Assembly (NCBI RefSeq): GCF_037892425.1 | Contig: NZ_JBBKTT010000001.1 | Coordinates: forward strand, 806,001-870,000 | Reading direction: 5' to 3' | Length of the DNA stretch: 64,000 bases | Source: Lacibacter sp. H375 | Lineage (GTDB): Bacteria; Bacteroidota; Bacteroidia; Chitinophagales; Chitinophagaceae | Shown: positions 1 to 64,000 of the stretch, in pieces | Layout: each line of letters opens with the position of its first letter | Numbering within the stretch: position 1 is the stretch's first letter | The notes under the pieces: generated by a model | What the model was told of the DNA's origin: nothing | What the model saw: the letters and a program-made list of their open reading frames with translations, nothing else | The model's database searches: none | Translations under genes and position numbers: made by a program

Positions 1-197
1 GAAGCTAAAATAATGGCAGTGAAGGAGAGACCCTTTAACAATGCAATACCTCTGAAAGCAAATGCAAGACTTAAAAAAAATAAAACCAGGAACCATCCTG
101 ACATGTTTATATTTTCTGTTAGCCAAAATACCGTAGCCAATGATGCAAATAATACAGCAAGTGCAGAAAAAAGAACCGGTTTTACTTTACGCTCCAT
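1..197 (-). CDS. Bile acid:sodium symporter (BASS)-family transporter, N-terminal part
   Basis: This is the first 65 codons of a membrane protein that runs off the left edge of the window, reading from an ATG at 197. The visible part starts MERKVKPVLFSALAVLF and has two hydrophobic segments (about residues 8-25 and 34-52), then RGIALLKGLSFTAIIL. That arrangement resembles the N-terminus of Bacteroidota BASS-type sodium/solute symporters, but the diagnostic core is outside the window. It lies 92 bp downstream of the gluconokinase on the same strand, so it may import the kinase's substrate or a related organic acid. The family call is by resemblance only; another small-solute permease is possible. 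Confidence 0.5.
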   Translation of the reverse strand, partial: MERKVKPVLFSALAVLFASLATVFWLTENINMSGWFLVLFFLSLAFAFRGIALLKGLSFTAIILA

Positions 198-289
198 TTT
201 TATTTTGGTCTTAATTAGTGATTGTGAAATTTGGAATTTCTTTTCGATATGGATTTTTTTCAAATAAAAATCAACTTATGCTGATGTTA

Positions 290-1807
290 CTACTGCTGTT
301 GCAACGCAGCAATATCTGCAAACTCACTCGCCAGCTTGGTACTTAACCGTTCAAATATTTTGTAATACTTCAAATACATTTTATTGTTCTGTTTATCCGG
401 TGTAGCAAGGTCGGGAAGCACCACTGTTTTCGCTGCTTCATCAAGAGATTTGTAAATACCCATTTCAGTTGCGCTTAATAAGTACGCTCCATAACTTACG
501 CTATGATAATTCTGTCTTAAGCGAACTGGTTTGTTATAAATGTCTGCTACCATTTGTGTAAAGAATGGCAACGTACCGAAACTTCCGTTTATTGACAGGC
601 TGTTGATGCTCCTGTGTTCTTCAAGTGTTTTTCCAATACTGTATAGTTCATAAATAATACCTTCAATAGCAGCTCTTACAAAATGTGCTTTCTCATGTTT
701 AATATTTATTCCGAAGAATACACCTCTTGCATTGGCGTTCCATATTGGTGCACGTTCGCCCAGTAAATAAGGAAGAAAGATCAATCCGTCGGAACCTGCA
801 GGTACTTTCGATGCATCCTGAATTAGTTCAAGCATTGTATGTTCTAAGTCAAATGGATTTTTAAAATCACCAAACTGTCGGGTGAACCATTCAAAGATGA
901 CGCCACCATTATTCGTGGGTCCACCTGATATGTATTTATTCTCAGTAAGCAGGTAATTAAAGAATCGTTGTTTATCATCCTGCATGACCTTATCACTCAC
1001 TACTCTCACTGCTCCACTGTCTTCAACTGTAATTGTTGCTACACCTTCTTCATTTACACCATCGCCAAGAACGGCCATACAGCCATCACTTGAACCAACC
1101 AGTATTTTTGTATCTGCCGATAAACCCAGCGATGCCTGGTAAGCTTTATTTAATTTTCCCACTTTTGTATCTACAGGTACTAACTCTGGCAACATCGCAG
1201 CAGTAATGCCAGCAAACTTGAGTGACTCTGTTTCCCATTTAATTTTATGAATATTCAACAAACCTGTAGCGGAAGCAATACTGTAATCAATAACATATTC
1301 TCCTGTTAGCTGCTGCAGAATATATGCCTTGAGAGATAAAAATTTACTTACCTGTTTAAACTTTTCCTTTTCATTGTTTTTGATCCACGCAATTTTTGTA
1401 AGCGGCGACATGGGATGTAATGGTGTGCCGGTAGCACTGTAGATTTTTTTACCAAGGGGTGAATTCTTAAGTTCAGCTGCTTCTTTGTTTGCCCTGTTAT
1501 CGGCCCATGTAATTGCATGGCCCATTGGATTACCTCTTTTATCTACGGCAAGTACACTATGCATCGATGAACTGAAACAAATGCATCTTACTTTATACTT
1601 TCTTGGATGCAGTACATCATTCAACAGGTTCTTCAATACATAAAGCATCGTAATGAATATCTGATCGGCATCCTGTTCACTGTAATCAGGCTCACTATGA
1701 AAAGTAGGACAGTACCCCTTCAATGAGCCAATGATGTTCCCATCAAGATCAAATGCGTAAACTCTTACTGCATTGGTGCCGAGTTCTATAGTGATGATAC
1801 ATTCCAT
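290..1807 (-). CDS. gntK: Gluconokinase, FGGY carbohydrate kinase family
   Basis: A 505-residue FGGY kinase, full length for the family. It would phosphorylate D-gluconate, or a close aldonate, with ATP in the cytoplasm. The N-terminal phosphate motif ELGTNAVRVYAFD is at about residues 8-20. A TWADNR segment carries the presumed catalytic Asp, GTPLHPMSPLTKIAW is typical of the gluconokinase subgroup, and GGPTNNGG and LPYLLGERAPIW mark the C-terminal nucleotide-binding domain. The start is an ATG at 1807. It lies 11 bp downstream of the AraC gene on the same strand and upstream of a putative BASS transporter, so the three probably form one operon. Substrate is assigned from these motifs; xylulose or another sugar is less likely. 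Confidence 0.8.
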   Translation of the reverse strand: MECIITIELGTNAVRVYAFDLDGNIIGSLKGYCPTFHSEPDYSEQDADQIFITMLYVLKNLLNDVLHPRKYKVRCICFSSSMHSVLAVDKRGNPMGHAITWADNRANKEAAELKNSPLGKKIYSATGTPLHPMSPLTKIAWIKNNEKEKFKQVSKFLSLKAYILQQLTGEYVIDYSIASATGLLNIHKIKWETESLKFAGITAAMLPELVPVDTKVGKLNKAYQASLGLSADTKILVGSSDGCMAVLGDGVNEEGVATITVEDSGAVRVVSDKVMQDDKQRFFNYLLTENKYISGGPTNNGGVIFEWFTRQFGDFKNPFDLEHTMLELIQDASKVPAGSDGLIFLPYLLGERAPIWNANARGVFFGINIKHEKAHFVRAAIEGIIYELYSIGKTLEEHRSINSLSINGSFGTLPFFTQMVADIYNKPVRLRQNYHSVSYGAYLLSATEMGIYKSLDEAAKTVVLPDLATPDKQNNKMYLKYYKIFERLSTKLASEFADIAALQQQ

Positions 1808-1818
1808 TTGATTATTAA

Positions 1819-2706
1819 TTAATTTGTTCCAATATGATTTTTTCTGAATTCACTGGGTGTATAGCCGGTGAGTTTCTTAAATGTTGTAGAAAAATGTTGC
1901 GATGAATAAAAGCCGGTATCAAGTGCAATATCAGTTAAGCTTATACCCGGTGTTTTCAATAATTTGATTGCTTCTGAAATACGGATATTGATCAAATAGT
2001 TCAATGGTGAAAAACCGGAATAACTTTTTACCTTCTCGTTGAAAAGCGTTGTACCTAATCCTACCAGTGCTGCCATTTCTTCAACAGTCCATTGGTGTGA
2101 AAGATTTTGACGTAATTCCTGTTCCAGCTTCATAAATGTTTTAGGAAAGTCACGTCCGGGGTTCGACATTCTTGTAAACTGCCTGCTTACCTGTATAAAA
2201 ATTTCATCGATCAAATGATTTACCCTGGCAAGGAAACCTATTTCCTGTTTAAACAACTCAGTTTGTATTCCTTTCAGAATAACACCTACATCTGTAAATT
2301 TTTGAAGTATGGGCGTATGGTCTGATTGCAGTATTTTATTTATTGCACGGCTTTCTGCATCCGATAAACTGCTCCACGCAGGATTTTCCAGTTCACCTTT
2401 TTCATTTTTGTTAACCTGTAGATGTATCCAGGAAAAACAACCGATCTCAAGTACGTTGCTTTCGTTGCCGAATGAAGTGCCGGGCAACACCAATGCAACA
2501 TCTCCCGGAAAAAGTGTGTAAGAACGATCATTGATGCACCATTCAAATTTCCCTTCCTGTATATAGTACAACTTTAAGCAACGATCAATTTCACATGGAA
2601 AACCATTGAGACGTATCGCCGGATTTTTGATTACGCCTATTTCAATAATATGCGGGAATAATCGCAACTCCGATGCAGCATTATGGCTAAGCACAAATTG
2701 ATTCAT
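1819..2706 (-). CDS. AraC-family transcriptional regulator
   Basis: A 295-residue regulator taken from the ATG at 2706 (MNQFVLSHN). A TTG at 2721 would add five residues but looks less likely. The N-terminal half is a cupin-like sensing domain (YIQEGKFEW, then LFPGDVALVLPG at about residues 65-85). The C-terminal about 100 residues hold the double helix-turn-helix: WTVEEMAALVGLG is the first, SLTDIALDTGFYSSQHFSTTFKKLTGYTPSEFRK the second with the usual signature split across about residues 255-288. It is divergent from the first susC and in line with gntK, so it is placed to control either or both. The effector is unknown; a sugar or sugar acid is likely. Confidence 0.9.
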   Translation of the reverse strand: MNQFVLSHNAASELRLFPHIIEIGVIKNPAIRLNGFPCEIDRCLKLYYIQEGKFEWCINDRSYTLFPGDVALVLPGTSFGNESNVLEIGCFSWIHLQVNKNEKGELENPAWSSLSDAESRAINKILQSDHTPILQKFTDVGVILKGIQTELFKQEIGFLARVNHLIDEIFIQVSRQFTRMSNPGRDFPKTFMKLEQELRQNLSHQWTVEEMAALVGLGTTLFNEKVKSYSGFSPLNYLINIRISEAIKLLKTPGISLTDIALDTGFYSSQHFSTTFKKLTGYTPSEFRKNHIGTN

Positions 2707-2875
2707 ATAAGATCTGAACAAGCTTTAGGAAATGATCATTCCTCCATCGTTATGATAATAACAGACTGTATAAAGAAAATCATTTTATCTCATCTGCATT
2801 TGCAAAATGCAACGAAGTTTTTTATTGGAAGTTTTTGCCTCACAGCATAAATACTTTAGCGTAAGATTATAACCC

Positions 2876-2899
2876 GGGTAACTGTGAGATCAGTTACCC
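2876..2899 (+). promoter_or_regulatory. Perfect 9-bp stem-loop in the susC leader
   Basis: GGGTAACTG (2876-2884) and CAGTTACCC (2891-2899) are perfect inverted arms around a 6-nt loop, ending 34 bp before the susC ATG. No T-tract follows, so it is not a standard intrinsic terminator. It may be an operator for a dimeric regulator or an mRNA leader structure. A weak promoter-like TACTTTAG lies just upstream at 2852-2859. Confidence 0.5.
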
Positions 2900-2933
2900 C
2901 TGCCATTTATCACTCAACCAAAACGATTGCATT

Positions 2934-5900
2934 ATGAAGGTAAAATTTCAACCCGCAACAAATACGGGTTTGATCCGGCTTCTGTTTTCATTCATCCTCT
3001 TAACAATTCTTACAGCTGCACAGGCGCAAACCGTCACCGGTACGGTGGTGGATGAGGAAAAAAATCCTGTTAACGGAGCAACCGTAGCAGTAAAAGGTAC
3101 AAACAGAGCAACGGTCACCAATGCTTCCGGTAATTTCAGCATTACTGCTTCCGGAACAGACGTATTGCTGTTTAGCTTTATTGGATTTGTAAATTTAGAA
3201 GTTCCCGTCAGCGGCAGAACAACTGTTTCTGTAACGCTCACCCGCTCTGAAACAAACATGGATGAAGTGGTAGTGATAGCGTTGGGTGAGAAACGTGCAG
3301 CAAAAAAGCTGGGTTATTCCACAACATCTGTTAATGCGGATGAACTCGTAAGACAGCGAACTACCAACCTCGGTGAATCGCTTGTAGGAAAGGTTGCCGG
3401 GTTAAATATTACACCTCCCGCTGCAGGTGCCGGTGCCAGTAATCAGATTCGCCTGCGTGGACAAGTTGGTTTTGCCGGAGCAAACAATGCACCCCTGTTA
3501 GTTATTAATGGTTTGCCTATGGATCAGGGTGTACGAAATGCCGAGGGTGCCGGTCAGCAACGTGACCGTGGCGATAACCTGGCAAATATTAATCCTGATG
3601 ATATTGAAAGTATGACGGTGTTGAAAGGAGCAGCTGCCGCCGCACTGTATGGTTCAAGAGCCGCAGCCGGTGCGATCATCATCACAACAAAGTCTGGTTC
3701 AAAAAATCAGGGTATAGGTGTTGATTTTACGTCCAGTTATACATCATCGCAGGCCTTAAACTTCATGGACGAAATTGTACAAACTGAATATGGCCAGGGA
3801 CAAGGAGGAAACAAGTTTACAACTGCTGCACAAATACAAGGTAATGGTCAATGGGGATGGGGCGCCAAATTAGATGGACAGCCAACCATCAATTTTGATG
3901 GACAAATGCGTCCATACTCTGCTAATCCGCACCAACTTTTCGACTTCCTGCAAACAGGAACAAACCTAACCAATACGCTTGGCTTATCTGGTGGCGGTAC
4001 CAACGGGAGTTTCAGAACTTCCATTTCAACCACGAGTGCAAAAGGTATTGTGCCAAGCAATGAATACAAAAGAAGAATTTTCAATATAGGTGTCAATCAA
4101 ACAATTGCCAAAAAACTCAAACTACAGTTGAATGTAAACTATGCAGATGAAGATTATATTAATCCGCCACAGATTGGTACACAGGGCGATGGGGCTGTAA
4201 ACTTCTTTACACGTATGCCGATCTCTGTTCCGATAGAAGCTTACCGTACCAGTGCAAAAGATCCTGCTACTGGTGCAGAATGGAGAACCAACGGCTTCCA
4301 GGGCACAGTGAATAACCCTTATTTTGCTTTGCAAAACGGTCAGAAATACAAGGAAGACAGAAACCGTTTTCTTGGAACAGCTACATTACGTTATGATATT
4401 ACCGACTGGCTCTATGCGCAGGGTCGGTTCAACTACGATCGTGGCGATAATTTTGCTGAATGGTATACACTCAACGGTACAGGCGCCAATACTGTAATTG
4501 CCACCACCACCCCTACTGTTACTTATAGAGGCGGTTATAATTTAAACCAAACTACTACAACCGATATTAATGCCGACTTTCTTGTTGGTACGAGCAACCA
4601 GTTTGGAAAATTTTCGGTTGATGCGGCTTTTGGTGGTAACACGTTACGATCAGAATGGAAAAATATGGTTCAAACATCTACAAACTTTACCGTTCCCAAT
4701 GTTTATTCTTACAGGAATGGCACGGTAAAAGGCGCAGGCGATGGATTTAATTACAGCCAGCAACGTGTTAACTCAATGTATGGATGGGTTGAATTAGGAT
4801 ACAATGGATTGTTATTCCTTAACGGTACTGTCAGGAACGATTGGTTTTCGATCCTGATTCCTGAGAACAACAGTAAATTTTATTCATCTGTTTCAGGTAG
4901 TTTTGTTTTCTCACAACTCTTAAAGAATGTTAACTGGCTTTCGTTTGGTAAGTTAAGAGCTTCATGGGCGCAGGTAGGTAGTGTGGCATTAGTGAATCCT
5001 TATGAAGGGGTTTTAACGTATGGAATTGGTGCAAATCTGTTTAACGGACAAACGTTGGGGAGTATTAATGGTGCCGGTGCACCCAACCCTTTGTTGCAGC
5101 CATTTACTGTAACCGAAAAAGAAATTGGTCTTGAATTAAGATTATTTCAAAACAGGTTATTAATGGATGTTGCAGCATTTGAAAAAATAACTACTGACCA
5201 GATCATTGATGTAAATCTTTCCAGCTCATCGGGCTATAATACGTCAAAACAAAACAGAGCTTCATTAAAGAACAGCGGTCTTGAAACGTTGGTTGAATAC
5301 AAAGCTATTCAGCAAAAAGATTTCAGTTGGACCACTTCATGGAACAATGCATACCTCAATACAAAAGTTTTAAACGTTGGTAACCCAAGTGGTACTATTC
5401 TCTTGCTTTATTTCAACGGAACCGGTAATGAGTTTCTGGGAGAGATCAGGTACACCGAAGGGTTAGGCATGAACCAGTTGTACACAAGAACATACCGAAG
5501 AAATGCCAATGGCCAAATTCTCGTAGGCGATAATGGTCGGCCGCTCCCATCCAATACAAATCCAAAAGGTATCACAGGAGGTTTTAACCCGGTTGGCAGT
5601 GCCATTCCAAAATTCACTGGCGGATGGAATAACTCGTTCACCTATAAAAACCTGAGCCTGGGCATTAATATCGATTATAAATTCGGCGGAACAGTGTTAA
5701 CATCAACGCTGCTGAACATGACACGTCAAGGCCATAGCAAATTGTCTTTAATTGGTCGTGAAGGTGGTTATGTATTCCCCGGTGTAAATGTAAACACTGG
5801 TCAGCCCAACACCGTTTCAATTACTGTTGCAGGAAATGGTTTGCAGAATTACTGGACAGGTTACAGAAACGACCAGATTGGTGATCCTTTCACCTTCAAA

Positions 5901-6155
5901 TCAGATTTTGTAAAACTCAGAAACATTTCTTTGGCATATAATTTAACCAGTCTTATTGGCAAGGTAGCTGTGTTGAAATTCGTAAAAGGATTATCACTTT
6001 CTGCTTCCTGCCGCAACGTTGCAATTCTTTACAAAGATCTGCCTGGTCTTGATCCTGAAGCGATCCAGTCATCTGGTGATATTAGGGCTGGTTATGAGAA
6101 TTCATCATTACCAACAACACGTAATTACAATCTTACTTTAAATGTTAAATTCTAA
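2934..6155 (+). CDS. SusC/RagA-family TonB-dependent outer-membrane transporter
   Basis: A 1073-residue outer-membrane oligosaccharide importer. A signal peptide (about 1-32, ending AAQAQ) precedes a carboxypeptidase-D regulatory-like beta-sandwich (TVTGTVVDEEKNPVNGATV, about 34-110). The plug domain starts at DEVVVIALGEKRAAKKLGYS (about 111 on) and contains the SusC-type LRGQVGFAGANNAPLLVINGLPMDQG and MTVLKGAAAAALYGSRAAAGAIIITTK segments, here noted only for position (about 180-255). The remaining about 800 residues form the beta-barrel and end in YNLTLNVKF, an aromatic-terminated outer-membrane signature. It is translated just ahead of its SusD partner. Substrate is not shown; the neighbouring xylanase/pentonate operon makes a xylan- or arabinan-derived glycan a fair guess. 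Confidence 0.92.
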   Translation: MKVKFQPATNTGLIRLLFSFILLTILTAAQAQTVTGTVVDEEKNPVNGATVAVKGTNRATVTNASGNFSITASGTDVLLFSFIGFVNLEVPVSGRTTVSVTLTRSETNMDEVVVIALGEKRAAKKLGYSTTSVNADELVRQRTTNLGESLVGKVAGLNITPPAAGAGASNQIRLRGQVGFAGANNAPLLVINGLPMDQGVRNAEGAGQQRDRGDNLANINPDDIESMTVLKGAAAAALYGSRAAAGAIIITTKSGSKNQGIGVDFTSSYTSSQALNFMDEIVQTEYGQGQGGNKFTTAAQIQGNGQWGWGAKLDGQPTINFDGQMRPYSANPHQLFDFLQTGTNLTNTLGLSGGGTNGSFRTSISTTSAKGIVPSNEYKRRIFNIGVNQTIAKKLKLQLNVNYADEDYINPPQIGTQGDGAVNFFTRMPISVPIEAYRTSAKDPATGAEWRTNGFQGTVNNPYFALQNGQKYKEDRNRFLGTATLRYDITDWLYAQGRFNYDRGDNFAEWYTLNGTGANTVIATTTPTVTYRGGYNLNQTTTTDINADFLVGTSNQFGKFSVDAAFGGNTLRSEWKNMVQTSTNFTVPNVYSYRNGTVKGAGDGFNYSQQRVNSMYGWVELGYNGLLFLNGTVRNDWFSILIPENNSKFYSSVSGSFVFSQLLKNVNWLSFGKLRASWAQVGSVALVNPYEGVLTYGIGANLFNGQTLGSINGAGAPNPLLQPFTVTEKEIGLELRLFQNRLLMDVAAFEKITTDQIIDVNLSSSSGYNTSKQNRASLKNSGLETLVEYKAIQQKDFSWTTSWNNAYLNTKVLNVGNPSGTILLLYFNGTGNEFLGEIRYTEGLGMNQLYTRTYRRNANGQILVGDNGRPLPSNTNPKGITGGFNPVGSAIPKFTGGWNNSFTYKNLSLGINIDYKFGGTVLTSTLLNMTRQGHSKLSLIGREGGYVFPGVNVNTGQPNTVSITVAGNGLQNYWTGYRNDQIGDPFTFKSDFVKLRNISLAYNLTSLIGKVAVLKFVKGLSLSASCRNVAILYKDLPGLDPEAIQSSGDIRAGYENSSLPTTRNYNLTLNVKF

Positions 6156-6159
6156 CGAC

Positions 6160-7758
6160 ATGCTGAAAATATTTAAACAACTGATCCTTGTTATTTGCAG
6201 CGGCTGTTTTCTTACCGCCTGCGATAAGGATTTTGAAAAAATAAACACGAACCCGTATGCAGTATTGTCCATTGATCCTGCACTCTTGCTTTCAGGTGCT
6301 CAACGAACCCATATCGGCACATGGAATGCAGAGCACATCATTGTGCAGCATTTTGTGGTTCCTTACAACACCGGTGCAAATCAGGGTTTCAGTTTTAATG
6401 TTGATATTGACGGAAACAGTAACCCAAAATGGGATCAATCCTACTCTGGGGGTAGCAATGGTAACGCAGCACCGATCAAAAATCTTACGCAGGCATTAAC
6501 TCTCCTTGGAGCAAACACAACCCGTGTTAATTTAAAAAGTATGATCCGCATCTGGAAAGCACAAGTATTCATGGGCTTGGTTGATAACTATGGAGATGTG
6601 CCTTACTCAGAAGCCGGCAAAGGGGTTGCTCCTGATCTGTTGTTTTTTCCAAAATATGATGATGATGCAGCCATTTATGATGACCTGTACAAAGAACTGA
6701 AAGAATCAATTGCTGCATTAAGTACCAGTGGTGAATTTATTTCTGCTGATCTTTTCTATGGCGCAAATGCACAGCCATCAACCAGAACGGCGAACGCCAC
6801 AGACCAGGCGACGAAATGGAAAAAATTAGGCAATTCATTATTGTTACGTTTGGGAATGCGTTACAGTAAACTTGATCCTGCAAAAGCTCAGGCAATTGTT
6901 GCCGAAGCATTCGCCGGTGGAGTGATGACATCAAACGCAGATAATGCATTTGTAAAAAATGATGGAACTGCTTTTTCACAACCCGATAATGCGGCATTGC
7001 GAAACTTCTCTCAATTCAACTATGCGGCTGAGCCGTTTGTAAATCAATTGAAAGTAACCAACGATCCAAGAGGCAAGTTCCTGATCGCACAATATCCGGA
7101 TCCCGGTGCTATTGCAAACAATCTTACGCCCGATATGGTTTTAGCAAATCAATATGGCGTACCAATTGGAGTTACCAGTGATCAGATATTAGCTGCAGGA
7201 AGTCCGTATAGAGGTGCCAGAGGATCGGGACTAAATTATTCACAGTTTAATGTAAATATCGTTGCTGCTCCGGGTGTTCCTGAGTTCTGGGTAACTTATG
7301 CGCAAACATCATTATTGCTGGCAGAAGCAGCTAAGAGAGGTTGGATTCCGGGTGGTGATGTTCAGGCCAAGATCTATTACGACAATGCAATTACAGCCGA
7401 CATGGCATCATATTCTCTTTACACCGGCACTACGCCTATCTCCGGTGCAGATGTTACTGCCTATCTGAATGATCCGGGAGTGGCCTATACGCCGGCCGAT
7501 GCGCTCAAGCTGATCAACACCCAATACTGGATCGTGAATATCAGAAACGGAACAGAAGCATTTGCCAATTTCAGAAGAAGCGGATTTCCTGCTTTAACAC
7601 CCAACCCGGTTGCAGGAGCTCTTGGAAGTGTTGGTTTTGCAAGAAGACTTTCTTATCCTGATCTAGAAGCCTCTTCAAATACAGCAAACTATAACGCTGC
7701 ATCTGCAGCTATTGGTGGAGATAAATTAACATCAAGGGTATTTTGGGACAAATTGTAA
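6160..7758 (+). CDS. SusD/RagB-family surface glycan-binding lipoprotein
   Basis: A 532-residue partner of the SusC just upstream. I use the ATG at 6160, 4 bp after the susC stop, because it opens directly into a lipoprotein signal (MLKIFKQLILVICSGCFLTAC). An in-frame ATG at 6142 inside susC would only add six residues. The lipobox LTAC is followed by DKDFEKINTNPYAV, a phrase typical of the SusD-like subfamily seen with RagA-type porins. TPR-like helices run through the N-terminal half (KSMIRIWKAQVFMGLVDNYGDVPYSEA is at about 125-150), and TYAQTSLLLAEAAKRG lies at about 380. It should lid the SusC barrel at the cell surface and deliver glycan. The operon ends at a hairpin about 150 bp downstream. 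Confidence 0.92.
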   Translation: MLKIFKQLILVICSGCFLTACDKDFEKINTNPYAVLSIDPALLLSGAQRTHIGTWNAEHIIVQHFVVPYNTGANQGFSFNVDIDGNSNPKWDQSYSGGSNGNAAPIKNLTQALTLLGANTTRVNLKSMIRIWKAQVFMGLVDNYGDVPYSEAGKGVAPDLLFFPKYDDDAAIYDDLYKELKESIAALSTSGEFISADLFYGANAQPSTRTANATDQATKWKKLGNSLLLRLGMRYSKLDPAKAQAIVAEAFAGGVMTSNADNAFVKNDGTAFSQPDNAALRNFSQFNYAAEPFVNQLKVTNDPRGKFLIAQYPDPGAIANNLTPDMVLANQYGVPIGVTSDQILAAGSPYRGARGSGLNYSQFNVNIVAAPGVPEFWVTYAQTSLLLAEAAKRGWIPGGDVQAKIYYDNAITADMASYSLYTGTTPISGADVTAYLNDPGVAYTPADALKLINTQYWIVNIRNGTEAFANFRRSGFPALTPNPVAGALGSVGFARRLSYPDLEASSNTANYNAASAAIGGDKLTSRVFWDKL

Positions 7759-7914
7759 CATCAAAAAAAATCGTGAAGTTTTCTTTACTGATTAAGTCAA
7801 TAACAGAAACTTTTTAAATGCAATCAAAAGGAGTGGATAATTTTAAGACTGAAATTATTTAATGTAAATAGTTTAATCAATTTCAAGTTTGCATAGAAAT
7901 GTATCGTTAGAAAT

Positions 7915-7943
7915 AGACCTTTTGTATCTACAAAGGGTCTTTT
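7915..7943 (+). terminator. Intrinsic terminator after the first susCD pair
   Basis: Inverted arms AGACCTTTTGTA (7915-7926) and TACAAAGGGTCT (7929-7940) pair with one wobble and are followed by TTT. Because only two bases separate the arms, the closing pairs would open to form a larger loop. It separates the susCD transcript from the aldonate operon that starts at 7980. Confidence 0.7.
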
Positions 7944-7979
7944 CCATACTGCATAATTATAATGAGTGAAATTTAAAAT

Positions 7980-9572
7980 ATGGTAAAAGAGAAACAGATC
8001 ATTGGCTATCATTTTTCGGACGAAGGGAGTGAAACTTTTTTTTCATACAATCCCGCAACAGCATTGAATAATGAGTATGCTTTTTCAAAAGCTACTTCTG
8101 CCGAAGTTGATACGGCTGTTGAAAAAGCAGCAATAGCTTTTCAGCAATACTATAAGAAGAGCGGAGAAGAGAAAGCTGTTTTTTTAGATGCAATTGCAGC
8201 AGAAATCATGAATACAGGCGATACGTTGATTAGTGTTTGCAGCAGTGAAACCGGCTTACCGCAAGCACGAATTGAAGGTGAAAGAGGAAGAACAGTTAAT
8301 CAACTAAAGATGTTTGCGGCATTGTTGAGAGAAGGTTCATGGGTAGATGCACGAATAGAAACAGCAATACCTGATCGTGTTCCTTTACCCAAATCCGATT
8401 TACGTTATATGCACATCGGCTTGGGCCCGGTCGTTGTTTTTGGCGCAAGTAATTTCCCATTGGCATTTTCAGTTGCAGGTGGCGATACTGCATCTGCACT
8501 TGCAGCAGGATGTCCTGTTATTGTAAAGGCACATAGTGCCCACCCTGCTACATCTGCAATTGTTGGCAAAGCCATACAAATGGCGGCACGTAAAACCAAT
8601 ATGCCTGACGGTGTTTTTTCTTTGCTTTATGGTGATGGCACTACTACCGGTATACAGTTAGTAAAACATCCGCAAGTAAAAGCAGTTGGCTTTACCGGAT
8701 CTTATAAAGCAGGTAAAGCATTGTATGATGCTGCTGTAAGCCGGCCTGAACCGATACCTGTTTATGCAGAGATGGGAAGCAGTAATCCTGTTTTTATTTT
8801 ACCAAAAGCTATGAAAGAAAAAGGAGCAGCAATTGCTGCTGGCTATTCGGGATCAGTTACAATGGGTGTTGGGCAGTTTTGTACAAACCCCGGTATTTTA
8901 TTTTATGATGCAAATGAAGAGGATGTTTTCAAAAGTACATTGAAGATGGAGTTTGAAAAAACAAATGGAGGTGTAATGCTGGCACCATTAATTTTCAAAT
9001 CATACAAACAAGCTGTGGAGCACCATTTGCAAATGAATGGTGTGCAGCAATTAGCAACAGGCAGTAATGCAACAACTAGTGATGGAAATAATATAGCCAC
9101 ACCAATACTTTTTTCAACTAACAGTGACACATTTAACAATAGCCCGTCTTTAAGCGAAGAAATTTTTGGACCTGCAAGCATTACTGTTACTACTGCCGGA
9201 AAAAAAGAAATGCTCGAGATAGCTTCAAAGCTTTCAGGTCATTTAACGGCTACTATTCACGGAACAGAAGATGAATTAAATGATTATAAAGAACTCATAC
9301 ATATTCTTGAACAAAAAGTAGGACGACTTGTAATAAACGGATTTCCTACCGGAGTAGAAGTATGCAGTGCGATGGTACATGGTGGACCATTTCCATCAAC
9401 TACCGATAGCAAGTCTACATCAGTTGGTACAGCAGCCATCTATCGTTTCACAAGGCCGGTCTGCTATCAGAATATGCCCGACTCATTACTGCCGTTTGAA
9501 TTAAAAAATAAAAACACATTGATGATTTGGAGGTTGATTAATGGAGAAAGGACAAATAAAGATTTAAATTAG
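7980..9572 (+). CDS. Alpha-ketoglutaric semialdehyde (2,5-dioxopentanoate) dehydrogenase, NADP+
   Basis: A 530-residue aldehyde dehydrogenase of the subgroup that oxidises 2,5-dioxopentanoate to 2-oxoglutarate, the last step of non-phosphorylative pentose or hexarate breakdown. The cofactor-binding region reads GLGPVVVFGASNFPLAFSVAGG at about residues 143-164 (split here only to mark position). The general base is Glu264 in YAEMGSSNP and the catalytic Cys is Cys301 in GQFCTNPG. Length is normal for this type. It is the first gene of a tight run (39 bp to the next) with a sugar-acid dehydratase and an FAH-family dehydratase, which is the gene set expected for the Weimberg-type route. That context supports the substrate assignment. 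Confidence 0.88.
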   Translation: MVKEKQIIGYHFSDEGSETFFSYNPATALNNEYAFSKATSAEVDTAVEKAAIAFQQYYKKSGEEKAVFLDAIAAEIMNTGDTLISVCSSETGLPQARIEGERGRTVNQLKMFAALLREGSWVDARIETAIPDRVPLPKSDLRYMHIGLGPVVVFGASNFPLAFSVAGGDTASALAAGCPVIVKAHSAHPATSAIVGKAIQMAARKTNMPDGVFSLLYGDGTTTGIQLVKHPQVKAVGFTGSYKAGKALYDAAVSRPEPIPVYAEMGSSNPVFILPKAMKEKGAAIAAGYSGSVTMGVGQFCTNPGILFYDANEEDVFKSTLKMEFEKTNGGVMLAPLIFKSYKQAVEHHLQMNGVQQLATGSNATTSDGNNIATPILFSTNSDTFNNSPSLSEEIFGPASITVTTAGKKEMLEIASKLSGHLTATIHGTEDELNDYKELIHILEQKVGRLVINGFPTGVEVCSAMVHGGPFPSTTDSKSTSVGTAAIYRFTRPVCYQNMPDSLLPFELKNKNTLMIWRLINGERTNKDLN

Positions 9573-9611
9573 CCCCTCAAGGCAAACCATGAAATTTATA
9601 AATCAAGGAAG

Positions 9612-11330
9612 ATGAGTACACATTTAAGAAGCCACGATTGGTTTGGTAAGAAAAATAAAGACGGAATTATTTACCGTAGCTGGATGAAAAACCAGGGAAT
9701 GCCCACCGACATGTTTGATGGCAGACCGGTGATTGGTATTTGCAATACATTTAGTGAACTCACGCCTTGTAACGCTCACTTCCGTGATCATGCAGAAGCA
9801 GTGAAACGTGGTGTGTTGGAAGCAGGTGGTTTCCCATTGGAATTTCCGATCATGAGTTTGGGTGAAACATTGTTGAAACCAACAGCCATGTTGTTTCGCA
9901 ACCTGGCGAGTATGGATGCTGAAGAAAGTATTCGTGGTAACCCTATTGATGGTGTGGTGTTGTTGACAGGTTGTGATAAAACAACTCCATCAACAGTGAT
10001 GGGTGCAGCGAGTGTTGGATTGCCAACGATTGTTGTACCGGGTGGACCAATGTTGAATGGACGGTACAAAGGACAAACCATCGGCAGTGGTACGCATGTG
10101 TGGAAGTTTGATGAAGACATGAAGACGGGTAAGATGACGCAGGAAGATTGTGAATATGCAGAGAGTTGTATGAGCAGAAGCATTGGTCATTGTATGACAA
10201 TGGGCACTGCAAGCACAATGGCTGTAATGGTTGAATCGTTAGGATTAACATTGAGTGGTGCATCAGCCATACCTGCTGCAGACAGCAGAAAAAAAGTAAT
10301 GGCACAATTAAGCGGACGACGTATTGTAGAAATGGTGAAAGAAAATTTAACCATCGACAAAATACTTACACGTGAAGCATTTGAAAATTCGATCAAGGTA
10401 AATGCTGCAGTCGGAGGGTCATCAAATTTTATTATACATCTTACTGCCATTGCAGGAAGAATTGGTGTTGAATTAAACTTAGAAGATTTTGACACACTTG
10501 GCAGCAAAATTCCTTTGCTCTTAAATCTGATGCCTTCAGGCGAATATTTGATGGAAGATTTTTATTATGCTGGTGGATTACCGGTTATTTTAAATGAATT
10601 AAAAAAAGAGCTTCATCAAAATGTCATCACCGTTACAGGAAAAAATCATCACGATAACATTACTGGTAATACCGAATGTTATAACGAAGATGTAATTGCA
10701 AAGTATGAATCGCCTATTAAACCCGAAGCAGGTTGTGTAGTGGTGAAAGGAAACCTGGCAACAAACGGCGCCGTTATTAAACCATCAGCAGCTACGCCCG
10801 CACTAATGAAACATACTGGCCGTGCAGTTGTGTTCGAAAGTATTGAAGATTACAATGCAAGGATTGATGATCCTGAATTGGATATTGATGAAACCTGTGT
10901 GATGGTGTTGAAATATGTTGGCCCTGTTGGTTATCCCGGTATGCCTGAAGTTGGTAATATGGCATTGCCAAAAAAAATATTAGAGAAAGGTATAAAAGAT
11001 ATGGTGCGCATCAGCGATGGACGTATGAGTGGCACAGCATATGGTACAGCCGTATTGCATGTGTCGCCTGAAAGCGCAATTGGTGGCGCATTGGCATTGG
11101 TGCAGAATGGCGACATGATAGAACTGGATGTAGAAAAAAGATTATTACAGTTGCATGTGAGTGATGAAGAGCTGGAGAAACGAAAAGAAGCATGGCTTGC
11201 ACCAAAACCTGCAGCTACACGAGGTTATGTAAGTATGTATATTAAACATGTGATGGGCGCAGATAAAGGTGCTGATCTTGATTTTTTAAAGGGAAGTTCG
11301 GGTAGTGTAGTAACAAGAGATTCACACTGA
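9612..11330 (+). CDS. IlvD/EDD-family sugar-acid dehydratase (pentonate dehydratase)
   Basis: A 572-residue member of the IlvD/EDD iron-sulfur dehydratases, of the subgroup acting on aldonic acids such as D-xylonate or L-arabinonate and giving the 2-keto-3-deoxy acid. Three cysteines expected to hold the cluster are visible: NTFSELTPCNAH (about residue 57), LTGCDKTTPSTVMGAAS (about 119) and ESCMSRSIGHCMTMGT (about 187-195). The C-terminal DGRMSGTAYGTAVLHVSPE holds the conserved active-site Ser region. It sits between the semialdehyde dehydrogenase and the lactonase. Dihydroxy-acid dehydratase (IlvD proper) is less likely because no branched-chain amino-acid gene is nearby and the partners are sugar-acid enzymes. 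The exact sugar acid cannot be read from sequence. Confidence 0.85.
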   Translation: MSTHLRSHDWFGKKNKDGIIYRSWMKNQGMPTDMFDGRPVIGICNTFSELTPCNAHFRDHAEAVKRGVLEAGGFPLEFPIMSLGETLLKPTAMLFRNLASMDAEESIRGNPIDGVVLLTGCDKTTPSTVMGAASVGLPTIVVPGGPMLNGRYKGQTIGSGTHVWKFDEDMKTGKMTQEDCEYAESCMSRSIGHCMTMGTASTMAVMVESLGLTLSGASAIPAADSRKKVMAQLSGRRIVEMVKENLTIDKILTREAFENSIKVNAAVGGSSNFIIHLTAIAGRIGVELNLEDFDTLGSKIPLLLNLMPSGEYLMEDFYYAGGLPVILNELKKELHQNVITVTGKNHHDNITGNTECYNEDVIAKYESPIKPEAGCVVVKGNLATNGAVIKPSAATPALMKHTGRAVVFESIEDYNARIDDPELDIDETCVMVLKYVGPVGYPGMPEVGNMALPKKILEKGIKDMVRISDGRMSGTAYGTAVLHVSPESAIGGALALVQNGDMIELDVEKRLLQLHVSDEELEKRKEAWLAPKPAATRGYVSMYIKHVMGADKGADLDFLKGSSGSVVTRDSH

Positions 11331-11382
11331 TGGAAACATAGATGACGCAGATGCGAAAGATGAAAACAGTTAAGACAAAAAT

Positions 11383-12402
11383 ATGAAGCCATATAAATCA
11401 ATATTCATTGTTGCAGTAATTGTATTGCTTTCATGCAGTAATGAGGAGAAGCAAACTATGAGTGAATATAAGACTACAGGATCAGTTGAACGGATTGACA
11501 CTGCATTGAATTCAATTATTGATGCAGATGCAACAGCAGAGATAATTGCCGAAGGTTTTGAATGGAGCGAAGGAACCTTGTGGATCGAAAAAGAAAACAT
11601 GTTGTTATTCTCTGATGTACCTGCCAATACTATTTATAAATGGACAGAAGCGAAAGGAAAAGAAGTTTACCTCACTCCTTCCGGTTATACTGATACTATA
11701 AAACGTGGTGGTGAAACGGGTAGCAATGGTTTATTATTAGATCCAAATGGTAACCTGGTTTTATGTCAGCATGGTAACAGGCAGATGGCAAGAATGGATG
11801 CGCCAATTAATCAACCTGTAGCTAAGTTTATCACACTCGCAGACAAATATCAAGGCAAACGGTTGAGTAGTCCTAATGACGCTGTCTATAACAGTACAGG
11901 TGAATTGTTTTTTACTGATCCACCTTATGGTTTGGAATCGCAAAGTGATGATGATCCGAAAAAACAATTATCATTCAACGGCGTGTATAAAGTCAAAACA
12001 AATGGTGAAGTGATCTTATTGGTCGATAGTATTCCACGTCCCAATGGCATTGCATTTTTACCTGGCGAACAGCAAATCATCATCGCCAGTTCCGATTGGA
12101 AAAATCCAAACTGGTTCCTTTATGATGTGGTTGGTGATTCGTTAACGAACGGCCGACTTTTTTACAATGATATTGCTTCTGCAAAAGGACAACCTGGCTC
12201 ACCTGATGGTTTAAAAGTTGACAGCAAAGGAAATGTATTTGCAACAGGACCCGGCGGTATCTGGATCTTCAACAAAGAAGGAAAAGTACTGGGCAAACTA
12301 AAACTCAAAAACCCCACATCGAATTGTGCACTGAGTGCTGATGAAAAGACTTTGTACATCAGTAACGATATGCAGGTATTACGTTTTAAAATGAGAAAAT
12401 AA
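11383..12402 (+). CDS. SMP-30/gluconolactonase-family lactonase, lipoprotein
   Basis: A 339-residue SMP-30/LRE-type beta-propeller, expected to open aldono-lactones to aldonic acids using a bound divalent metal. FEWSEGTLWIEKENMLLFSD at about 46-65 carries the conserved metal-ligand Glu, SSPNDAVYNSTGELFFTDPPYG at about 163-184 (split in the reading here) the central Asn/Asp site, and GSPDGLKVDSKGNVFATGPGG the third Asp. It opens with a lipoprotein signal whose lipobox is LLSC (Cys18), followed by SNEE, which resembles a Bacteroidota surface-export signal. The lactonase is therefore probably outside the cytoplasm. Its neighbours suggest it feeds the dehydratase through the GntP transporter. Confidence 0.82.
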   Translation: MKPYKSIFIVAVIVLLSCSNEEKQTMSEYKTTGSVERIDTALNSIIDADATAEIIAEGFEWSEGTLWIEKENMLLFSDVPANTIYKWTEAKGKEVYLTPSGYTDTIKRGGETGSNGLLLDPNGNLVLCQHGNRQMARMDAPINQPVAKFITLADKYQGKRLSSPNDAVYNSTGELFFTDPPYGLESQSDDDPKKQLSFNGVYKVKTNGEVILLVDSIPRPNGIAFLPGEQQIIIASSDWKNPNWFLYDVVGDSLTNGRLFYNDIASAKGQPGSPDGLKVDSKGNVFATGPGGIWIFNKEGKVLGKLKLKNPTSNCALSADEKTLYISNDMQVLRFKMRK

Positions 12403-12415
12403 ATTATCAGCCATC

Positions 12416-13282
12416 GTGAAGAAATTTTTATTCCTCATTTTTTTAACTACAACCGTTGCCTGTGCGGCGCAGGATTCGCTTTATAAGCTGGGGCCGGATT
12501 CGCAACGAAAAGAGGGTGCACCAAAAGGTACTGTTACAAAACACGAATGGCAAAGCAAGCTCTATAATAATTTCCGTGAATATTATGTTTACATACCTGC
12601 ACAATATGATGCGTCGAAACCTGCAGCATTAATGGTTTTCCAGGATGGACATAGTTATGTAAATGATTCCGGCGACTTTCGTGTTCCCGTTGTGTATGAC
12701 AATTTAATTCATCAAAAGAAATTACCTGTTACCATTTGTTTGTTTGTAAACCCCGGGCATAATACCAAAGAGTACCCGCAAAACAGGTATGCAGCAAGAA
12801 ACCGTGCTGATGAATATGATGTAATGGATGATCGTTATGCTGTGATGCTGATGGATGAACTCATACCTGAACTGAAAAAGAAATATAATATCAGTAGTGA
12901 TCCCAAGATGCATGGCATTGGTGGTTTGTCAAGTGGCGCCATCTGTGCATTTACGGCTGCATGGGAACATCCGGAATACTTCAGCAAAGTGTTGAGTCAT
13001 ATAGGCAGCTATACAAATATCCGTGGAGGTAACAACTATCCATCGATCATCCGCAAGCATAAAAAGAAAGACATCAAAATATTTATGCAGGACGGCACTA
13101 ATGATCTTGATAACGAACATGGAAACTGGTGGCTTGCGAATTTGGAAATGGAATCGGCCTTTAAATTCAAAGGCTATGAATTTAAATTTGAAAAAGGCAC
13201 AGGCACACATAGCGGAAAACATGGTGGCAGTATATTGCCCGAATCATTGATCTGGCTATGGAGTGATATCACAAATAAATAA
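12416..13282 (+). CDS. Secreted CE1-like alpha/beta-hydrolase esterase
   Basis: A 288-residue secreted esterase starting at a GTG (12416), chosen because it opens the signal peptide MKKFLFLIFLTTTVACAAQ; no better ATG precedes it. The fold is the esterase-D/enterochelin-esterase type. FREYYVYIPAQYD and LMVFQDGHSYV form the start of the core, GLSSG holds the probable nucleophile Ser172, and QDGTNDLD and HSGKHGG near the C-terminus supply the acid and His. It is 13 bp after the lactonase and upstream of a GH10 xylanase, so removal of acetyl or feruloyl groups from xylan is a reasonable guess. The substrate is inferred from context only. Confidence 0.78.
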   Translation: MKKFLFLIFLTTTVACAAQDSLYKLGPDSQRKEGAPKGTVTKHEWQSKLYNNFREYYVYIPAQYDASKPAALMVFQDGHSYVNDSGDFRVPVVYDNLIHQKKLPVTICLFVNPGHNTKEYPQNRYAARNRADEYDVMDDRYAVMLMDELIPELKKKYNISSDPKMHGIGGLSSGAICAFTAAWEHPEYFSKVLSHIGSYTNIRGGNNYPSIIRKHKKKDIKIFMQDGTNDLDNEHGNWWLANLEMESAFKFKGYEFKFEKGTGTHSGKHGGSILPESLIWLWSDITNK

Positions 13283-13300
13283 ACAGATAATTATACAAAC

Positions 13301-14131
13301 ATGAAATTATTTAAGACCCAAGCAGGAGTTGTTATTGAACAGGCAGATCAGTTTTTTTTAGTTACAGATGAACGCTGGGATGAGTTTATTAACAATGATG
13401 ATGTGTTTGAAAAAGCAAAAGCACTTACTTCGAAATTGACCGCATCCGATAAAAGTTTAATTAATGAAGTGTTGGCACCTATGGGCAGCAACCAGGAGTT
13501 ATGGGCTTGTGGTGTAACCTACTATCGAAGTATGGTGGGCAGGCAGGAAGAAAGCAAAGCAGCAGGTGGCGCTGATTTTTACAGCAAAGTTTATGAGGCC
13601 GAACGACCGGAATGTTTTTTCAAAAGCTCGTTTCATCGTGTTGTAGGTCATAATGATTTTGTTCGCATCCGCAAAGACAGTACATGGGATGTACCGGAAC
13701 CTGAGTTAACATTAGTAGTTACATCATCTGGTAAGATCATTGGCTATACTGTTGGTAACGATATGAGCAGCCGCAGCATTGAAGGTGAAAATCCATTATA
13801 CCTGCCACAGGCAAAAACATACGATGGTTGTGCAGCAGTAGGTCCATGTATTTATCTTACAAATGAACCGCTTAGTCCTGAAACATCCATTCAGCTTTCG
13901 ATAAAACGAAATGCGGCAGTAGTGTTTGATGGAACAATTGCTATCAGTCAAATGAAGCGCACTCCCAAGGAACTGGTTTCATTTATCTATCGTGAAAGCA
14001 GTTTCCCGCATGGTTGTTTGATCATGACAGGAACAGGAATCGTTCCTGGGAGCGATTTTACTTTGCAAAGTGGTGACGAAATCAGCATCAGCATTGATGG
14101 CATCGGCACGTTGCAAAACACAGTAAAATAA
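13301..14131 (+). CDS. FAH-family 2-keto-3-deoxy-pentonate dehydratase
   Basis: A 276-residue fumarylacetoacetate hydrolase-superfamily protein. WACGVTYYRSM (about 68-78) begins the family core, VPEPELTLVV (about 131-140) carries the metal-binding Glu pair, GYTVGNDMSSRSIEGENP follows, and LPQAKTYDGCAAVGP holds the metal Asp region. In the Weimberg-type route a protein of this family dehydrates 2-keto-3-deoxy-xylonate or -arabinonate to 2,5-dioxopentanoate, the substrate of the aldehyde dehydrogenase at 7980. The three enzymes together make this assignment likely. It has no signal peptide, so it is cytoplasmic, unlike the lactonase and esterase around it. It lies 18 bp after the esterase. Confidence 0.82.
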   Translation: MKLFKTQAGVVIEQADQFFLVTDERWDEFINNDDVFEKAKALTSKLTASDKSLINEVLAPMGSNQELWACGVTYYRSMVGRQEESKAAGGADFYSKVYEAERPECFFKSSFHRVVGHNDFVRIRKDSTWDVPEPELTLVVTSSGKIIGYTVGNDMSSRSIEGENPLYLPQAKTYDGCAAVGPCIYLTNEPLSPETSIQLSIKRNAAVVFDGTIAISQMKRTPKELVSFIYRESSFPHGCLIMTGTGIVPGSDFTLQSGDEISISIDGIGTLQNTVK

Positions 14132-14178
14132 TTATTTCCTTTTTTACAGGAATAACGTATCGATCATTAAAACAGATC

Positions 14179-15348
14179 ATGTTGAAACTAATTCTCTTTT
14201 TTTCGTTTGCGTCTACAGTGTTATTATTTGGTTGCAGTCAATCGAAACGTGCAGGTAAAGGAGCTAATAATGGATTAGTTTTGAAAGACGTCTATAAAGA
14301 TGCCTTTCTGATAGGCGTTGCAGTGAACGATCCGATCGTTTCAGGTTCAGCAAAAGCATCGCAGGATATTGTGGTGAAACACTTCAACACAATTACATTG
14401 GAGAACAGCATGAAAGCTGCATTGATCAATCCGCAACCAAACGTTTTTAATTTTGGTCCGGCAGATGCATTTGTTGCCTTTGGTGAAAAACATAAAATGT
14501 TCATCATTGGTCATACGTTGGTTTGGCACAATCAAACTCCCGCTTGGTTTTTTACCAATGCAGCCGGTAAACCAAATTCAAAAGCAGAACAGATCGAGCA
14601 GCTTCGCAATCATATCAAAACAGTTGCGGGACGATACGCAGGAAAAGTGCATGCATGGGATGTGGTGAATGAAGTAATTGATAACGATGGCAGCTATCGA
14701 CCAACCACCTGGGTAAATGCATTTGGCAATGGTGATACATTGGTTAAATATGCGTTTAAGTTTGCCAGCGAGTTTGCTCCCAATACAGAATTATACTACA
14801 ACGATTTTAATGCATGGCGTCCTGCAAAAAGAGATGGCATTGTACGTCTTGTAAAAATGTTGCAGAAAGAAGGCATCCGTATCGATGGCGTTGGCATGCA
14901 GGGACATTGGGGATTGAACTATCCCAAGACAGAATACATTGAAGCAGCTATTGATGCGTATGCAGCATGTGGTGTAAAAGTAATGATCACCGAACTGGAT
15001 GTAGATGTTCTTCCTTTAACAAAAGAGGGACAGATCATTGGACAGGGAATGAGTGATAAACAATTTCAACTGGAAGAATTTAAAACCTTTCTTGATCCGT
15101 ACAGGAATGGATTGCCTGATAGTGTTCAAAATTTATTGACCAAACGTTATGAAGAACTATTTGCTATCTTTTACAAGCGAAAAGAAAAAATTGCAAGAGT
15201 TACTTTGTGGGGTGTGCAGGATGGAATGAATTGGAAAAACGATTATCCAATTCCTAACCGTACGAATTACCCTTTGCTATGGGATCGAAATCATCAGCCG
15301 AAACCTGCACTCAATGCTGTATTGAATGTTCCGGCAAAGCTGAAATAA
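14179..15348 (+). CDS. Endo-1,4-beta-xylanase, GH10
   Basis: A 389-residue GH10 xylanase with a lipoprotein signal (MLKLILFFSFASTVLLFGC, Cys19). The TIM barrel shows the GH10 landmarks. TLENSMKAALINPQPNVFNF is the usual NxxKW-like entry loop with A in place of W. GHTLVWHNQTPAWF is the substrate loop. WDVVNEVI holds the acid/base Glu165, and MITELDVDVLP holds the nucleophile Glu272. WGVQDGMNW is near the end. No carbohydrate-binding module is attached. It would cut xylan at the cell surface or in the periplasm, and it sits inside a pentonate-catabolic operon, linking xylan breakdown to pentose oxidation. Confidence 0.93.
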   Translation: MLKLILFFSFASTVLLFGCSQSKRAGKGANNGLVLKDVYKDAFLIGVAVNDPIVSGSAKASQDIVVKHFNTITLENSMKAALINPQPNVFNFGPADAFVAFGEKHKMFIIGHTLVWHNQTPAWFFTNAAGKPNSKAEQIEQLRNHIKTVAGRYAGKVHAWDVVNEVIDNDGSYRPTTWVNAFGNGDTLVKYAFKFASEFAPNTELYYNDFNAWRPAKRDGIVRLVKMLQKEGIRIDGVGMQGHWGLNYPKTEYIEAAIDAYAACGVKVMITELDVDVLPLTKEGQIIGQGMSDKQFQLEEFKTFLDPYRNGLPDSVQNLLTKRYEELFAIFYKRKEKIARVTLWGVQDGMNWKNDYPIPNRTNYPLLWDRNHQPKPALNAVLNVPAKLK

Positions 15349-15375
15349 CAATAGAGCACACTCAACGAAATAATT

Positions 15376-16686
15376 ATGGAATTGCTTGTCATATTTCTTG
15401 CCATTTGTTTGCAGATATTTTTGACTTATAAAAAAGTAAGTCCATTTTTATCATTGTTGCTGGTGGCCATTCTTGCCGGTCTTTTTCTGGGCATGGAACC
15501 GATGCAGGTTATTAAATCAATTGAAAAAGGAGTTGGTAATACATTAGGAGGATTAGCCCTCATCATTTGTCTTGGTGCTATACTTGGTAAGGTATTGGAA
15601 GCAGGTGGAGCTGCTGAAAAAATTTCCACTACATTGATCAATGGATTCGGACAAAAAAATATTCAATGGGCTGTACTGCTCACTGGTTTTTTAATTGGCA
15701 TTCCACTTTATTATAATGCAGGCTTTATCATATTGGTGCCGTTAGTTTTTTCCATTGCGAGCAAAGCAAAACTTCCATTGCTATATGTTGCCATACCAAT
15801 GGCTGCATCATTATCTACCACGCATTGTTTTCTTCCGCCGCATCCAAGTCCTGTTTTTCTGGTAAATGCATTTAATGCAGATATGGGAAAAACATTGATC
15901 TATGGTTTGCTCATCACAATACCTGTTGTAATAGTGGCGGGTCCTGTTTTAGGTCGTGTGTTGCAACGTATTGAAGTAAAAATTGCAGGAACATTTCTTT
16001 CTCCACAACAAACTCCTGAACGGGAATTGCCGGCTGCATTTCCAAGTTTTTTAATTGGCTTGTTGCCTGTGTTGTTGATTACATTGGCTGTAATTGCTGA
16101 TAATTTTTTGCCCGATCAATTGTTGAAGAAAATAATTCTTTTCATTGGCGATACAACTATCGCATTATTATTAACTGTTTTTATTGCGATCTGGTACTTC
16201 GGTATCAGGGCGGGCAAAACGATGGAAACAACAATGAAATGGCTTGCTGATGCAATTGCAGGTATTGCTCTTATCTTATTGATCATTACAGCAGGTGGTG
16301 TCTTTAAGCAAGTGTTGCAAGACAGTGGTACTGATAAATACATTGCTTCATTCAGTGGTAAATGGCAAATGCCGCCGCTTATTTTCGGATGGGTGGTGAC
16401 TGCATTGTTACGTGTTGCAATTGGTTCTGCTACCGTTGCGGGCATTACAGCTGCAGGTGTGGTTACTCCTTTAGTAGCGTCGGGAGTTGTGTCACCAGAA
16501 CTGATGGTGTTGGCTGTAGGAACGGGCAGTGTATTTGGATCTCATATTAATGATTCCGGTTTCTGGATGTTCAAAGAGTTTTTTAATCTTACACTCAAAC
16601 AAACATTTTTATCGTGGACGGTAATGGAAACGCTCATTTCCATTTTGGGATTGCTGGGTGTTTTGCTGCTAAACTATTTTATTTGA
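15376..16686 (+). CDS. GntP-family gluconate/aldonate:H+ symporter
   Basis: A 436-residue inner-membrane permease with about 12 hydrophobic segments. GLFLGMEPMQVIKSIEKGVGNTLG (about 35-58, noted for position), LGAILGKVLEAGGAAEKI, GIPLYYNAGFIILVPL and THCFLPPHPSPVFL (about 154-167) are hallmark stretches of the gluconate permease family. The C-terminal VFGSHINDSGFWMFKEFF is equally typical. It closes the aldonate operon, 27 bp after the xylanase. With a lipoprotein lactonase upstream, the likely cargo is a pentonate or gluconate made outside the cytoplasm. Its stop lies only 12 bp from that of the convergent cysteine desulfurase, with no visible terminator between. Confidence 0.9.
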   Translation: MELLVIFLAICLQIFLTYKKVSPFLSLLLVAILAGLFLGMEPMQVIKSIEKGVGNTLGGLALIICLGAILGKVLEAGGAAEKISTTLINGFGQKNIQWAVLLTGFLIGIPLYYNAGFIILVPLVFSIASKAKLPLLYVAIPMAASLSTTHCFLPPHPSPVFLVNAFNADMGKTLIYGLLITIPVVIVAGPVLGRVLQRIEVKIAGTFLSPQQTPERELPAAFPSFLIGLLPVLLITLAVIADNFLPDQLLKKIILFIGDTTIALLLTVFIAIWYFGIRAGKTMETTMKWLADAIAGIALILLIITAGGVFKQVLQDSGTDKYIASFSGKWQMPPLIFGWVVTALLRVAIGSATVAGITAAGVVTPLVASGVVSPELMVLAVGTGSVFGSHINDSGFWMFKEFFNLTLKQTFLSWTVMETLISILGLLGVLLLNYFI

Positions 16687-16698
16687 TTGTACTATTAG

Positions 16699-17850
16699 TT
16701 AAACAGTCTGTATATCCTGCACAACCTGTTTAATCTTATTCAAAGCAGATGTAATTTCCTCTTCAGTTGTAAAACGTCCCAAACTAAAACGTATAGAACC
16801 AATCGCCAGTTCATCTTTCAAACCCATTGCTTTTAATACATGCGATGGTTCTGCTGATGCAGAAGTACATGCTGATCCTGATGATACAGCAATATGTTTA
16901 CTCAATTGGCCGATAAGTTGTGCAGCAGCAGCAAAATCAAACGAAACATTTGCTACATGCGGAAGTAAAAAGTTTTTACCGCCATTAAGTTTGACGCATC
17001 CAAGCGCCAGTAATCCATTCAACAATTGATCACGCAGTTGTTCAATTCGTAAACTATCTACCTGCATATCTAACAAACAAACGTCGCATGCTTTTCCCAA
17101 GCCAACAATACCGGGCACATTCAATGTTCCGCTACGCAAACCTTTTTCATGACCACCACCATACAAAAGTGGACTCAGTTTTACTCTTGGATTTTTTCTC
17201 CGCACATACAAAGCACCTACTCCTTTCGGACCATAAAGTTTATGTGCCGATAAAGCCAACAGATCAATATCCTCTTTCAACACATCAACCGGAACTTTTC
17301 CTACTGCCTGCGTGGCATCACTAAAAAAAAGCACGCCCGCTTTTTTGGCAATTGATGACATCTCTTTTATGGGAAACAAAACACCTGTTTCATTATTGGC
17401 ATACATCGCTGCAATCAAAATTGTTTCAGCATGTATATTTTTTTCAAGCAGAGAAAGATCGGGCAGGCCCTTTTCATCAACAGGAAGATAAGTTACGATA
17501 GCACCCTGTTTTTCTAAATAAGCACAGGTATCCAACACTGCTTTATGTTCAGTGTGGTAGGTAATAATATGTTTCCCTTTTGATTGATAAGTTTCATAAA
17601 CACCCCGCAATGCAAGATTAACAGCTTCAGTTGCTCCCGAAGTGAAGATGAGTTCTGACGGATCAGCGCCTATCAGTTTGGCAACCCTCTCCCTGCCTAT
17701 CGTCACCGCTTCTTCCGCCACCCATCCATACGCATGGGTTCTACTGGCTGCATTTCCAAATTGATTGGTAAAGTAAGGCAGCATTTCGTCCAAAACCCTT
17801 GGATCGCAGGGAGTTGTGGCATTATAGTCGAGATAGATGGGGTTCTGCAT
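16699..17850 (-). CDS. Cysteine desulfurase, IscS/NifS-like
   Basis: A 383-residue pyridoxal-phosphate enzyme that takes sulfur from cysteine for Fe-S clusters or thiolated tRNA. The N-terminus MQNPIYLDYNATTPCDPRVL is the classical NifS/IscS start. The PLP lysine is in ALSAHKLYGPKGVGAL (about residue 203), and FSDATQAVGKVPVD precedes it. The persulfide-forming Cys is in SSGSACTSASAEPSHVL (about 325), a longer-loop class I arrangement. It stands alone rather than beside IscU or a tRNA thiolase, so which pathway it serves cannot be told. An iscS symbol is not assigned for that reason. Confidence 0.92.
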   Translation of the reverse strand: MQNPIYLDYNATTPCDPRVLDEMLPYFTNQFGNAASRTHAYGWVAEEAVTIGRERVAKLIGADPSELIFTSGATEAVNLALRGVYETYQSKGKHIITYHTEHKAVLDTCAYLEKQGAIVTYLPVDEKGLPDLSLLEKNIHAETILIAAMYANNETGVLFPIKEMSSIAKKAGVLFFSDATQAVGKVPVDVLKEDIDLLALSAHKLYGPKGVGALYVRRKNPRVKLSPLLYGGGHEKGLRSGTLNVPGIVGLGKACDVCLLDMQVDSLRIEQLRDQLLNGLLALGCVKLNGGKNFLLPHVANVSFDFAAAAQLIGQLSKHIAVSSGSACTSASAEPSHVLKAMGLKDELAIGSIRFSLGRFTTEEEITSALNKIKQVVQDIQTV

Positions 17851-17970
17851 ACTTATATGAGCTGCAAATTAGAACATAAATAGAACCATTGGCATAACTG
17901 TGCGGCTCTTGCAGGCACATTCTTGCCGAATTCGAACCCTTTTTTAACATCCTTGCTAAAAAGCATCAAC

Positions 17971-17978
17971 TACCTTTG
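17971..17978 (+). promoter_or_regulatory. Bacteroidota -7 promoter element TACCTTTG
   Basis: An exact match to TAnnTTTG lies in the intergenic space, about 165 bp upstream of the preferred start of the L,D-transpeptidase-like gene. No clear TTTG -33 box is seen at the usual distance, so only the -7 element supports it. Confidence 0.45.
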
Positions 17979-18143
17979 CACTGCTCCACCAACCAACAGG
18001 CGCTACCACAAAACACTTAGTTCCGAAACAACTCTGCTGCCTGAGATACTATTTTTCACATTAAATCGTTACCGGCTATGAGTTTGGTGAAAGCGAAACA
18101 TTTATTATTTTTAAAAATCCAACATCCGTTAAACCTCTTAACT

Positions 18144-18911
18144 ATGAAACTATTCCGTACCAACCTGCTGTATATTGCTATTACGGCACTTATCACATTA
18201 CAAATACCAATCGCAATTGCCGGTAACAGTCCTGAGGCCGGAACTCTTACGCATTATCTAAAAGAAACAAAGGAAGCCGCTAAGGTAGAAATGAATGCAG
18301 AAGAAATGATCGCTGCAAAGGCGGATAGCATTTATGACACACTACATCTCTTACAAGCGGGTTTGCAGGAAGAAGCATTTGAACTGGCGTATGAAGGCTA
18401 CTATAAACTTTTAGAGCAAGGTAAAATGTCGAAAAAAGATGTTTTAACGATTGCTGATTTCTCGAAACCATCTTCTGAAAAGCGCTTGTTTGTAATTGAT
18501 ATGGAAAAAGGAAAGATCCTTTTTCATACACTCGTTGCACATGGCCGTAACAGCGGGCTTGTTTATGCAACAGAATTTTCGAACAAATTTGAATCAAATA
18601 AAAGCAGCCTTGGATTTTACCTCACCATGCAAACGTATTATGGTGGGAAAGGTTATGCTTTACGGCTTCAAGGTTTAGAAAAAGGAATTAATGACAATGC
18701 GTTTGAAAGGGCTATTGTATTGCATGGTTCAGATTATGTAACAAGCCAGTTCGCGAACAGCAATGGCTATTTAGGTCGTAGCCTTGGTTGCCCTGCTGTG
18801 CCAACAAAACAAACAAAACCTATCATTAACAGCATTAAAAACGGAAGTCTTTTATTTATTTATCACCCAACTGAAGAATACAAATCAAAGTCAACGATAC
18901 TGAACAGTTAA
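18144..18911 (+). CDS. L,D-transpeptidase-like (YkuD_2-type) secreted protein
   Basis: A 255-residue exported protein from the ATG at 18144, chosen because it opens a clean signal peptide (MKLFRTNLLYIAITALITL, cut near AIAGN). An in-frame ATG at 18078 would add 22 residues before it. The C-terminal half matches the murein L,D-transpeptidase catalytic-family layout common in Bacteroidota. KRLFVIDMEKGKILFHTLVAHGRNSG begins the domain (about 117-142). A conserved His lies in VLHGSDYV, and SLGCPAVP (about 217-224) carries the catalytic Cys. It probably acts on peptidoglycan in the periplasm. A strong bidirectional terminator follows. Confidence 0.82.
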   Translation: MKLFRTNLLYIAITALITLQIPIAIAGNSPEAGTLTHYLKETKEAAKVEMNAEEMIAAKADSIYDTLHLLQAGLQEEAFELAYEGYYKLLEQGKMSKKDVLTIADFSKPSSEKRLFVIDMEKGKILFHTLVAHGRNSGLVYATEFSNKFESNKSSLGFYLTMQTYYGGKGYALRLQGLEKGINDNAFERAIVLHGSDYVTSQFANSNGYLGRSLGCPAVPTKQTKPIINSIKNGSLLFIYHPTEEYKSKSTILNS

Positions 18912-18958
18912 CGCTGTTCAATCTTTTTAACCAATTGAGATTCGAGTTCCTGATGATG

Positions 18959-18989
18959 AAAAGCCCTGGCATTCCTGCCGGGGTTTTTT
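18959..18989. terminator. Bidirectional terminator between convergent genes
   Basis: AAAAGCCCTGGCA (18959-18971) and TGCCGGGGTTTTT (18976-18988) form a 13-bp stem with two wobble pairs and a TTCC loop, followed by T. A-tract and T-tract flanks let it work on both strands. Its right arm overlaps the stop codon of the minus-strand gene ending at 18988. Confidence 0.85.
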
Positions 18990-19668
18990 AATGTACGATC
19001 ATCCATGCAACTAGCTGAATGACGATGCCGGCAATAAGACCGGTATAAATTTCGACCGGTTTATGATCACTAACTATCAACCGGCTGCTGCATGTAACAC
19101 CGGCAATAAGTATTGCTACCAATAAGGAAAATACATCATCTAATTTATTTGCAAAAACCAGGAGTATAAAAAAAGCTGCCATGCCGCCAACGCCAAGCGC
19201 ATGCATACTTACCTTCATATAATTATTAATGATGAGCGAAGCACTGGACGCAACAAATGCACTTAATAAAAATGCACGCAATTCTGTTGGGTCTCCTAAT
19301 TGTTTTGACACATAATAAGTCCAGAAGAAAAAAGTAATGCAAGCAACATATGGAATGATACGGTCTTTCTGTGTAGGCAATTGAATTGATTGAATAAACC
19401 CAAGTCCTTTCAACAGCAATACAGTTACGATCGGTAAAAAAATACTAGTACCGAACACCCGCAAAAAATAAATGATTCTTGTTTCAGGATCAACACCAAG
19501 AAATACATGATTGTTTTGATATAAAAGATACAGTACCACCCAACCAATAATAAAAAGCGGGTGAAATACATACGAAAAGATCAATGCAGGAATTCTCAAC
19601 GCAGCCGGGTATTTTCCAGGAGTTGTATCCAGGCTCCCTTCTTCATTAATCACCAAATGTTCCGCCAT
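18988..19668 (-). CDS. PAP2-superfamily-like integral membrane protein
   Basis: A 226-residue membrane protein with about six hydrophobic segments. It carries what look like degenerate PAP2 phosphatase motifs. These are KDRIIPY at about 99-105 (for KxxxxxxRP), KVSMHALG at about 151-158 (for PSGH, with Ser-Met-His), and SRLIVSDHKPVEIYTG at about 191-206 (for SRxxxxxHxxxD, with Glu for the last Asp). The two His residues and the Arg are kept, so activity is possible but not certain. If active it would remove phosphate from a lipid such as undecaprenyl diphosphate. Its start lies 2 bp after the rpoN stop, so the two are probably co-transcribed. Confidence 0.65.
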   Translation of the reverse strand: MAEHLVINEEGSLDTTPGKYPAALRIPALIFSYVFHPLFIIGWVVLYLLYQNNHVFLGVDPETRIIYFLRVFGTSIFLPIVTVLLLKGLGFIQSIQLPTQKDRIIPYVACITFFFWTYYVSKQLGDPTELRAFLLSAFVASSASLIINNYMKVSMHALGVGGMAAFFILLVFANKLDDVFSLLVAILIAGVTCSSRLIVSDHKPVEIYTGLIAGIVIQLVAWMIVH

Positions 19669-19670
19669 AG

Positions 19671-21167
19671 TTATAATTGTTTACGTAACCTGGCCACGGG
19701 TATATTCAACTGCTCCCTGTATTTCGCCACGGTTCTGCGTGCAATATTATAGCCTTTTTCCTGAAGGAGTTCGGTTAACCGTTCGTCGCTCAAAGGTTTT
19801 CTTTTTTCTTCGGCATCAACCATGTCAAAGAGTATTTTTTTCACCTCCCGGGTTGATACTTCTTCACCACTTTCAGTACTTAATGATTCACTAAAGAAGA
19901 ATTTCAAACGATAGGTACCAAATTCTGTTTGTACAAATTTGCTGTTGGCCACACGACTCACAGTTGAAATATCCAATCCGGTTTTTTCTGCAATGTCTTT
20001 CAGGATCATCGGCTTGAGATTGGTTTCATCGCCTGTCAGAAAAAACTCTTCCTGGTGGCGCATGATGGCGGTCATCGTATGAAGTAAAGTATTCTGCCGT
20101 TGTTTAATGGCGTCAATAAACCAACGTGCCGCATCAATTTTTTGTTTGATGAAAAGAACTGCTTCTTTTTGACGTTTATCTCTTTTGCTTCCTTTATCGT
20201 ATTCCTTCAGCATATCCCGGTAACCTTCACTGATGCGCAGGTCAGGTGCATTGCGGGAGTTTAACGTGAGTTCAAGCTTGCCGCCGTTATTCAGGATGAA
20301 AAAATCTGGAACAATATAGGTCTCTGCTTTATTTACTGAACCAACATTACCTCCGGGTTTGGGATTCAGTTTTATAATTTGCTGAATGATCGCTCTCAAT
20401 TGCTCATCATCCAAGGATAAACTGCGTTGGATCTTTTCGTAGTGCTTTTTTGTAAACTCATCAAAATACTTTTCCAGTATTGTGATGGCCTGTTCTATAT
20501 CCTTCGATGCATTTGTTTTCTGTTTATGCCGCAACTGAATCAGTAAGCATTCCTGCAGATCTCTTGCGCAAATGCCGGGCGGATCAAAATGCTGAATGAT
20601 CTCGATCACTTCTTCAACTTCAGCTTCAGAAGCATCAACATTTTGTCTGAAGGCAAGATCATTTACAATAGCACTGTTTTCACGGCGCAGGTAACCATCG
20701 TCATCAATACTACCAACAACCTGTTCTGCTATTGCTTTACGTTTATCGTCAAGCTTCAGCATCCCTAATTGCTGCAACAGCACTTCGTAGAAGCTCGTTT
20801 CAAGTTTTACCGGAGTAGTTTTATGTTCTTCCTGCTCGCCGTAACTATCATCACGCATGCGATAGTCGGCAATATCATCATCACCTTCATTCACATAGTC
20901 ATGAATGTCGATATTGTCATACTCGTCTTCGCCGCCATCCAGATCATATTCCTCCTCATCAGAAGTATCAAATTCATCCTTCACCTCACCAGTATCCTGG
21001 TCATCATTTTCCTCATTGGATTGTTCCAATGCCGGGTTTTCTTCCAACTCCTCTTTAATCCGTTCTTCCAGATTTGCCGTAGGTACCTGCAGCAGCTTCA
21101 TTAACTGAATTTGCTGGGGCGATAACTTTTGCAGTAATTTTTGATGTAGTCCCTGACTCAGTGCCAT
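19671..21167 (-). CDS. rpoN: RNA polymerase sigma-54 factor RpoN
   Basis: A 498-residue sigma-54. I use the ATG at 21167 (MALSQGLHQKLLQKLSPQQ) because the Q-rich activator region I starts there; an upstream in-frame start would add ten unrelated residues. Region I covers about 1-50. It is followed by a very acidic region II (about 55-115, rich in Asp/Glu/Tyr), then the core-binding domain (about 120-310; GICARDLQECLLIQL). DIAEKTGLDISTVSRVANSKFVQT is the helix-turn-helix region, and RRTVAKYREQLNIP near the C-terminus is the RpoN box. It directs transcription from -24/-12 promoters with enhancer-binding ATPases, none of which is encoded here. Confidence 0.96.
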   Translation of the reverse strand: MALSQGLHQKLLQKLSPQQIQLMKLLQVPTANLEERIKEELEENPALEQSNEENDDQDTGEVKDEFDTSDEEEYDLDGGEDEYDNIDIHDYVNEGDDDIADYRMRDDSYGEQEEHKTTPVKLETSFYEVLLQQLGMLKLDDKRKAIAEQVVGSIDDDGYLRRENSAIVNDLAFRQNVDASEAEVEEVIEIIQHFDPPGICARDLQECLLIQLRHKQKTNASKDIEQAITILEKYFDEFTKKHYEKIQRSLSLDDEQLRAIIQQIIKLNPKPGGNVGSVNKAETYIVPDFFILNNGGKLELTLNSRNAPDLRISEGYRDMLKEYDKGSKRDKRQKEAVLFIKQKIDAARWFIDAIKQRQNTLLHTMTAIMRHQEEFFLTGDETNLKPMILKDIAEKTGLDISTVSRVANSKFVQTEFGTYRLKFFFSESLSTESGEEVSTREVKKILFDMVDAEEKRKPLSDERLTELLQEKGYNIARRTVAKYREQLNIPVARLRKQL

Positions 21168-21191
21168 TTTCTCAATACATTTAACGTTACA

Positions 21192-21557
21192 ATGCAATTA
21201 CAAGGCGCTAAAATATTAAAAAAAAGAACAGAAAAGATAAATTGGAACAATTTTTGCGGATTGGTGACAATTCTATTGCTGGTTGCCCTTCCAGGTAAAG
21301 CACAACAAATTGATTCTGTGATAATTAAACAGAACACTCCTCAGGTAAATTATTCCTCACTTTTTAACAGCCATTTCTCATTAAAGCCTATATCGGCCAA
21401 TTCTTCAAAAAAAATTTCGACCAATCTTGGTAATCCTTTCGCCCATTGGGGATTTATGTGCGTTGGCGAATACAAGCTGGAGCAAAAGACAGGCATCCCT
21501 TTGAAGCTGAGACTTGGTTCACTTGAATATGTAAACAAACTGGAAGGGAAGCGTTAA
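21192..21557 (+). CDS. Small exported hypothetical protein
   Basis: A 121-residue protein that I recognise only as a Bacteroidota-type hypothetical. It has an N-terminal basic stretch, a hydrophobic export signal (about 22-37, CGLVTILLLVALPGKAQQ) and a compact C-terminal part with GNPFAHWGFMCVGEYKLEQ and PLKLRLGSLEYVNKLEGK (about 76-119). The well-formed signal peptide and the charged, aromatic C-terminal block argue that it is real. Its start lies 24 bp from the divergent rpoN start, and its stop is 7 bp from the convergent helicase stop, so it fills the gap exactly. No function can be given. Confidence 0.68.
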   Translation: MQLQGAKILKKRTEKINWNNFCGLVTILLLVALPGKAQQIDSVIIKQNTPQVNYSSLFNSHFSLKPISANSSKKISTNLGNPFAHWGFMCVGEYKLEQKTGIPLKLRLGSLEYVNKLEGKR

Positions 21558-21564
21558 GATCACA

Positions 21565-24042
21565 CTACTGCACAATGTTCTCTTTCATATAAAGCAGGTG
21601 ATTTTGAACAGCACGAACATCAGCAAAACTATATTCATCGCCCAAAGCCACTTTGTGAGCGGTATTTGATTGTTCAGGGAATAATTCGAACCTGTTTAAA
21701 ATGGTTTGCAGTTTTTTGGCATTAAGTAACTGTTCCACTTTTACAGTACCGGTTTTTATGAGATCAACCAAATGACCTTCAATGGTTCCTTCGGTTAAAT
21801 TGCGTGTTTCTGCAATTTCTTTAATGGTTTTTCCTTCTTTAAAATAAGTAAGCGTTACCGATTTAGTGTCCTCCTTTGGCTCAGTTGATTTTTCTTTACG
21901 CTCACGCTTAGGGCTATCTTTTTTTGCTTCAATATTTGTGTGGAGGTTATGCTCTTCACAATAGCTTATCACCATCTCAATTATTTCATCACCATATTTT
22001 TCTGCTTTGGCTTTACCAAATCCTGAAAGTAATTGAAGATGTCCTTTTGTAAAAGGCAGATAAGTACAGATTTCCTGCAAACTATTACTGTTAGCCAATA
22101 AATAAATAGGCATATTCTGTTCATCGCAAATTCGATCACGCCAGGTTTTTAAGCGGAAATACAAATCCGGATGATTGATACCAACAGCGGTTTGTTTTTT
22201 GTTCGCTGCATAACTGGTAAGATTTGCACGAGGCGTTACAAGATTAAGTTTGTGCCTCAAATGATCTGTTATTGAGAATGGTTGTAATCCCGATTTTAAA
22301 AAATAGATCTCTGTATGAAGTGCAATGAGCAAAGCATTCAACTGCTCATTCACTTCATCAGCCGCTGTTTTATGTTCGGTAATAAGCGGATGTTGTTTCA
22401 ACTGCTGCTGTAATTCTTCAAAACGTGGAAGGAAATAGTTCACTGCATCTTTTACTCGTTGCTGCAACTGGGTGTTTGTTTCAACAACTGGTTGCTCCTT
22501 GAGTAGCTGATTGATCTGGAGCAAAAATTTTCTTGCAACAGATTGTTCCTGCTGAAATTGAAATTGCATACTACCGATCCATTCTTCTGCCCCTTCATTC
22601 AATTCGAATTTATGTTTGGTTGCAGCCTGCATCAGCAGCTTCAACGCCAATGCTGTTTGTTGAAATGTAAACAACTCTTCCAGTAATTGTTGGGAGAACG
22701 CTTTCCGTGCTTCTTCAAAACGTTGTGGCAAAGAACCTTTTGGAGACAATGCTTTTTGTCCATCAACTACCTGCTGATTACTGAAAATCACATTGGGTTG
22801 AATTTTCGACAGCAGCACAATTCCATCTAAACTTGTGCAGCGACTCAACGCCACATACACCTGTCCACTAGTGAATGAAAGCCCGGCATCGATCATCACT
22901 TTATCAAATGTTAGCCCCTGGCTTTTATGTATAGTGATAGCCCATGCCAACCTTAAGGGGTATTGTTCGAATGTTCCCAAAACATCCTGCTCCAGTTTTC
23001 CATCGGTACGATTGAGTGTGTAACGTGAATGATCCCATGTTTCTTTTTGTACACGGATAGTTTCCTTACCACATCTTACAATTACTTCTTCATCAGTCAA
23101 CGAATGCACCACACCAATCTTTCCATTAAAAAAACGTTTACTGATAGTATCATTTTTAAGGAACATCACCTGTGCACCTTCTCTTAATACCAACTCAGCA
23201 TCGGCAGGATAACTGTTCTCCGGGAACTCCCCATCGATAGTTGCTTTGTAAGTATAAGGCGGCGCTGTTAAACGTTGCAATTGCTGACGGTTAATTAATT
23301 CTGCCTGGTTGTTGTGTGACGTAAGTGTAATAAATGTTTCATCACGATCGGGTTGAAAGCCGGGCTGATAACGTTCATTCAATATTTCCAGATCATCTGC
23401 ATCCAGTTGATTGTTGCGTACTTTGTTGAGCAGCTTTACAAACAACTCTTCTTTTTGCCGGTAAATTGTTGTTAACTCAATGAGCAAAGGCATTTGTTCC
23501 TGTATTGCTTTACTATCGAAAAAGAAAGTAGAATTATAATACTCCTGCAATACAGCCCATTCATGATTCTGTGCAACGGGTGGCAACTGAAACAGATCAC
23601 CGATCAACAATAACTGTACACCACCAAACGGAAGATCGTGTTGGTAACGAACGCTTCTCAAAATTGTATCGATGGCATCCATTACATCGCACCGCACCAT
23701 ACTCACTTCATCAATAATGAGCACTTCCATTTTACGAAGCAACTGCAACCGCTGTTTATTATAACGGATCTTTGAAAGCAATTCTTGTTTACCTGCGTTT
23801 GTAGGTAACAACGGATGCAAGGGCAATTGAAACAAGCTGTGCAACGTCACACCACCTGCATTAATTGCTGCTACACCGGTTGGTGCAGCAACAATCGTAT
23901 TCTTTGCACTATGCTCTTTCAGGTATTTGAGGAATGTTGTTTTGCCGGTCCCGGCTTTACCGGTGAGGAACACGCTTTCCTGCGTTTCGGTAACAAACCG
24001 ATACGCTAATTCAAACCTTTCGTTGCGTTCCACAGATTGCAT
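21565..24042 (-). CDS. Pif1/RecD-like DNA helicase with HRDC and C-terminal HTH domain
   Basis: An 825-residue ATP-dependent helicase. The motor is N-terminal: Walker A GKAGTGKT at 28-35, Walker B VLIIDEVSM at about 109-117, GDLFQLPPV at about 148-156, and the superfamily I-type WAITIHKSQGLTFDKVMID with YVALSRCTSLDGIVLL at about 370-410. A coiled, Gln-rich linker follows. An HRDC domain is at about 625-700 (RLKTWRDRICDEQN to GFGKAKAEKYGDEII). A C-terminal HTH_40-like domain is at about 725-800 (YFKEGKTIKEIAETRNLTEG). This combination recurs in Bacteroidota genomes. It is likely to act in replication or repair, such as G-quadruplex or fork processing, and ssb lies just upstream on the same strand. 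Confidence 0.88.
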   Translation of the reverse strand: MQSVERNERFELAYRFVTETQESVFLTGKAGTGKTTFLKYLKEHSAKNTIVAAPTGVAAINAGGVTLHSLFQLPLHPLLPTNAGKQELLSKIRYNKQRLQLLRKMEVLIIDEVSMVRCDVMDAIDTILRSVRYQHDLPFGGVQLLLIGDLFQLPPVAQNHEWAVLQEYYNSTFFFDSKAIQEQMPLLIELTTIYRQKEELFVKLLNKVRNNQLDADDLEILNERYQPGFQPDRDETFITLTSHNNQAELINRQQLQRLTAPPYTYKATIDGEFPENSYPADAELVLREGAQVMFLKNDTISKRFFNGKIGVVHSLTDEEVIVRCGKETIRVQKETWDHSRYTLNRTDGKLEQDVLGTFEQYPLRLAWAITIHKSQGLTFDKVMIDAGLSFTSGQVYVALSRCTSLDGIVLLSKIQPNVIFSNQQVVDGQKALSPKGSLPQRFEEARKAFSQQLLEELFTFQQTALALKLLMQAATKHKFELNEGAEEWIGSMQFQFQQEQSVARKFLLQINQLLKEQPVVETNTQLQQRVKDAVNYFLPRFEELQQQLKQHPLITEHKTAADEVNEQLNALLIALHTEIYFLKSGLQPFSITDHLRHKLNLVTPRANLTSYAANKKQTAVGINHPDLYFRLKTWRDRICDEQNMPIYLLANSNSLQEICTYLPFTKGHLQLLSGFGKAKAEKYGDEIIEMVISYCEEHNLHTNIEAKKDSPKRERKEKSTEPKEDTKSVTLTYFKEGKTIKEIAETRNLTEGTIEGHLVDLIKTGTVKVEQLLNAKKLQTILNRFELFPEQSNTAHKVALGDEYSFADVRAVQNHLLYMKENIVQ

Positions 24043-24094
24043 AAATAAATGATAAATTGATAAATAAGACTCTTGTGATTGATTGCCGTGCCGC

Positions 24095-24102
24095 CAAAGT
24101 TA
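24095..24102 (-). promoter_or_regulatory. Bacteroidota -7 promoter element TAACTTTG for the helicase
   Basis: On the minus strand TAACTTTG fits TAnnTTTG exactly and lies about 53 bp upstream of the helicase ATG, in the short gap after ssb. No convincing -33 box is seen, so read-through from ssb remains possible. Confidence 0.45.
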
Positions 24103-24130
24103 ATGATCAAACATAACTTCAATCTTTCAA

Positions 24131-24475
24131 TCAATTCATGTCTTTTCCGCCCAGCATTAAAATTTCACTTACCTGCACTTCAGTGATGTATTTCTTATTC
24201 CCCTCTTTATCATTATAACTGCGGTTGATGAGTTTACCTTCGATCATCACCTCCTTTCCTTTTACCAGATACTTTTCAGCGATCTCTGCTACCTTACCCC
24301 AAGCCACAATTGTATGCCATTGTGTTTCGGTGATCTTCTCACCTTTCGCATTGCGATAGCTTTCACTGGTGGCAACATTGAAACGTGCCATTTTCTTTCC
24401 ACTTTCTAATGTTCTTACTTCAGGTGCATTACCGAGGTTACCGATCAATTGCACTTTGTTTTTTAATGCGTACAT
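24131..24475 (-). CDS. ssb: Single-stranded DNA-binding protein
   Basis: A 114-residue OB-fold SSB. It starts MYALKNKVQLIGNLGNAPEVRTLESG and contains FNVATSESYRN, TQWHTIVAWGKVAEIAEKYL and KGKEVMIEGKLINRSY, all standard SSB landmarks. It binds single-stranded DNA as an oligomer in replication and repair. It lacks the long acidic C-terminal tail that recruits partner proteins in classical SSB, ending instead in SEILMLGGKDMN. That suits a short second SSB paralogue, and a longer copy may exist elsewhere in the genome. It is upstream of the helicase on the same strand. Confidence 0.93.
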   Translation of the reverse strand: MYALKNKVQLIGNLGNAPEVRTLESGKKMARFNVATSESYRNAKGEKITETQWHTIVAWGKVAEIAEKYLVKGKEVMIEGKLINRSYNDKEGNKKYITEVQVSEILMLGGKDMN

Positions 24476-24624
24476 AAGTTTGAAATTTGCCGCCCTTAGT
24501 TTGTACAGGCGAGGTTTAAAAATTTGTTATCTCAATCAGCGGTACTTGTTTTCCCGTTGACAACACAAAGATGCCTGCTGCAAAAACGATAGTCGGTAGT
24601 TAACCGTTTCTTCCCGAAGCTAAA

Positions 24625-24646
24625 CGTGTAGAAACGTTTGCACACG
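24625..24646. promoter_or_regulatory. Palindrome with AAACGTTT core, operator-like
   Basis: CGTGT and ACACG flank a perfect AAACGTTT core, giving 18 of 22 symmetric positions centred on CG at 24635/24636. A CG-centred palindrome of this size resembles LacI-family operators. It lies between the divergent ssb and the Cys-rich protein gene at 24685. Confidence 0.4.
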
Positions 24647-24684
24647 GATAAATAAATTGTATCTTATCGGTCAAAAGCTATGCT

Positions 24685-25062
24685 ATGACTGCATCTGACA
24701 ATAAAACCTGCCTCGCCTGCGGTAAAACATTAAAAGGAAGAGTTGATAAGAAATTCTGTGATGATTACTGCCGGAATAATTATAACAATCAACAAAAAGC
24801 AAAGGGCAGCCACAGCAGTTTTGTACGCAACATCAACAATACATTATTGAAGAACAGGAAGATATTGGAGGGCCTTTTGCCTGATGGTGAAGAAACTGCC
24901 AAAGCCAATAAAGACAAACTCCAACGGCTGGGTTTTCATTTTAAATACATCACGCATATCTACACAACCAAAACAGGCAAAACCTATTTCTATTGTTACG
25001 ATTACGGTTATCTGCCGCTGGAAAATGATTGGTTTCTGGTCGTTAAAAAGAAAGAAGAATAA
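24685..25062 (+). CDS. Small Cys-rich putative zinc-binding protein, hypothetical
   Basis: A 125-residue protein with an N-terminal zinc-ribbon-like cluster: CLACGKTLKG (CxxC at about 9-12) then FCDDYCRNNYNNQQ (CxxxC at about 24-28). The pattern resembles the short treble-clef of proteins annotated as DUF2116-like. The rest is a basic linker (FVRNINNTLLKNRKILEGLLP) and a C-terminal block rich in aromatics (YTTKTGKTYFYCYDYGYLPLENDWFLVV). A nucleic-acid-binding role is plausible but not shown. Its stop is 2 bp from the stop of the convergent lacI-like gene. Confidence 0.7.
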   Translation: MTASDNKTCLACGKTLKGRVDKKFCDDYCRNNYNNQQKAKGSHSSFVRNINNTLLKNRKILEGLLPDGEETAKANKDKLQRLGFHFKYITHIYTTKTGKTYFYCYDYGYLPLENDWFLVVKKKEE

Positions 25063-25064
25063 AG

Positions 25065-26096
25065 TTATGATTTGATTGCCGATCCCCTGATCAGCAACTC
25101 AGGTGTAAGTACACGCTTTTCAAATTCTTTTACCGGCCTTTTACTTTCAACCAACTGCAACAACAGTTCTGTGGCTGCTCTGCCCATTTCTTCTGCCGGC
25201 TGACGGATAACTGTCAATGGCGGGTCAACCAACTCAGCAATGTCAGAATTTGAAAAGCCGATCAACGCAATGTCTTTTGGAATATCCAATCCACGACGCT
25301 TCAAGGTTTTTAAACAACCAGTTGTTAATTTATCGCTTGTGGTAATAATGGCATCCGGCTTTTGTTTTAAGGTAAGCAGCTTGTTCACCGCTTCTTCCAC
25401 TTCAGAAAAAACCATTCCGCCATAAAAACAATGCTGTACGTATTCTTTGCTGTATGAAATATTATGCGCTTTCAATGCATCATTGTAACCGGCTAAACGT
25501 TCGGCAGTAATGGACAAAAACTCTGATCCTGCTAATGCAGCAATTCGTTTAAATCCGTTCTTAATAAGATGTTCAGTTGCTTCATATGTTCCCCGGTAAT
25601 TGTCTACAATTACTTTGTGCGTATCAATATCATCATGAATGCGGTCGAACAGTACGATCGGCATTCCACGTGCATGCAGGGCTTTGATATGTGTAAGATC
25701 AGTTGTTTCTGTTGATAAAGAAATGATCACCCCATCAACGGAACGTGATGCAAGGAACTGCAGGTCGATCACTTCACGTTCGTACGACTCCCGGCTTTGC
25801 GATACAATTACATTATAACCCCTGTCGTAAGCGATCGATTCAATGCCATTGATCACCTGTGAAAAAAAGGTATTGGCAATTTCACACACTACAACGCCTA
25901 TAGATCTGCTTCGCTTTTCTTTTAAACTTAATGCAATAGGATTGGGCCGGTAATTGAGTTTTTCAGCACACTCAAGCACCAGTTGTTTGGTTTCTGCACT
26001 GATCTCATGACTATCACGCAATGCCCTCGAAACGGTCGATGTAGAAAGCCCCAATGCTTTAGCAATATCTTTTATCGTTACAGCTTCAAACTTCAT
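25065..26096 (-). CDS. LacI-family transcriptional regulator
   Basis: A 343-residue LacI/GalR protein. The N-terminal helix-turn-helix is TIKDIAKALGLSTSTVSRAL (about 7-26), followed by the hinge YRPNPIALSLKEKRS. A periplasmic-binding-protein-like sensor fills about 60-340 (IGVVVCEIANTFFSQVINGIE, then DGVIISLS, IALIGFSNSDIAELVDPPLTVIRQP). It is transcribed away from the second susC, with 368 bp between them that hold a strong palindrome. It is the only dedicated regulator in the pectin half of the window, so it is the leading candidate to control the pectin genes and perhaps itself. The effector may be a uronate or pectin-derived sugar acid, which is inference. Confidence 0.92.
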   Translation of the reverse strand: MKFEAVTIKDIAKALGLSTSTVSRALRDSHEISAETKQLVLECAEKLNYRPNPIALSLKEKRSRSIGVVVCEIANTFFSQVINGIESIAYDRGYNVIVSQSRESYEREVIDLQFLASRSVDGVIISLSTETTDLTHIKALHARGMPIVLFDRIHDDIDTHKVIVDNYRGTYEATEHLIKNGFKRIAALAGSEFLSITAERLAGYNDALKAHNISYSKEYVQHCFYGGMVFSEVEEAVNKLLTLKQKPDAIITTSDKLTTGCLKTLKRRGLDIPKDIALIGFSNSDIAELVDPPLTVIRQPAEEMGRAATELLLQLVESKRPVKEFEKRVLTPELLIRGSAIKS

Positions 26097-26113
26097 ATAA
26101 ACAATCTTGCGGC

Positions 26114-26121
26114 TAAAGATA
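26114..26121 (-). promoter_or_regulatory. Possible -7 element TATCTTTA for the lacI-like gene
   Basis: On the minus strand TATCTTTA differs from TAnnTTTG at one base and lies 17 bp before the ATG at 26096, which would give a very short leader. No -33 box is apparent, so this is tentative. Confidence 0.3.
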
Positions 26122-26230
26122 GTTTATTCATACCTGAAATGATGGGCCACTTCGGGCCTCAATTCATAACCTATTGCAAATCATTTTTTTGATAAAACAG
26201 ACAGGGCAGGATGGTTGTTTAAAAAATGGC

Positions 26231-26260
26231 ATCGTTCTCGGGAACGATTGCGTAAATAAA
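26231..26260. promoter_or_regulatory. Operator-like palindrome with TTGCGTAAATAAA half-site
   Basis: ATCGTTC (26231-26237) and GAACGAT (26242-26248) are perfect inverted arms around TCGG, and the right arm continues into TTGCGTAAATAAA. The same extension occurs upstream of the polygalacturonase gene at 47790-47802, at an identical distance from a promoter-like box. It is a likely LacI-family binding site. Confidence 0.65.
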
Positions 26261-26273
26261 AGGTTTTAAACCC

Positions 26274-26304
26274 TTCAGTAATCCTCAAAATGTGCCTAGA
26301 CTTG
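26274..26304 (+). promoter_or_regulatory. Candidate promoter of the second susC operon
   Basis: TAGACTTG (26297-26304) differs from TAnnTTTG at one base. TTC lies 20 nt upstream (26274-26276), where TTG is expected. It starts 49 nt after the beginning of TTGCGTAAA, exactly as at the 47839 box. Confidence 0.5.
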
Positions 26305-26411
26305 TTACGACAACAGAACGGATTGCATGCTAAAACATAAGTCGCCAGACCGTGTCTAATTCAACAGCCATTTAGTTAACGATTCAAAAAATCAGTTTCT
26401 TTTTAAACCCA

Positions 26412-26440
26412 TTTTACCGTGGTTGTGTGCTCCGGTAAAA
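26412..26440 (+). promoter_or_regulatory. Stem-loop in the second susC leader
   Basis: TTTTACCG (26412-26419) and CGGTAAAA (26433-26440) form an 8-bp perfect stem around 13 nt, ending 24 bp before the susC ATG. A run AAAAAA, not T, follows, so termination is unlikely. It may affect translation or mRNA stability. Confidence 0.35.
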
Positions 26441-26464
26441 AATCAATTCTAAACAAAGCGTAGT

Positions 26465-29400
26465 ATGAAACAATCTTTACTCCTGCTTTTGCTTTTGATG
26501 TGCGGCACTTTGCTATTTGCTCAAAATCGCCAGATCAAAGGAAAAGTAATGGACGATGCAGGTGCACCGCTGCAAGGTGTAAACGTATTATTAAGTGGAT
26601 CAAAACAGGGAGTGCAAACAGATGCGGCAGGAAGTTTTGCTATTGAGGTGCCGGGATCAGGTGCAGTATCACTTGTGATCAGTTACAGCGGTTATAAATC
26701 TCAAACTGTAAGAGTTGATGGTAAATCCGACGTATCTATTAGCCTTGAAAAAGATGTAAGCACTTTGGAAGATGTAGTGGTGATCGGTTATGGATCTATT
26801 AAACGTAAAGACCTTACCGGTACGGTTTCTTCCATTGGTGCAAACGAACTTTCTAAGATTCCGGTTGCAAGTGCAGCCGAAGCGATTACCGGTCGTTTAC
26901 CGGGTGTGCAGGTAACAACTGTTGACGGTGCGCCGGGTGCAGAAATCGTGATTCGTATACGTGGTGGCGGTTCTGTAACACAGGATAACTCACCATTATA
27001 CATTGTAGATGGTTTCCCGGTAAACAGTATCAATGACATTGCTCCTGCAGATATCGCCAGCATCGACATTTTAAAAGATGCAGCTACTTCTGCTATTTAT
27101 GGTGCAAGAGGTGCTAATGGTGTTGTGATCATCACAACCAAATCAGCAAAAGCGGGTAAAACAACTATTTCATTTAATTCATTTGGTAGTGCCCGAACAT
27201 TGCCCCGTCAGTTAGATGTCCTGTCGCCCTATGAATTTGTGTTGGCGAATTATGAGTATGCAAGATTGCGTAGCCAAAGTGAAGTAGATAATTTCAGCAA
27301 ATACTTTGGTGTGTATGAAGATCTGGAATTATACAAATACCAGAAAGGAACAAACTGGCAAAAAGAATTGTTTGGTAAGCCGGTTTTCTCTCAGCAACAT
27401 AACATCAGTATTACAGGCGGTACTTCTAAAACAAAATTCAGTTTAAGTGGGACGAATAATACCGACCAGGGATTGATGAAGGGTTCGGGGTACATGCGGA
27501 ACTATCTCAACTTTAAACTGAATCATGAGCTTGCAAAATCATTGAAGCTTGATTATTCAACCCGTTTTATACATACTGTTATTGATGGTGCAGGTTCTTC
27601 CGGTTCATCGAGCATTCGTATTGGCGATGCTATCACTACCCGTCCGGTAAATGGTCTTGCTGATTTTATTCAGCTTGATAATACCGGTACTGATGATGAT
27701 TATGAACAATTCCTTAAAAGTTTGATCAGCCCGACAAAATTGCTTGAACAGGATTATCGCAAACGTTTAGCTCACACGTTAAATATGAACGTTGCCGGAA
27801 CATGGACTATCATTCCAAGCCTTACTTATCGTTCTGAGTTTGGTATGGATCTTACTTTCGGTCAGCAAAAGCGTTACTATGGTCCTTTAACCAGTACTTC
27901 ACGAAACGAAGGTGGTAATCTTCCGCTTGGAGAGATCACCAATTCAAACGGACGTAGTTTCCGTTGGGCAAATACGCTCACTTATAAAATGGAATTTGGT
28001 AAACATGACTTCACAATCCTTGGTGGCCAGGAGATCAATATTCTGAACAAAGGATTTTCAGAATACAACCGTGCGAAACTCTTTGTTGAAAACACAACAC
28101 CCGAGCGCATGTTTGCAAACATGACCCTTGGTACACAGGACAGACATACAACTACAGTTCAGGCAGGTCAAAAAATTGCTTCATTCTTTGGACGGATAAA
28201 CTACCAGTATGATTCTCGTTACTTGCTTACGCTTACAGTTCGTTCAGACGCATCTACAAAGTTTGCACCTGGCAGACAGTGGGGCTACTTCCCGGCTGCA
28301 TCTTTTGCATGGCGTGTATCACAAGAAGACTTCATGAGCAATGTGAAGTTTGTTGATGATTTGAAGTTCCGTATCAGTTATGGTGCTGTGGGTAACGATC
28401 GTATTGCTGATAATATCTGGAGAGTATTGTTTGCACCATCAGACAACAGAACAATTGGTTTTGCTGATGTTGCCAATCCATATTACACTTATGCAACAAG
28501 ATCATTACCTAATCCTTTTGTACAATGGGAAACAAATATTACACGAAATGTGGGTCTTGATTTCACCATGTTCAAGCAACGCTTAACAGGTACATTGGAT
28601 CTCTACTGGAACAGTGCAAAAAACCTGTTAGTTGAAACAGACATTCCACCAACAACAGGATTTACTGTACAGCAACAAAACATTGGTCAAACTTCTAATA
28701 AGGGTATTGAGCTTGGTTTGAATGGTACAATTTTCCAAAAGAAAAACTTTACGCTGAATGCATCTTTCAATATTGGTCTCAACAAATCAAAAATTGATAA
28801 CCTTGGCGGACCACTTGAAAAAGCGCTGCAATCAAACTGGGGAAGTACAGATCTGAGATCGCAGGATGATTACCGTGTTTATGTTGGACGAACAATTGGT
28901 TTAATGTATGGCTATGTAAATGATGGCATGTACAGTGTAGATGATTTTGCATCATACAATCCCATTACTAGAACGTATGCTTTAAAGCCAGGTGTAACAA
29001 ATATTCAAACATTCCTTGGTGGTATTGGTTTACGCCCCGGTGTAATGAAATTGAAAGACCTGGATGGTGATGGTATCATTACAGCAGCCGATCGTCGTGT
29101 GATTGGCAGTGCATTGCCTAAATATTCTGGTGGTTTCGGTTTGAATGCTATTATAAAAGACTTCGATGTAAGTGCCTTTTTCAATTTTGTTGTAGGTAAC
29201 GATGTGTATAATACAGGTAAGATCTCTTACAACCAGTTTTACCGCACTACCTATGGTAATATGCTGAATACAGTTAATTCAAGCAACCGTTTTAAATACA
29301 TCGATGCTGCAGGAAATCTTGTTACCGATCTTGCAGAGTTAGGCAAGTTAAATCCTAATCCTACAATATGGTCGCCGTTCTCATTTGGCAATGCTACACC

Positions 29401-29683
29401 GGTATTTCATTCATGGGCTGTTGAAGATGGTTCGTTCCTGCGTTTGAATAACCTTACAGTTGGTTATTCATTACCCAAACGTATTATTCAAACAATGCGT
29501 ATGACCAAACTGCGTGTATATGCTACAGTATACAATGCGTTCCTCTGGACAAAATATTCTGGTTTCGATCCTGAAGTTAGTACGACAAGAAGCGATGGTT
29601 ATTCGCAATTAACCCCAGGTGTAGATTATTCGAGCTATCCAAAGAGTCGCAACTTTACTGTCGGCGTTAACGTAACATTTTAA
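26465..29683 (+). CDS. SusC/RagA-family TonB-dependent outer-membrane transporter (pectin locus)
   Basis: A 1072-residue SusC-type importer. The signal peptide is about 1-20 (MKQSLLLLLLLMCGTLLFAQ). The carboxypeptidase-D regulatory-like domain starts at RQIKGKVMDDAGAPLQGVNV (about 22-41). The plug begins at EDVVVIGYGSIKRKDLTGTV (about 102-121) and includes SPLYIVDGFPVNSINDI and IDILKDAATSAIYGARGANG. The barrel follows and ends in NFTVGVNVTF. It differs from the SusC at 2934 in both plug and barrel, so the two pairs are not a recent duplication. It should import pectic oligosaccharides, judged from the lyases and esterases downstream, and it is probably driven by the operator and promoter at 26231-26304. 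Confidence 0.93.
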   Translation: MKQSLLLLLLLMCGTLLFAQNRQIKGKVMDDAGAPLQGVNVLLSGSKQGVQTDAAGSFAIEVPGSGAVSLVISYSGYKSQTVRVDGKSDVSISLEKDVSTLEDVVVIGYGSIKRKDLTGTVSSIGANELSKIPVASAAEAITGRLPGVQVTTVDGAPGAEIVIRIRGGGSVTQDNSPLYIVDGFPVNSINDIAPADIASIDILKDAATSAIYGARGANGVVIITTKSAKAGKTTISFNSFGSARTLPRQLDVLSPYEFVLANYEYARLRSQSEVDNFSKYFGVYEDLELYKYQKGTNWQKELFGKPVFSQQHNISITGGTSKTKFSLSGTNNTDQGLMKGSGYMRNYLNFKLNHELAKSLKLDYSTRFIHTVIDGAGSSGSSSIRIGDAITTRPVNGLADFIQLDNTGTDDDYEQFLKSLISPTKLLEQDYRKRLAHTLNMNVAGTWTIIPSLTYRSEFGMDLTFGQQKRYYGPLTSTSRNEGGNLPLGEITNSNGRSFRWANTLTYKMEFGKHDFTILGGQEINILNKGFSEYNRAKLFVENTTPERMFANMTLGTQDRHTTTVQAGQKIASFFGRINYQYDSRYLLTLTVRSDASTKFAPGRQWGYFPAASFAWRVSQEDFMSNVKFVDDLKFRISYGAVGNDRIADNIWRVLFAPSDNRTIGFADVANPYYTYATRSLPNPFVQWETNITRNVGLDFTMFKQRLTGTLDLYWNSAKNLLVETDIPPTTGFTVQQQNIGQTSNKGIELGLNGTIFQKKNFTLNASFNIGLNKSKIDNLGGPLEKALQSNWGSTDLRSQDDYRVYVGRTIGLMYGYVNDGMYSVDDFASYNPITRTYALKPGVTNIQTFLGGIGLRPGVMKLKDLDGDGIITAADRRVIGSALPKYSGGFGLNAIIKDFDVSAFFNFVVGNDVYNTGKISYNQFYRTTYGNMLNTVNSSNRFKYIDAAGNLVTDLAELGKLNPNPTIWSPFSFGNATPVFHSWAVEDGSFLRLNNLTVGYSLPKRIIQTMRMTKLRVYATVYNAFLWTKYSGFDPEVSTTRSDGYSQLTPGVDYSSYPKSRNFTVGVNVTF

Positions 29684-29711
29684 AGGTTTCAAACATTCAA
29701 AAGCATTTGCT

Positions 29712-31541
29712 ATGAAAAAAATAGTTTTCTTTTTAATCGTTCTTGCTGCAGGTTCACTGCAATCGTGCAAGAAGTTTTTAGTGGCCGATTCGCCATCACT
29801 TACAGATCTTGAGTATGTGTTTAATAGCGAAGCCGATGCTAAAAAAGCAGTGAACGCAGTGTATGCGCTGTTTAACCAGGATGCATATACTTCAAGGCTC
29901 TCAAATAATTTTTCCGGCAACACAGATATTGAGTGCGGCGGTGTTTCAGGTTCGCCCGATGGTGCACGCCGTGATATCTGGTCGTTTGAAGCAACTCCTG
30001 CCAATGCTGATCTATTAACTGTTTGGAACAATGGATACAATGCCATTAACCGTGCAAACGAATGTGAAAAAGGTTTGACAGAGGTTTCATTGGCAAAAGA
30101 TCCCAATAACAAAGTGTACAATAATCTTTTGGGTGAAGCAAAAACGCTTCGTGCATTATGGTACTATTGGTTAATGAATCATTGGGGTGATGTTCCTTTT
30201 AAAACAACACCATCTCGTGCTGGTGATAACTTTTATCTCGAAAGAACCGGAAGAGATACCATCCTTACATTCTTAATAAATGATCTTATCGCAATAGAAC
30301 CAAAAATGTCGTGGGCCGAAGAACTTGATTTTGGTATTGAACGCATCAACCGTGAATTTGTAATTGGTTTCATTGCACGTTTATCATTGATGCGTGGTGG
30401 CTACTGGCTTTATCCTGACAAGACGATGAAGCGCAAAGATGATTATCTCAAGTATTATGAAATAGCTAATACTTACACAAAAAAACTGATGGATCTGAAA
30501 CCACGTGCTCTTCCCGATTATGCAACGGTTTTCACGAACGTAAACAAATACATCAAACCGCTTAACAGTGATGTGTTGTATGAAGTGGCTTTCCATCCCG
30601 GCTTTGGTGATGTTGGTTGGAACCATGGTATAAGAGTAGATGCGGGTACGCATCCTTACGGCTCAGGTTCAAATTACCTATCATTACCTCTTACTTACTA
30701 TCACTCTTTCGACACTACAGATAAACGCTTGCCTGTTACTTGCTACCTGGTATATTTCGATAAAGATCTGGTTCAGCAACCTGCCGGTGCAACTTCTATT
30801 GCTCCCGGAAAATGGAACAGGTTATTGGTGCCAACACCATTAGGACCATCCACCGCAAAAGGTACAGGTATCAACTGGCCGCTTATGCGTTATGCCGATA
30901 TCTTATTAATGTTTGCAGAAAGTGAAAACGAAATAAACGGGCCAACTGCTGCTGCACAGGAAGCATTGCGAAAAGTTCGCAAGCGTGCTTTCACAGAATC
31001 ATTGTGGGCCGATAAAGTAGAAACCTACATTACTACAGTTGCAGGAAGTAAGCAATCTTTCTTTGATGCAATTGTTAACGAACGTGCCTGGGAGTTTGGC
31101 GGCGAATGCTTACGCAAATATGATCTTGCACGTTGGAACCTCTACGGCAAAAAAGTAGCCGAAGCAAGAAACACACTTTTACAAATGGGTATTGATGGTC
31201 ACGCAGGAACAGGTACTTATTCAAATCTGCCGGACGTAATGTATTACAAACGTAACCCTGATAATACAATTACATGGTATAATAAATATCGCAGAGCAGC
31301 GGTAATACCACCATTAAAAGATGTGCCTTCAGTTGGCAGCAACCCCGATGGTTATTTGCAGGTTAACTGGACAAAAACAATGTACACTCCTTCTACAAGT
31401 ACACCAGGCAATTTCGTACTCTGGACATGGCGTGGATATACAGATAACACAGGGGTTACGCCATTAAGGTATATTCTACCACTGCACAGTGGTGTTATCA
31501 CAAGCAGCCTTGGTACATTAAAAAATCAATACGGTTATTAA
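29712..31541 (+). CDS. SusD/RagB-family surface glycan-binding lipoprotein (pectin locus)
   Basis: A 609-residue SusD-type lipoprotein, 28 bp after its SusC partner. The lipoprotein signal is MKKIVFFLIVLAAGSLQSC with Cys19, followed by KKFLVADSPSLTDLEYVFNSEADAKKAV. The N-terminal TPR-like region contains LLGEAKTLRALWYYWLMNHWGDVPFK (about 136-161, marked for position only). The C-terminal SusD domain has YADILLMFAESENEINGP (about 395-412) and ERAWEFGGECLRKYDLARW (about 457-475). It should cap the transporter and bind pectic glycans at the surface. Confidence 0.94.
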   Translation: MKKIVFFLIVLAAGSLQSCKKFLVADSPSLTDLEYVFNSEADAKKAVNAVYALFNQDAYTSRLSNNFSGNTDIECGGVSGSPDGARRDIWSFEATPANADLLTVWNNGYNAINRANECEKGLTEVSLAKDPNNKVYNNLLGEAKTLRALWYYWLMNHWGDVPFKTTPSRAGDNFYLERTGRDTILTFLINDLIAIEPKMSWAEELDFGIERINREFVIGFIARLSLMRGGYWLYPDKTMKRKDDYLKYYEIANTYTKKLMDLKPRALPDYATVFTNVNKYIKPLNSDVLYEVAFHPGFGDVGWNHGIRVDAGTHPYGSGSNYLSLPLTYYHSFDTTDKRLPVTCYLVYFDKDLVQQPAGATSIAPGKWNRLLVPTPLGPSTAKGTGINWPLMRYADILLMFAESENEINGPTAAAQEALRKVRKRAFTESLWADKVETYITTVAGSKQSFFDAIVNERAWEFGGECLRKYDLARWNLYGKKVAEARNTLLQMGIDGHAGTGTYSNLPDVMYYKRNPDNTITWYNKYRRAAVIPPLKDVPSVGSNPDGYLQVNWTKTMYTPSTSTPGNFVLWTWRGYTDNTGVTPLRYILPLHSGVITSSLGTLKNQYGY

Positions 31542-31574
31542 TAAACCTGATTGGCCATTATTAAAACATTAGCA

Positions 31575-33158
31575 ATGAAGAAATTACTTTTTATATCACT
31601 TGCAACAATATTGGTACTGGTTGCCTGTAAAAAAGAGGACGATCTTGGTGAAGCTCCACGATTGTTCCGCCCGGTTATTAAAGAGGCTTTAGAATCAAAT
31701 GGCAACTGGATCAAAACATCCTGGCAGGCTGTGGCAGGTTCTGCATCCTACACCGCCGAAATAAGTACTGATAGTTTTAAAACAGTTGCAGCAACGGTAA
31801 AGACTGACACCAATGTTCACCTGTTTGAAAACTTGTATTGGGAAAAATTATACCAGGTGAGAGTGAAAGCAAATGCTGCGGACACTTCAAAGAGTTCAAA
31901 ATTTGCAGATCTGGGTGCAATTAAAACAGCACGTTTCCCAACTATCTTAAATATCCCGGCAATAAGTGAAGTAAACGATGCATCAGTAAAAGTAAGCTGG
32001 ACAACAAGTGGAGCAGCAGTAACTGAGGTGAAAATATTATTGGCAGCAGATAGTTCGGTTGTAAAAACAGCCGCATTAAATGCAACAGATGTTACCAATG
32101 CTTATAAATTGGTTTCTGGTTTAAATGCGTCAACAGCTTATATCATTTTCCTCTATAGTGGTACAACGGTTCGTGGCTGGGCAAACTTTACAACAAAAGC
32201 GGCGTTAACCGGTGCGCTTATCGATCTGCGTAATATCACCGGAGTTGCAAGTGTGTTGGCTGATACAATTCCCGATGTAGCATCAGGCAGTATCATCTTA
32301 TTAAAACGAGGCGAAACCTATAATATCAGCAGCACGATCGCCTTAAACAAAACACTTACGTTTATGGCAGGTGACGATTTGTTGAATCCTGCCAAACCAA
32401 TTATTTACATGCCGGCAAACTTCAATATTGTTTCCGGTAGTATAATTGATTCACTCGTATTTAATGATGTTGTGTTACGTGGCAGTGATTATGCTTCAAA
32501 ATATGTATTCAACATTAACGTAGCATGTACAATCGGTAAGATCCGTTTTGAAAATTGTTTGGCAGAAATTTTCAGAGGTGTTGTGCGCACGCAAAGTCAA
32601 CCCGCACTGATCGGCACATTTGAAGTAAACAATTGTATTGTTGACAGTATTGCCGGTTATGGTTTGTTAACTGTTGATGTGGCTACAAGCAAAGCAGATG
32701 TAATTAAAGTGACCAACAGTACATTCTATAAGATGGAGAAAGTTATTACAAGCCGTAACAACTCAACTTCCGTATTGGTTGACAACTGTACATTTAATGA
32801 ATCGCCACTTGGAGGTGGTGGTGCATACTATATTGACTACAGCACAGCGGGAACTAACAATGTTACGAATGGCATTACCGTAAACAATTGCATTTTCGGG
32901 ATCGGTAAATACAATGCTGCAAGCGGTACGCCTTACACTGTACGTGACGCACGTGCAAACGCAGCAACAATCATAAATACAAGTAACAACTATCGCACCT
33001 CCGATCACTTATCGGCTGGCAATGATTTCCCAAGTATTTCAACACATCCCAAAACCGTTGTTCAATTGTGGCAAAACCCAGGAGCTGGTGATTTTAAAAT
33101 TATTGACGGTACGTTTCCGGGAAAAAATAATACAGGTGATCCACGCTGGAGACCTTGA
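31575..33158 (+). CDS. DUF5123/DUF4957-type surface lipoprotein with beta-helix
   Basis: A 527-residue lipoprotein taken from the ATG at 31575, since MKKLLFISLATILVLVAC is a clean lipobox signal; the ATG at 31551 only adds eight residues. The Cys is followed by KKEDD, a typical Bacteroidota surface-export signal. One or two fibronectin-III-like domains follow (about 35-215; IKTSWQAVAGSASYTAEIS, VSGLNASTAYIIFLYSG). A right-handed parallel beta-helix then extends to the C-terminus, with repeated short turns such as FENCLAEIFRGVV, VNNCIVDSIAG, VDNCTFNESP and VNNCIFGIGK. Proteins of this build accompany SusCD in pectin loci and may bind or cleave polygalacturonan. No catalytic residues are evident, so binding is more likely. 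Confidence 0.78.
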   Translation: MKKLLFISLATILVLVACKKEDDLGEAPRLFRPVIKEALESNGNWIKTSWQAVAGSASYTAEISTDSFKTVAATVKTDTNVHLFENLYWEKLYQVRVKANAADTSKSSKFADLGAIKTARFPTILNIPAISEVNDASVKVSWTTSGAAVTEVKILLAADSSVVKTAALNATDVTNAYKLVSGLNASTAYIIFLYSGTTVRGWANFTTKAALTGALIDLRNITGVASVLADTIPDVASGSIILLKRGETYNISSTIALNKTLTFMAGDDLLNPAKPIIYMPANFNIVSGSIIDSLVFNDVVLRGSDYASKYVFNINVACTIGKIRFENCLAEIFRGVVRTQSQPALIGTFEVNNCIVDSIAGYGLLTVDVATSKADVIKVTNSTFYKMEKVITSRNNSTSVLVDNCTFNESPLGGGGAYYIDYSTAGTNNVTNGITVNNCIFGIGKYNAASGTPYTVRDARANAATIINTSNNYRTSDHLSAGNDFPSISTHPKTVVQLWQNPGAGDFKIIDGTFPGKNNTGDPRWRP

Positions 33159-33175
33159 TGACGGCTAATAAAACC

Positions 33176-33210
33176 AAACCCTGCAACCCGTAAAACGGTT
33201 GTGGGGTTTT
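33176..33210 (+). terminator. Intrinsic terminator after the susC-susD-DUF5123 genes
   Basis: AAACCCTGCAACC (33176-33188) and GGTTGTGGGGTTT (33197-33209) form a 13-bp stem with two wobble pairs and an 8-nt loop, ending in TTTT. It would end or reduce the transcript before the pectate lyase gene, giving higher expression of the binding and import genes. Confidence 0.8.
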
Positions 33211-33305
33211 CCCAAAATCTGTTGTTAACGAAAATGCTGCCGCAGTATCAATGATGCTGCATTAGAAGTTTATTGCTGATTTAATTCAACAGAAAGAAAA
33301 AAATA

Positions 33306-34730
33306 ATGAATACAAAACAGGTTACAATTGCGCTTGCTGCTTTATTACAGTTTACGTTGAATGCCTGCGCACAAACAAAACAGGTAACCAATAACAATAC
33401 AGCAGCAATTGCTTTTCCCGGTGCTGAAGGTTATGGTAAATACACAACCGGTGGCCGGGGCGGTAAAGTATTGATCGTGACAAATCTCAACGATGATGGC
33501 CAGGGAAGTTTTCGTGATGCAGTGGAAGCAAAAGGCAAACGCATTATTGTATTTGCTGTTTCAGGCACCATTCATCTCGAAAAGAAATTATTCATCAAGG
33601 GCGATGTAACCGTTGCCGGACAAACGTCACCTGGTGATGGTATTTGTTTCGCAGACCAACCGGTGAGTTTAGCAGGCGACAATATTATCATGCGTTACAT
33701 ACGTGTACGCATGGGTGATAAATACCAGCGACAAAAAGGAATGGTTGATGGCAGTGGTGGCGATGATGCGTTTGGTGCATCAGGCCGCAAACATATCATC
33801 ATCGATCATTGTTCGTTCAGCTGGAGTACCGACGAAGTATGTTCTGTTTACAAAGGCGACAGTACAACGCTGCAATGGAATATTATCACTGAACCACTCA
33901 ACTACTCTTATCATTTTGAAACAGGTGATAAAGACTGGGAACATCATGGCTATGGTGGTATTTGGGGCGGACAACATTTATCAGCACATCATAATTTGTT
34001 TGCGCATTGTGTAAGTCGTAACCCACGCTTCAATGGTGCACGCCTTGGAGCCGATGCAGAGTTTGTTGATTTCAGAAATAATCTCATCTACAATTGGCAA
34101 CACAACAATGTGTATGGTGGCGAAGGTGGCACTTACAATATGGTAAACAATTATTATCGTTACGGTCCTGAAACAAATAAGAATGTTCGTTACCGCATTG
34201 TAAATCCTTCAAAACTTGACAAACAACCTTACGGACAATTTTATGTTGATGGCAACTATGTTGATGGAGCACCTGAGGTAACAAAGAATAATGTTGCGGG
34301 TGTACACATGGACCCGAAAGGAACAGAAGAAGAAAAGAAAACAGTGATCAAAACTGTTGCTTTCCCAACTGATGTAATCCCAGTGCAATCTGCAGAGGAT
34401 GCATACAAAGCGATCTTAAAACAAGTTGGCGCTTCTTTTCAAAGAGATACCATGGATGCACGCATCATCAATAATGTGATCAACAGAACCGGAAAAATTA
34501 TTGATGTGCAGGGTGGCTATCCGCATCACTCAGCCTTTGAAATCACCACCAATGCTTGGCCCGTTTTGAAATCCGCACCCTCACCTGTTGATACAGATAA
34601 AGATGGTATGCCTGATGAATGGGAAAAGAAGAACGGATTAAATGCAAATGATGCTGATGATGCAAGTACAAACAAACTGCATCAACACTATACCAATATT
34701 GAAGTTTACATCAACAGTTTAATTAAGTGA
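33306..34730 (+). CDS. Pectate lyase, PL1 family, lipoprotein
   Basis: A 474-residue PL1-type lyase that would cleave polygalacturonate by beta-elimination with calcium, giving unsaturated oligouronides. A lipoprotein-like signal ends LNAC (about residue 20). The parallel beta-helix starts at IAFPGAEGYGKYTTGGRGGK, followed by VSGTIHLEKKLFI and GQTSPGDGICFADQPV. Calcium-binding acids lie in DGSGGDDAFG and IDHCSFSWSTDEV, and the presumed catalytic base Arg241 is in NPRFNGAR. The tail DTDKDGMPDEWEKKNGL resembles a calcium-binding thrombospondin-3/dockerin-type loop. It is followed by the acetylesterase 1 bp later, so the two are translationally coupled. Confidence 0.93.
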   Translation: MNTKQVTIALAALLQFTLNACAQTKQVTNNNTAAIAFPGAEGYGKYTTGGRGGKVLIVTNLNDDGQGSFRDAVEAKGKRIIVFAVSGTIHLEKKLFIKGDVTVAGQTSPGDGICFADQPVSLAGDNIIMRYIRVRMGDKYQRQKGMVDGSGGDDAFGASGRKHIIIDHCSFSWSTDEVCSVYKGDSTTLQWNIITEPLNYSYHFETGDKDWEHHGYGGIWGGQHLSAHHNLFAHCVSRNPRFNGARLGADAEFVDFRNNLIYNWQHNNVYGGEGGTYNMVNNYYRYGPETNKNVRYRIVNPSKLDKQPYGQFYVDGNYVDGAPEVTKNNVAGVHMDPKGTEEEKKTVIKTVAFPTDVIPVQSAEDAYKAILKQVGASFQRDTMDARIINNVINRTGKIIDVQGGYPHHSAFEITTNAWPVLKSAPSPVDTDKDGMPDEWEKKNGLNANDADDASTNKLHQHYTNIEVYINSLIK

Positions 34731-34731
34731 G

Positions 34732-35475
34732 ATGAAGAAAGTTTTTTTGCTTTTTGCTTTTCCATTGCTTTCGTTAATGCTTCCGCCAAAAAAGAAGATC
34801 AAAATCTTTATTGCAGGCGATTCTACTGCAAGCATTAAAGATGTAAAAGCCTATCCTGAAAATGGATGGGGAATGCCCTTTGTGTATTTCTGGGATTCAA
34901 CTGTAACAGTGGTGAACAAAGCGAAGAACGGACGAAGTACTTCATCCTTTCAAACAGAAGGCTTGTGGAAACAGATCCTGGATGAAGCGATTGAAGGTGA
35001 TTATGTGTTTATCCAGTTTGGGCATAACGATGAAGTACCTACCAAGAAAACGGCTACTACTCCTGAGCAGTTCAAATCAAACCTCAAAAAATTTGTAACA
35101 GAAACAAGAGAGAAGAAAGCCATTCCTGTTTTACTCACTTCCATGGCAAGAAGAAAATTCGACAGTACCGGTAAAATTGTTGGTACTCACGATGAGTATA
35201 TGAAAATTACAAGAGCCGTTGCAAAAGAAGAAAACGTAATACTCTTTGATATGGACGTTTTTACACAACAACTCTATCAAAAGTTTGGTCCGGAAAACTC
35301 TGCTCTTCTTTTCCTGCAATTAAAACCAGGTGAACATCCAAATCATCCACAGGGAAAAGATGACAATACACATTTCAATGAATTTGGTGCACGACTTGTT
35401 GCACAATTAGTCTTGAAAGAAATACGAAATCAACTTCCTGAACTCGCTGCAAGAATTGTAAATACAAAAGAATAA
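34732..35475 (+). CDS. Rhamnogalacturonan acetylesterase, CE12 (SGNH hydrolase)
   Basis: A 247-residue SGNH esterase with a signal peptide (MKKVFLLFAFPLLSLMLPP). Block I is FIAGDSTAS with nucleophile Ser31. NGRSTSSF supplies the Gly block, FIQFGHNDE the Asn block at about 93-101, and DDNTHFNEFGA the Asp211/His214 pair. This order and spacing match rhamnogalacturonan acetylesterases, which remove acetyl groups from the galacturonate residues of pectin. Its ATG comes 1 bp after the pectate lyase stop, and the fusion enzyme starts 10 bp after it. Deacetylation would open the polymer to the neighbouring lyases. Confidence 0.88.
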   Translation: MKKVFLLFAFPLLSLMLPPKKKIKIFIAGDSTASIKDVKAYPENGWGMPFVYFWDSTVTVVNKAKNGRSTSSFQTEGLWKQILDEAIEGDYVFIQFGHNDEVPTKKTATTPEQFKSNLKKFVTETREKKAIPVLLTSMARRKFDSTGKIVGTHDEYMKITRAVAKEENVILFDMDVFTQQLYQKFGPENSALLFLQLKPGEHPNHPQGKDDNTHFNEFGARLVAQLVLKEIRNQLPELAARIVNTKE

Positions 35476-35485
35476 TCAACGCCAA

Positions 35486-38400
35486 ATGAAACTGCTTATT
35501 AACGATTGCTTTCTGAAACGTACTATTGTTTTTCTTTTTTTATTATTGCTGACTACAGTTGCAGCAAACGCACAACAAATCGCATTTCCCGGTGCTGAAG
35601 GTGCCGGTCGTTTTTCAACTGGTGGCAGAGGAACAGTGAGTGCGCCAACAACTGTATTTGAAGTAACACACTTGAACGATGATAACAGTGTTGGCAGTTT
35701 ACGTTATGCATTAGGTCAAACTGCAACACATCGTACCGTTGTGTTTCGTGTGTCTGGAACGATTCATCTAACATCACGTTTAACCATCCGCAGTAACACA
35801 ACTATTGCCGGACAAACAGCTCCCGGCGATGGTATCTGTCTTGCTGATTACCCCGTGGTCATCAGTGGTGATAATGTGATCGTTCGATATATCCGCATTC
35901 GCATGGGCGATAAAAATCAACTCATCACTACACCTGCAAATTGTGGTGTGCCTGTTTCTCCTTTTACTGCAGCTTGTATGCCAACAACAAATAGTGGTGG
36001 TGATGATGCATTTGGAAATCTTGGTGGCAAGAATATCATCATCGATCATTGTTCCATCAGTTGGAGCAGTGATGAAGCATTAACTGTTTATCGTGGTGAT
36101 AGTTTGACCATGCAATGGAATCTTGTTTCAGAACCGCTGAACTATTCTTATCACTACGAAGGTGATGCCGATTTCCAGGAACATGGCTATGTAGGTATCT
36201 GGGGAGCAAAAAGAGGATCGTTCCATCATAATTTATTGGCAGATGCGAAAGGACGTAATCCACGCTTTGCAGGTATCAGCACTTACTCTCCTGCAACAAT
36301 TGGAATTGAGAATGCAGATTTCAGAAACAATGTTATTTATAACTGGGGTGGCTATAGTACCAATGGTGGTGATGGTGGTAATTATAATGTGGTGAACAAC
36401 TATTACAAGTATGGGCCATCAACCGGCACAGGCACATCTGTTTCTGTTCCCGTTCGAGGCATGATCGTTCAACCAAGTAAAACAACAGGTACCACACCTA
36501 TTCCTTATGGTAAGTTTTATGTTGCAGGAAATTATGTTGATGGATATAATGCTATCAATGCAAATAACTGGTTGGGTGTGTCCATGAGTGGTGGTGTGCA
36601 AGCCGATACAACGTTAGCGAAAACAACAACCGAACATGATATTGCACCTGTTACAACGCATACTGCATTGGAAGCCTACAATCTTGTGTTGCAATATGCA
36701 GGTGCAAGTTTAAAACGTGACACGTTAGATGAACGTATTGCAAACGATGTACGTAACCGCACAGGAAGAATCATTGATGTGCAAGGTGGCTATCCGCATG
36801 GTACTCCTTATGCAAGTACAGTAAATGCATGGCCCACCTTACTTTCAACGGCAGCGCCAACAGATACTGATCATGATGGTATGCCTGATACATGGGAAAC
36901 TGCAAACAGTTTAAACCCGAACGATGCAAGTGATCGTGGGGTTTTTGCCGGGAATGGTTATACCAATCTTGAAAATTATCTCAACTCATTAATTACAACG
37001 CAGCAATCAACAACACCTGTTATTTACACATCAGGTACGTTAACTGCATTTACACAAACAGTAGGTACTCCTTCAACTTCACAATCATTTACTGTTTCAG
37101 CAGCAAATCTTACAGCAAACCTCAGCATTACGGCTCCTGCTTCTTACGAACTTTCATTAGATAACTCTACATGGAATAATTCTGTTTCATTAACTCCAAC
37201 AAGTGGCACCGTTGCTTCCACACTTTTATATGTTCGGTTGAATGCAATTGCAGCGGGACCTTATGCCGGAAATATTGTTGGCACAAGTATAGGTGCAAGG
37301 AATATGTCGATTGGAGTGACAGGTACTGCTTCACAAAATTTACAAAATGCAGCAATCGGTTTTTTTCCGGGTCTTGATGGAGGTTTCGAAAATCAAACAG
37401 TAGGTTCATACTCTACTGTCAGTGCACACACATCAACTACCAATTGGGAAGTATCTGCTGCCTGGGATATAAAATCAGGTGATGCACGCACGGGTAATAA
37501 AATTATGTTTTACAAACAGGCGAGCACAAGTGTTAAATATATGTTTTCGCCAGTGTTAACCAACCCTGCGCTCAGTCAGAATACGGACTATGTCATTCAG
37601 TTCTGGTATAAACCTGCAGGTACATTAAGTGCGGCAACTGTATTAAATGGTTCTGCAACAGTGGTGGGAGCAACGGGTGGAACAGGTACTTCGTTAACAT
37701 CAGCAACTGTTACGTTAGATGCATCCACTCCGCAAGACTGGCAACTATTTACGGGCACATTAAAAACAGCAAACACAACTCCTACCAGTACTTATTTCGG
37801 AATGAAAATCACCAATCCGCAGTCGCCTTATTTTTATATTGATGATTATGTTGCTTATCCGGGCACAACAGTAGACAATGCAGCACCAGATGCAATTACA
37901 AATTTAGCTGTCGCTTCATCTGCTACTTCTATTGCATTAACCTGGTCTGCTCCTGCAAGTGGAATTGACAATGGCGGTTACATGGTTGTAAGAAGTACAG
38001 TTAACACAGCACCAACACCCAATGCAAAAGGTGTATATGTCCTGGGGAATACGATTGGTGCTGATCATACAGTTTTATATACAGGAACATCTGCTGCGTT
38101 TACCGATAATTCTGTTTCAGCAGGCTCTACTTATTATTATCATGTATTTACTGCAGATAAAGCATTTAACTATTCAGTAGTAACATCTGTATCTGCTACT
38201 GCAAGTAATTCAACATCTCCAACTATTCTTGCAACAGCAAGCTTTACCAATTTTACTCAAACGATTGGTTCGCCATCTGCCGTACAAAAAGCTACAGTAA
38301 GTGGCACGAATCTTACAGGTGATATTACAGTTACTGCTCCATCAGGTTATGAAGTTTCATTGAATGGCACAACATGGACAAACAGTGTTGTCTTATCTCA

Positions 38401-41119
38401 TGTATCAGGAACAATTTCATCAACAGAAGTTTCGGTACGTTTGAATGCAAGCATTGCAGGAATTTACAATGGAAATATTTCTGTTGCAGGTGGTGGAGCA
38501 ACAACAAAAACATTAGCCGTAAACGGTATCACATCAAATCCTGTTGTTACGCCTGCGTATGATGTACTGGTAGCAAAAGATGGTTCAGGTAATTATACAT
38601 CGGTGCAGTCAGCAATTACTGCAGCACCAACCAACCGCACTTCACCATGGAGAATTTATATTAAGAAAGGAAAGTATGTAGAAACGGTTACGATTCCAAC
38701 CAACAAACCATTCATGCAGTTGATTGGTGAAAGTATGGCAGAGACAATTATCTCTTACGATAACTATTCAGGTAAAGCGAATCCTGCGGGTGGTACCTAT
38801 GGTACTTCAACCAGTGGCACTATGACCATTAATGCTGCAGATGTAATGTTGATGAATCTTTCAATAGAAAACGCAACCGGTTATGGTATTAATGCAAACG
38901 CACTTGTTCCTGCACCGGGCGATGGACCACAAGCTGTAGCAGTCTATACAACATCAGACAGAGTGGTGTTTTTCAACTGTCGCATGAATGGCGGACAAGA
39001 CACCTACTATGGTGGCAATAACAAAGGCACACGTGTATATATGAAGAACAGTTACATTGATGGCAATACTGATTTCATCTTCGGATCATCAACCATCATC
39101 TTTGATACATGTGTTATTTATCCACGTACAAGATTAGATAACAGTACAGGTGGTTTTGTTACTGCTGCTAATACAAAAGCAGAATCAGGTTATGGTTATG
39201 TGTTCAGAGATTGCAAGCTCACAAAAAACCGTGGCACTACATTATACACATTAGGTCGCCCATGGCAAAATGATGCCGGCACAATTGATGCTGCGAAATC
39301 ACGTAACAAAACAGTATTCCTGAATTCATTCATGGGATCATCTATTAAACCAGAAGGTTGGAGTGTGTGGGATGCGGGTACTAATACATCATACATTACG
39401 TATGCAGAATACAATACCAAGAATTATGACGGTACTGCAAAAGATATTAGCGGTCGTGTAAGTTGGAGTAAACAATTAACAGCAGGAGAAGCGGCGAAGT
39501 ATTATAACAACGATACGGTTTTTGTAAATGCAAACACGCCTGCTATGGCCACATGGAATCCATACAGTACATGGCCAGAGTTGAATACTGCATTTGTTCC
39601 TGAATTATCTGCATCAAACGTCATTGCACGTAAACCTAATGCAACATCAACAACAGTAAATGTTACATGGAATATCAGCTGGCCAATGTCAGGCATCAAA
39701 TCCGAGTTGTACAGAAGTTCAGACAAACAAAACTTCAGTTTAATTGATACACAGATCAGCAGCGAAGATTCTGCCTGTAATTTTATTTATGTCGATAATG
39801 CACCTGCAGCAGGAACCAGTTACTATTACATTGTACGATTATCGAAAGCAGGATTTACAACTACTACATCAGATACTGCTTTTGTATCAAGCAAACCAAC
39901 CATTACTGTAACCGCAGCATTGTCTGATTTTTTACAAGGACTTGGTACGCCATCAACAACACAGAGCTATTTGGTTTCCGGATTGAATATTATAGACAGT
40001 ATAAAAATTGTTCCACCTGTTAATTATGAAGTATCCGTTGATGCAGGTACAACATGGTATAACAATACAAAACCACTGGGACTGAAGCCCACGAATGGTA
40101 CTGTTGCAAATACAACGTTAGCATTAAGATTGAATGGAACGGGCATTGGCACTTTCAACGATAATATTATTCATAGCGGTACATTAGCTGATACAGTAAA
40201 ACTGGCGGTGAAAGGAACCATTCAATCGCAACCGGTTCAAATTTCAAGTGTGTTGCAACATTGGCCATTCACACAAAATAACCAGGACAGTGCAGCCATC
40301 CGTTCAGCAGGTGTTATTGCAAGTGCTCCAACCTTCAACAAGTTTGCAGTATCTGATGGCGTTACGGTTGCCGGCGTGTTGCCTTATTCATTAACACGTG
40401 GACAAGTATTTGCTGCAACTGCCGATGGATTATGGACAACTGCTTCTGGTGGGCCGGGAGGTAATTTGAATCGTACAAACTATGAGCAGTTTACGATCAC
40501 TGCTGCATCAGGATACACAACAAGGATTGATAGTTTGCTGTTCAATAATGCATTCTACGCTTCAAGCAGTAATATTAAAATTGCAGTTGTTTACTCGCTT
40601 AGTGGGTTTGTAACCGACTCAACTGAAGTAACAGGTTATTCCTTTGCTACTGCGAAAACATTGACGCAGGATAACAACGGTCCATCTGCTGTCTATCGTT
40701 TTCCATTGAATGGATCGACAGGTGTAACGCTCCTCGAAGGACAAACCCTTTCAGTAAGATTGTATTTTACTTGTGGCAGTACCAGTGCCGGTCGTTATAC
40801 ACAGTTAAAAGATGTAATTGCAAAAGGGATAGCAACACAAAATGTAACAACGGGTGTGCGGGATAATGTTGTGCCTGTTGGTTTCTCGGTTTATCCGAAT
40901 CCTGCGAATAACAAGGTTTACATTAAACATCCACGAAGCGGAACAAACACAACAATTGCATTGTATTCGCTCATCGGCGTTAAAATTGCCGAATGGAAAG
41001 CAACTGCAAACACCACACTTACGTCAGTAGATGTCCAAGGCTTGCCACAAGGTCAGTATCTCATTCATTATAATTCAGGAAAAGAGAACGTAGTTTTAAA
41101 ATGCATCGTAGTACATTAG
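35486..41119 (+). CDS. Secreted pectate lyase (PL1)-pectinesterase (CE8) fusion with T9SS tail
   Basis: An 1877-residue multidomain enzyme. In order: signal peptide (1-30); PL1 pectate lyase (about 32-500, presumed catalytic Arg260 in NPRFAG, calcium-type tail DTDHDGMPDTWE near 460); repeat domain A (about 515-615); jelly-roll-like domain with FENQTVGSYS and YFYIDDYVAYPG (about 619-795); a fibronectin-III domain (about 796-908); repeat domain B (about 914-1015); CE8 pectinesterase (about 1024-1370); a fibronectin-like domain (about 1372-1468); repeat domain C (about 1472-1579); another beta-sandwich (about 1582-1785); and a type IX sorting domain (about 1795-1877, FSVYPNPANNKVYI to the end). 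CE8 residues Asp1172 (GGQDTYYG), Asp1196 (TDFIFG) and Arg1258 (LGRPW) are intact. It can demethylate and cleave homogalacturonan in one chain, exported by T9SS. Confidence 0.93.
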   Translation: MKLLINDCFLKRTIVFLFLLLLTTVAANAQQIAFPGAEGAGRFSTGGRGTVSAPTTVFEVTHLNDDNSVGSLRYALGQTATHRTVVFRVSGTIHLTSRLTIRSNTTIAGQTAPGDGICLADYPVVISGDNVIVRYIRIRMGDKNQLITTPANCGVPVSPFTAACMPTTNSGGDDAFGNLGGKNIIIDHCSISWSSDEALTVYRGDSLTMQWNLVSEPLNYSYHYEGDADFQEHGYVGIWGAKRGSFHHNLLADAKGRNPRFAGISTYSPATIGIENADFRNNVIYNWGGYSTNGGDGGNYNVVNNYYKYGPSTGTGTSVSVPVRGMIVQPSKTTGTTPIPYGKFYVAGNYVDGYNAINANNWLGVSMSGGVQADTTLAKTTTEHDIAPVTTHTALEAYNLVLQYAGASLKRDTLDERIANDVRNRTGRIIDVQGGYPHGTPYASTVNAWPTLLSTAAPTDTDHDGMPDTWETANSLNPNDASDRGVFAGNGYTNLENYLNSLITTQQSTTPVIYTSGTLTAFTQTVGTPSTSQSFTVSAANLTANLSITAPASYELSLDNSTWNNSVSLTPTSGTVASTLLYVRLNAIAAGPYAGNIVGTSIGARNMSIGVTGTASQNLQNAAIGFFPGLDGGFENQTVGSYSTVSAHTSTTNWEVSAAWDIKSGDARTGNKIMFYKQASTSVKYMFSPVLTNPALSQNTDYVIQFWYKPAGTLSAATVLNGSATVVGATGGTGTSLTSATVTLDASTPQDWQLFTGTLKTANTTPTSTYFGMKITNPQSPYFYIDDYVAYPGTTVDNAAPDAITNLAVASSATSIALTWSAPASGIDNGGYMVVRSTVNTAPTPNAKGVYVLGNTIGADHTVLYTGTSAAFTDNSVSAGSTYYYHVFTADKAFNYSVVTSVSATASNSTSPTILATASFTNFTQTIGSPSAVQKATVSGTNLTGDITVTAPSGYEVSLNGTTWTNSVVLSHVSGTISSTEVSVRLNASIAGIYNGNISVAGGGATTKTLAVNGITSNPVVTPAYDVLVAKDGSGNYTSVQSAITAAPTNRTSPWRIYIKKGKYVETVTIPTNKPFMQLIGESMAETIISYDNYSGKANPAGGTYGTSTSGTMTINAADVMLMNLSIENATGYGINANALVPAPGDGPQAVAVYTTSDRVVFFNCRMNGGQDTYYGGNNKGTRVYMKNSYIDGNTDFIFGSSTIIFDTCVIYPRTRLDNSTGGFVTAANTKAESGYGYVFRDCKLTKNRGTTLYTLGRPWQNDAGTIDAAKSRNKTVFLNSFMGSSIKPEGWSVWDAGTNTSYITYAEYNTKNYDGTAKDISGRVSWSKQLTAGEAAKYYNNDTVFVNANTPAMATWNPYSTWPELNTAFVPELSASNVIARKPNATSTTVNVTWNISWPMSGIKSELYRSSDKQNFSLIDTQISSEDSACNFIYVDNAPAAGTSYYYIVRLSKAGFTTTTSDTAFVSSKPTITVTAALSDFLQGLGTPSTTQSYLVSGLNIIDSIKIVPPVNYEVSVDAGTTWYNNTKPLGLKPTNGTVANTTLALRLNGTGIGTFNDNIIHSGTLADTVKLAVKGTIQSQPVQISSVLQHWPFTQNNQDSAAIRSAGVIASAPTFNKFAVSDGVTVAGVLPYSLTRGQVFAATADGLWTTASGGPGGNLNRTNYEQFTITAASGYTTRIDSLLFNNAFYASSSNIKIAVVYSLSGFVTDSTEVTGYSFATAKTLTQDNNGPSAVYRFPLNGSTGVTLLEGQTLSVRLYFTCGSTSAGRYTQLKDVIAKGIATQNVTTGVRDNVVPVGFSVYPNPANNKVYIKHPRSGTNTTIALYSLIGVKIAEWKATANTTLTSVDVQGLPQGQYLIHYNSGKENVVLKCIVVH

Positions 41120-41124
41120 TTGAT

Positions 41125-42147
41125 ATGAAGAAGAGTTTAGTAATTCTTGTTTTATTTTTTAGTTGCGGATTCGTTGTTGCACAAACAGCCAATCCGCAAC
41201 AATACAAGTATACATTCACTGTTGCCAAAGATGGCAGTGGCGAATTCAAATACATTCAAGACGCTATTGATGCAATGCGTGTTTATCCATTGGCATCTAT
41301 TACACTCTACATTAAAAACGGCGTATACAACGAAAAGATCGAACTGCCTGCTCCAAATACTGATGTAACTTTTATTGGTGAAAGTGTAGAGAAAACGATT
41401 ATTACGTTCAATGATTATTCAGGAAGAGGAAAACATACCACCTTTACCTCTTACACAGCAAAAATTTCGGGCAATCGTTTTTATGCCGAGAATATCACAT
41501 TTGCCAATAGTGCTGGCCCTGTTGGACAAGCGTTAGCATTATATGTTGATGCAGATAAAGCCATCTTCAAAAATTGTAAATTCCTCGGCAACCAGGATAC
41601 CATTTTCGCAGCAGGTGAAAATTCCCGTCAACTATTTCTCGATTGCTATATTGAAGGAACAACCGATTTTATCTTTGGACCATCAACCGCAGTATTTCAA
41701 AACTGCACCATTCGCTCTAAAACAAATTCGTACATCACTGCGGCAAGTACGACTCCCGGTAAAAAATTCGGCTATGTTTTTCTTGATTGCAAGATCATTG
41801 CCGATTCAAGTGTAACCAAAACATTACTTGGCCGGCCATGGCGTGCACATGCAAAAACAGTGTTCATCCGTTGTGAAATGCCCAAGCAGATCGCACCGGA
41901 AGGTTGGAGCAACTGGAACAACCCCGTCAATGAGCAAACGGTTTTGTATGCAGAATATAAATGCACAGGTGAAGGAGCAGCCACAGCTAAACGTGTTACA
42001 TGGAGCAAACAACTGAGCGATAAAGACGCAATGGAGTACACACTCGACAATATTTTTTCGAATAACAGTTTGGTGAAAGATGAAAGCGGCTGGTTTATGC
42101 AGTTGAGAAGTAAACCGTTTCAATGGACTGAAGCCAAAAAGTTGTAA
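41125..42147 (+). CDS. Pectinesterase, CE8
   Basis: A 340-residue secreted pectin methylesterase. The ATG at 41125 is preferred because it opens the signal peptide MKKSLVILVLFFSCGFVVAQ; an in-frame ATG at 41101 overlaps the fusion gene's end. The beta-helix starts FTVAKDGSGEFKYIQDAID. The catalytic set is intact: Asp158 in GNQDTIF, Asp181 in TDFIFG and Arg237 in LGRPW. The usual EGTTDFIFGPS and APEGWSNWN also occur. It removes methyl esters from homogalacturonan, which the PL1 lyases and GH28 need. It follows the fusion enzyme, which has its own CE8 domain, so the locus has two classical pectinesterases in a row. Confidence 0.95.
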   Translation: MKKSLVILVLFFSCGFVVAQTANPQQYKYTFTVAKDGSGEFKYIQDAIDAMRVYPLASITLYIKNGVYNEKIELPAPNTDVTFIGESVEKTIITFNDYSGRGKHTTFTSYTAKISGNRFYAENITFANSAGPVGQALALYVDADKAIFKNCKFLGNQDTIFAAGENSRQLFLDCYIEGTTDFIFGPSTAVFQNCTIRSKTNSYITAASTTPGKKFGYVFLDCKIIADSSVTKTLLGRPWRAHAKTVFIRCEMPKQIAPEGWSNWNNPVNEQTVLYAEYKCTGEGAATAKRVTWSKQLSDKDAMEYTLDNIFSNNSLVKDESGWFMQLRSKPFQWTEAKKL

Positions 42148-42216
42148 TAAACCATAGCACAATGTTGAAACAAAAGATTGATCTTATCTTTCCAACTCTT
42201 TTTAAATAACAACAGC

Positions 42217-43113
42217 ATGAAATTAGTTTTATTGATAAGTTCGCTTATGGTTGTAACAGCAATACACGCCCAACAGGAAATGCCTTTGTACAATGGTGCG
42301 GTTCCTAATTCAAAACCTGCACGCAATAAAGAAACGGCAGTATCAAAAGATAATGTTCTGCGCATTTCAAAAGTTAGTGTGCCCACACTTACCGTGTACA
42401 AACCGGCAAACCCCAACGGTATGTCGGTGATTATTTGTCCGGGTGGTGGTTATGGTATATTGGCCTTCGATAAAGAAGGTACACGTGTGGCAGAAGAAAT
42501 GAACAAGTGGGGTATCACGGCATTTGTATTGAAATACCGTTTACCTGATGATACAACAAATATTGATCGAAGCACTGCACCGTTGATGGACGCTCAACAA
42601 GCTGTTCGTTTGGTCCGCAGCAAGGCAACCGAATGGGGCTTGAAAAAAAACAAGATCGGCATCATGGGATTTTCAGCAGGTGGACATGTTGCATCAACTG
42701 CAGCAACACATTTTAACAGAAAGGCTGATGCAACAAACAAAGACACCACATCGGTACGCCCAGATTTTGCTATACTAATTTACCCTGTGATCAGTTTCGA
42801 CAGCACTATCACACACAAAGGATCAAGAAATAATCTGGTTGGTGCAACTGCATCTGCTGATCAAATCAAATTGTATTCAAACGAGTTACAGGTAACGGCT
42901 AAAACACCCCCATCGTTTTTAGTACATGCAGGTGATGATGGCGCAGTACCTGTTGAAAACAGTATACGTTATTACCAGGCTTGCATTAAATATAAAGTGC
43001 CTGCTGAAATGCATCTCTATCCAAAAGGCGGACATGGTTTTGGCATGTTTAATAAAACAACAACTGATAACTGGATGGAACGATTGCAAAACTGGCTGAA
43101 TACTTTGCAATAA
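42217..43113 (+). CDS. Secreted alpha/beta-hydrolase, acetylxylan/feruloyl-esterase-like
   Basis: A 298-residue secreted hydrolase; the ATG at 42217 opens the signal MKLVLLISSLMVVTAIHAQ, and the ATG-less extension upstream is ignored. It belongs to the BD-FAE/lipase-type alpha/beta-hydrolases. ICPGGGYGILAFDKEG provides the oxyanion loop, GFSAGGHVAS the nucleophile Ser153, HAGDDGAVPVENS the acid (Asp240 or Asp241), and KGGHGFGMF the His273. Such enzymes in Bacteroidota glycan loci deacetylate or deferuloylate side chains. In this pectin cluster an acetyl- or feruloyl-pectin substrate is plausible. The exact ester is not shown by the sequence. Confidence 0.8.
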   Translation: MKLVLLISSLMVVTAIHAQQEMPLYNGAVPNSKPARNKETAVSKDNVLRISKVSVPTLTVYKPANPNGMSVIICPGGGYGILAFDKEGTRVAEEMNKWGITAFVLKYRLPDDTTNIDRSTAPLMDAQQAVRLVRSKATEWGLKKNKIGIMGFSAGGHVASTAATHFNRKADATNKDTTSVRPDFAILIYPVISFDSTITHKGSRNNLVGATASADQIKLYSNELQVTAKTPPSFLVHAGDDGAVPVENSIRYYQACIKYKVPAEMHLYPKGGHGFGMFNKTTTDNWMERLQNWLNTLQ

Positions 43114-43159
43114 TAAATGAGCCCTAACCTTAGCACATCAACTAATTTGCGACTGAATT

Positions 43160-44203
43160 ATGAAACCGATCAATACAGCAATATGCTCCTTTGGAATGAG
43201 TGGATGGGTATTTCATGCACCATTCATCAGCACTCATCCCGGTTTTAATTTTTATGCTGTATGGGAACGGAGTAAGAATCTTGCACAGGAAAAATATCCG
43301 GCTGTAAAAACATTTCGTACGCTCGAAGAAATGTTGGCTGATGAAAATGTAGAGTTGGTTGTTGTAAATACGCCCAATATCACGCATTACGATTATGTAA
43401 AACAGGCATTGCTTGCAGGCAAACATGTCATCAGCGAAAAACCATTTACTGTTGAAGTAAGTGAAGCGGAAGAATTGATTGCATTAGCGGCTGAAAAAAA
43501 CCTGAAGCTTTCTGTTTTCCAAAACAGAAGATATGATAGTGATTACAAGACCATCAAATCAGTTCTTGATCAAAAACTGTTGGGGAATATTGTTGAAGCA
43601 GAATTTCATTTCGACCGATATAAAGAAGAGATCAGTCCTAAAGCTCATAAAGAAGTAGCGATGAAAGGAACAGGTGCTTTGTACGATCTTGGTTCACATT
43701 TGATCGATCAGGCATTGCAGTTGTTTGGTAAGCCGTCTGCAGTGTTTGCAGATATAGCCATCATGAGACCCGTATCGCAGGTGGACGATTATTTCGAAGT
43801 ACTACTCTACTATCCTACATCAAGAGTACGCATTAAAGGAAGTTACCAGGTGCGTGAAGCATTACCCGGGTATGTGTTGCATGGCAGCAAGGGTTCCTTC
43901 ATCAAACCAAAAACAGATATGCAGGAAGCACAACTGCAGGCGCATATGTTACCTACTGATGAAGCTTATGGCATTGAACCCGAAACTGAAAAAGGATTAC
44001 TGCATACCGAAGTGGATGGAAAGATCATCAATGAAAAGATTCCTTCGCATAAAGGAAACTATACAGATTATTACGAAGGCATTTACCAAGCCATCCGTAA
44101 CAATGCAGCATTGCCTGTAACAGCGGAACAAGGAACAGATGTAATTAGAATTATTGAAGCAGCTTTCAAAAGCAACGATGAAAAAAGAGTGATTGATTTA
44201 TGA
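43160..44203 (+). CDS. Gfo/Idh/MocA-family NAD(P)-dependent oxidoreductase
   Basis: A 347-residue cytoplasmic oxidoreductase without a signal peptide. The N-terminal Rossmann fold begins INTAICSFGMSGWVFHAPFI (about 4-23), and the family's EKPF motif with catalytic Lys is in HVISEKPFTVE (about 92-102). The C-terminal domain contains GTGALYDLGSHLIDQALQLFG (about 174-194), typical of the scyllo-inositol/YvaA-like branch. The substrate is a sugar or inositol derivative that cannot be named. Its TGA stop overlaps the ATG of the GH43 gene by ATGA, so translation is coupled and a shared pathway with the hemicellulose side chains is likely. Confidence 0.82.
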   Translation: MKPINTAICSFGMSGWVFHAPFISTHPGFNFYAVWERSKNLAQEKYPAVKTFRTLEEMLADENVELVVVNTPNITHYDYVKQALLAGKHVISEKPFTVEVSEAEELIALAAEKNLKLSVFQNRRYDSDYKTIKSVLDQKLLGNIVEAEFHFDRYKEEISPKAHKEVAMKGTGALYDLGSHLIDQALQLFGKPSAVFADIAIMRPVSQVDDYFEVLLYYPTSRVRIKGSYQVREALPGYVLHGSKGSFIKPKTDMQEAQLQAHMLPTDEAYGIEPETEKGLLHTEVDGKIINEKIPSHKGNYTDYYEGIYQAIRNNAALPVTAEQGTDVIRIIEAAFKSNDEKRVIDL

Positions 44204-45804
44204 AGAATTTATTGACGATCGGTTTAGTTTCTATTTGCATACATGCGAGTGCACAAACTGTTTCGAAAGTTTGGGTAAGCGATCAAAAAAACGGAACGTA
44301 TAAAAATCCTGTTGTTGATGCAGACTATAGCGATCCTGATGCGATTCGTGTTGGTGATGATTATTATATGGTGTCATCATCGTTCACACATATTCCCGGC
44401 TTACCAATTCTTCATTCAAAAGATCTGGTGAACTGGAAGCTGATCGGTCATGCATTAAAATGCCAACCACCATTCGATCATTTCTCAACTGTACAACATG
44501 GTGGTGGTGTGTGGGCGCCCTCGATCCGATATTACAACAACGAATTTTATATCTACTACCCCGATCCTGATTTTGGTATTTATCTCACCAAAGCAAAAAA
44601 TATTAACGGCCCATGGACTGAACCAATTCTTGTGGAAGCAGGAAAAGGTTTGATCGATCCGTGCCCGTTATGGGATACTGATGGTAAAGTTTATTTAGGA
44701 CATGCGTATGCAGGAAGCCGTGCAGGTTTCAAATCAATCATTGTTGTAAAAGAACTCAATAAAGAAGGAACAAAAGTTATTGGCGATCCTGTGTTGGTGT
44801 TCGATGGTCATGCAACTGATCCTACTTTAGAAGGACCGAAGTTTTACAAACGTAATAGTTACTATTACATCTTCGCTCCTGCCGGTGGTGTTGCCACTGG
44901 TTGGCAATTAGTGATGCGTTCGAAAAATGTATATGGACCTTATGAGCGAAAAGTAGTGATGGATCAGGGATCATCAACGGTAAATGGTCCGCACCAGGGT
45001 GCATGGGTGAACACACAAACAGGTGAAGACTGGTTCCTGCATTTCCAGGATAAAGATGCGTACGGTCGTGTGGTGCATCTTCAACCAATGACATGGAAAA
45101 ACGATTGGCCGGTAATTGGAGTTGATAAAGATGCTGATGGGAAAGGTGAGCCAGTGATGGTTTATAAAAAACCAAATGTTGGAAAAACATATCCTGTGGC
45201 AACAGTTGCTGATAGCGATGAATTCAATACACCCAAACTTGGTTTGCAATGGCAGTGGCAGGCTAACCCGCAACAGGGCTGGGCTTTTCCAACTGCTGAA
45301 GGTGTATTACGAATGTTCTCGGCACTATTACCCGATAGTATTAAAACTGCCTGGGATTATCCGAACCTGCTGGCGCAAAAATTCCCGACAGAAGAATTTA
45401 CAGCTACCACAAAAATCTCTTTTCAACCCAAACATGAAAAAGAACGTTTTGGGTTGATGGTTCATGGTGCCAGTTATGCTTATGTGGCTGTTGAAAAGAG
45501 AGCCGATGGAAACTATATCAGCTTTGTAAAATGCGTTGATGCAGACCGAAAGGGAAAAGAAACAGTGCAGGATGGTGAAAAACTGAAGAGTAAGGATATT
45601 TATTTCCGTGTGCAGGTGAGCAAAAAAGCTGTTTGCACATTCAGTTACAGCGAGGATGGAACAAACTTTAAAACGATCGGTGAATCGTTAGCAGCCAAAC
45701 CCGGACGTTGGGTGGGTGCAAAAGTTGGTTTCTTCTTCAATCGCAGTAACAAAACAAACGATGCCGGCATAACAGATATTGATTGGTTCCGCATCGAACA
45801 ATAA
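44200..45804 (+). CDS. GH43 beta-xylosidase/alpha-L-arabinofuranosidase
   Basis: A 534-residue secreted GH43 enzyme with signal peptide MKNLLTIGLVSICIHASAQ. The five-bladed propeller covers about 30-330. The catalytic base is Asp45 in YSDPDAIRVG, the pKa-modulating Asp is Asp153 in LIDPCPLWD, and the acid is Glu211 in TLEGPKFYKR. A concanavalin-like C-terminal domain (about 340-534; DEFNTPKLGLQWQWQANPQQ, KAVCTFSYSEDGTNF, GAKVGFFFN) matches the beta-xylosidase C-terminal type. It would remove terminal xylose or arabinose from pectic or xylan side chains. Sequence alone does not settle which. It overlaps the preceding Gfo/Idh gene by 4 bp. Confidence 0.9.
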   Translation: MKNLLTIGLVSICIHASAQTVSKVWVSDQKNGTYKNPVVDADYSDPDAIRVGDDYYMVSSSFTHIPGLPILHSKDLVNWKLIGHALKCQPPFDHFSTVQHGGGVWAPSIRYYNNEFYIYYPDPDFGIYLTKAKNINGPWTEPILVEAGKGLIDPCPLWDTDGKVYLGHAYAGSRAGFKSIIVVKELNKEGTKVIGDPVLVFDGHATDPTLEGPKFYKRNSYYYIFAPAGGVATGWQLVMRSKNVYGPYERKVVMDQGSSTVNGPHQGAWVNTQTGEDWFLHFQDKDAYGRVVHLQPMTWKNDWPVIGVDKDADGKGEPVMVYKKPNVGKTYPVATVADSDEFNTPKLGLQWQWQANPQQGWAFPTAEGVLRMFSALLPDSIKTAWDYPNLLAQKFPTEEFTATTKISFQPKHEKERFGLMVHGASYAYVAVEKRADGNYISFVKCVDADRKGKETVQDGEKLKSKDIYFRVQVSKKAVCTFSYSEDGTNFKTIGESLAAKPGRWVGAKVGFFFNRSNKTNDAGITDIDWFRIEQ

Positions 45805-45830
45805 CGATTCTTAAAAACTACAATTGCCAT

Positions 45831-47228
45831 ATGGAAAGAAGATCATTTGTAAAGTACACTGCAGCAGCAGGCGCATCGCTCATGCTGCATCCATTTACTT
45901 CAATTGCCGCATCAAAACCCGGACAGAAAATAAAACTGGCACTTGTTGGTACAGGTTCACGTGGCAGCAGTCTCTGGGGTAAAACTATTCTTACCGAGTT
46001 TAAAGATGTGTGTGAGTTTGTAGGATTGTGCGATATCAATCCCGGTCGTGTGGCCTATGTAAAACAGTACATGGGTGTAACCTGCCCTACTTTTACCAGC
46101 ATTGATGCAATGTTGAAAGCAGTAAAAGCCGATTACATTATTGTAACAACTGTTGATGCCACACACGATGAAATGATTGTAAAATCCCTCAACGCAGGAT
46201 TTAATGTTATTACTGAAAAACCAATGACGACCGACGAAGACAAGTGTCGGAAGATTTTAGCAGCAGAGAAAAAATCAGGGAAAAAAGTAACTGTGGCGTT
46301 TAACTACCGGCACAGTGTACACGCTATGCAGTTGAAAGAATTGCTGGCAGCTAATCGTGTTGGAAAGATCACTTCTGTTGATTTTAATTGGTATCTCAAT
46401 GTGCATCACGGAGCCGATTATTTCCGTCGCTGGCATGGCCGTATGAACAAAGGCGGCTCCCTGTGGGTGCATAAAGCAACGCATCACTTCGATTTATTAA
46501 ACTGGTGGCTTAACAGCGAACCGGTTGAAGTGAGTGCGTATGGTTCGTTGGAACATTACGGAAAGAACAATGAGTTCCGTGGTACCAAATGCCGTGGTTG
46601 CGAACACAAACCCAATTGTAAATTCTATTGGGATATTACCAGCAACAAGCAAAACGTAAACCTATATGTAAATAACGAACAGCACGATGGTTATATCCGT
46701 GATGGTTGTGTGTGGAGCAACGACATTGATATTTACGATAAGATGAGTGCACAGATCATTTATGCAAATGGCGTAACGGTTAACTACTCACTCACTACCT
46801 ACTCTCCTTATGAAGGCTGGCAAATTGCGTTCAATGGTAAGAAAGGAAGACTTGAAACATGGGAAGATATTCCTTACCTGCAAAAAACAAAAGTAGATGA
46901 GGAGAAACGACATGCCATTGAAATGAGCAATGCCGATGATGCTATTGCAGGTGAAGCAAATGAAATACTTGCATGGGATAATTTCGGTAAGGACTTTGAA
47001 GTGTACACAACAGCAAAGATCCGTGGCGGGCATGGTGGAGGTGATATTCGTATGCAACGCCGCATGTTTACTGATACAAATGATAATCCGCACCACGTAA
47101 TGGCAGGAACAAGAGAAGGAGCAATGAGTATTTTGATCGGTATAGCTGCACGGAAAAGTATTCAGCTAAAACGTCCGGTGAAGATCAGCGAATTGACCGA
47201 TCTTGTGCCGATGGCAAACAGGTTTTGA
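45831..47228 (+). CDS. Exported Gfo/Idh/MocA oxidoreductase with Cys cluster
   Basis: A 465-residue protein from the ATG at 45831, which opens a Tat-like signal: MERRSFVKYTAAAGASLML with the RRSFVK twin-arginine motif. The Rossmann part reads KLALVGTGSRGSSLWGKTI, and EKPMTTDEDKC carries the family EKP motif. The C-terminal half includes HKATHHFDLLNWWL and a Cys cluster, KCRGCEHKPNCKF (Cys254, Cys257, Cys263), suggesting a metal. Proteins of this type in Bacteroidota act on glycans outside the cytoplasm with tightly held NAD. The substrate is unknown. It follows the GH43 gene by 26 bp, so a role on released sugars or glycosides is inferred. Confidence 0.82.
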   Translation: MERRSFVKYTAAAGASLMLHPFTSIAASKPGQKIKLALVGTGSRGSSLWGKTILTEFKDVCEFVGLCDINPGRVAYVKQYMGVTCPTFTSIDAMLKAVKADYIIVTTVDATHDEMIVKSLNAGFNVITEKPMTTDEDKCRKILAAEKKSGKKVTVAFNYRHSVHAMQLKELLAANRVGKITSVDFNWYLNVHHGADYFRRWHGRMNKGGSLWVHKATHHFDLLNWWLNSEPVEVSAYGSLEHYGKNNEFRGTKCRGCEHKPNCKFYWDITSNKQNVNLYVNNEQHDGYIRDGCVWSNDIDIYDKMSAQIIYANGVTVNYSLTTYSPYEGWQIAFNGKKGRLETWEDIPYLQKTKVDEEKRHAIEMSNADDAIAGEANEILAWDNFGKDFEVYTTAKIRGGHGGGDIRMQRRMFTDTNDNPHHVMAGTREGAMSILIGIAARKSIQLKRPVKISELTDLVPMANRF

Positions 47229-47258
47229 TTTTTTAGCAAACAATTCAAACAACCGATC

Positions 47259-47696
47259 ATGAACTACAGAAAACAACTCTTCTTTTTTATTTTTCTTATA
47301 AGCACTGTTGTTTCCACTGCACAGTCAAAAAAAGAAACGCAGGTTAATGCTGCTGTTGAAAAACTAAAACTAGCGATGGTTAGTGGCGAACGAGCTGCGC
47401 TGGAGTCAATTGCGGCTGATCAGCTCAGTTATGGTCATTCAGGTGGCTTGATTGAAACAAAAGCCCAGTTTGTGGAGAAGATCGCCAGTGGCGCTTCTGA
47501 TTTTGTAACGATCGATTTGAAAAACCAAACAGTCACATTGAGTGGTAACACAGCCATTGTTCGTCATGAACTGCATGCAACTACCAACGACGGCAACAAG
47601 CCAGGCGAGGTACATTTACGGATCATGCTTGTTTTTCAAAAGCAAGGAAAAGAATGGAAATTATTGGGTCGCCAGGCAGTCAAAATTACCCCTTAA
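47259..47696 (+). CDS. Secreted NTF2-like (DUF4440-type) protein
   Basis: A 145-residue protein with a signal peptide (MNYRKQLFFFIFLISTVVSTAQ) and an NTF2/SnoaL-like fold. VNAAVEKLKLAMVSGERAALESIAADQLSYGHSGG and LIETKAQFVEKIASGASDF lead to the strands VTLSGNTAIVRHELHA and MLVFQKQGKEWKLLGRQAVKI. Such small cone-shaped proteins can be enzymes or simple binding modules, and nothing here fixes the role. It lies 30 bp after the Gfo/Idh gene, at the end of the first pectin gene block and just before the promoter region of the polygalacturonase operon. Confidence 0.82.
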   Translation: MNYRKQLFFFIFLISTVVSTAQSKKETQVNAAVEKLKLAMVSGERAALESIAADQLSYGHSGGLIETKAQFVEKIASGASDFVTIDLKNQTVTLSGNTAIVRHELHATTNDGNKPGEVHLRIMLVFQKQGKEWKLLGRQAVKITP

Positions 47697-47764
47697 AGCA
47701 GTCAATAATACTCCTTGAAACCGGTAATGAACTTATAATTTTATCTGGTTGATTCCGAACAGGT

Positions 47765-47803
47765 TTTACGCAACAATTCCCGGTATCGTTTGCGTAAATA
47801 AAC
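47765..47803. promoter_or_regulatory. Operator-like palindrome TTTACGCAA/TTGCGTAAA
   Basis: TTTACGCAA (47765-47773) and TTGCGTAAA (47790-47798) are perfect inverted arms, 34 bp in all with a CCCGG-like centre. The right arm reads on into TAAA, giving the same TTGCGTAAATAAA as at 26248-26260. Its position well upstream of the -33 box fits an activator-type or distal operator site. Confidence 0.65.
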
Positions 47804-47815
47804 AACTTGATTTGC

Positions 47816-47846
47816 TTGACCGGGTTGGCAGTTAAAGGTAAAATTG
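47816..47846 (+). promoter_or_regulatory. Candidate promoter of the polygalacturonase-uronate operon
   Basis: TTG (47816-47818), a 20-nt spacer and TAAAATTG (47839-47846) fit the Bacteroidota -33/-7 pattern with one mismatch in the -7 box. It lies about 50 bp before the GH28 start and may drive a transcript reaching the end of the window. Confidence 0.55.
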
Positions 47847-47894
47847 TACCCCGAAAGCGGCGTCATTTCTATCTTTTAACGATTCAACGTTGTC

Positions 47895-49538
47895 ATGAAA
47901 AAAATAATCGCAATACTGTCTTTTATTTCTATTGGCTTATTTGCATTTGCGCAGTTCAATGCAAAGTTGCCGGTGATCATTGCTCCCAAGTTTAAAAAAG
48001 ACACCACCAACATAAAAAAATTCGGCGCCGTTCCTGATGGTCATACACTTAATACAAAAGCCATCAACAATGCAATTGATGCCTGCAGCAAAAAAGGTGG
48101 TGGTGTTGTATTGGTTCCTGCAGGTTTATGGTTAACAGGGCCAATTGTATTGAAGAGTAATGTCAATCTGCATTTAGCAACAGGATCTACTTTATTGTTT
48201 ACAGCTGATAAATCGCAATACCCATTAGTGAAAGCAAACTGGGAAGGGTTGCCGCAGATGCGTAACCAATCTCCGATCTCTGCAACTGGTGTAAGTAACA
48301 TTGCAATTACAGGTAAAGGAATTGTAGATGGTAATGGTGATGGATGGCGCTCAGTGAAAAGCGATAAGTTAACTGCGGGTCAATGGAAAAAATTAGTTGA
48401 GAGTGGTGGTGTGGTAAGTGATGATAAAAAAACATGGTATCCTTCTGAAGCTTTTATGAAAGCAAGCAAAGGACCGGCAAATCCAGGTGAGATAAAGCCT
48501 GAACGTGATGCCGCTTACTTCGCCGGCATCAAAGATTTTCTTCGTCCCAACATGGTGTTGATCACCGATTGCAAATATATTTTACTGGAAGGTGTAACCT
48601 TTCAAAACTCAGCTGCATGGTGTTTACATCCGTTAATGAGTGAGCACTTAACAGTACGTAACATCTTTGTAAAGAACCCCTGGTATGCACAAAATGGTGA
48701 TGGTATTGACGTAGAGAGTTGCAGCAATGTACTCATCGAAAATTCGGTGTTTGATGTGGGTGATGATGCATTGTGTATGAAGAGTGGTCGTGATGCAGAA
48801 GGCCGCAAACGTGCAATGCCAACGCAGAATGTGATCATTCGTGGGTGCACCGTGTATGCATCACATGGTGGTTTTGTAATTGGCAGTGAAATGAGTGGTG
48901 GTGCAAGAAACATGTACATCAGCAATTGCACGTTCATTGGAACAGATATTGGTTTACGTTTTAAAACAACAAGAGGTCGTGGTGGTGTAGTAGAAAATAT
49001 CTTCATCAAAGACATCTACATGAAAGATATTCCTGCTGAAGCCATTTTGTTTGATATGTATTACATGGCGAAAGATCCTGTGCCGCTCTTAGGCGAAAAA
49101 AGAGAATTACCAAAAGTGGAAGTAAAACCGGTTGATGAAACAACACCGGTATTCAGAAACTTTCATATCAGCAATGTGTATTGCAACGGTGCTGCTAAAG
49201 GCATTTTTGTAAGAGGTCTTCCTGAAATGCATGTAAAAGATATTGTCTTAGAGAACATGGTATTGCAGGCCGATAAAGGAATTGATGTGCAAGAAGCAAG
49301 TGGTATTACGTTCAAAAATATCCAGATCATTTCTGCTGATACAAAACCGGTAGTTGATATTCTCAACAGCGATAATCTATCATTCGACAAGATCACTTAC
49401 AAAGACGGCAGTGAAGTATTGTTTCGTGTAAGTGGTGCTCGTGTAAAGAACATTAGCATAAAAAATACGAATGGTGCAAATTCAAAACAAAAGTTGCTTA
49501 CTGAATTTGGAGCCGATGTTAAAGAAATTAAATGGTAA
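47895..49538 (+). CDS. Polygalacturonase, GH28
   Basis: A 547-residue GH28 enzyme with signal peptide MKKIIAILSFISIGLFAFAQ. FGAVPDGHTLNTKAINNAID starts the parallel beta-helix. The catalytic motifs are all present: NGDGIDVES (Asp269, Asp272; the canonical NTD is here GDGID), GDDALCMKSG (Asp290, Asp291), SHGGFVIGSE (His324) and LRFKTTRGRGG (Arg355-Lys357). It hydrolyses alpha-1,4 bonds of polygalacturonate, complementing the lyases. The length fits the exo-acting bacterial GH28 group with an extended N-terminal loop. It is the first gene after the operator and promoter at 47765-47846. Confidence 0.93.
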   Translation: MKKIIAILSFISIGLFAFAQFNAKLPVIIAPKFKKDTTNIKKFGAVPDGHTLNTKAINNAIDACSKKGGGVVLVPAGLWLTGPIVLKSNVNLHLATGSTLLFTADKSQYPLVKANWEGLPQMRNQSPISATGVSNIAITGKGIVDGNGDGWRSVKSDKLTAGQWKKLVESGGVVSDDKKTWYPSEAFMKASKGPANPGEIKPERDAAYFAGIKDFLRPNMVLITDCKYILLEGVTFQNSAAWCLHPLMSEHLTVRNIFVKNPWYAQNGDGIDVESCSNVLIENSVFDVGDDALCMKSGRDAEGRKRAMPTQNVIIRGCTVYASHGGFVIGSEMSGGARNMYISNCTFIGTDIGLRFKTTRGRGGVVENIFIKDIYMKDIPAEAILFDMYYMAKDPVPLLGEKRELPKVEVKPVDETTPVFRNFHISNVYCNGAAKGIFVRGLPEMHVKDIVLENMVLQADKGIDVQEASGITFKNIQIISADTKPVVDILNSDNLSFDKITYKDGSEVLFRVSGARVKNISIKNTNGANSKQKLLTEFGADVKEIKW

Positions 49539-49577
49539 GATTGACCAGGATATAAACGACGCATATAAAAAAGGAAC

Positions 49578-51482
49578 ATGAAGAAACTTATTACATTAGT
49601 ACTATTTGCAATTACGCTTCAGTCAACTGCTCAAATAAAGTATAGTGAGAAAGTTGCTGCCACAGTTGATAAGATCTGGCCCGATAGTTTACCCATCGGC
49701 AGCAAAACCAAATGGAGCTACGACATGGGCGTGGTGTTGAAAGGTTTTGAAAGCCTTTGGATGCGTACCGGTAATGTGGCTTATTACAATTCCATCAAAA
49801 ACCGTATGGATTATTTCGTACAGAACGATGGAACCATTAAAGGATATGAAGCAGAAGAATACAATATCGATCATGTAAACAATGGTAAGCTGGTGTTAAT
49901 GCTGTATCGTATTACCGGTGCAGACAAGTACAAGAAAGCAGCCATGCATCTCCGTGATCAGTTGCGTACACATCCCCGTACGAAGGAAGGTGGTTTCTGG
50001 CATAAGAAAATTTATACCAACCAGATGTGGTTGGATGGTTTGTATATGGGCGCTCCGTTCTATGCAGAGTATGCTATGCTCTTCCACGAAGACACAGCCT
50101 TTAATGATATTGCCAACCAGTTTATCTGGATGGAGAAACATGCACGTGATCCAAAAACGGGATTGCTTTATCATGCATGGGACGAAAGTAAAGAACAGCA
50201 ATGGGCCAATAAAACAACCGGCACTTCACCACATTTCTGGGCAAGAGCCATGGGTTGGTATGCAGATGCATTGGTTGATGCACTCGACTACTTCCCTGCT
50301 GATCATCCAAAACGTAAAGACCTCATTGCAATACTGAACCGTTTGGTCAATGCCATCGAAAAACAACAAGACCCAACAACGGGTTTGTGGTATGATGTGA
50401 TGGTGTACAATGGTCCGGGCAAAGAGAAAAACTATTTTGAAGCGTCTGCTTCTTCTCAATTTGTATATGCAGTAGCAAAAGGTGTTCGCAAAGGATATTT
50501 ACCTGCGGCCAAACTTTCGATTGCAAAAAAAGGATACGATGGAATTGTAAAACGTTTCATCAAAGAAGAGAATGGTCAAACGAATTTGCATGGCACGGTG
50601 AAAGTATCAGGACTTGGCGGTAAACCTTACCGTGATGGAAGTTTTGCATACTACATGAGCGAAGATGTGATTGTGAACGATGCAAAAGGTGTTGGTGCAT
50701 TTTTGTTAGCAGCCGGTGAAATGGAACAATTGCCGACACAATCAATAGGCAAAGGAAAAACAGTTTTGCTCGACCGATGGTTCAACAGTGAGAAAAAGAA
50801 AGATGCTGGCGACCAAATGAGTTACTGGCATTACACATGGGAAGAAAGAAGTCATGGCGGTTATTATACATTGGGAACTATTTTCGAACGTTATGGTGCA
50901 AATCTTAAATCATTAGATGTTGCGCCGACAGCAAGCAATCTTAGCAAAGCATCGGTTTATGTAATGGTTGATCCTGATCATATCCGTGATAATCCAAAAC
51001 CAAATTATGTTACTCCTAAAGATGTAACGGCTATCAGCAATTGGGTAAATGCAGGTGGCGTGTTGGTAATAATGGCCAATGACAGTAACAACTGTGATCT
51101 GCCACATTTAAATCTTCTTGCAAATAAGTTTGGCATCAACTTCACCAACAATAGTCTGAACATGGTGAAGAATGATACATATGTACAGGGTGAAGTAATG
51201 CCCGGCGTGAACAATCCTGTTTTCATAACAACAAAGAGAATGTTCCTGAAAGAACTCAGCGAACTGACAGTTAAAGCTCCGGCAAAAGCATTGGTAACAA
51301 AAGACAACGCCGTGATCATTGCTGTTGCAAAATATGGCAAAGGAACTGTGTTTGCTGTGGGTGATCCATGGGTGTATAACGAATATATTGATAACCGGAA
51401 ACTGTTACCTGCAGAATTCGAAAACTATAAAGCAGCAGAAGACCTTGTAAAATGGCTATTGCAGCAGGCAGTTAAGAAGTGA
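49578..51482 (+). CDS. Unsaturated rhamnogalacturonyl hydrolase, GH105, with C-terminal DUF4350-like domain
   Basis: A 634-residue secreted or periplasmic enzyme (signal MKKLITLVLFAITLQSTAQ). The alpha/alpha-barrel of GH105 covers about 25-395. It has the YteR-type catalytic acids Asp98 in YNIDHVNNGK and Asp153 in MWLDGLYMG, and HFWARAMGWYADALVD farther on. It removes the 4,5-unsaturated galacturonyl residue left by lyases. The extra C-terminal part (about 435-634; VYVMVDPDHIRDNP, VNAGGVLVIMANDSN, YGKGTVFAVGDPWVYNEY) resembles a DUF4350/glutamine-amidotransferase-like domain, probably structural or binding. The unsaturated uronate released feeds KduI and KduD. Confidence 0.9.
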   Translation: MKKLITLVLFAITLQSTAQIKYSEKVAATVDKIWPDSLPIGSKTKWSYDMGVVLKGFESLWMRTGNVAYYNSIKNRMDYFVQNDGTIKGYEAEEYNIDHVNNGKLVLMLYRITGADKYKKAAMHLRDQLRTHPRTKEGGFWHKKIYTNQMWLDGLYMGAPFYAEYAMLFHEDTAFNDIANQFIWMEKHARDPKTGLLYHAWDESKEQQWANKTTGTSPHFWARAMGWYADALVDALDYFPADHPKRKDLIAILNRLVNAIEKQQDPTTGLWYDVMVYNGPGKEKNYFEASASSQFVYAVAKGVRKGYLPAAKLSIAKKGYDGIVKRFIKEENGQTNLHGTVKVSGLGGKPYRDGSFAYYMSEDVIVNDAKGVGAFLLAAGEMEQLPTQSIGKGKTVLLDRWFNSEKKKDAGDQMSYWHYTWEERSHGGYYTLGTIFERYGANLKSLDVAPTASNLSKASVYVMVDPDHIRDNPKPNYVTPKDVTAISNWVNAGGVLVIMANDSNNCDLPHLNLLANKFGINFTNNSLNMVKNDTYVQGEVMPGVNNPVFITTKRMFLKELSELTVKAPAKALVTKDNAVIIAVAKYGKGTVFAVGDPWVYNEYIDNRKLLPAEFENYKAAEDLVKWLLQQAVKK

Positions 51483-52483
51483 GGAAGTGGCTGACGATAT
51501 TGAGTTTTGTAATGGTTTATTTGCTGATCAGTTTTTCAGCAAACAGTCAACAAAGATTGGTGGTTGCACAGGATGGAAGCGGAAATTATACAACAGTACA
51601 GGAAGCCATCAATAGTTTAAGCGATTCATCAGCAGTTACAAGATCGATCTATATTAAGAAAGGGATATACAAAGAAAAGATCTTCATCAAGAAAAATAAT
51701 CTCGTACTCGAAGGCGAAGACAGAACAACGACTGTTATAACAGCTGCCATTGCAAGAGATGAATGGCGCTGTGATCATATAGATGATTGGGGCGTTGCCA
51801 CCATGAATGTTGGCGCCAATGATATTACATTGAAAAACCTCACCGTCAGCAACAGCTATGGTTTTGATTTTTTACAAGACAGAGTTGTTGCCTGTGCTGC
51901 TGATACGGTGACAAAGAAAAAAACGATCACAAAGGGTGGTCACCAGATGGCGCTGCGTACCATGGGCTGTACAAGATTAAAAGCCATCAACTGTTATTTC
52001 AAAGCTTATGCGGGCGATACAGTGAGTCCATGGGAAGTAGAGAATGGCATGTGGTATTTTAAAGATTGTGTGATGGAAGGTGGTGTTGATTTTTATTGTC
52101 CACGTGGTTGGGCATTTGCAGAGAACTGTGAGTTTATTGCCAACACCGGCTCAGCTGCAATATGGCATGATGGTTCAAAGCATGAAGATTCAAAAACCGT
52201 TTTGCTGAATTGCAGGTTTAAAGGTTATGATGGATTTCTGTTGGGTCGCTATCATCGTGATGCACAGTTTTATCTCATCAATTGTTTGTTTGCAGATAAC
52301 ATGAAAGATGCGCCCATCTATCGTGTTTCAACAACCAATAACATTCAATGGGGCGAACGGATCTACTATTACAATTGTCACCGGAAAGCAGGCGATTATA
52401 CCTGGTTCAATAATAATATCAGTAAGGAATTGGTTCAAAAGATCAATGCACAATGGGTGTTTGGTGAACGATGGAAACCTTAA
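51479..52483 (+). CDS. Pectinesterase-like protein, divergent CE8
   Basis: A 334-residue secreted beta-helix protein starting at a GTG whose bases overlap the GH105 stop (GTGA). This gives the signal peptide MRKWLTILSFVMVYLLISF; the next ATG (51509-51511) would shorten it. RLVVAQDGSGNYTTVQEAIN is the normal CE8 opening, but the active-site blocks differ from the classical enzymes. The usual QDT reads GDT in KAYAGDTVSPWE, VDFYCPRGWAF replaces the TDFIFG block, and GRYHRDAQFY replaces LGRPW. The Asp and Arg positions appear kept. It may act on short or differently substituted oligogalacturonides, or it may have lost esterase activity. Confidence 0.82.
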   Translation: MRKWLTILSFVMVYLLISFSANSQQRLVVAQDGSGNYTTVQEAINSLSDSSAVTRSIYIKKGIYKEKIFIKKNNLVLEGEDRTTTVITAAIARDEWRCDHIDDWGVATMNVGANDITLKNLTVSNSYGFDFLQDRVVACAADTVTKKKTITKGGHQMALRTMGCTRLKAINCYFKAYAGDTVSPWEVENGMWYFKDCVMEGGVDFYCPRGWAFAENCEFIANTGSAAIWHDGSKHEDSKTVLLNCRFKGYDGFLLGRYHRDAQFYLINCLFADNMKDAPIYRVSTTNNIQWGERIYYYNCHRKAGDYTWFNNNISKELVQKINAQWVFGERWKP

Positions 52484-52554
52484 AACAGGAATAGTGATGA
52501 TCATCAAATAAGAAGATCATTGCTGTTCAGTTAATAATTTAAAGTGAGCATAAG

Positions 52555-54096
52555 ATGCAGTTATCAAAAGAAACGTTATCGAAATTAAACGGCACAGTAC
52601 AATCAATTCCTACTGATGCATTGTTTGCATTACCTGAAAAAGTACTTCAGTTTGGTACAGGTGTGTTGTTACGTGGTTTGCCCGATTATTTTATCGACAA
52701 GGCAAATAAGAAAGGCATTTTCAATGGCCGTGTAGTAATTGTAAAATCAACCGACAGTGGTGGAACAGATGCGTATGAATTGCAGGATGGTTTATTTACC
52801 CATTGCATCAGCGGTATTCGTCAGCAAAAAATAACGGAAGAGTATATCATCAATGCTTCCGTAAGTCGTGTACTCTCTGCAAAATCGCAATGGCAGCAGA
52901 TATTGGATTGTGCTTCTAATCCTGAAATGGAGATCATCATCTCTAACACAACAGAAGTTGGAATTGTGTTGGTGGAAGAAGATAAGATCACTAACAATCC
53001 ACCGGTATCGTTCCCGGGTAAACTACTTGCATTCCTGCATGAACGTTATAAAGCATTCAATGGCGATGTAACTAAGGGCATGGTGATCGTACCAACAGAA
53101 CTCATTACCGACAATGGAACAAAACTCCAGGCTATTGTAATGGAACTGGCGCATCTCAACAATCTTGATTATGCATTTATTGATTGGCTGGAAAATGCAA
53201 ATACATTCTGCAATTCATTGGTCGATCGTATTGTGCCCGGTAAACTTCCTGTTGCACAACAAAAAGCAACAGAAGCAAAACTAGGTTTCACAGACGAACT
53301 AATGATCATGAGTGAACCTTACAGCTTGTGGGCTATTGAAACATCAAATCCTAAAGTAAAAGAGGTATTGAGTTTTGCAAAAGCAGATGATGCTGTTGTC
53401 ATTACCAATGATATTAATAAGCAACGTGAACTGAAACTGCGTTTGCTCAATGGTACACATACATTCTCCTGCGGTATTGCTTTCCTTGCAGGTTTTGAAA
53501 CTGTAAAAGAAGCAATGGAGAATAAAACGATGGGGCTATATGTATATGATCTCATGCATCACGAGATAGCACCATGTGTGAGCAATGAAAAAATTTCTGT
53601 GTTGGAAGCACGTGAGTTCTCCGGTAACGTTATCGACCGTTTCCGCAATCCGTTTATCGAGCATAAATGGATTAGCATTACGCTAAATTATTCGCATAAA
53701 ATGCGCATGCGTAACATACCTTTGCTGCTCAAACATTTTGAACAGGATCTCTATGTTCCCGGTTCGATGGCATTGGGTTTTGCAGCATATATCTTATTTA
53801 TGAAGTGTGAACACAGCGAAAGCGGCACCTACTATGGTGAAGCTAACGGTGTAGTTTACCCTATACAGGATGAACACGCCGGTTTTTTCCATCAGCTTTG
53901 GAAAAACAACAAACCATCAGATGTAGTGAAGAAGGCATTGGCGAATGAGCAGATCCTTGGACATGATCTTTCAGAGTTACCCGGTTTTGCATTTGCAGTG
54001 AGCTCTTATATGGATGCGATGATGGAGGAAGGTGTGTTGAACACTGTAAAAAATTACCAGTTAAACAGAGATAAAGTAGAGAGTAATGAAGCATAA
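52555..54096 (+). CDS. uxaB: Tagaturonate reductase (altronate oxidoreductase)
   Basis: A 513-residue enzyme of the mannitol dehydrogenase family. It reduces D-tagaturonate to D-altronate with NADH in galacturonate catabolism. LQFGTGVLLRGLPDYFIDKANKKG begins the Rossmann domain (about 31-54, noted for position). ISNTTEVGI and LITDNGTKL are typical of UxaB, and KLRLLNGTHTFSCGIAFLAG carries the conserved Lys/Asn/His catalytic region. It has no signal peptide. Its last 11 bases overlap uxaA, so the two are coupled, and uxaC and kduD follow in the same run. The mannonate branch (UxuB) is not represented here. Confidence 0.9.
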   Translation: MQLSKETLSKLNGTVQSIPTDALFALPEKVLQFGTGVLLRGLPDYFIDKANKKGIFNGRVVIVKSTDSGGTDAYELQDGLFTHCISGIRQQKITEEYIINASVSRVLSAKSQWQQILDCASNPEMEIIISNTTEVGIVLVEEDKITNNPPVSFPGKLLAFLHERYKAFNGDVTKGMVIVPTELITDNGTKLQAIVMELAHLNNLDYAFIDWLENANTFCNSLVDRIVPGKLPVAQQKATEAKLGFTDELMIMSEPYSLWAIETSNPKVKEVLSFAKADDAVVITNDINKQRELKLRLLNGTHTFSCGIAFLAGFETVKEAMENKTMGLYVYDLMHHEIAPCVSNEKISVLEAREFSGNVIDRFRNPFIEHKWISITLNYSHKMRMRNIPLLLKHFEQDLYVPGSMALGFAAYILFMKCEHSESGTYYGEANGVVYPIQDEHAGFFHQLWKNNKPSDVVKKALANEQILGHDLSELPGFAFAVSSYMDAMMEEGVLNTVKNYQLNRDKVESNEA

Positions 54097-55726
54097 AGTT
54101 TTAAAAGTACATCCGAAGGACAACGTGATCGTTGCGTTGACCAATTTGAAAAAAGGAGAAACCATTTCATTCCAGGGTAATGAGTATGTGTTGCAGGATG
54201 ATATCAATGCAAAACACAAATTCTTTGAGAAAGAAATGCAGCCGGGTGATGAAGCCATCATGTATGGTGTGTTAGTAGGCAAGGCGCAAAAACTTATTCC
54301 GGCTGGCGGATTGATGACAACAGAAAACCTGAAACATGCCGCACTCCCATTTACCTATCGCCCTTCGCATTATGAATGGCAGCCGCCTGATGTGTCGAAG
54401 TTTCAAGGAAAAACATTTAATGGTTACATGCGTGGTGATGGCCGTGTAGGTACTGCCAATTACTGGTTGTTCATTCCTACCGTTTTTTGTGAGAATAGAA
54501 ATCTCGATGTGATACGTGAAGCGATGCATAATGAATTAGGTTATGCAGTAACAGCAAAATACAAAAGCTATACGCATCAATTACTCGAAGCATATCAGAA
54601 GGGTGAAAACATTGAAGATGTTGACCTCTCTCCTTCTGTTACTTCACAAAAGATACGTCCATTTAAAAATGTTGATGGTATTAAGTTTCTAAATCACCAG
54701 GGTGGTTGTGGTGGTATTCGCCAGGATGCTGCTGTTCTGAGTAAATTATTAGCTGCATATGCAGATCATCCAAACGTTGGTGGTGTAACAGTGTTAAGTT
54801 TGGGTTGTCAGAATTTACAGGTTCAGGATTTCAGGAATGATCTGAAACAACATAATCCCAATTTCGATAAGCCTCTTTTTGTTTTTGAACAACAGCAATC
54901 GCAAAGCGAAGAGCAATTGATCGCTGAAGCAATCCGCAAAACATTTGAAGGATTGATCGAGATCAACAAACTGGAACGCCAGCCTGCATCACTTGATAAA
55001 CTTTGTATTGGTGTGAAGTGTGGTGGCAGCGACGGCTTTAGTGGCATCTCTGCTAATCCTGCTGTTGGATATGCATCAGATCTTGTTGTTGCATTAGGCG
55101 GCAAAATATTATTGGCTGAATTTCCTGAATTATGTGGTGTTGAGCAGGAACTCATCGATCGTACAAAAGAAAAAGAAAGTGCAGAAAAGTTCATTCACTT
55201 AATGACGGCTTATAACGACCAGGCATTGAAAGTTGGTTCTGGTTTTCATATGAATCCTTCGCCTGGTAATATTAAAGATGGATTAATTACGGATGCCATT
55301 AAAAGTGCGGGTGCTGCAAAGAAAGGCGGCACTTCTCCTGTGGTTGATGTATTAGATTATACAGAGCCTGCAACAAAACCCGGCTTGAGTTTGGTTTGCA
55401 CACCGGGTAACGATGTGGAAGCAACAACAGGGAAAGCGGCAAGTGGTGCCACATTGATCTTGTTCACAACTGGCCTCGGTACACCAACAGGTAATCCTGT
55501 TTGTCCTACCATTAAAGTTTCCACCAACAGTAATCTCACCAAACGCATGAACGATATCATTGATATCGATTGCGGACCGGTGATTGAAGGTGAAAAAACA
55601 ATTGAAGAAATGGGTGAAGCCATTCTTGAATATTGTATTAAGGCAGCAAGTGGAGAAGTAACACCAAAAGCAGTACTGTTGAACCAGGATGATTTCATTC
55701 CATGGAAACGTGGGGTGAGTCTTTAA
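54086..55726 (+). CDS. uxaA: Altronate dehydratase
   Basis: A 546-residue UxaA that dehydrates D-altronate to 2-keto-3-deoxygluconate. An N-terminal SAF-like substrate domain (about 1-90; HPKDNVIVALTNLKKGETI, GDEAIMYGVLVGKAQKLIP) is fused to the catalytic UxaA domain (RVGTANYWLFIPTVFCENRN, NHQGGCGGIRQD, VLSLGCQNLQVQ, GVKCGGSDGFSGISANP). The conserved Cys in GGCGG, GCQN and VKCGGSDG are the likely metal or cluster ligands. In E. coli the two domains form one protein of about 500 residues, so this length is normal. The ATG lies within the end of uxaB. Confidence 0.93.
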   Translation: MKHKVLKVHPKDNVIVALTNLKKGETISFQGNEYVLQDDINAKHKFFEKEMQPGDEAIMYGVLVGKAQKLIPAGGLMTTENLKHAALPFTYRPSHYEWQPPDVSKFQGKTFNGYMRGDGRVGTANYWLFIPTVFCENRNLDVIREAMHNELGYAVTAKYKSYTHQLLEAYQKGENIEDVDLSPSVTSQKIRPFKNVDGIKFLNHQGGCGGIRQDAAVLSKLLAAYADHPNVGGVTVLSLGCQNLQVQDFRNDLKQHNPNFDKPLFVFEQQQSQSEEQLIAEAIRKTFEGLIEINKLERQPASLDKLCIGVKCGGSDGFSGISANPAVGYASDLVVALGGKILLAEFPELCGVEQELIDRTKEKESAEKFIHLMTAYNDQALKVGSGFHMNPSPGNIKDGLITDAIKSAGAAKKGGTSPVVDVLDYTEPATKPGLSLVCTPGNDVEATTGKAASGATLILFTTGLGTPTGNPVCPTIKVSTNSNLTKRMNDIIDIDCGPVIEGEKTIEEMGEAILEYCIKAASGEVTPKAVLLNQDDFIPWKRGVSL

Positions 55727-55776
55727 TTGGTAGTAACGATTGTAATCGACCATATTTTCTTAGCAAAACAAACGAC

Positions 55777-57219
55777 ATGAAAAAGTTCTTAGACAGTAAC
55801 TTTTTACTGCAAACCAAAACAGCCGAGCAACTCTACCACGAGTATGCAAAGCAAATGCCCATCATTGATTATCATAATCACCTGCCACCGGAGCAGGTAG
55901 CAAACAATATCAACTTCGAAAACCTGACGCAGGTGTGGTTGTATGGCGATCATTATAAATGGAGAGCCATGCGTACAAATGGTGTGAATGAAAAATTCAT
56001 CACCGGTAATGCCAGCGATTGGGAAAAGTTTGAACAATGGTCGGCTACTGTTCCTTATACGTTGCGTAATCCTTTATATCACTGGACGCATCTTGAACTG
56101 CAACGCTATTTCAACATTACTGAAGTATTGAATGCTGAAAGCGCCAAACGCATTTATGATGATGCTACCGCACAATTGCAGAATGCATCGCATAGTGTGC
56201 AAGGCTTATTGCAACAAATGAATGTAAAACTCATTTGCACAACAGATGATCCTGTTGATGATCTGAAATATCATCAGCAATTACGTCAGCAAGGAAGCTT
56301 CACAAAAATGAATCCTGCTTTCCGTCCTGATAAAGCCATGAATGTTGATGATACCATCGGCTTCAATAATTATCTCACCTTATTAGAAAAGGCAGCCGAT
56401 ACTTCCATCAGCACCTTCAACGATTATTTAGCCGCATTGAAAAAGCGTCATGATTATTTTGCGGCCAATGGTTGTGCAGTATCAGATCATGGACTGGAAG
56501 AGATCTATGCAGAAGATTATACACAAACAGAGATCGTTGGCATTTTTGCACAGGTACGCAGTGGCGGCAACTTAACACTCGAAGAAAAGAAAAAATTCAA
56601 GAGTGCCATGCTGGTGATCTTTGCAGAATGGGATCATGAAAAAGGTTGGGTGCAACAATTCCATCTTGGTGCATTGCGCAACAACAACAGCCGCATGTTG
56701 CAACAGCTGGGTCCTGATACTGGTTGGGACAGCATTGGTGATTTCTCACAAGCAAGAGCGTTGTCGAAATTCTTAAACCGTTTAGACAGTAATGATAAAC
56801 TAGCGAAGACCATCATCTATAATCTGAATCCTGCCGATAATGAATTGTTCGCAACCATGATCGGTAATTTCAATGATGGTTCTGTTGCAGGTAAAGTACA
56901 ATGGGGAAGCGGTTGGTGGTTCCTCGATCAGAAAGATGGAATGACCAAACAGATCAACGCACTCAGCAACATGGGACTACTCAGTCGCTTTGTTGGTATG
57001 TTGACTGATAGCCGCAGCTTCCTCTCCTTCCCACGTCATGAATATTTCCGTCGCATACTTTGTAATATGTATGGCGAAGAAGTGGAAAATGGTGAGTTGC
57101 CGAATGATCTTGCATTGATTGGTAAAACCATCCAGGATATCTGTTACAACAATGCAAAACAATATTTCAACCTGCAGCATCTCGATGCAGCAGAAACAGT
57201 AACATCAAAAAACATATAA
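55777..57219 (+). CDS. uxaC: Glucuronate/galacturonate isomerase
   Basis: A 480-residue uronate isomerase of the amidohydrolase superfamily. It converts D-galacturonate to D-tagaturonate, or D-glucuronate to D-fructuronate. I use the ATG at 55777 (MKKFLDSNFLLQTKTAEQLY), since the upstream in-frame part overlaps uxaA. The metal-site entry is MPIIDYHNHLPPEQVANNI (about 33-51). LICTTDDPVDDLKYH follows, then HLGALRNNNSRM, and FLSFPRHEYFRRILCNMYGE closes the barrel. The length fits the family. Substrate choice between galacturonate and glucuronate is set by context: the pectin locus favours galacturonate. Confidence 0.93.
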   Translation: MKKFLDSNFLLQTKTAEQLYHEYAKQMPIIDYHNHLPPEQVANNINFENLTQVWLYGDHYKWRAMRTNGVNEKFITGNASDWEKFEQWSATVPYTLRNPLYHWTHLELQRYFNITEVLNAESAKRIYDDATAQLQNASHSVQGLLQQMNVKLICTTDDPVDDLKYHQQLRQQGSFTKMNPAFRPDKAMNVDDTIGFNNYLTLLEKAADTSISTFNDYLAALKKRHDYFAANGCAVSDHGLEEIYAEDYTQTEIVGIFAQVRSGGNLTLEEKKKFKSAMLVIFAEWDHEKGWVQQFHLGALRNNNSRMLQQLGPDTGWDSIGDFSQARALSKFLNRLDSNDKLAKTIIYNLNPADNELFATMIGNFNDGSVAGKVQWGSGWWFLDQKDGMTKQINALSNMGLLSRFVGMLTDSRSFLSFPRHEYFRRILCNMYGEEVENGELPNDLALIGKTIQDICYNNAKQYFNLQHLDAAETVTSKNI

Positions 57220-57225
57220 TCGATC

Positions 57226-57987
57226 ATGCAAACATTGGATCTCTTTAACCTTTCAGGCAAAACAGCATTGGTAACCGGTTGCGATACCGGTCTTGGTATG
57301 GGTATGGCAACAGCATTGGCAGAAGCAGGTGCAGATATTGTTGGCGCTTCTATTGTAGAAGATTATTCAGCTGTTAAATCAGCTATTGAAGCAACAGGTC
57401 GCAAGTTCACGTATCACCGTGTTGATATTGGCAACCGTGAAGCACTCTATGCATTCATCAATAAAGTAAAAGCAGAAAATAAAATAGATATCCTTGTAAA
57501 CAATGCAGGTATCATTATGCGTAAGCCTGCTGCCGAACATCCTGATGAATATTGGGATAAAGTAGTTGACATCAACCTCAATGCACAATTTATTTTGGGT
57601 CGTGAGTTTGGTAAACATATGATCGATAATGGAGGTGGTAAGATCATCTTCACCTGTTCATTGTTAAGTTTCCAGGGTGGTATTAATGTACCGGGTTATA
57701 CTGCAACAAAATCTGCAGTTGCCGGTTTGGTTCGTGCATTTGGTAATGAGTGGGGAAGCAAAGGTGTTTGTGTAAATGGTATTGCTCCCGGTTATATCGC
57801 AACCAACAATACACAGGCGTTACGTGAAGATGCAGACAGAAGTAAATCAATTCTTGATCGTATTCCTGTTGGTCGTTGGGGTGTACCTGATGATTTTAAA
57901 GGACCGGTTACTTTCCTTGCATCATCAGCATCAGATTATGTAAACGGTACAGTGTTGTTTGTGGATGGTGGATGGATGGCACGTTAA
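57226..57987 (+). CDS. kduD: 2-keto-3-deoxygluconate 5-dehydrogenase (2-deoxy-D-gluconate 3-dehydrogenase), SDR
   Basis: A 253-residue short-chain dehydrogenase. It reduces 2,5-diketo-3-deoxygluconate to 2-keto-3-deoxygluconate. The nucleotide motif is TGCDTGLGMGMATALAEAG (about 17-35), NNAGII is at about 90-95, the catalytic Ser is in IFTCSLLSFQGG, and Tyr158 and Lys162 form YTATK. The C-terminal DYVNGTVLFVDGGWMAR is characteristic of KduD. It lies 6 bp after uxaC and upstream of kduI, so the lyase-derived branch and the altronate branch are encoded in one run. Confidence 0.92.
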   Translation: MQTLDLFNLSGKTALVTGCDTGLGMGMATALAEAGADIVGASIVEDYSAVKSAIEATGRKFTYHRVDIGNREALYAFINKVKAENKIDILVNNAGIIMRKPAAEHPDEYWDKVVDINLNAQFILGREFGKHMIDNGGGKIIFTCSLLSFQGGINVPGYTATKSAVAGLVRAFGNEWGSKGVCVNGIAPGYIATNNTQALREDADRSKSILDRIPVGRWGVPDDFKGPVTFLASSASDYVNGTVLFVDGGWMAR

Positions 57988-57995
57988 TACAAGCC

Positions 57996-58030
57996 GATAG
58001 TTAATAGTAATTAGTCATTAGTAATAAGAA
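57996..58030 (+). repeat. A/T-rich heptad repeats between kduD and kduI
   Basis: Five consecutive 7-base units (GATAGTT, AATAGTA, ATTAGTC, ATTAGTA, ATAAGAA) fill most of the 47-bp gap. They have the same period as the repeats around the yhcH-like gene. Confidence 0.5.
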
Positions 58031-58034
58031 AGTC

Positions 58035-58940
58035 ATGGCAATAAAAAAGGCAACAGCTCCGGCTCTGCAATTGAAAGATTATAACAGCAATACGTACATG
58101 GATGGGGATATGGAAGTACGTTTTGCTGTAAGTCCTGAAGAAACAAAAGGTTTCGATACGCAACAACTTATCGATAATTTTTTGGTGAAAGAGTTGATGG
58201 TAGCTGATAAACTGAAATTGGTTTATACGCATTACGATCGTGTAATTATTGGTGGTGCAGTTCCTGTATCAAAAACATTAACACTTCCTAATCATCCGGA
58301 ATTAAGAGCTGAGTATTTTTTGGAAAGAAGAGAGCTCGGCATCATTAACATTGGTGGTAAAGGAACTGTAACTGCAGATGGTAAGAAGTTTGAAGTGGAT
58401 AAACTTTCCTGTTTGTATCTCGGTAAAGGAACAAAGAAAGTAAGTTTCAGTTCTGCATCAAAGAAGAACCCTGCTGTGTTCTATTTATTATCATCACCTG
58501 CACATGCAACTTATCCAAATGCCATGTTCACCAAAGAACAGGCATCACCGGTTGAGTTGGGTGCAGTTGAAACAGCGAATAAACGTACAGTATATAAATA
58601 CATTCACCTCGATGGTTTAAAAAGCTGTCAGTTGGTAATGGGTTTAACGGTACTTGCTCCCGGCAGTGTTTGGAATTCTATTCCACCACATACACATACC
58701 CGCAGAATGGAAGTGTATTTGTATTTCGATTTACCGGAAGGACAACGTTTATTCCATTTCATGGGTAACCCAATGGAAACAAGACATATGGTGATGACCA
58801 ACAACGAAGCTGTAATTTCTCCACCATGGAGTACACACTTTGGTTGCGGTACCACCAACTATGGTTTCATTTGGGGTATGGCCGGTGAAAATTTAGTTTA
58901 TACTGATATGGACCCGGCTCCGGTTCCAACGCTGAAATAG
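58035..58940 (+). CDS. kduI: 5-dehydro-4-deoxy-D-glucuronate isomerase
   Basis: A 301-residue cupin-type isomerase. It converts 5-keto-4-deoxyuronate, from unsaturated galacturonate, to 2,5-diketo-3-deoxygluconate. GGAVPVSKTLTLPNHPELRAEYF and FLERRELGIINIGGKGTVTADG match KduI. The metal-site His/Glu cluster is in IPPHTHTRRMEVYLYF (about 215-230), and NEAVISPPWSTHFGCG adds the third ligand region. Its first 25 residues (MAIKKATAPALQLKDYN...) extend beyond the E. coli-type start, so an internal ATG at 58110 (MEVRFAVSP) is the alternative start. It follows kduD by 47 bp. Confidence 0.92.
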   Translation: MAIKKATAPALQLKDYNSNTYMDGDMEVRFAVSPEETKGFDTQQLIDNFLVKELMVADKLKLVYTHYDRVIIGGAVPVSKTLTLPNHPELRAEYFLERRELGIINIGGKGTVTADGKKFEVDKLSCLYLGKGTKKVSFSSASKKNPAVFYLLSSPAHATYPNAMFTKEQASPVELGAVETANKRTVYKYIHLDGLKSCQLVMGLTVLAPGSVWNSIPPHTHTRRMEVYLYFDLPEGQRLFHFMGNPMETRHMVMTNNEAVISPPWSTHFGCGTTNYGFIWGMAGENLVYTDMDPAPVPTLK

Positions 58941-58943
58941 TTT

Positions 58944-59990
58944 ATGAGTAAAGTGCTTTGCTTTGGAGAATTGTTACTTCGGTTACCGCCTGCGAATGGT
59001 GGTGAATGGTTGCGTACCAACCAGGTGCCCGTGTTTGTTGGTGGTGCCGAACTGAATGTAGCAACAGCATTGGCTACCTGGCAAATACCGGTGAAGTATT
59101 GTACAGCATTACCTGATAATATCATTACCCGTGATATTATTTCTTTCCTGCAAACAAAAAACATCGACACCTCTCCTATCATTCTTTCAGGCGAACGCAT
59201 TGGATTGTATTATCTGAAAGAAGGCGCCGATATGAAGAGTGAAGAGAATGTGTTCGACCGGAAATATTCTTCCTTTTCTACACTTAACACAGGTGTGGTG
59301 AATTGGGATGAAATTTTGCAGGGTGTAGAATGGTTTCATTTCAGTGCCATTGCTCCTGCTGTGAGTGAAAAAGCAGCAGCGCTATGCCTGGAAGCAGTAA
59401 AGGCGGCATCGCAACGGAACATTAGCATTTCTGTTGATTTGAATTATCGATCACTGTTATGGAAGTATGGTAAACAGCCTTGGGAAATCATGCCCAGTCT
59501 CGTAAAGTATTGCGATGTCATTATGGGCAATATATGGTCAGCACAAACATTGCTTGGTGTTTCTGTTGATGATAAACTGTTACAACCACGAAGCAAAGAA
59601 GTGTTTTTGCAACATGCTACGTTTACTGCACAACAATTATTCGATCGTTTTCCGAAATGCAAATGGGTTGCCAATACATTTCGTTTTGATGCAGAGGCCG
59701 GTAATATCAGTTACTATGCGGCACTCAATGCAAAAGAAGAACAGGCTGTAAGCCCTGTGTTTGCAACTGATGCCATTGTTGACAAAGTAGGCAGTGGCGA
59801 TTGCTTTATGGCCGGCCTGATCTATGGATTAAAATCACAACATGCTATACAGGATGTGATCGGTTTTGCTGCAGCTGCTGCATTTGCCAAGCTGCACGAA
59901 AAAGGCGATTCAACAAATAATACAGTAGAAACTATTCAACAGGTAAGAGCAAAATTTGAACTAACTAAACAACAATCATTTATTTCCTAG
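58944..59990 (+). CDS. PfkB-family sugar kinase, KDG-kinase-like (first copy)
   Basis: A 348-residue PfkB kinase, 3 bp after kduI. It starts SKVLCFGELLLRLPPANGGE and has VGGAELNVATALATW near 30-44, SVDLNYRSLLWKYGKQPWEI in mid-protein, and the PfkB signature DKVGSGDCFMAGLIYG with catalytic Asp286. It resembles the 2-keto-3-deoxygluconate kinase branch, but so does the very next gene, which it matches in domain order while differing widely in sequence. One copy may act on KDG and the other on a related keto-deoxy acid or tagatose-like sugar. A symbol is withheld because which copy is the main KDG kinase is not clear. Confidence 0.78.
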   Translation: MSKVLCFGELLLRLPPANGGEWLRTNQVPVFVGGAELNVATALATWQIPVKYCTALPDNIITRDIISFLQTKNIDTSPIILSGERIGLYYLKEGADMKSEENVFDRKYSSFSTLNTGVVNWDEILQGVEWFHFSAIAPAVSEKAAALCLEAVKAASQRNISISVDLNYRSLLWKYGKQPWEIMPSLVKYCDVIMGNIWSAQTLLGVSVDDKLLQPRSKEVFLQHATFTAQQLFDRFPKCKWVANTFRFDAEAGNISYYAALNAKEEQAVSPVFATDAIVDKVGSGDCFMAGLIYGLKSQHAIQDVIGFAAAAAFAKLHEKGDSTNNTVETIQQVRAKFELTKQQSFIS

Positions 59991-60007
59991 CATTTAAAAC
60001 AACTGAT

Positions 60008-61033
60008 ATGTCGAAAAAAGTAGTAACACTCGGAGAGATTATGTTGCGTTTGTCAACCCCCGATTTTAAACGTTTTGTACAAGCCGATACATTTGATATC
60101 ACTTATGGTGGTGGCGAAGCAAACGTATCTGCTGCATTATGTAACTATGGTTTAAACGGAACATTTGTTTCCAAAGTACCTAACAATCCAATTGGTCAAT
60201 CGGCCATTAATCATTTACGTCGTTATGGTGTAGATACGCAGTTTGTTGCAAGAGGTGGTGATCGTTTAGGTATTTACTTCCTCGAAACAGGTGCATCTAT
60301 GCGTGCATCACAAGTAGTATATGATCGTGCAGGTGCATCTATTGCAGATGTGGATGCAAGTGAATTTGATTGGGATAAAATTTTTGATGGTGCTGACTGG
60401 TTCCATACCACAGGTATTACTCCTGCATTAAGTGATAAAGCTGCTGCTTTAACGTTGGCTGCATTGAAAGCTGCAAAAGCAAAAGGCATCACCACTTCAA
60501 TCGATCTTAACTTCCGTAAAAAGTTATGGACGAAAGAAAAAGCCCGTGAAGTAATGACTGGGCTTTGCGAATTTGTTGATGTTTGTATTGGTAACGAAGA
60601 AGATGCTGACTTATGTCTTGGCTTCAAAGCAAAAGATACAGACGTTACAAAAGGCGAATTGAACCTTGATGGTTTCAAAGATGTATTCCAGCAAATGAAA
60701 GCGAAGTTTGGTTTCAAATTCATTGCTTCTTCTTTACGTGAAAGCCATAGTGCTTCTGATAATGGCTGGAGTGCATTGGTATATGATGGCACAGATTACT
60801 ATCACACAAAACAATATAGTGTACGCATCGTTGACCGTGTAGGCAGTGGTGATTCATTTGCAAGTGGTTTGATCTATGGTTTAGTTACAGGCATGCCAAT
60901 GGGCGAAGCTGCTGAGTTTGGTGTTGCTGCAAGTGCATTAAAACACACAATTCCCGGCGATCTTAACCACGCAACATTAGGAGAAGTAAAAGACCTGATG
61001 AAAGGCGATGGCAGCGGAAGGGTACAACGTTAA
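60008..61033 (+). CDS. kdgK: 2-keto-3-deoxygluconate kinase, PfkB family (second copy)
   Basis: A 341-residue PfkB kinase. It phosphorylates 2-keto-3-deoxygluconate to KDPG, the step before Eda. SKKVVTLGEIMLRLSTPDFKR is a typical KdgK start, followed by TYGGGEANVSAALCNYGLN. LGIYFLETGASMRASQVVYDR resembles the KDG-contacting region of characterised KDG kinases. The signature is DRVGSGDSFASGLIYG with catalytic Asp282. It is 17 bp after the first PfkB gene. Of the two copies, this one has the more canonical KdgK features, so the symbol is given here with moderate confidence. Confidence 0.8.
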   Translation: MSKKVVTLGEIMLRLSTPDFKRFVQADTFDITYGGGEANVSAALCNYGLNGTFVSKVPNNPIGQSAINHLRRYGVDTQFVARGGDRLGIYFLETGASMRASQVVYDRAGASIADVDASEFDWDKIFDGADWFHTTGITPALSDKAAALTLAALKAAKAKGITTSIDLNFRKKLWTKEKAREVMTGLCEFVDVCIGNEEDADLCLGFKAKDTDVTKGELNLDGFKDVFQQMKAKFGFKFIASSLRESHSASDNGWSALVYDGTDYYHTKQYSVRIVDRVGSGDSFASGLIYGLVTGMPMGEAAEFGVAASALKHTIPGDLNHATLGEVKDLMKGDGSGRVQR

Positions 61034-61039
61034 TCAGTA

Positions 61040-61087
61040 ATGAGTGATGAATGATGAGTGATCAGTTACTCATCATTCATTACTCAT
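61040..61087. repeat. Heptad-built 20-bp hairpin after kdgK
   Basis: Arms 61040-61059 and 61068-61087 pair over 20 bp with one wobble around an 8-nt loop. The left side is built from 7-base units TAATGAG, TGATGAA, TGATGAG, TGATCAG. The right side is the inverse series TTACTCA and TCATTCA, repeated. There is no strong T-tract, so it may slow decay or attenuate rather than terminate. Confidence 0.75.
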
Positions 61088-61110
61088 CATTCATTTTATA
61101 AATTACGACG

Positions 61111-61560
61111 ATGATCATTGATACAATCAAGAATGCACCCAAATACTTTTCAGCACATCCGTTGTTTGCAAAAGCATTTGAGTACATTCAGCAAACCGAC
61201 CTGGCAAATGCTGCCGATGGTAAAAGTGATATTGCAGAAGGTTTAAAAGCCATCATCAGCAATGGACCAGGTAAAACAAAAGAAACCAGCCTGCAGAAAT
61301 TTGAATGTCATAATAAGAATATCGACATTCAGCTTTGCATTAAAGGTGTTGAAACCATTGGCTGGAAACCGAGAGAAAAATGTGTAACTCCAAAAGGTGA
61401 GTACAACGATGAAAAGGATGTGTTGTTTTATGACGATGCTCCTGATACGTATTTCCAATTGACCGATGGACAGTTTGCGATCTTCTATCCGGAAGATGTG
61501 CATGCACCGATGATCGGTGAAGGTGAGATTAAGAAGTTGGTGATTAAGGTGAGGAAGTGA
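61111..61560 (+). CDS. YhcH/YjgK/YiaL-family protein
   Basis: A 149-residue cupin-like protein of the YhcH/YjgK/YiaL (DUF386) family. LFAKAFEYIQQTDLANAADGKSDI (about 19-42, for position), KFECHNKNIDIQLCIKGVETIGW and FYDDAPDTYFQLTDGQFAIFYPEDVHAPMIGEG with HAP contain the family's conserved His and Glu positions. Members occur in sialic-acid and uronate operons and have been proposed to act on sugar anomers or keto-deoxy acids, but no clear reaction is settled. Its place between kdgK and eda suggests help with uronate intermediates. It is flanked on both sides by heptad repeats. Confidence 0.85.
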   Translation: MIIDTIKNAPKYFSAHPLFAKAFEYIQQTDLANAADGKSDIAEGLKAIISNGPGKTKETSLQKFECHNKNIDIQLCIKGVETIGWKPREKCVTPKGEYNDEKDVLFYDDAPDTYFQLTDGQFAIFYPEDVHAPMIGEGEIKKLVIKVRK

Positions 61561-61562
61561 AT

Positions 61563-61625
61563 GGTGAGTGGTGAATGGTGAGCCGTCAGTCGTGAGTCGT
61601 GAGTGGTGAATGTTGAATGGTGAGT
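61563..61625 (+). repeat. Nine direct heptad repeats, consensus SGTGART
   Basis: Nine consecutive 7-base units fill the gap start: GGTGAGT, GGTGAAT, GGTGAGC, CGTCAGT, CGTGAGT, CGTGAGT, GGTGAAT, GTTGAAT, GGTGAGT. Unlike 61040-61087 they run in one direction, so they form no hairpin. No ORF is evident in them. Confidence 0.75.
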
Positions 61626-61704
61626 TGCAACTGCTTCATTATACCTTACAGCCTTTAACTTCTACCTTTTTAAAATCTATAATTTAAAACTTATTACTTT
61701 TTTT

Positions 61705-62367
61705 ATGAGTAAAACACAACAGATATCAGATGCAATTGTACAACAGGGTATTCTCCCTTTGTATTTTAACCCAAGCGAAGAAGTGAGCCTTGATGTATTA
61801 AAAGCGATTTACAAAGCAGGTATTAAAGCTGTAGAATATACCAATCGTGGTGATGCTGCTTTGGCCAACTTTACCAAAATGGTGCAACTGCGTAATGCAG
61901 AAATGCCCGGTTTGTTACTGGGTGTGGGTACCATCAAGAACATGCAACACGCAACTGATTATATGGCAGCAGGTGCCGACTTTTTAGTAAGTCCGGGCTT
62001 TGTTCCTGATGTAGCAGCCTATTGCGTGGCCAATGATATATTCTATGCGCCGGGTTGTATGACGCCGAGTGAAATTATTGCAGCAGAAAATGCAGGCATT
62101 AAATTCATTAAGTTATTCCCCGGTAATATGCTGGGCACAGAGTTTTTAACCACTATTAAAGATATCTTCCCTAAATTGTTGTTTATGCCAACAGGTGGCG
62201 TTGACACAACCAAAGAAAGTATTGAGAGTTGGTACAAAGCAGGTGTATGTGCAGTGGGCATGGGCAGCAAACTCATCAGCAAAAAATTAATGGAAGCAAA
62301 AGATTATGCGGCCATGGAAGAAGCAACCAAACAGGTGCTTGCCATCATTGCATCAGTAAAAAAATAA
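61705..62367 (+). CDS. eda: 2-keto-3-deoxy-6-phosphogluconate/4-hydroxy-2-oxoglutarate aldolase
   Basis: A 220-residue class I aldolase. It splits KDPG into pyruvate and glyceraldehyde-3-phosphate, the end of the uronate pathway. GILPLYFNPSEEVSLDVLKA begins the barrel, AVEYTNRGDAALANF has the conserved Glu, and LGVGTIKNMQHATDYMAAGADFLVSPG the phosphate/substrate loop. The Schiff-base Lys is Lys136 in FIKLFPGNMLG, and PTGGVDTTKESIESWYKAG completes the phosphate site. It follows the heptad repeats by about 80 bp, with no visible promoter in between. Confidence 0.93.
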   Translation: MSKTQQISDAIVQQGILPLYFNPSEEVSLDVLKAIYKAGIKAVEYTNRGDAALANFTKMVQLRNAEMPGLLLGVGTIKNMQHATDYMAAGADFLVSPGFVPDVAAYCVANDIFYAPGCMTPSEIIAAENAGIKFIKLFPGNMLGTEFLTTIKDIFPKLLFMPTGGVDTTKESIESWYKAGVCAVGMGSKLISKKLMEAKDYAAMEEATKQVLAIIASVKK

Positions 62368-62428
62368 TAACCCATTCCCGTTCAAGAACGAATCAAATCG
62401 TTTGAAAGCGGCGGATAAAACAACGAAC

Positions 62429-64000
62429 ATGCAACAAGCCATAGGTAAATACAGGTGGACGATCTGTGCTCTACTCTTCTTTGCTACAACCATCAACTAT
62501 CTCGACAGACAGGTGTTGAGTTTGTTACAACCTACTCTGGAAGGAGAATATGGCTGGACCAATTCAAATTATGCAAACATCACCATCGTATTTCAATTGG
62601 TGTATGCAATTTCTATGCTCTTTGCGGGAAAGGTGATCGATAAACTCGGTACTAAAAAAGGGTTTGTCGTAGCAATTATTGTATGGTCTGTTGGTGCAAT
62701 GATCCATGCCGCAGCTATTCCACTTGGTACAGGTTTCAGTAAACTGGTGGCTGCCTTTGGTATGACCATTGGTTCTGTTTCTGTATTAGGGTTTATGTTG
62801 GCAAGAGCAGTACTTGCAATTGGTGAAGCCGGAAACTTCCCTGCTGCTATTAAAGCAACAGCGGAATACTTTCCTAAGAAAGAACGTTCACTGGCAACAG
62901 GTATTTTTAACTCTGGTGCAAATATTGGTGCCATCGTTGCTGCTCCCGTTGTAAACTTTTTATTGGGTGTTTGGAATTGGCAAGGCTCATTTATTGTGGT
63001 TGGTGGTGTAGGTTTTATCTGGATGGGTTTGTGGATCTGGTTTTACGATAAACCCGAAGAACAAAAAAGATTATCGGCTGCGGAATTAAACTATATACAA
63101 AGTGGTGAAGACGAAGTTGCAGCTCCTCAAAACGACAAGCAAAAAGAAAAAGTATCATGGGGTAAACTGCTTGGTTATAAACAAACATGGGCATTTGCTT
63201 TTGGTAAGTTTATGACCGATGGTGTATGGTGGTTCTTTCTCTTCTGGCTTCCGGCTTTTTTGAAAGCACAATACGGCATGACGAAGGCTGATATTAATAT
63301 TCCGATCATGACTTTATATAGTATGACCATGATCGGCAGTATTGGTGGCGGCTGGCTTCCGATGTACTTTATCAAGAAAGGTTATCTCGCTTATGATGGT
63401 CGCATGAAAGCCATGTTACTGATCGCCTTGGTTCCTTTGGTGGTATTACTGGCTCAACCATTTGGTCATATCAGTTATTGGGTGCCCGTATTATTAATTG
63501 GTATTGGAGCATCGGCTCACCAGGCATGGAGCGCCAACATCTTTACGACCGTGAGTGATATGTTTCCGAAAAAAGCAATTGGTTCGGTGGTAGGTATCGG
63601 TGGTATGGCCGGAGGTTTTGGTGGTGTTATCCTTTCTAAACTCGGTGGTTATTTATTTGATACTTATAAAGCGGCCGGTATTGCAGAAGCATGGGTAAAA
63701 GCCCAGGCAAATGGATTAGGTAATTATGTTACACAGATCCGTGACCTGAAACTTGTGACCAAATATGGAGATGCAGTAAATCTTAATCAAACAGACCTGA
63801 ACGGTTTAACAAAAGAAGTAGCCGAACAATTAAAAAATATCGATGCATCTGCCTTTGACCAATTAATGCAATTACAAAAACCACTGGTGCAGGCGCAGAT
63901 GACCACATCTTACACGATTATGTTTACCATTTGTGCGGTTGCATATTTAGTGGCATGGGGAGTAATGAAAACATTAGTGCCGAAGTATAAAGTGATTAAT
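62429..64000 (+). CDS. exuT: MFS hexuronate transporter, ExuT-like (runs to the window end)
   Basis: At least 524 residues of a major-facilitator permease from the ATG at 62429; no stop lies before the window end. It starts MQQAIGKYRWTICALLFFAT, with TINYLDRQVLSLLQPTLEGE, the usual hexuronate-family TM1 phrase (NYLDRQ). AGKVIDKLGTKKGFVVAII is the loop 2-3 motif, and ILARAV-like and LGEAGNFPAAIKATAEYFPKKERS segments follow. GGMAGGFGGVILSKLGGYLF lies near the end. Between this and the last visible membrane helix there are about 75 mostly polar residues, unusual for ExuT. It should import galacturonate or glucuronate for the enzymes upstream. Confidence 0.88.
   Translation, partial: MQQAIGKYRWTICALLFFATTINYLDRQVLSLLQPTLEGEYGWTNSNYANITIVFQLVYAISMLFAGKVIDKLGTKKGFVVAIIVWSVGAMIHAAAIPLGTGFSKLVAAFGMTIGSVSVLGFMLARAVLAIGEAGNFPAAIKATAEYFPKKERSLATGIFNSGANIGAIVAAPVVNFLLGVWNWQGSFIVVGGVGFIWMGLWIWFYDKPEEQKRLSAAELNYIQSGEDEVAAPQNDKQKEKVSWGKLLGYKQTWAFAFGKFMTDGVWWFFLFWLPAFLKAQYGMTKADINIPIMTLYSMTMIGSIGGGWLPMYFIKKGYLAYDGRMKAMLLIALVPLVVLLAQPFGHISYWVPVLLIGIGASAHQAWSANIFTTVSDMFPKKAIGSVVGIGGMAGGFGGVILSKLGGYLFDTYKAAGIAEAWVKAQANGLGNYVTQIRDLKLVTKYGDAVNLNQTDLNGLTKEVAEQLKNIDASAFDQLMQLQKPLVQAQMTTSYTIMFTICAVAYLVAWGVMKTLVPKYKVIN

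Follow-up and report, generated by a model that had tools for sequence, protein, structure and literature searches.

The window, by which we mean the whole stretch of DNA analysed here (64,000 nucleotides, G000:C1:806001-870000), forms part of a genome of 5,079,137 bases (5.08-Mb), which was scanned on both strands. It harbours a pectin locus in which a gene for a LacI-family protein is transcribed divergently from a SusC/RagA transporter gene. The protein encoded at 25065-26096 possesses a LacI-type helix-turn-helix (HTH) domain (PF00356, 6.1e-15) followed by a periplasmic-binding-protein-like sugar-binding domain (PF13377, 6.7e-35), both above the Pfam cut-off, and has the domain order of the LacI/GalR class. 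Its closest relative found was 94% identical (from a MAG named Chitinophagaceae), and the proteins of Lacibacter cauensis and L. luteus were 89% and 88% identical, respectively. Downstream of SusD the window carries a pectinesterase, GH43 and further genes. A second, plus-strand run of pectin and uronate genes is headed by a GH28 gene and reaches about 62367; it comprises GH28, GH88, a pectinesterase-like gene, tagaturonate reductase, a galactarate-dehydratase-like gene (below cut-off) which we infer to be altronate dehydratase, uronate isomerase, KduD (just below cut-off), KduI, two PfkB kinases and KDPG aldolase. The pectin locus also holds a 1877-aa protein (35486-41119) that combines a pectinesterase domain with a secretion sorting domain at its C-terminus and over most of its length gave no Pfam match at 1e-5, and a 474-aa protein (33306-34730) with zero Pfam matches at 1e-5. 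A search of the window against Rfam at gathering scores gave zero matches. The features needed below are as follows.

25065-26096, minus strand: LacI-family regulator gene, the likely binder, judged from Pfam domains and co-occurrence with the motif
26227-26240, minus strand: weaker inverted site O2 predicted at susC, CGAGAACGATGCCA, centre 26233.5, containing the left arm of the palindrome; based on the inverted-copy score
26239-26252, plus strand: predicted main operator O1 at susC, CGGGAACGATTGCG, centre 26245.5; 0-2 mismatches over the 22-mer at 75 of 79 LacI loci
26253-26260, plus strand: A-tract TAAATAAA on the promoter side of susC O1, at about -56 to -49; 11.1 bits in 75 sites and common to the paralogue operators
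26297-26304, plus strand: susC -7 box TAGACTTG, expected start near 26309; such a box lies 35-37 nt after the A-tract at 119 of 154 sites
26465-29683, plus strand: SusC/RagA outer-membrane transporter, first gene after site 1, divergent from the LacI gene
29712-31541: SusD, directly following SusC
47769-47782, minus strand: predicted inverted overlapping site at GH28, CGGGAATTGTTGCG, centre 47775.5, 12 bp upstream of the main one
47781-47794, plus strand: predicted main operator O1 at GH28, CGGTATCGTTTGCG, centre 47787.5
47795-47802, plus strand: A-tract TAAATAAA at the GH28 site
47839-47846, plus strand: GH28 -7 box TAAAATTG, expected start near 47851
47895-49538, plus strand: GH28 gene, first of the pectin and uronate run

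An earlier note on this DNA had described a perfect-arm palindrome and a 13-base element shared by the susC and GH28 promoters. The letters and positions it gave were all correct, namely ATCGTTC-TCGG-GAACGAT at 26231-26248, TTGCGTAAATAAA at 26248-26260 and TAGACTTG at 26297-26304 on the susC side, and TTGCGTAAATAAA at 47790-47802 and TAAAATTG at 47839-47846 on the GH28 side. The distance from the start of the element to the start of the box was indeed 49 nt at both sites, which equals 36 nt from A-tract to box. That the pair exceeds chance was borne out, as the exact 13-mer TTGCGTAAATAAA occurred only at 26248 and 47790 in the whole genome, both strands included. When one mismatch was permitted, 26 genome matches (24 beyond the exact pair) were obtained as compared to 27 for the reversed control pattern, and with up to two mismatches the window showed no enrichment (6 found, 4.7 expected); the weight therefore rests on the exact copies and on conservation.

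The susC and GH28 sites were found to share more than had been noticed, namely CGG.A.CG.TTGCGTAAATAAA. The corresponding 22-mer pattern CGGNAWCGWTTGCGTAAAWAAA matched the genome exactly at three places (window 26239, window 47781 and C1:3791833), the next-best match having 2 mismatches. Occurrence of the motif at many unrelated genes, which would have spoken against a dedicated operator, was not seen in the genome scan, where each of the three strict sites lay beside pectin-type genes. The third strict site (C1:3791833-3791854; L175:3834-3855) is situated between a GH88 gene and a SusC/SusD pair and has no TANNNTTG at 35-37 nt; a site ahead of a SusC gene (L230) in the same-genus genome G083 likewise lacks TANNNTTG at this distance. 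A fourth genome site, C1:4795303 (2 mismatches), was without TANNNTTG about 36 nt on and was left out of the count. At the GH28 site (window 47760-47802), the overlapping operators are enclosed by an inverted repeat made up of TTTACGCAA and TTGCGTAAA, and the second GH28 site thus has a short A-tract of its own (TAAAAC, minus strand).

The divergent LacI protein had been named as the natural candidate for binding the element, and both its neighbourhood and its distribution point to it as the likely binder. We collected 79 loci with a LacI relative of 62-94% identity, after dropping one (L122) whose LacI gene begins at the edge of its contig. For each locus we took the best divergently oriented match to CGGNAWCGWTTGCGTAAAWAAA in the 700 nt ahead of LacI; it had 0 mismatches at 60 loci, 1 at 12 and 2 at 3, so that the element was present at 75 of the 79. 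Four loci had no match near LacI; L076 and L084 carried an exact copy further off and L077 and L121 none. On both strands of the LacI loci, with up to 3 mismatches, zero matches were oriented toward LacI. The recognition-helix residues STSTVSR were each 96-100% conserved across the 79 loci.

Co-occurrence was determined in 147 Chitinophagaceae genomes, where proteins with a score of 380 bits or more counted as orthologues, together with two truncated genes. AWCGWTTGCGTAAAWAAA was present in 58 of the 66 genomes with an orthologue and in 7 of the 81 without (Fisher p 6.5e-24), in a count which ignores kinship and at a threshold chosen after the table had been inspected; at 420 bits the figures were 54/61 and 11/86. 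The reversed control of AWCGWTTGCGTAAAWAAA was nearly empty (1 among the matches listed). Out of the 119 sites in this set, 32 lay less than 700 nt upstream of an orthologue, and all 32 were oriented away from it. An inositol-type paralogue of LacI also tracked the motif (31/41 genomes as against 17/57). In paralogue-free genomes the orthologue still predicted the motif (15/17 versus 2/40), while in orthologue-free genomes the paralogue predicted it more weakly (5/11 versus 2/40). Eight of the 66 orthologue genomes had no exact site. Among seven of these, a variant with 1-2 mismatches was present upstream of LacI in G087, G015, G098 and G076 (second copy), and only matches with 3-4 mismatches in G007, G133 and G040. 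Four genomes (G116, G119, G022 and G064) had sites elsewhere and none upstream of LacI. Taken together, the link of the element to this LacI group is well supported, and physical binding by LacI is what we infer from it.

Alignment of the sites revealed that the conserved element is not the palindrome ATCGTTCTCGGGAACGAT (centre 26239.5), which had been taken for the operator, but CGGNAWCGWTTGCG followed by TAAAWAAA, centred at 26245.5. CGGNAWCGWTTGCG was nearly invariant across the LacI loci. In 75 sites the left arm ATCGTT carried 5.3 bits, as compared to 10.1 for AWCGWT, 8.1 for TGCG and 11.1 for TAAAWAAA, and the three letters of CGG, which the search pattern leaves free, were 86, 97 and 89% conserved in 154 sites. 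The sequence CGGNAWC/GWTTGCG (slash at the centre) is an even inverted repeat with a CG centre, as reported to be typical of LacI-family operators (PMC4052901); C, G, A, W and C of its halves mirror each other and two positions differ. TTGCGTAAATAAA, earlier treated as one element, reads better as the right half of this operator plus a separate TAAAWAAA tract, since LacI paralogues with other operators bear the same tract. An inverted copy 12 bp upstream scored a mean of 9.0 out of 14 against CGGNAWCGWTTGCG, two positions being common to it and the main site, while 40 other offsets scored 3.5-6.0. On this sequence evidence the main operator is the predicted 14-bp site at 26239-26252, so placed because of the loss of the left arm, the conservation of CGG and the paralogue operators that end at TAAAWAAA; the left arm of the palindrome is part of a weaker inverted half-site that is often lost.

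Two other readings of the palindrome were weighed. In one, LacI would bind to ATCGTTCTCGGGAACGAT itself, with TTGCGTAAATAAA serving a different protein. Being an even palindrome with a CG centre, it resembles most of the LacI operators surveyed (PMC4052901), and 33 of 62 LacI-adjacent sites preserve its left arm perfectly; however, the arm is perfect in only 21 of 92 other sites and missing at the GH28 site of the window, so the palindrome is not the portion common to both sites, the information content of the arm is the low value given above, and the paralogue operators, when aligned, fit the shifted centre and stop at that same A-tract. Searched as such, the perfect 18-bp palindrome had a single 0-mismatch match in the window, and 7 matches with up to 3 mismatches as against 2.4 expected. 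The conservation data led us to reject it as the main operator, and this reading appears improbable. In the other, the palindrome acts as RNA, a minus-strand stem-loop followed by T6 serving as attenuator or terminator in the LacI leader. A consensus scan did list a hairpin here, with a fold of -9.6 kcal/mol (z -2.8) in the window, and a T-run was present on the hairpin side in 28 of 62 LacI-adjacent sites as compared to 3 on the opposite side. Yet the z value was only -0.2 in the relative L059, and the arms showed no covariation, left position 2 and right position 5 varying independently (Fisher p 0.71). The absence of compensatory changes led us to reject an intrinsic terminator, and we consider an RNA role very improbable indeed.

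Downstream of the A-tract a promoter box was found at a nearly constant distance. TANNNTTG started 36 nt after the tract in 95 sites, 37 nt in 20 and 35 nt in 4, i.e. in 119 of 154 sites, where less than 1% would be expected at 35-37 nt from a background of 0.2% per position. After thinning to spacers less than 60% identical, 86 of 119 sites retained the box with a mean spacer identity of 0.29; thus, it is the length and not the sequence of the spacer that is constrained. The other 35 sites had no box at 35-37 nt, although 10 of these fitted 4 of 5 letters (null 8%). The box is of the TAnnTTTG kind known as the -7 box of primary-sigma promoters in Bacteroidota, with a fifth base that is mostly not T, the commonest forms being TAGACTTG (37) and TAGCATTG (26). 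No -33 box accompanied it, TTTG being present 17-24 nt ahead in 8 of 119 sites as compared to 5.5 (sd 2.3) in shuffled sequences, which renders moot the earlier description of the site as lying upstream of a -33 box. The sigma-70 scan used a consensus whose coverage does not extend to Bacteroidota promoters. The -7 box is reported to span -12 to -5 (PMC9723704), which places the operator centre at about -63.5 and the A-tract at about -56 to -49. An upstream site at fixed distance and helical phase, as in class I-type activation, was thus seen at 119 of 154 sites and not at 35.

The view that one operator with fixed spacing is common to two pectin promoters was supported, and the genes that follow the sites were determined throughout the family. 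Of 154 sites, 146 had a first downstream frame of at least about 120 aa no more than 900 nt away, and in 140 of these it resembled one of 34 window proteins of the pectin locus at 1e-8, while 6 did not. The matches were to SusC (69), GH28 (44), GH88 (8) and others (19); as SusC is a large family, it is the 71 non-SusC matches that carry weight. Relatives of the 474-aa protein mentioned above formed the first frame at 4 of the 154 sites.

A scan of the phylum found matches in 18 of 395 genomes, 8 in Chitinophagaceae and 10 outside, and nine of the ten carry ATCGTTTGCGTAAAAAAA. Six of the seven outside matches that were read (L285-L290) lie inside the end of a coding frame and were rejected as coincidence; the 18-mer there is located in the last ~65 nt of a long frame, just ahead of a SusC-like frame. 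The seventh, L284, lies between genes. LacI relatives at 1e-100 were present in 11 of 296 phylum genomes, four of them outside the family. Of three such outside orthologues examined, one has kept the operator (2 mismatches over the 22-mer), the A-tract and a 37-nt spacing, and the two others, which come from another family, have kept TGGGAACGATTGCA but lack the A-tract; in these, TAAAATTG follows the operator at about 42 nt, as compared to 44 nt in the window.

The A-tract proved to be shared with LacI paralogues. The relaxed pattern CGNNANCGNTNNCGTAAAWAAA gave 147 matches, counted by hand, in 66 of 147 genomes as compared to 5 control matches, and the 49 that were not of the pectin type were fetched. 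Twenty-three of these had a divergent LacI starting less than 400 nt from them and the A-tract on the flank facing away from that gene, 24 had no LacI in the fetched stretch and 2 had a LacI otherwise arranged. The LacI proteins of the 23 sites shared 46-100% identity with one or other of two query proteins (one of the 23 was itself a query), and 4 of 30 loci examined for paralogue upstream regions gave no LacI frame. Paralogue operators such as CGAAAACGGTTTCG, CGAAACCGGTTTCG and CGTAAACGGTTACG end directly at TAAAWAAA; they differ from the pectin operator in sequence and are CG-centred, near-perfect palindromes. In the 23 flanks no common mirror-image A-tract was found on the LacI side. Columns 40 and 41 after the A-tract were T in 95 and 100% of the 23 sites, and an A-run was present at columns 27-32 (65-86%, one at 60%). 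The -7-like box of the paralogues thus lies about 5 nt further off than in the pectin branch, and there is therefore no single geometry.

In the genome analysed here, a LacI paralogue (G000:C2:125703-126812; L404:1632-2504) is divergent from a gene for myo-inositol oxygenase, with CGAAAACGGTTTCG and TAAATAAA located 66 nt upstream of LacI. Myo-inositol oxygenase produces glucuronate, and the paralogue locus may therefore feed the same uronate pathway. We tentatively propose, with rather more doubt than belief, that Chitinophagaceae LacI branches (pectin, inositol) use one grammar, consisting of a branch-specific CG operator, a common polymerase-facing TAAAWAAA and a -7 box, without -33, at a fixed distance peculiar to each branch, and that these LacI proteins are dedicated class I-like activators and not repressors.

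The element, its borders, spacing, orientation, conservation, target genes and link to the LacI group were all computed here. The best explanation as a whole, which we hold to be probable though far from certain, is a pectin/uronate promoter module in which a LacI dimer activates beside an A-tract. A dimer of the divergently encoded protein would occupy the 14-bp CG-centred pseudo-palindrome CGGGAAC/GATTGCG, on the promoter side of which follow TAAATAAA, 36 otherwise unconserved bases and the putative -7 box. In a state presumably set by a pectin-derived sugar acid, LacI would hold the C-terminal domain of the RNA polymerase alpha subunit on the A-tract, thereby rendering active a promoter without a visible -33 box. 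The weaker inverted site, centred 12 bp upstream and overlapping the main one, may tune occupancy; the two together would make up the palindrome of the earlier note. A symmetric dimer on a near-symmetric operator does not need an asymmetric flank, and the flank thus points to polymerase contact. The constant spacing and orientation of the site relative to the promoter suggest a regulator that turns the genes on and is not a mere block, and the earlier suggestion of activation from the upstream position holds as a suggestion.

The same operator and the same LacI could also serve repression, with the protein bound at about -64 hiding the A-tract, which would then be a constitutive UP-like element, or looping the DNA until a uronate ligand releases it. 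Most LacI-family proteins surveyed are reported to leave DNA upon ligand binding (PMC4052901), repression has been proposed for the pectin LacI of Clostridium phytofermentans (PMC5171806), two overlapping sites 12 bp apart could serve tight repression, and masking of an UP-like tract would give a similar sequence picture. However, at the 119 of 154 sites with a box the operator is situated far ahead of it, while repressors of the family are described as often binding at or after the start site (PMC5171806), and an unconserved spacer of fixed length with a promoter-facing flank is more natural for polymerase contact. We therefore regard repression as unlikely, though a serious alternative, and favour activation, because the flank faces the promoter, is common to regulators of differing specificity and keeps a fixed distance to the box. 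If activation from about -64 beside an A-tract is true, it would provide a readable rule for predicting LacI targets in a family that has received little study, and a way into the question of how promoters without a -33 box attract polymerase.

The operator of E. coli PurR, a LacI-family protein, is ACGCAAACGTTTGCGT, from the 14-bp core of which CGGGAACGTTTGCG differs at two positions. PurR was among the solved relatives of the pectin LacI (7e-41), but the score of the latter as PurR fell below the NCBIfam cut-off, and PurR serves another pathway; the A-tract and the fixed promoter distance found here also set the two apart. Ravcheev et al. 2014, in their survey of the family, describe sites that overlap at a distance of about 13 bp (PMC4052901). 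The present operators resemble those described there in being even pseudo-palindromes with a CG centre, an adjacent regulator gene and overlapping sites, and differ from that description in their unequal halves and in the TAAAWAAA flank facing the promoter at a fixed distance. Activation by LacI-family proteins has been reported for FixV of Mesorhizobium loti (PMC3538637) and for CcpA at pta/ackA (cited in PMC5171806), and an A-tract module of fixed orientation is not among the features described for them in those accounts. Among the open-licence PubMed Central texts listed by literature searches, none named the element in its title or abstract start.

With regard to pathway, UxaR, UxuR and KdgR of Bacteroides are LacI-family proteins predicted to regulate catabolism of galacturonate, glucuronate and KDG (PMC4052901, PMC3878776), and the present protein is like them, by description, in being a LacI-family protein and a putative regulator of uronate-type catabolism in Bacteroidota. 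Cphy2742 of C. phytofermentans is a LacI/GalR protein proposed for the entire pectin and galacturonate regulon, and the two systems are alike in the proposed LacI-type control of a whole pectin regulon; the Cphy2742 sites differ in being described as cre-box-like and lying at or downstream of start sites, with repression proposed (PMC5171806). Polysaccharide loci of B. thetaiotaomicron are reported to be governed mostly by hybrid two-component systems, SusR-like proteins and ECF sigma/anti-sigma pairs (PMC3878776); here, a simple cytoplasmic LacI appears to govern the whole pectin route, from outer-membrane import to the keto-acid aldolase.
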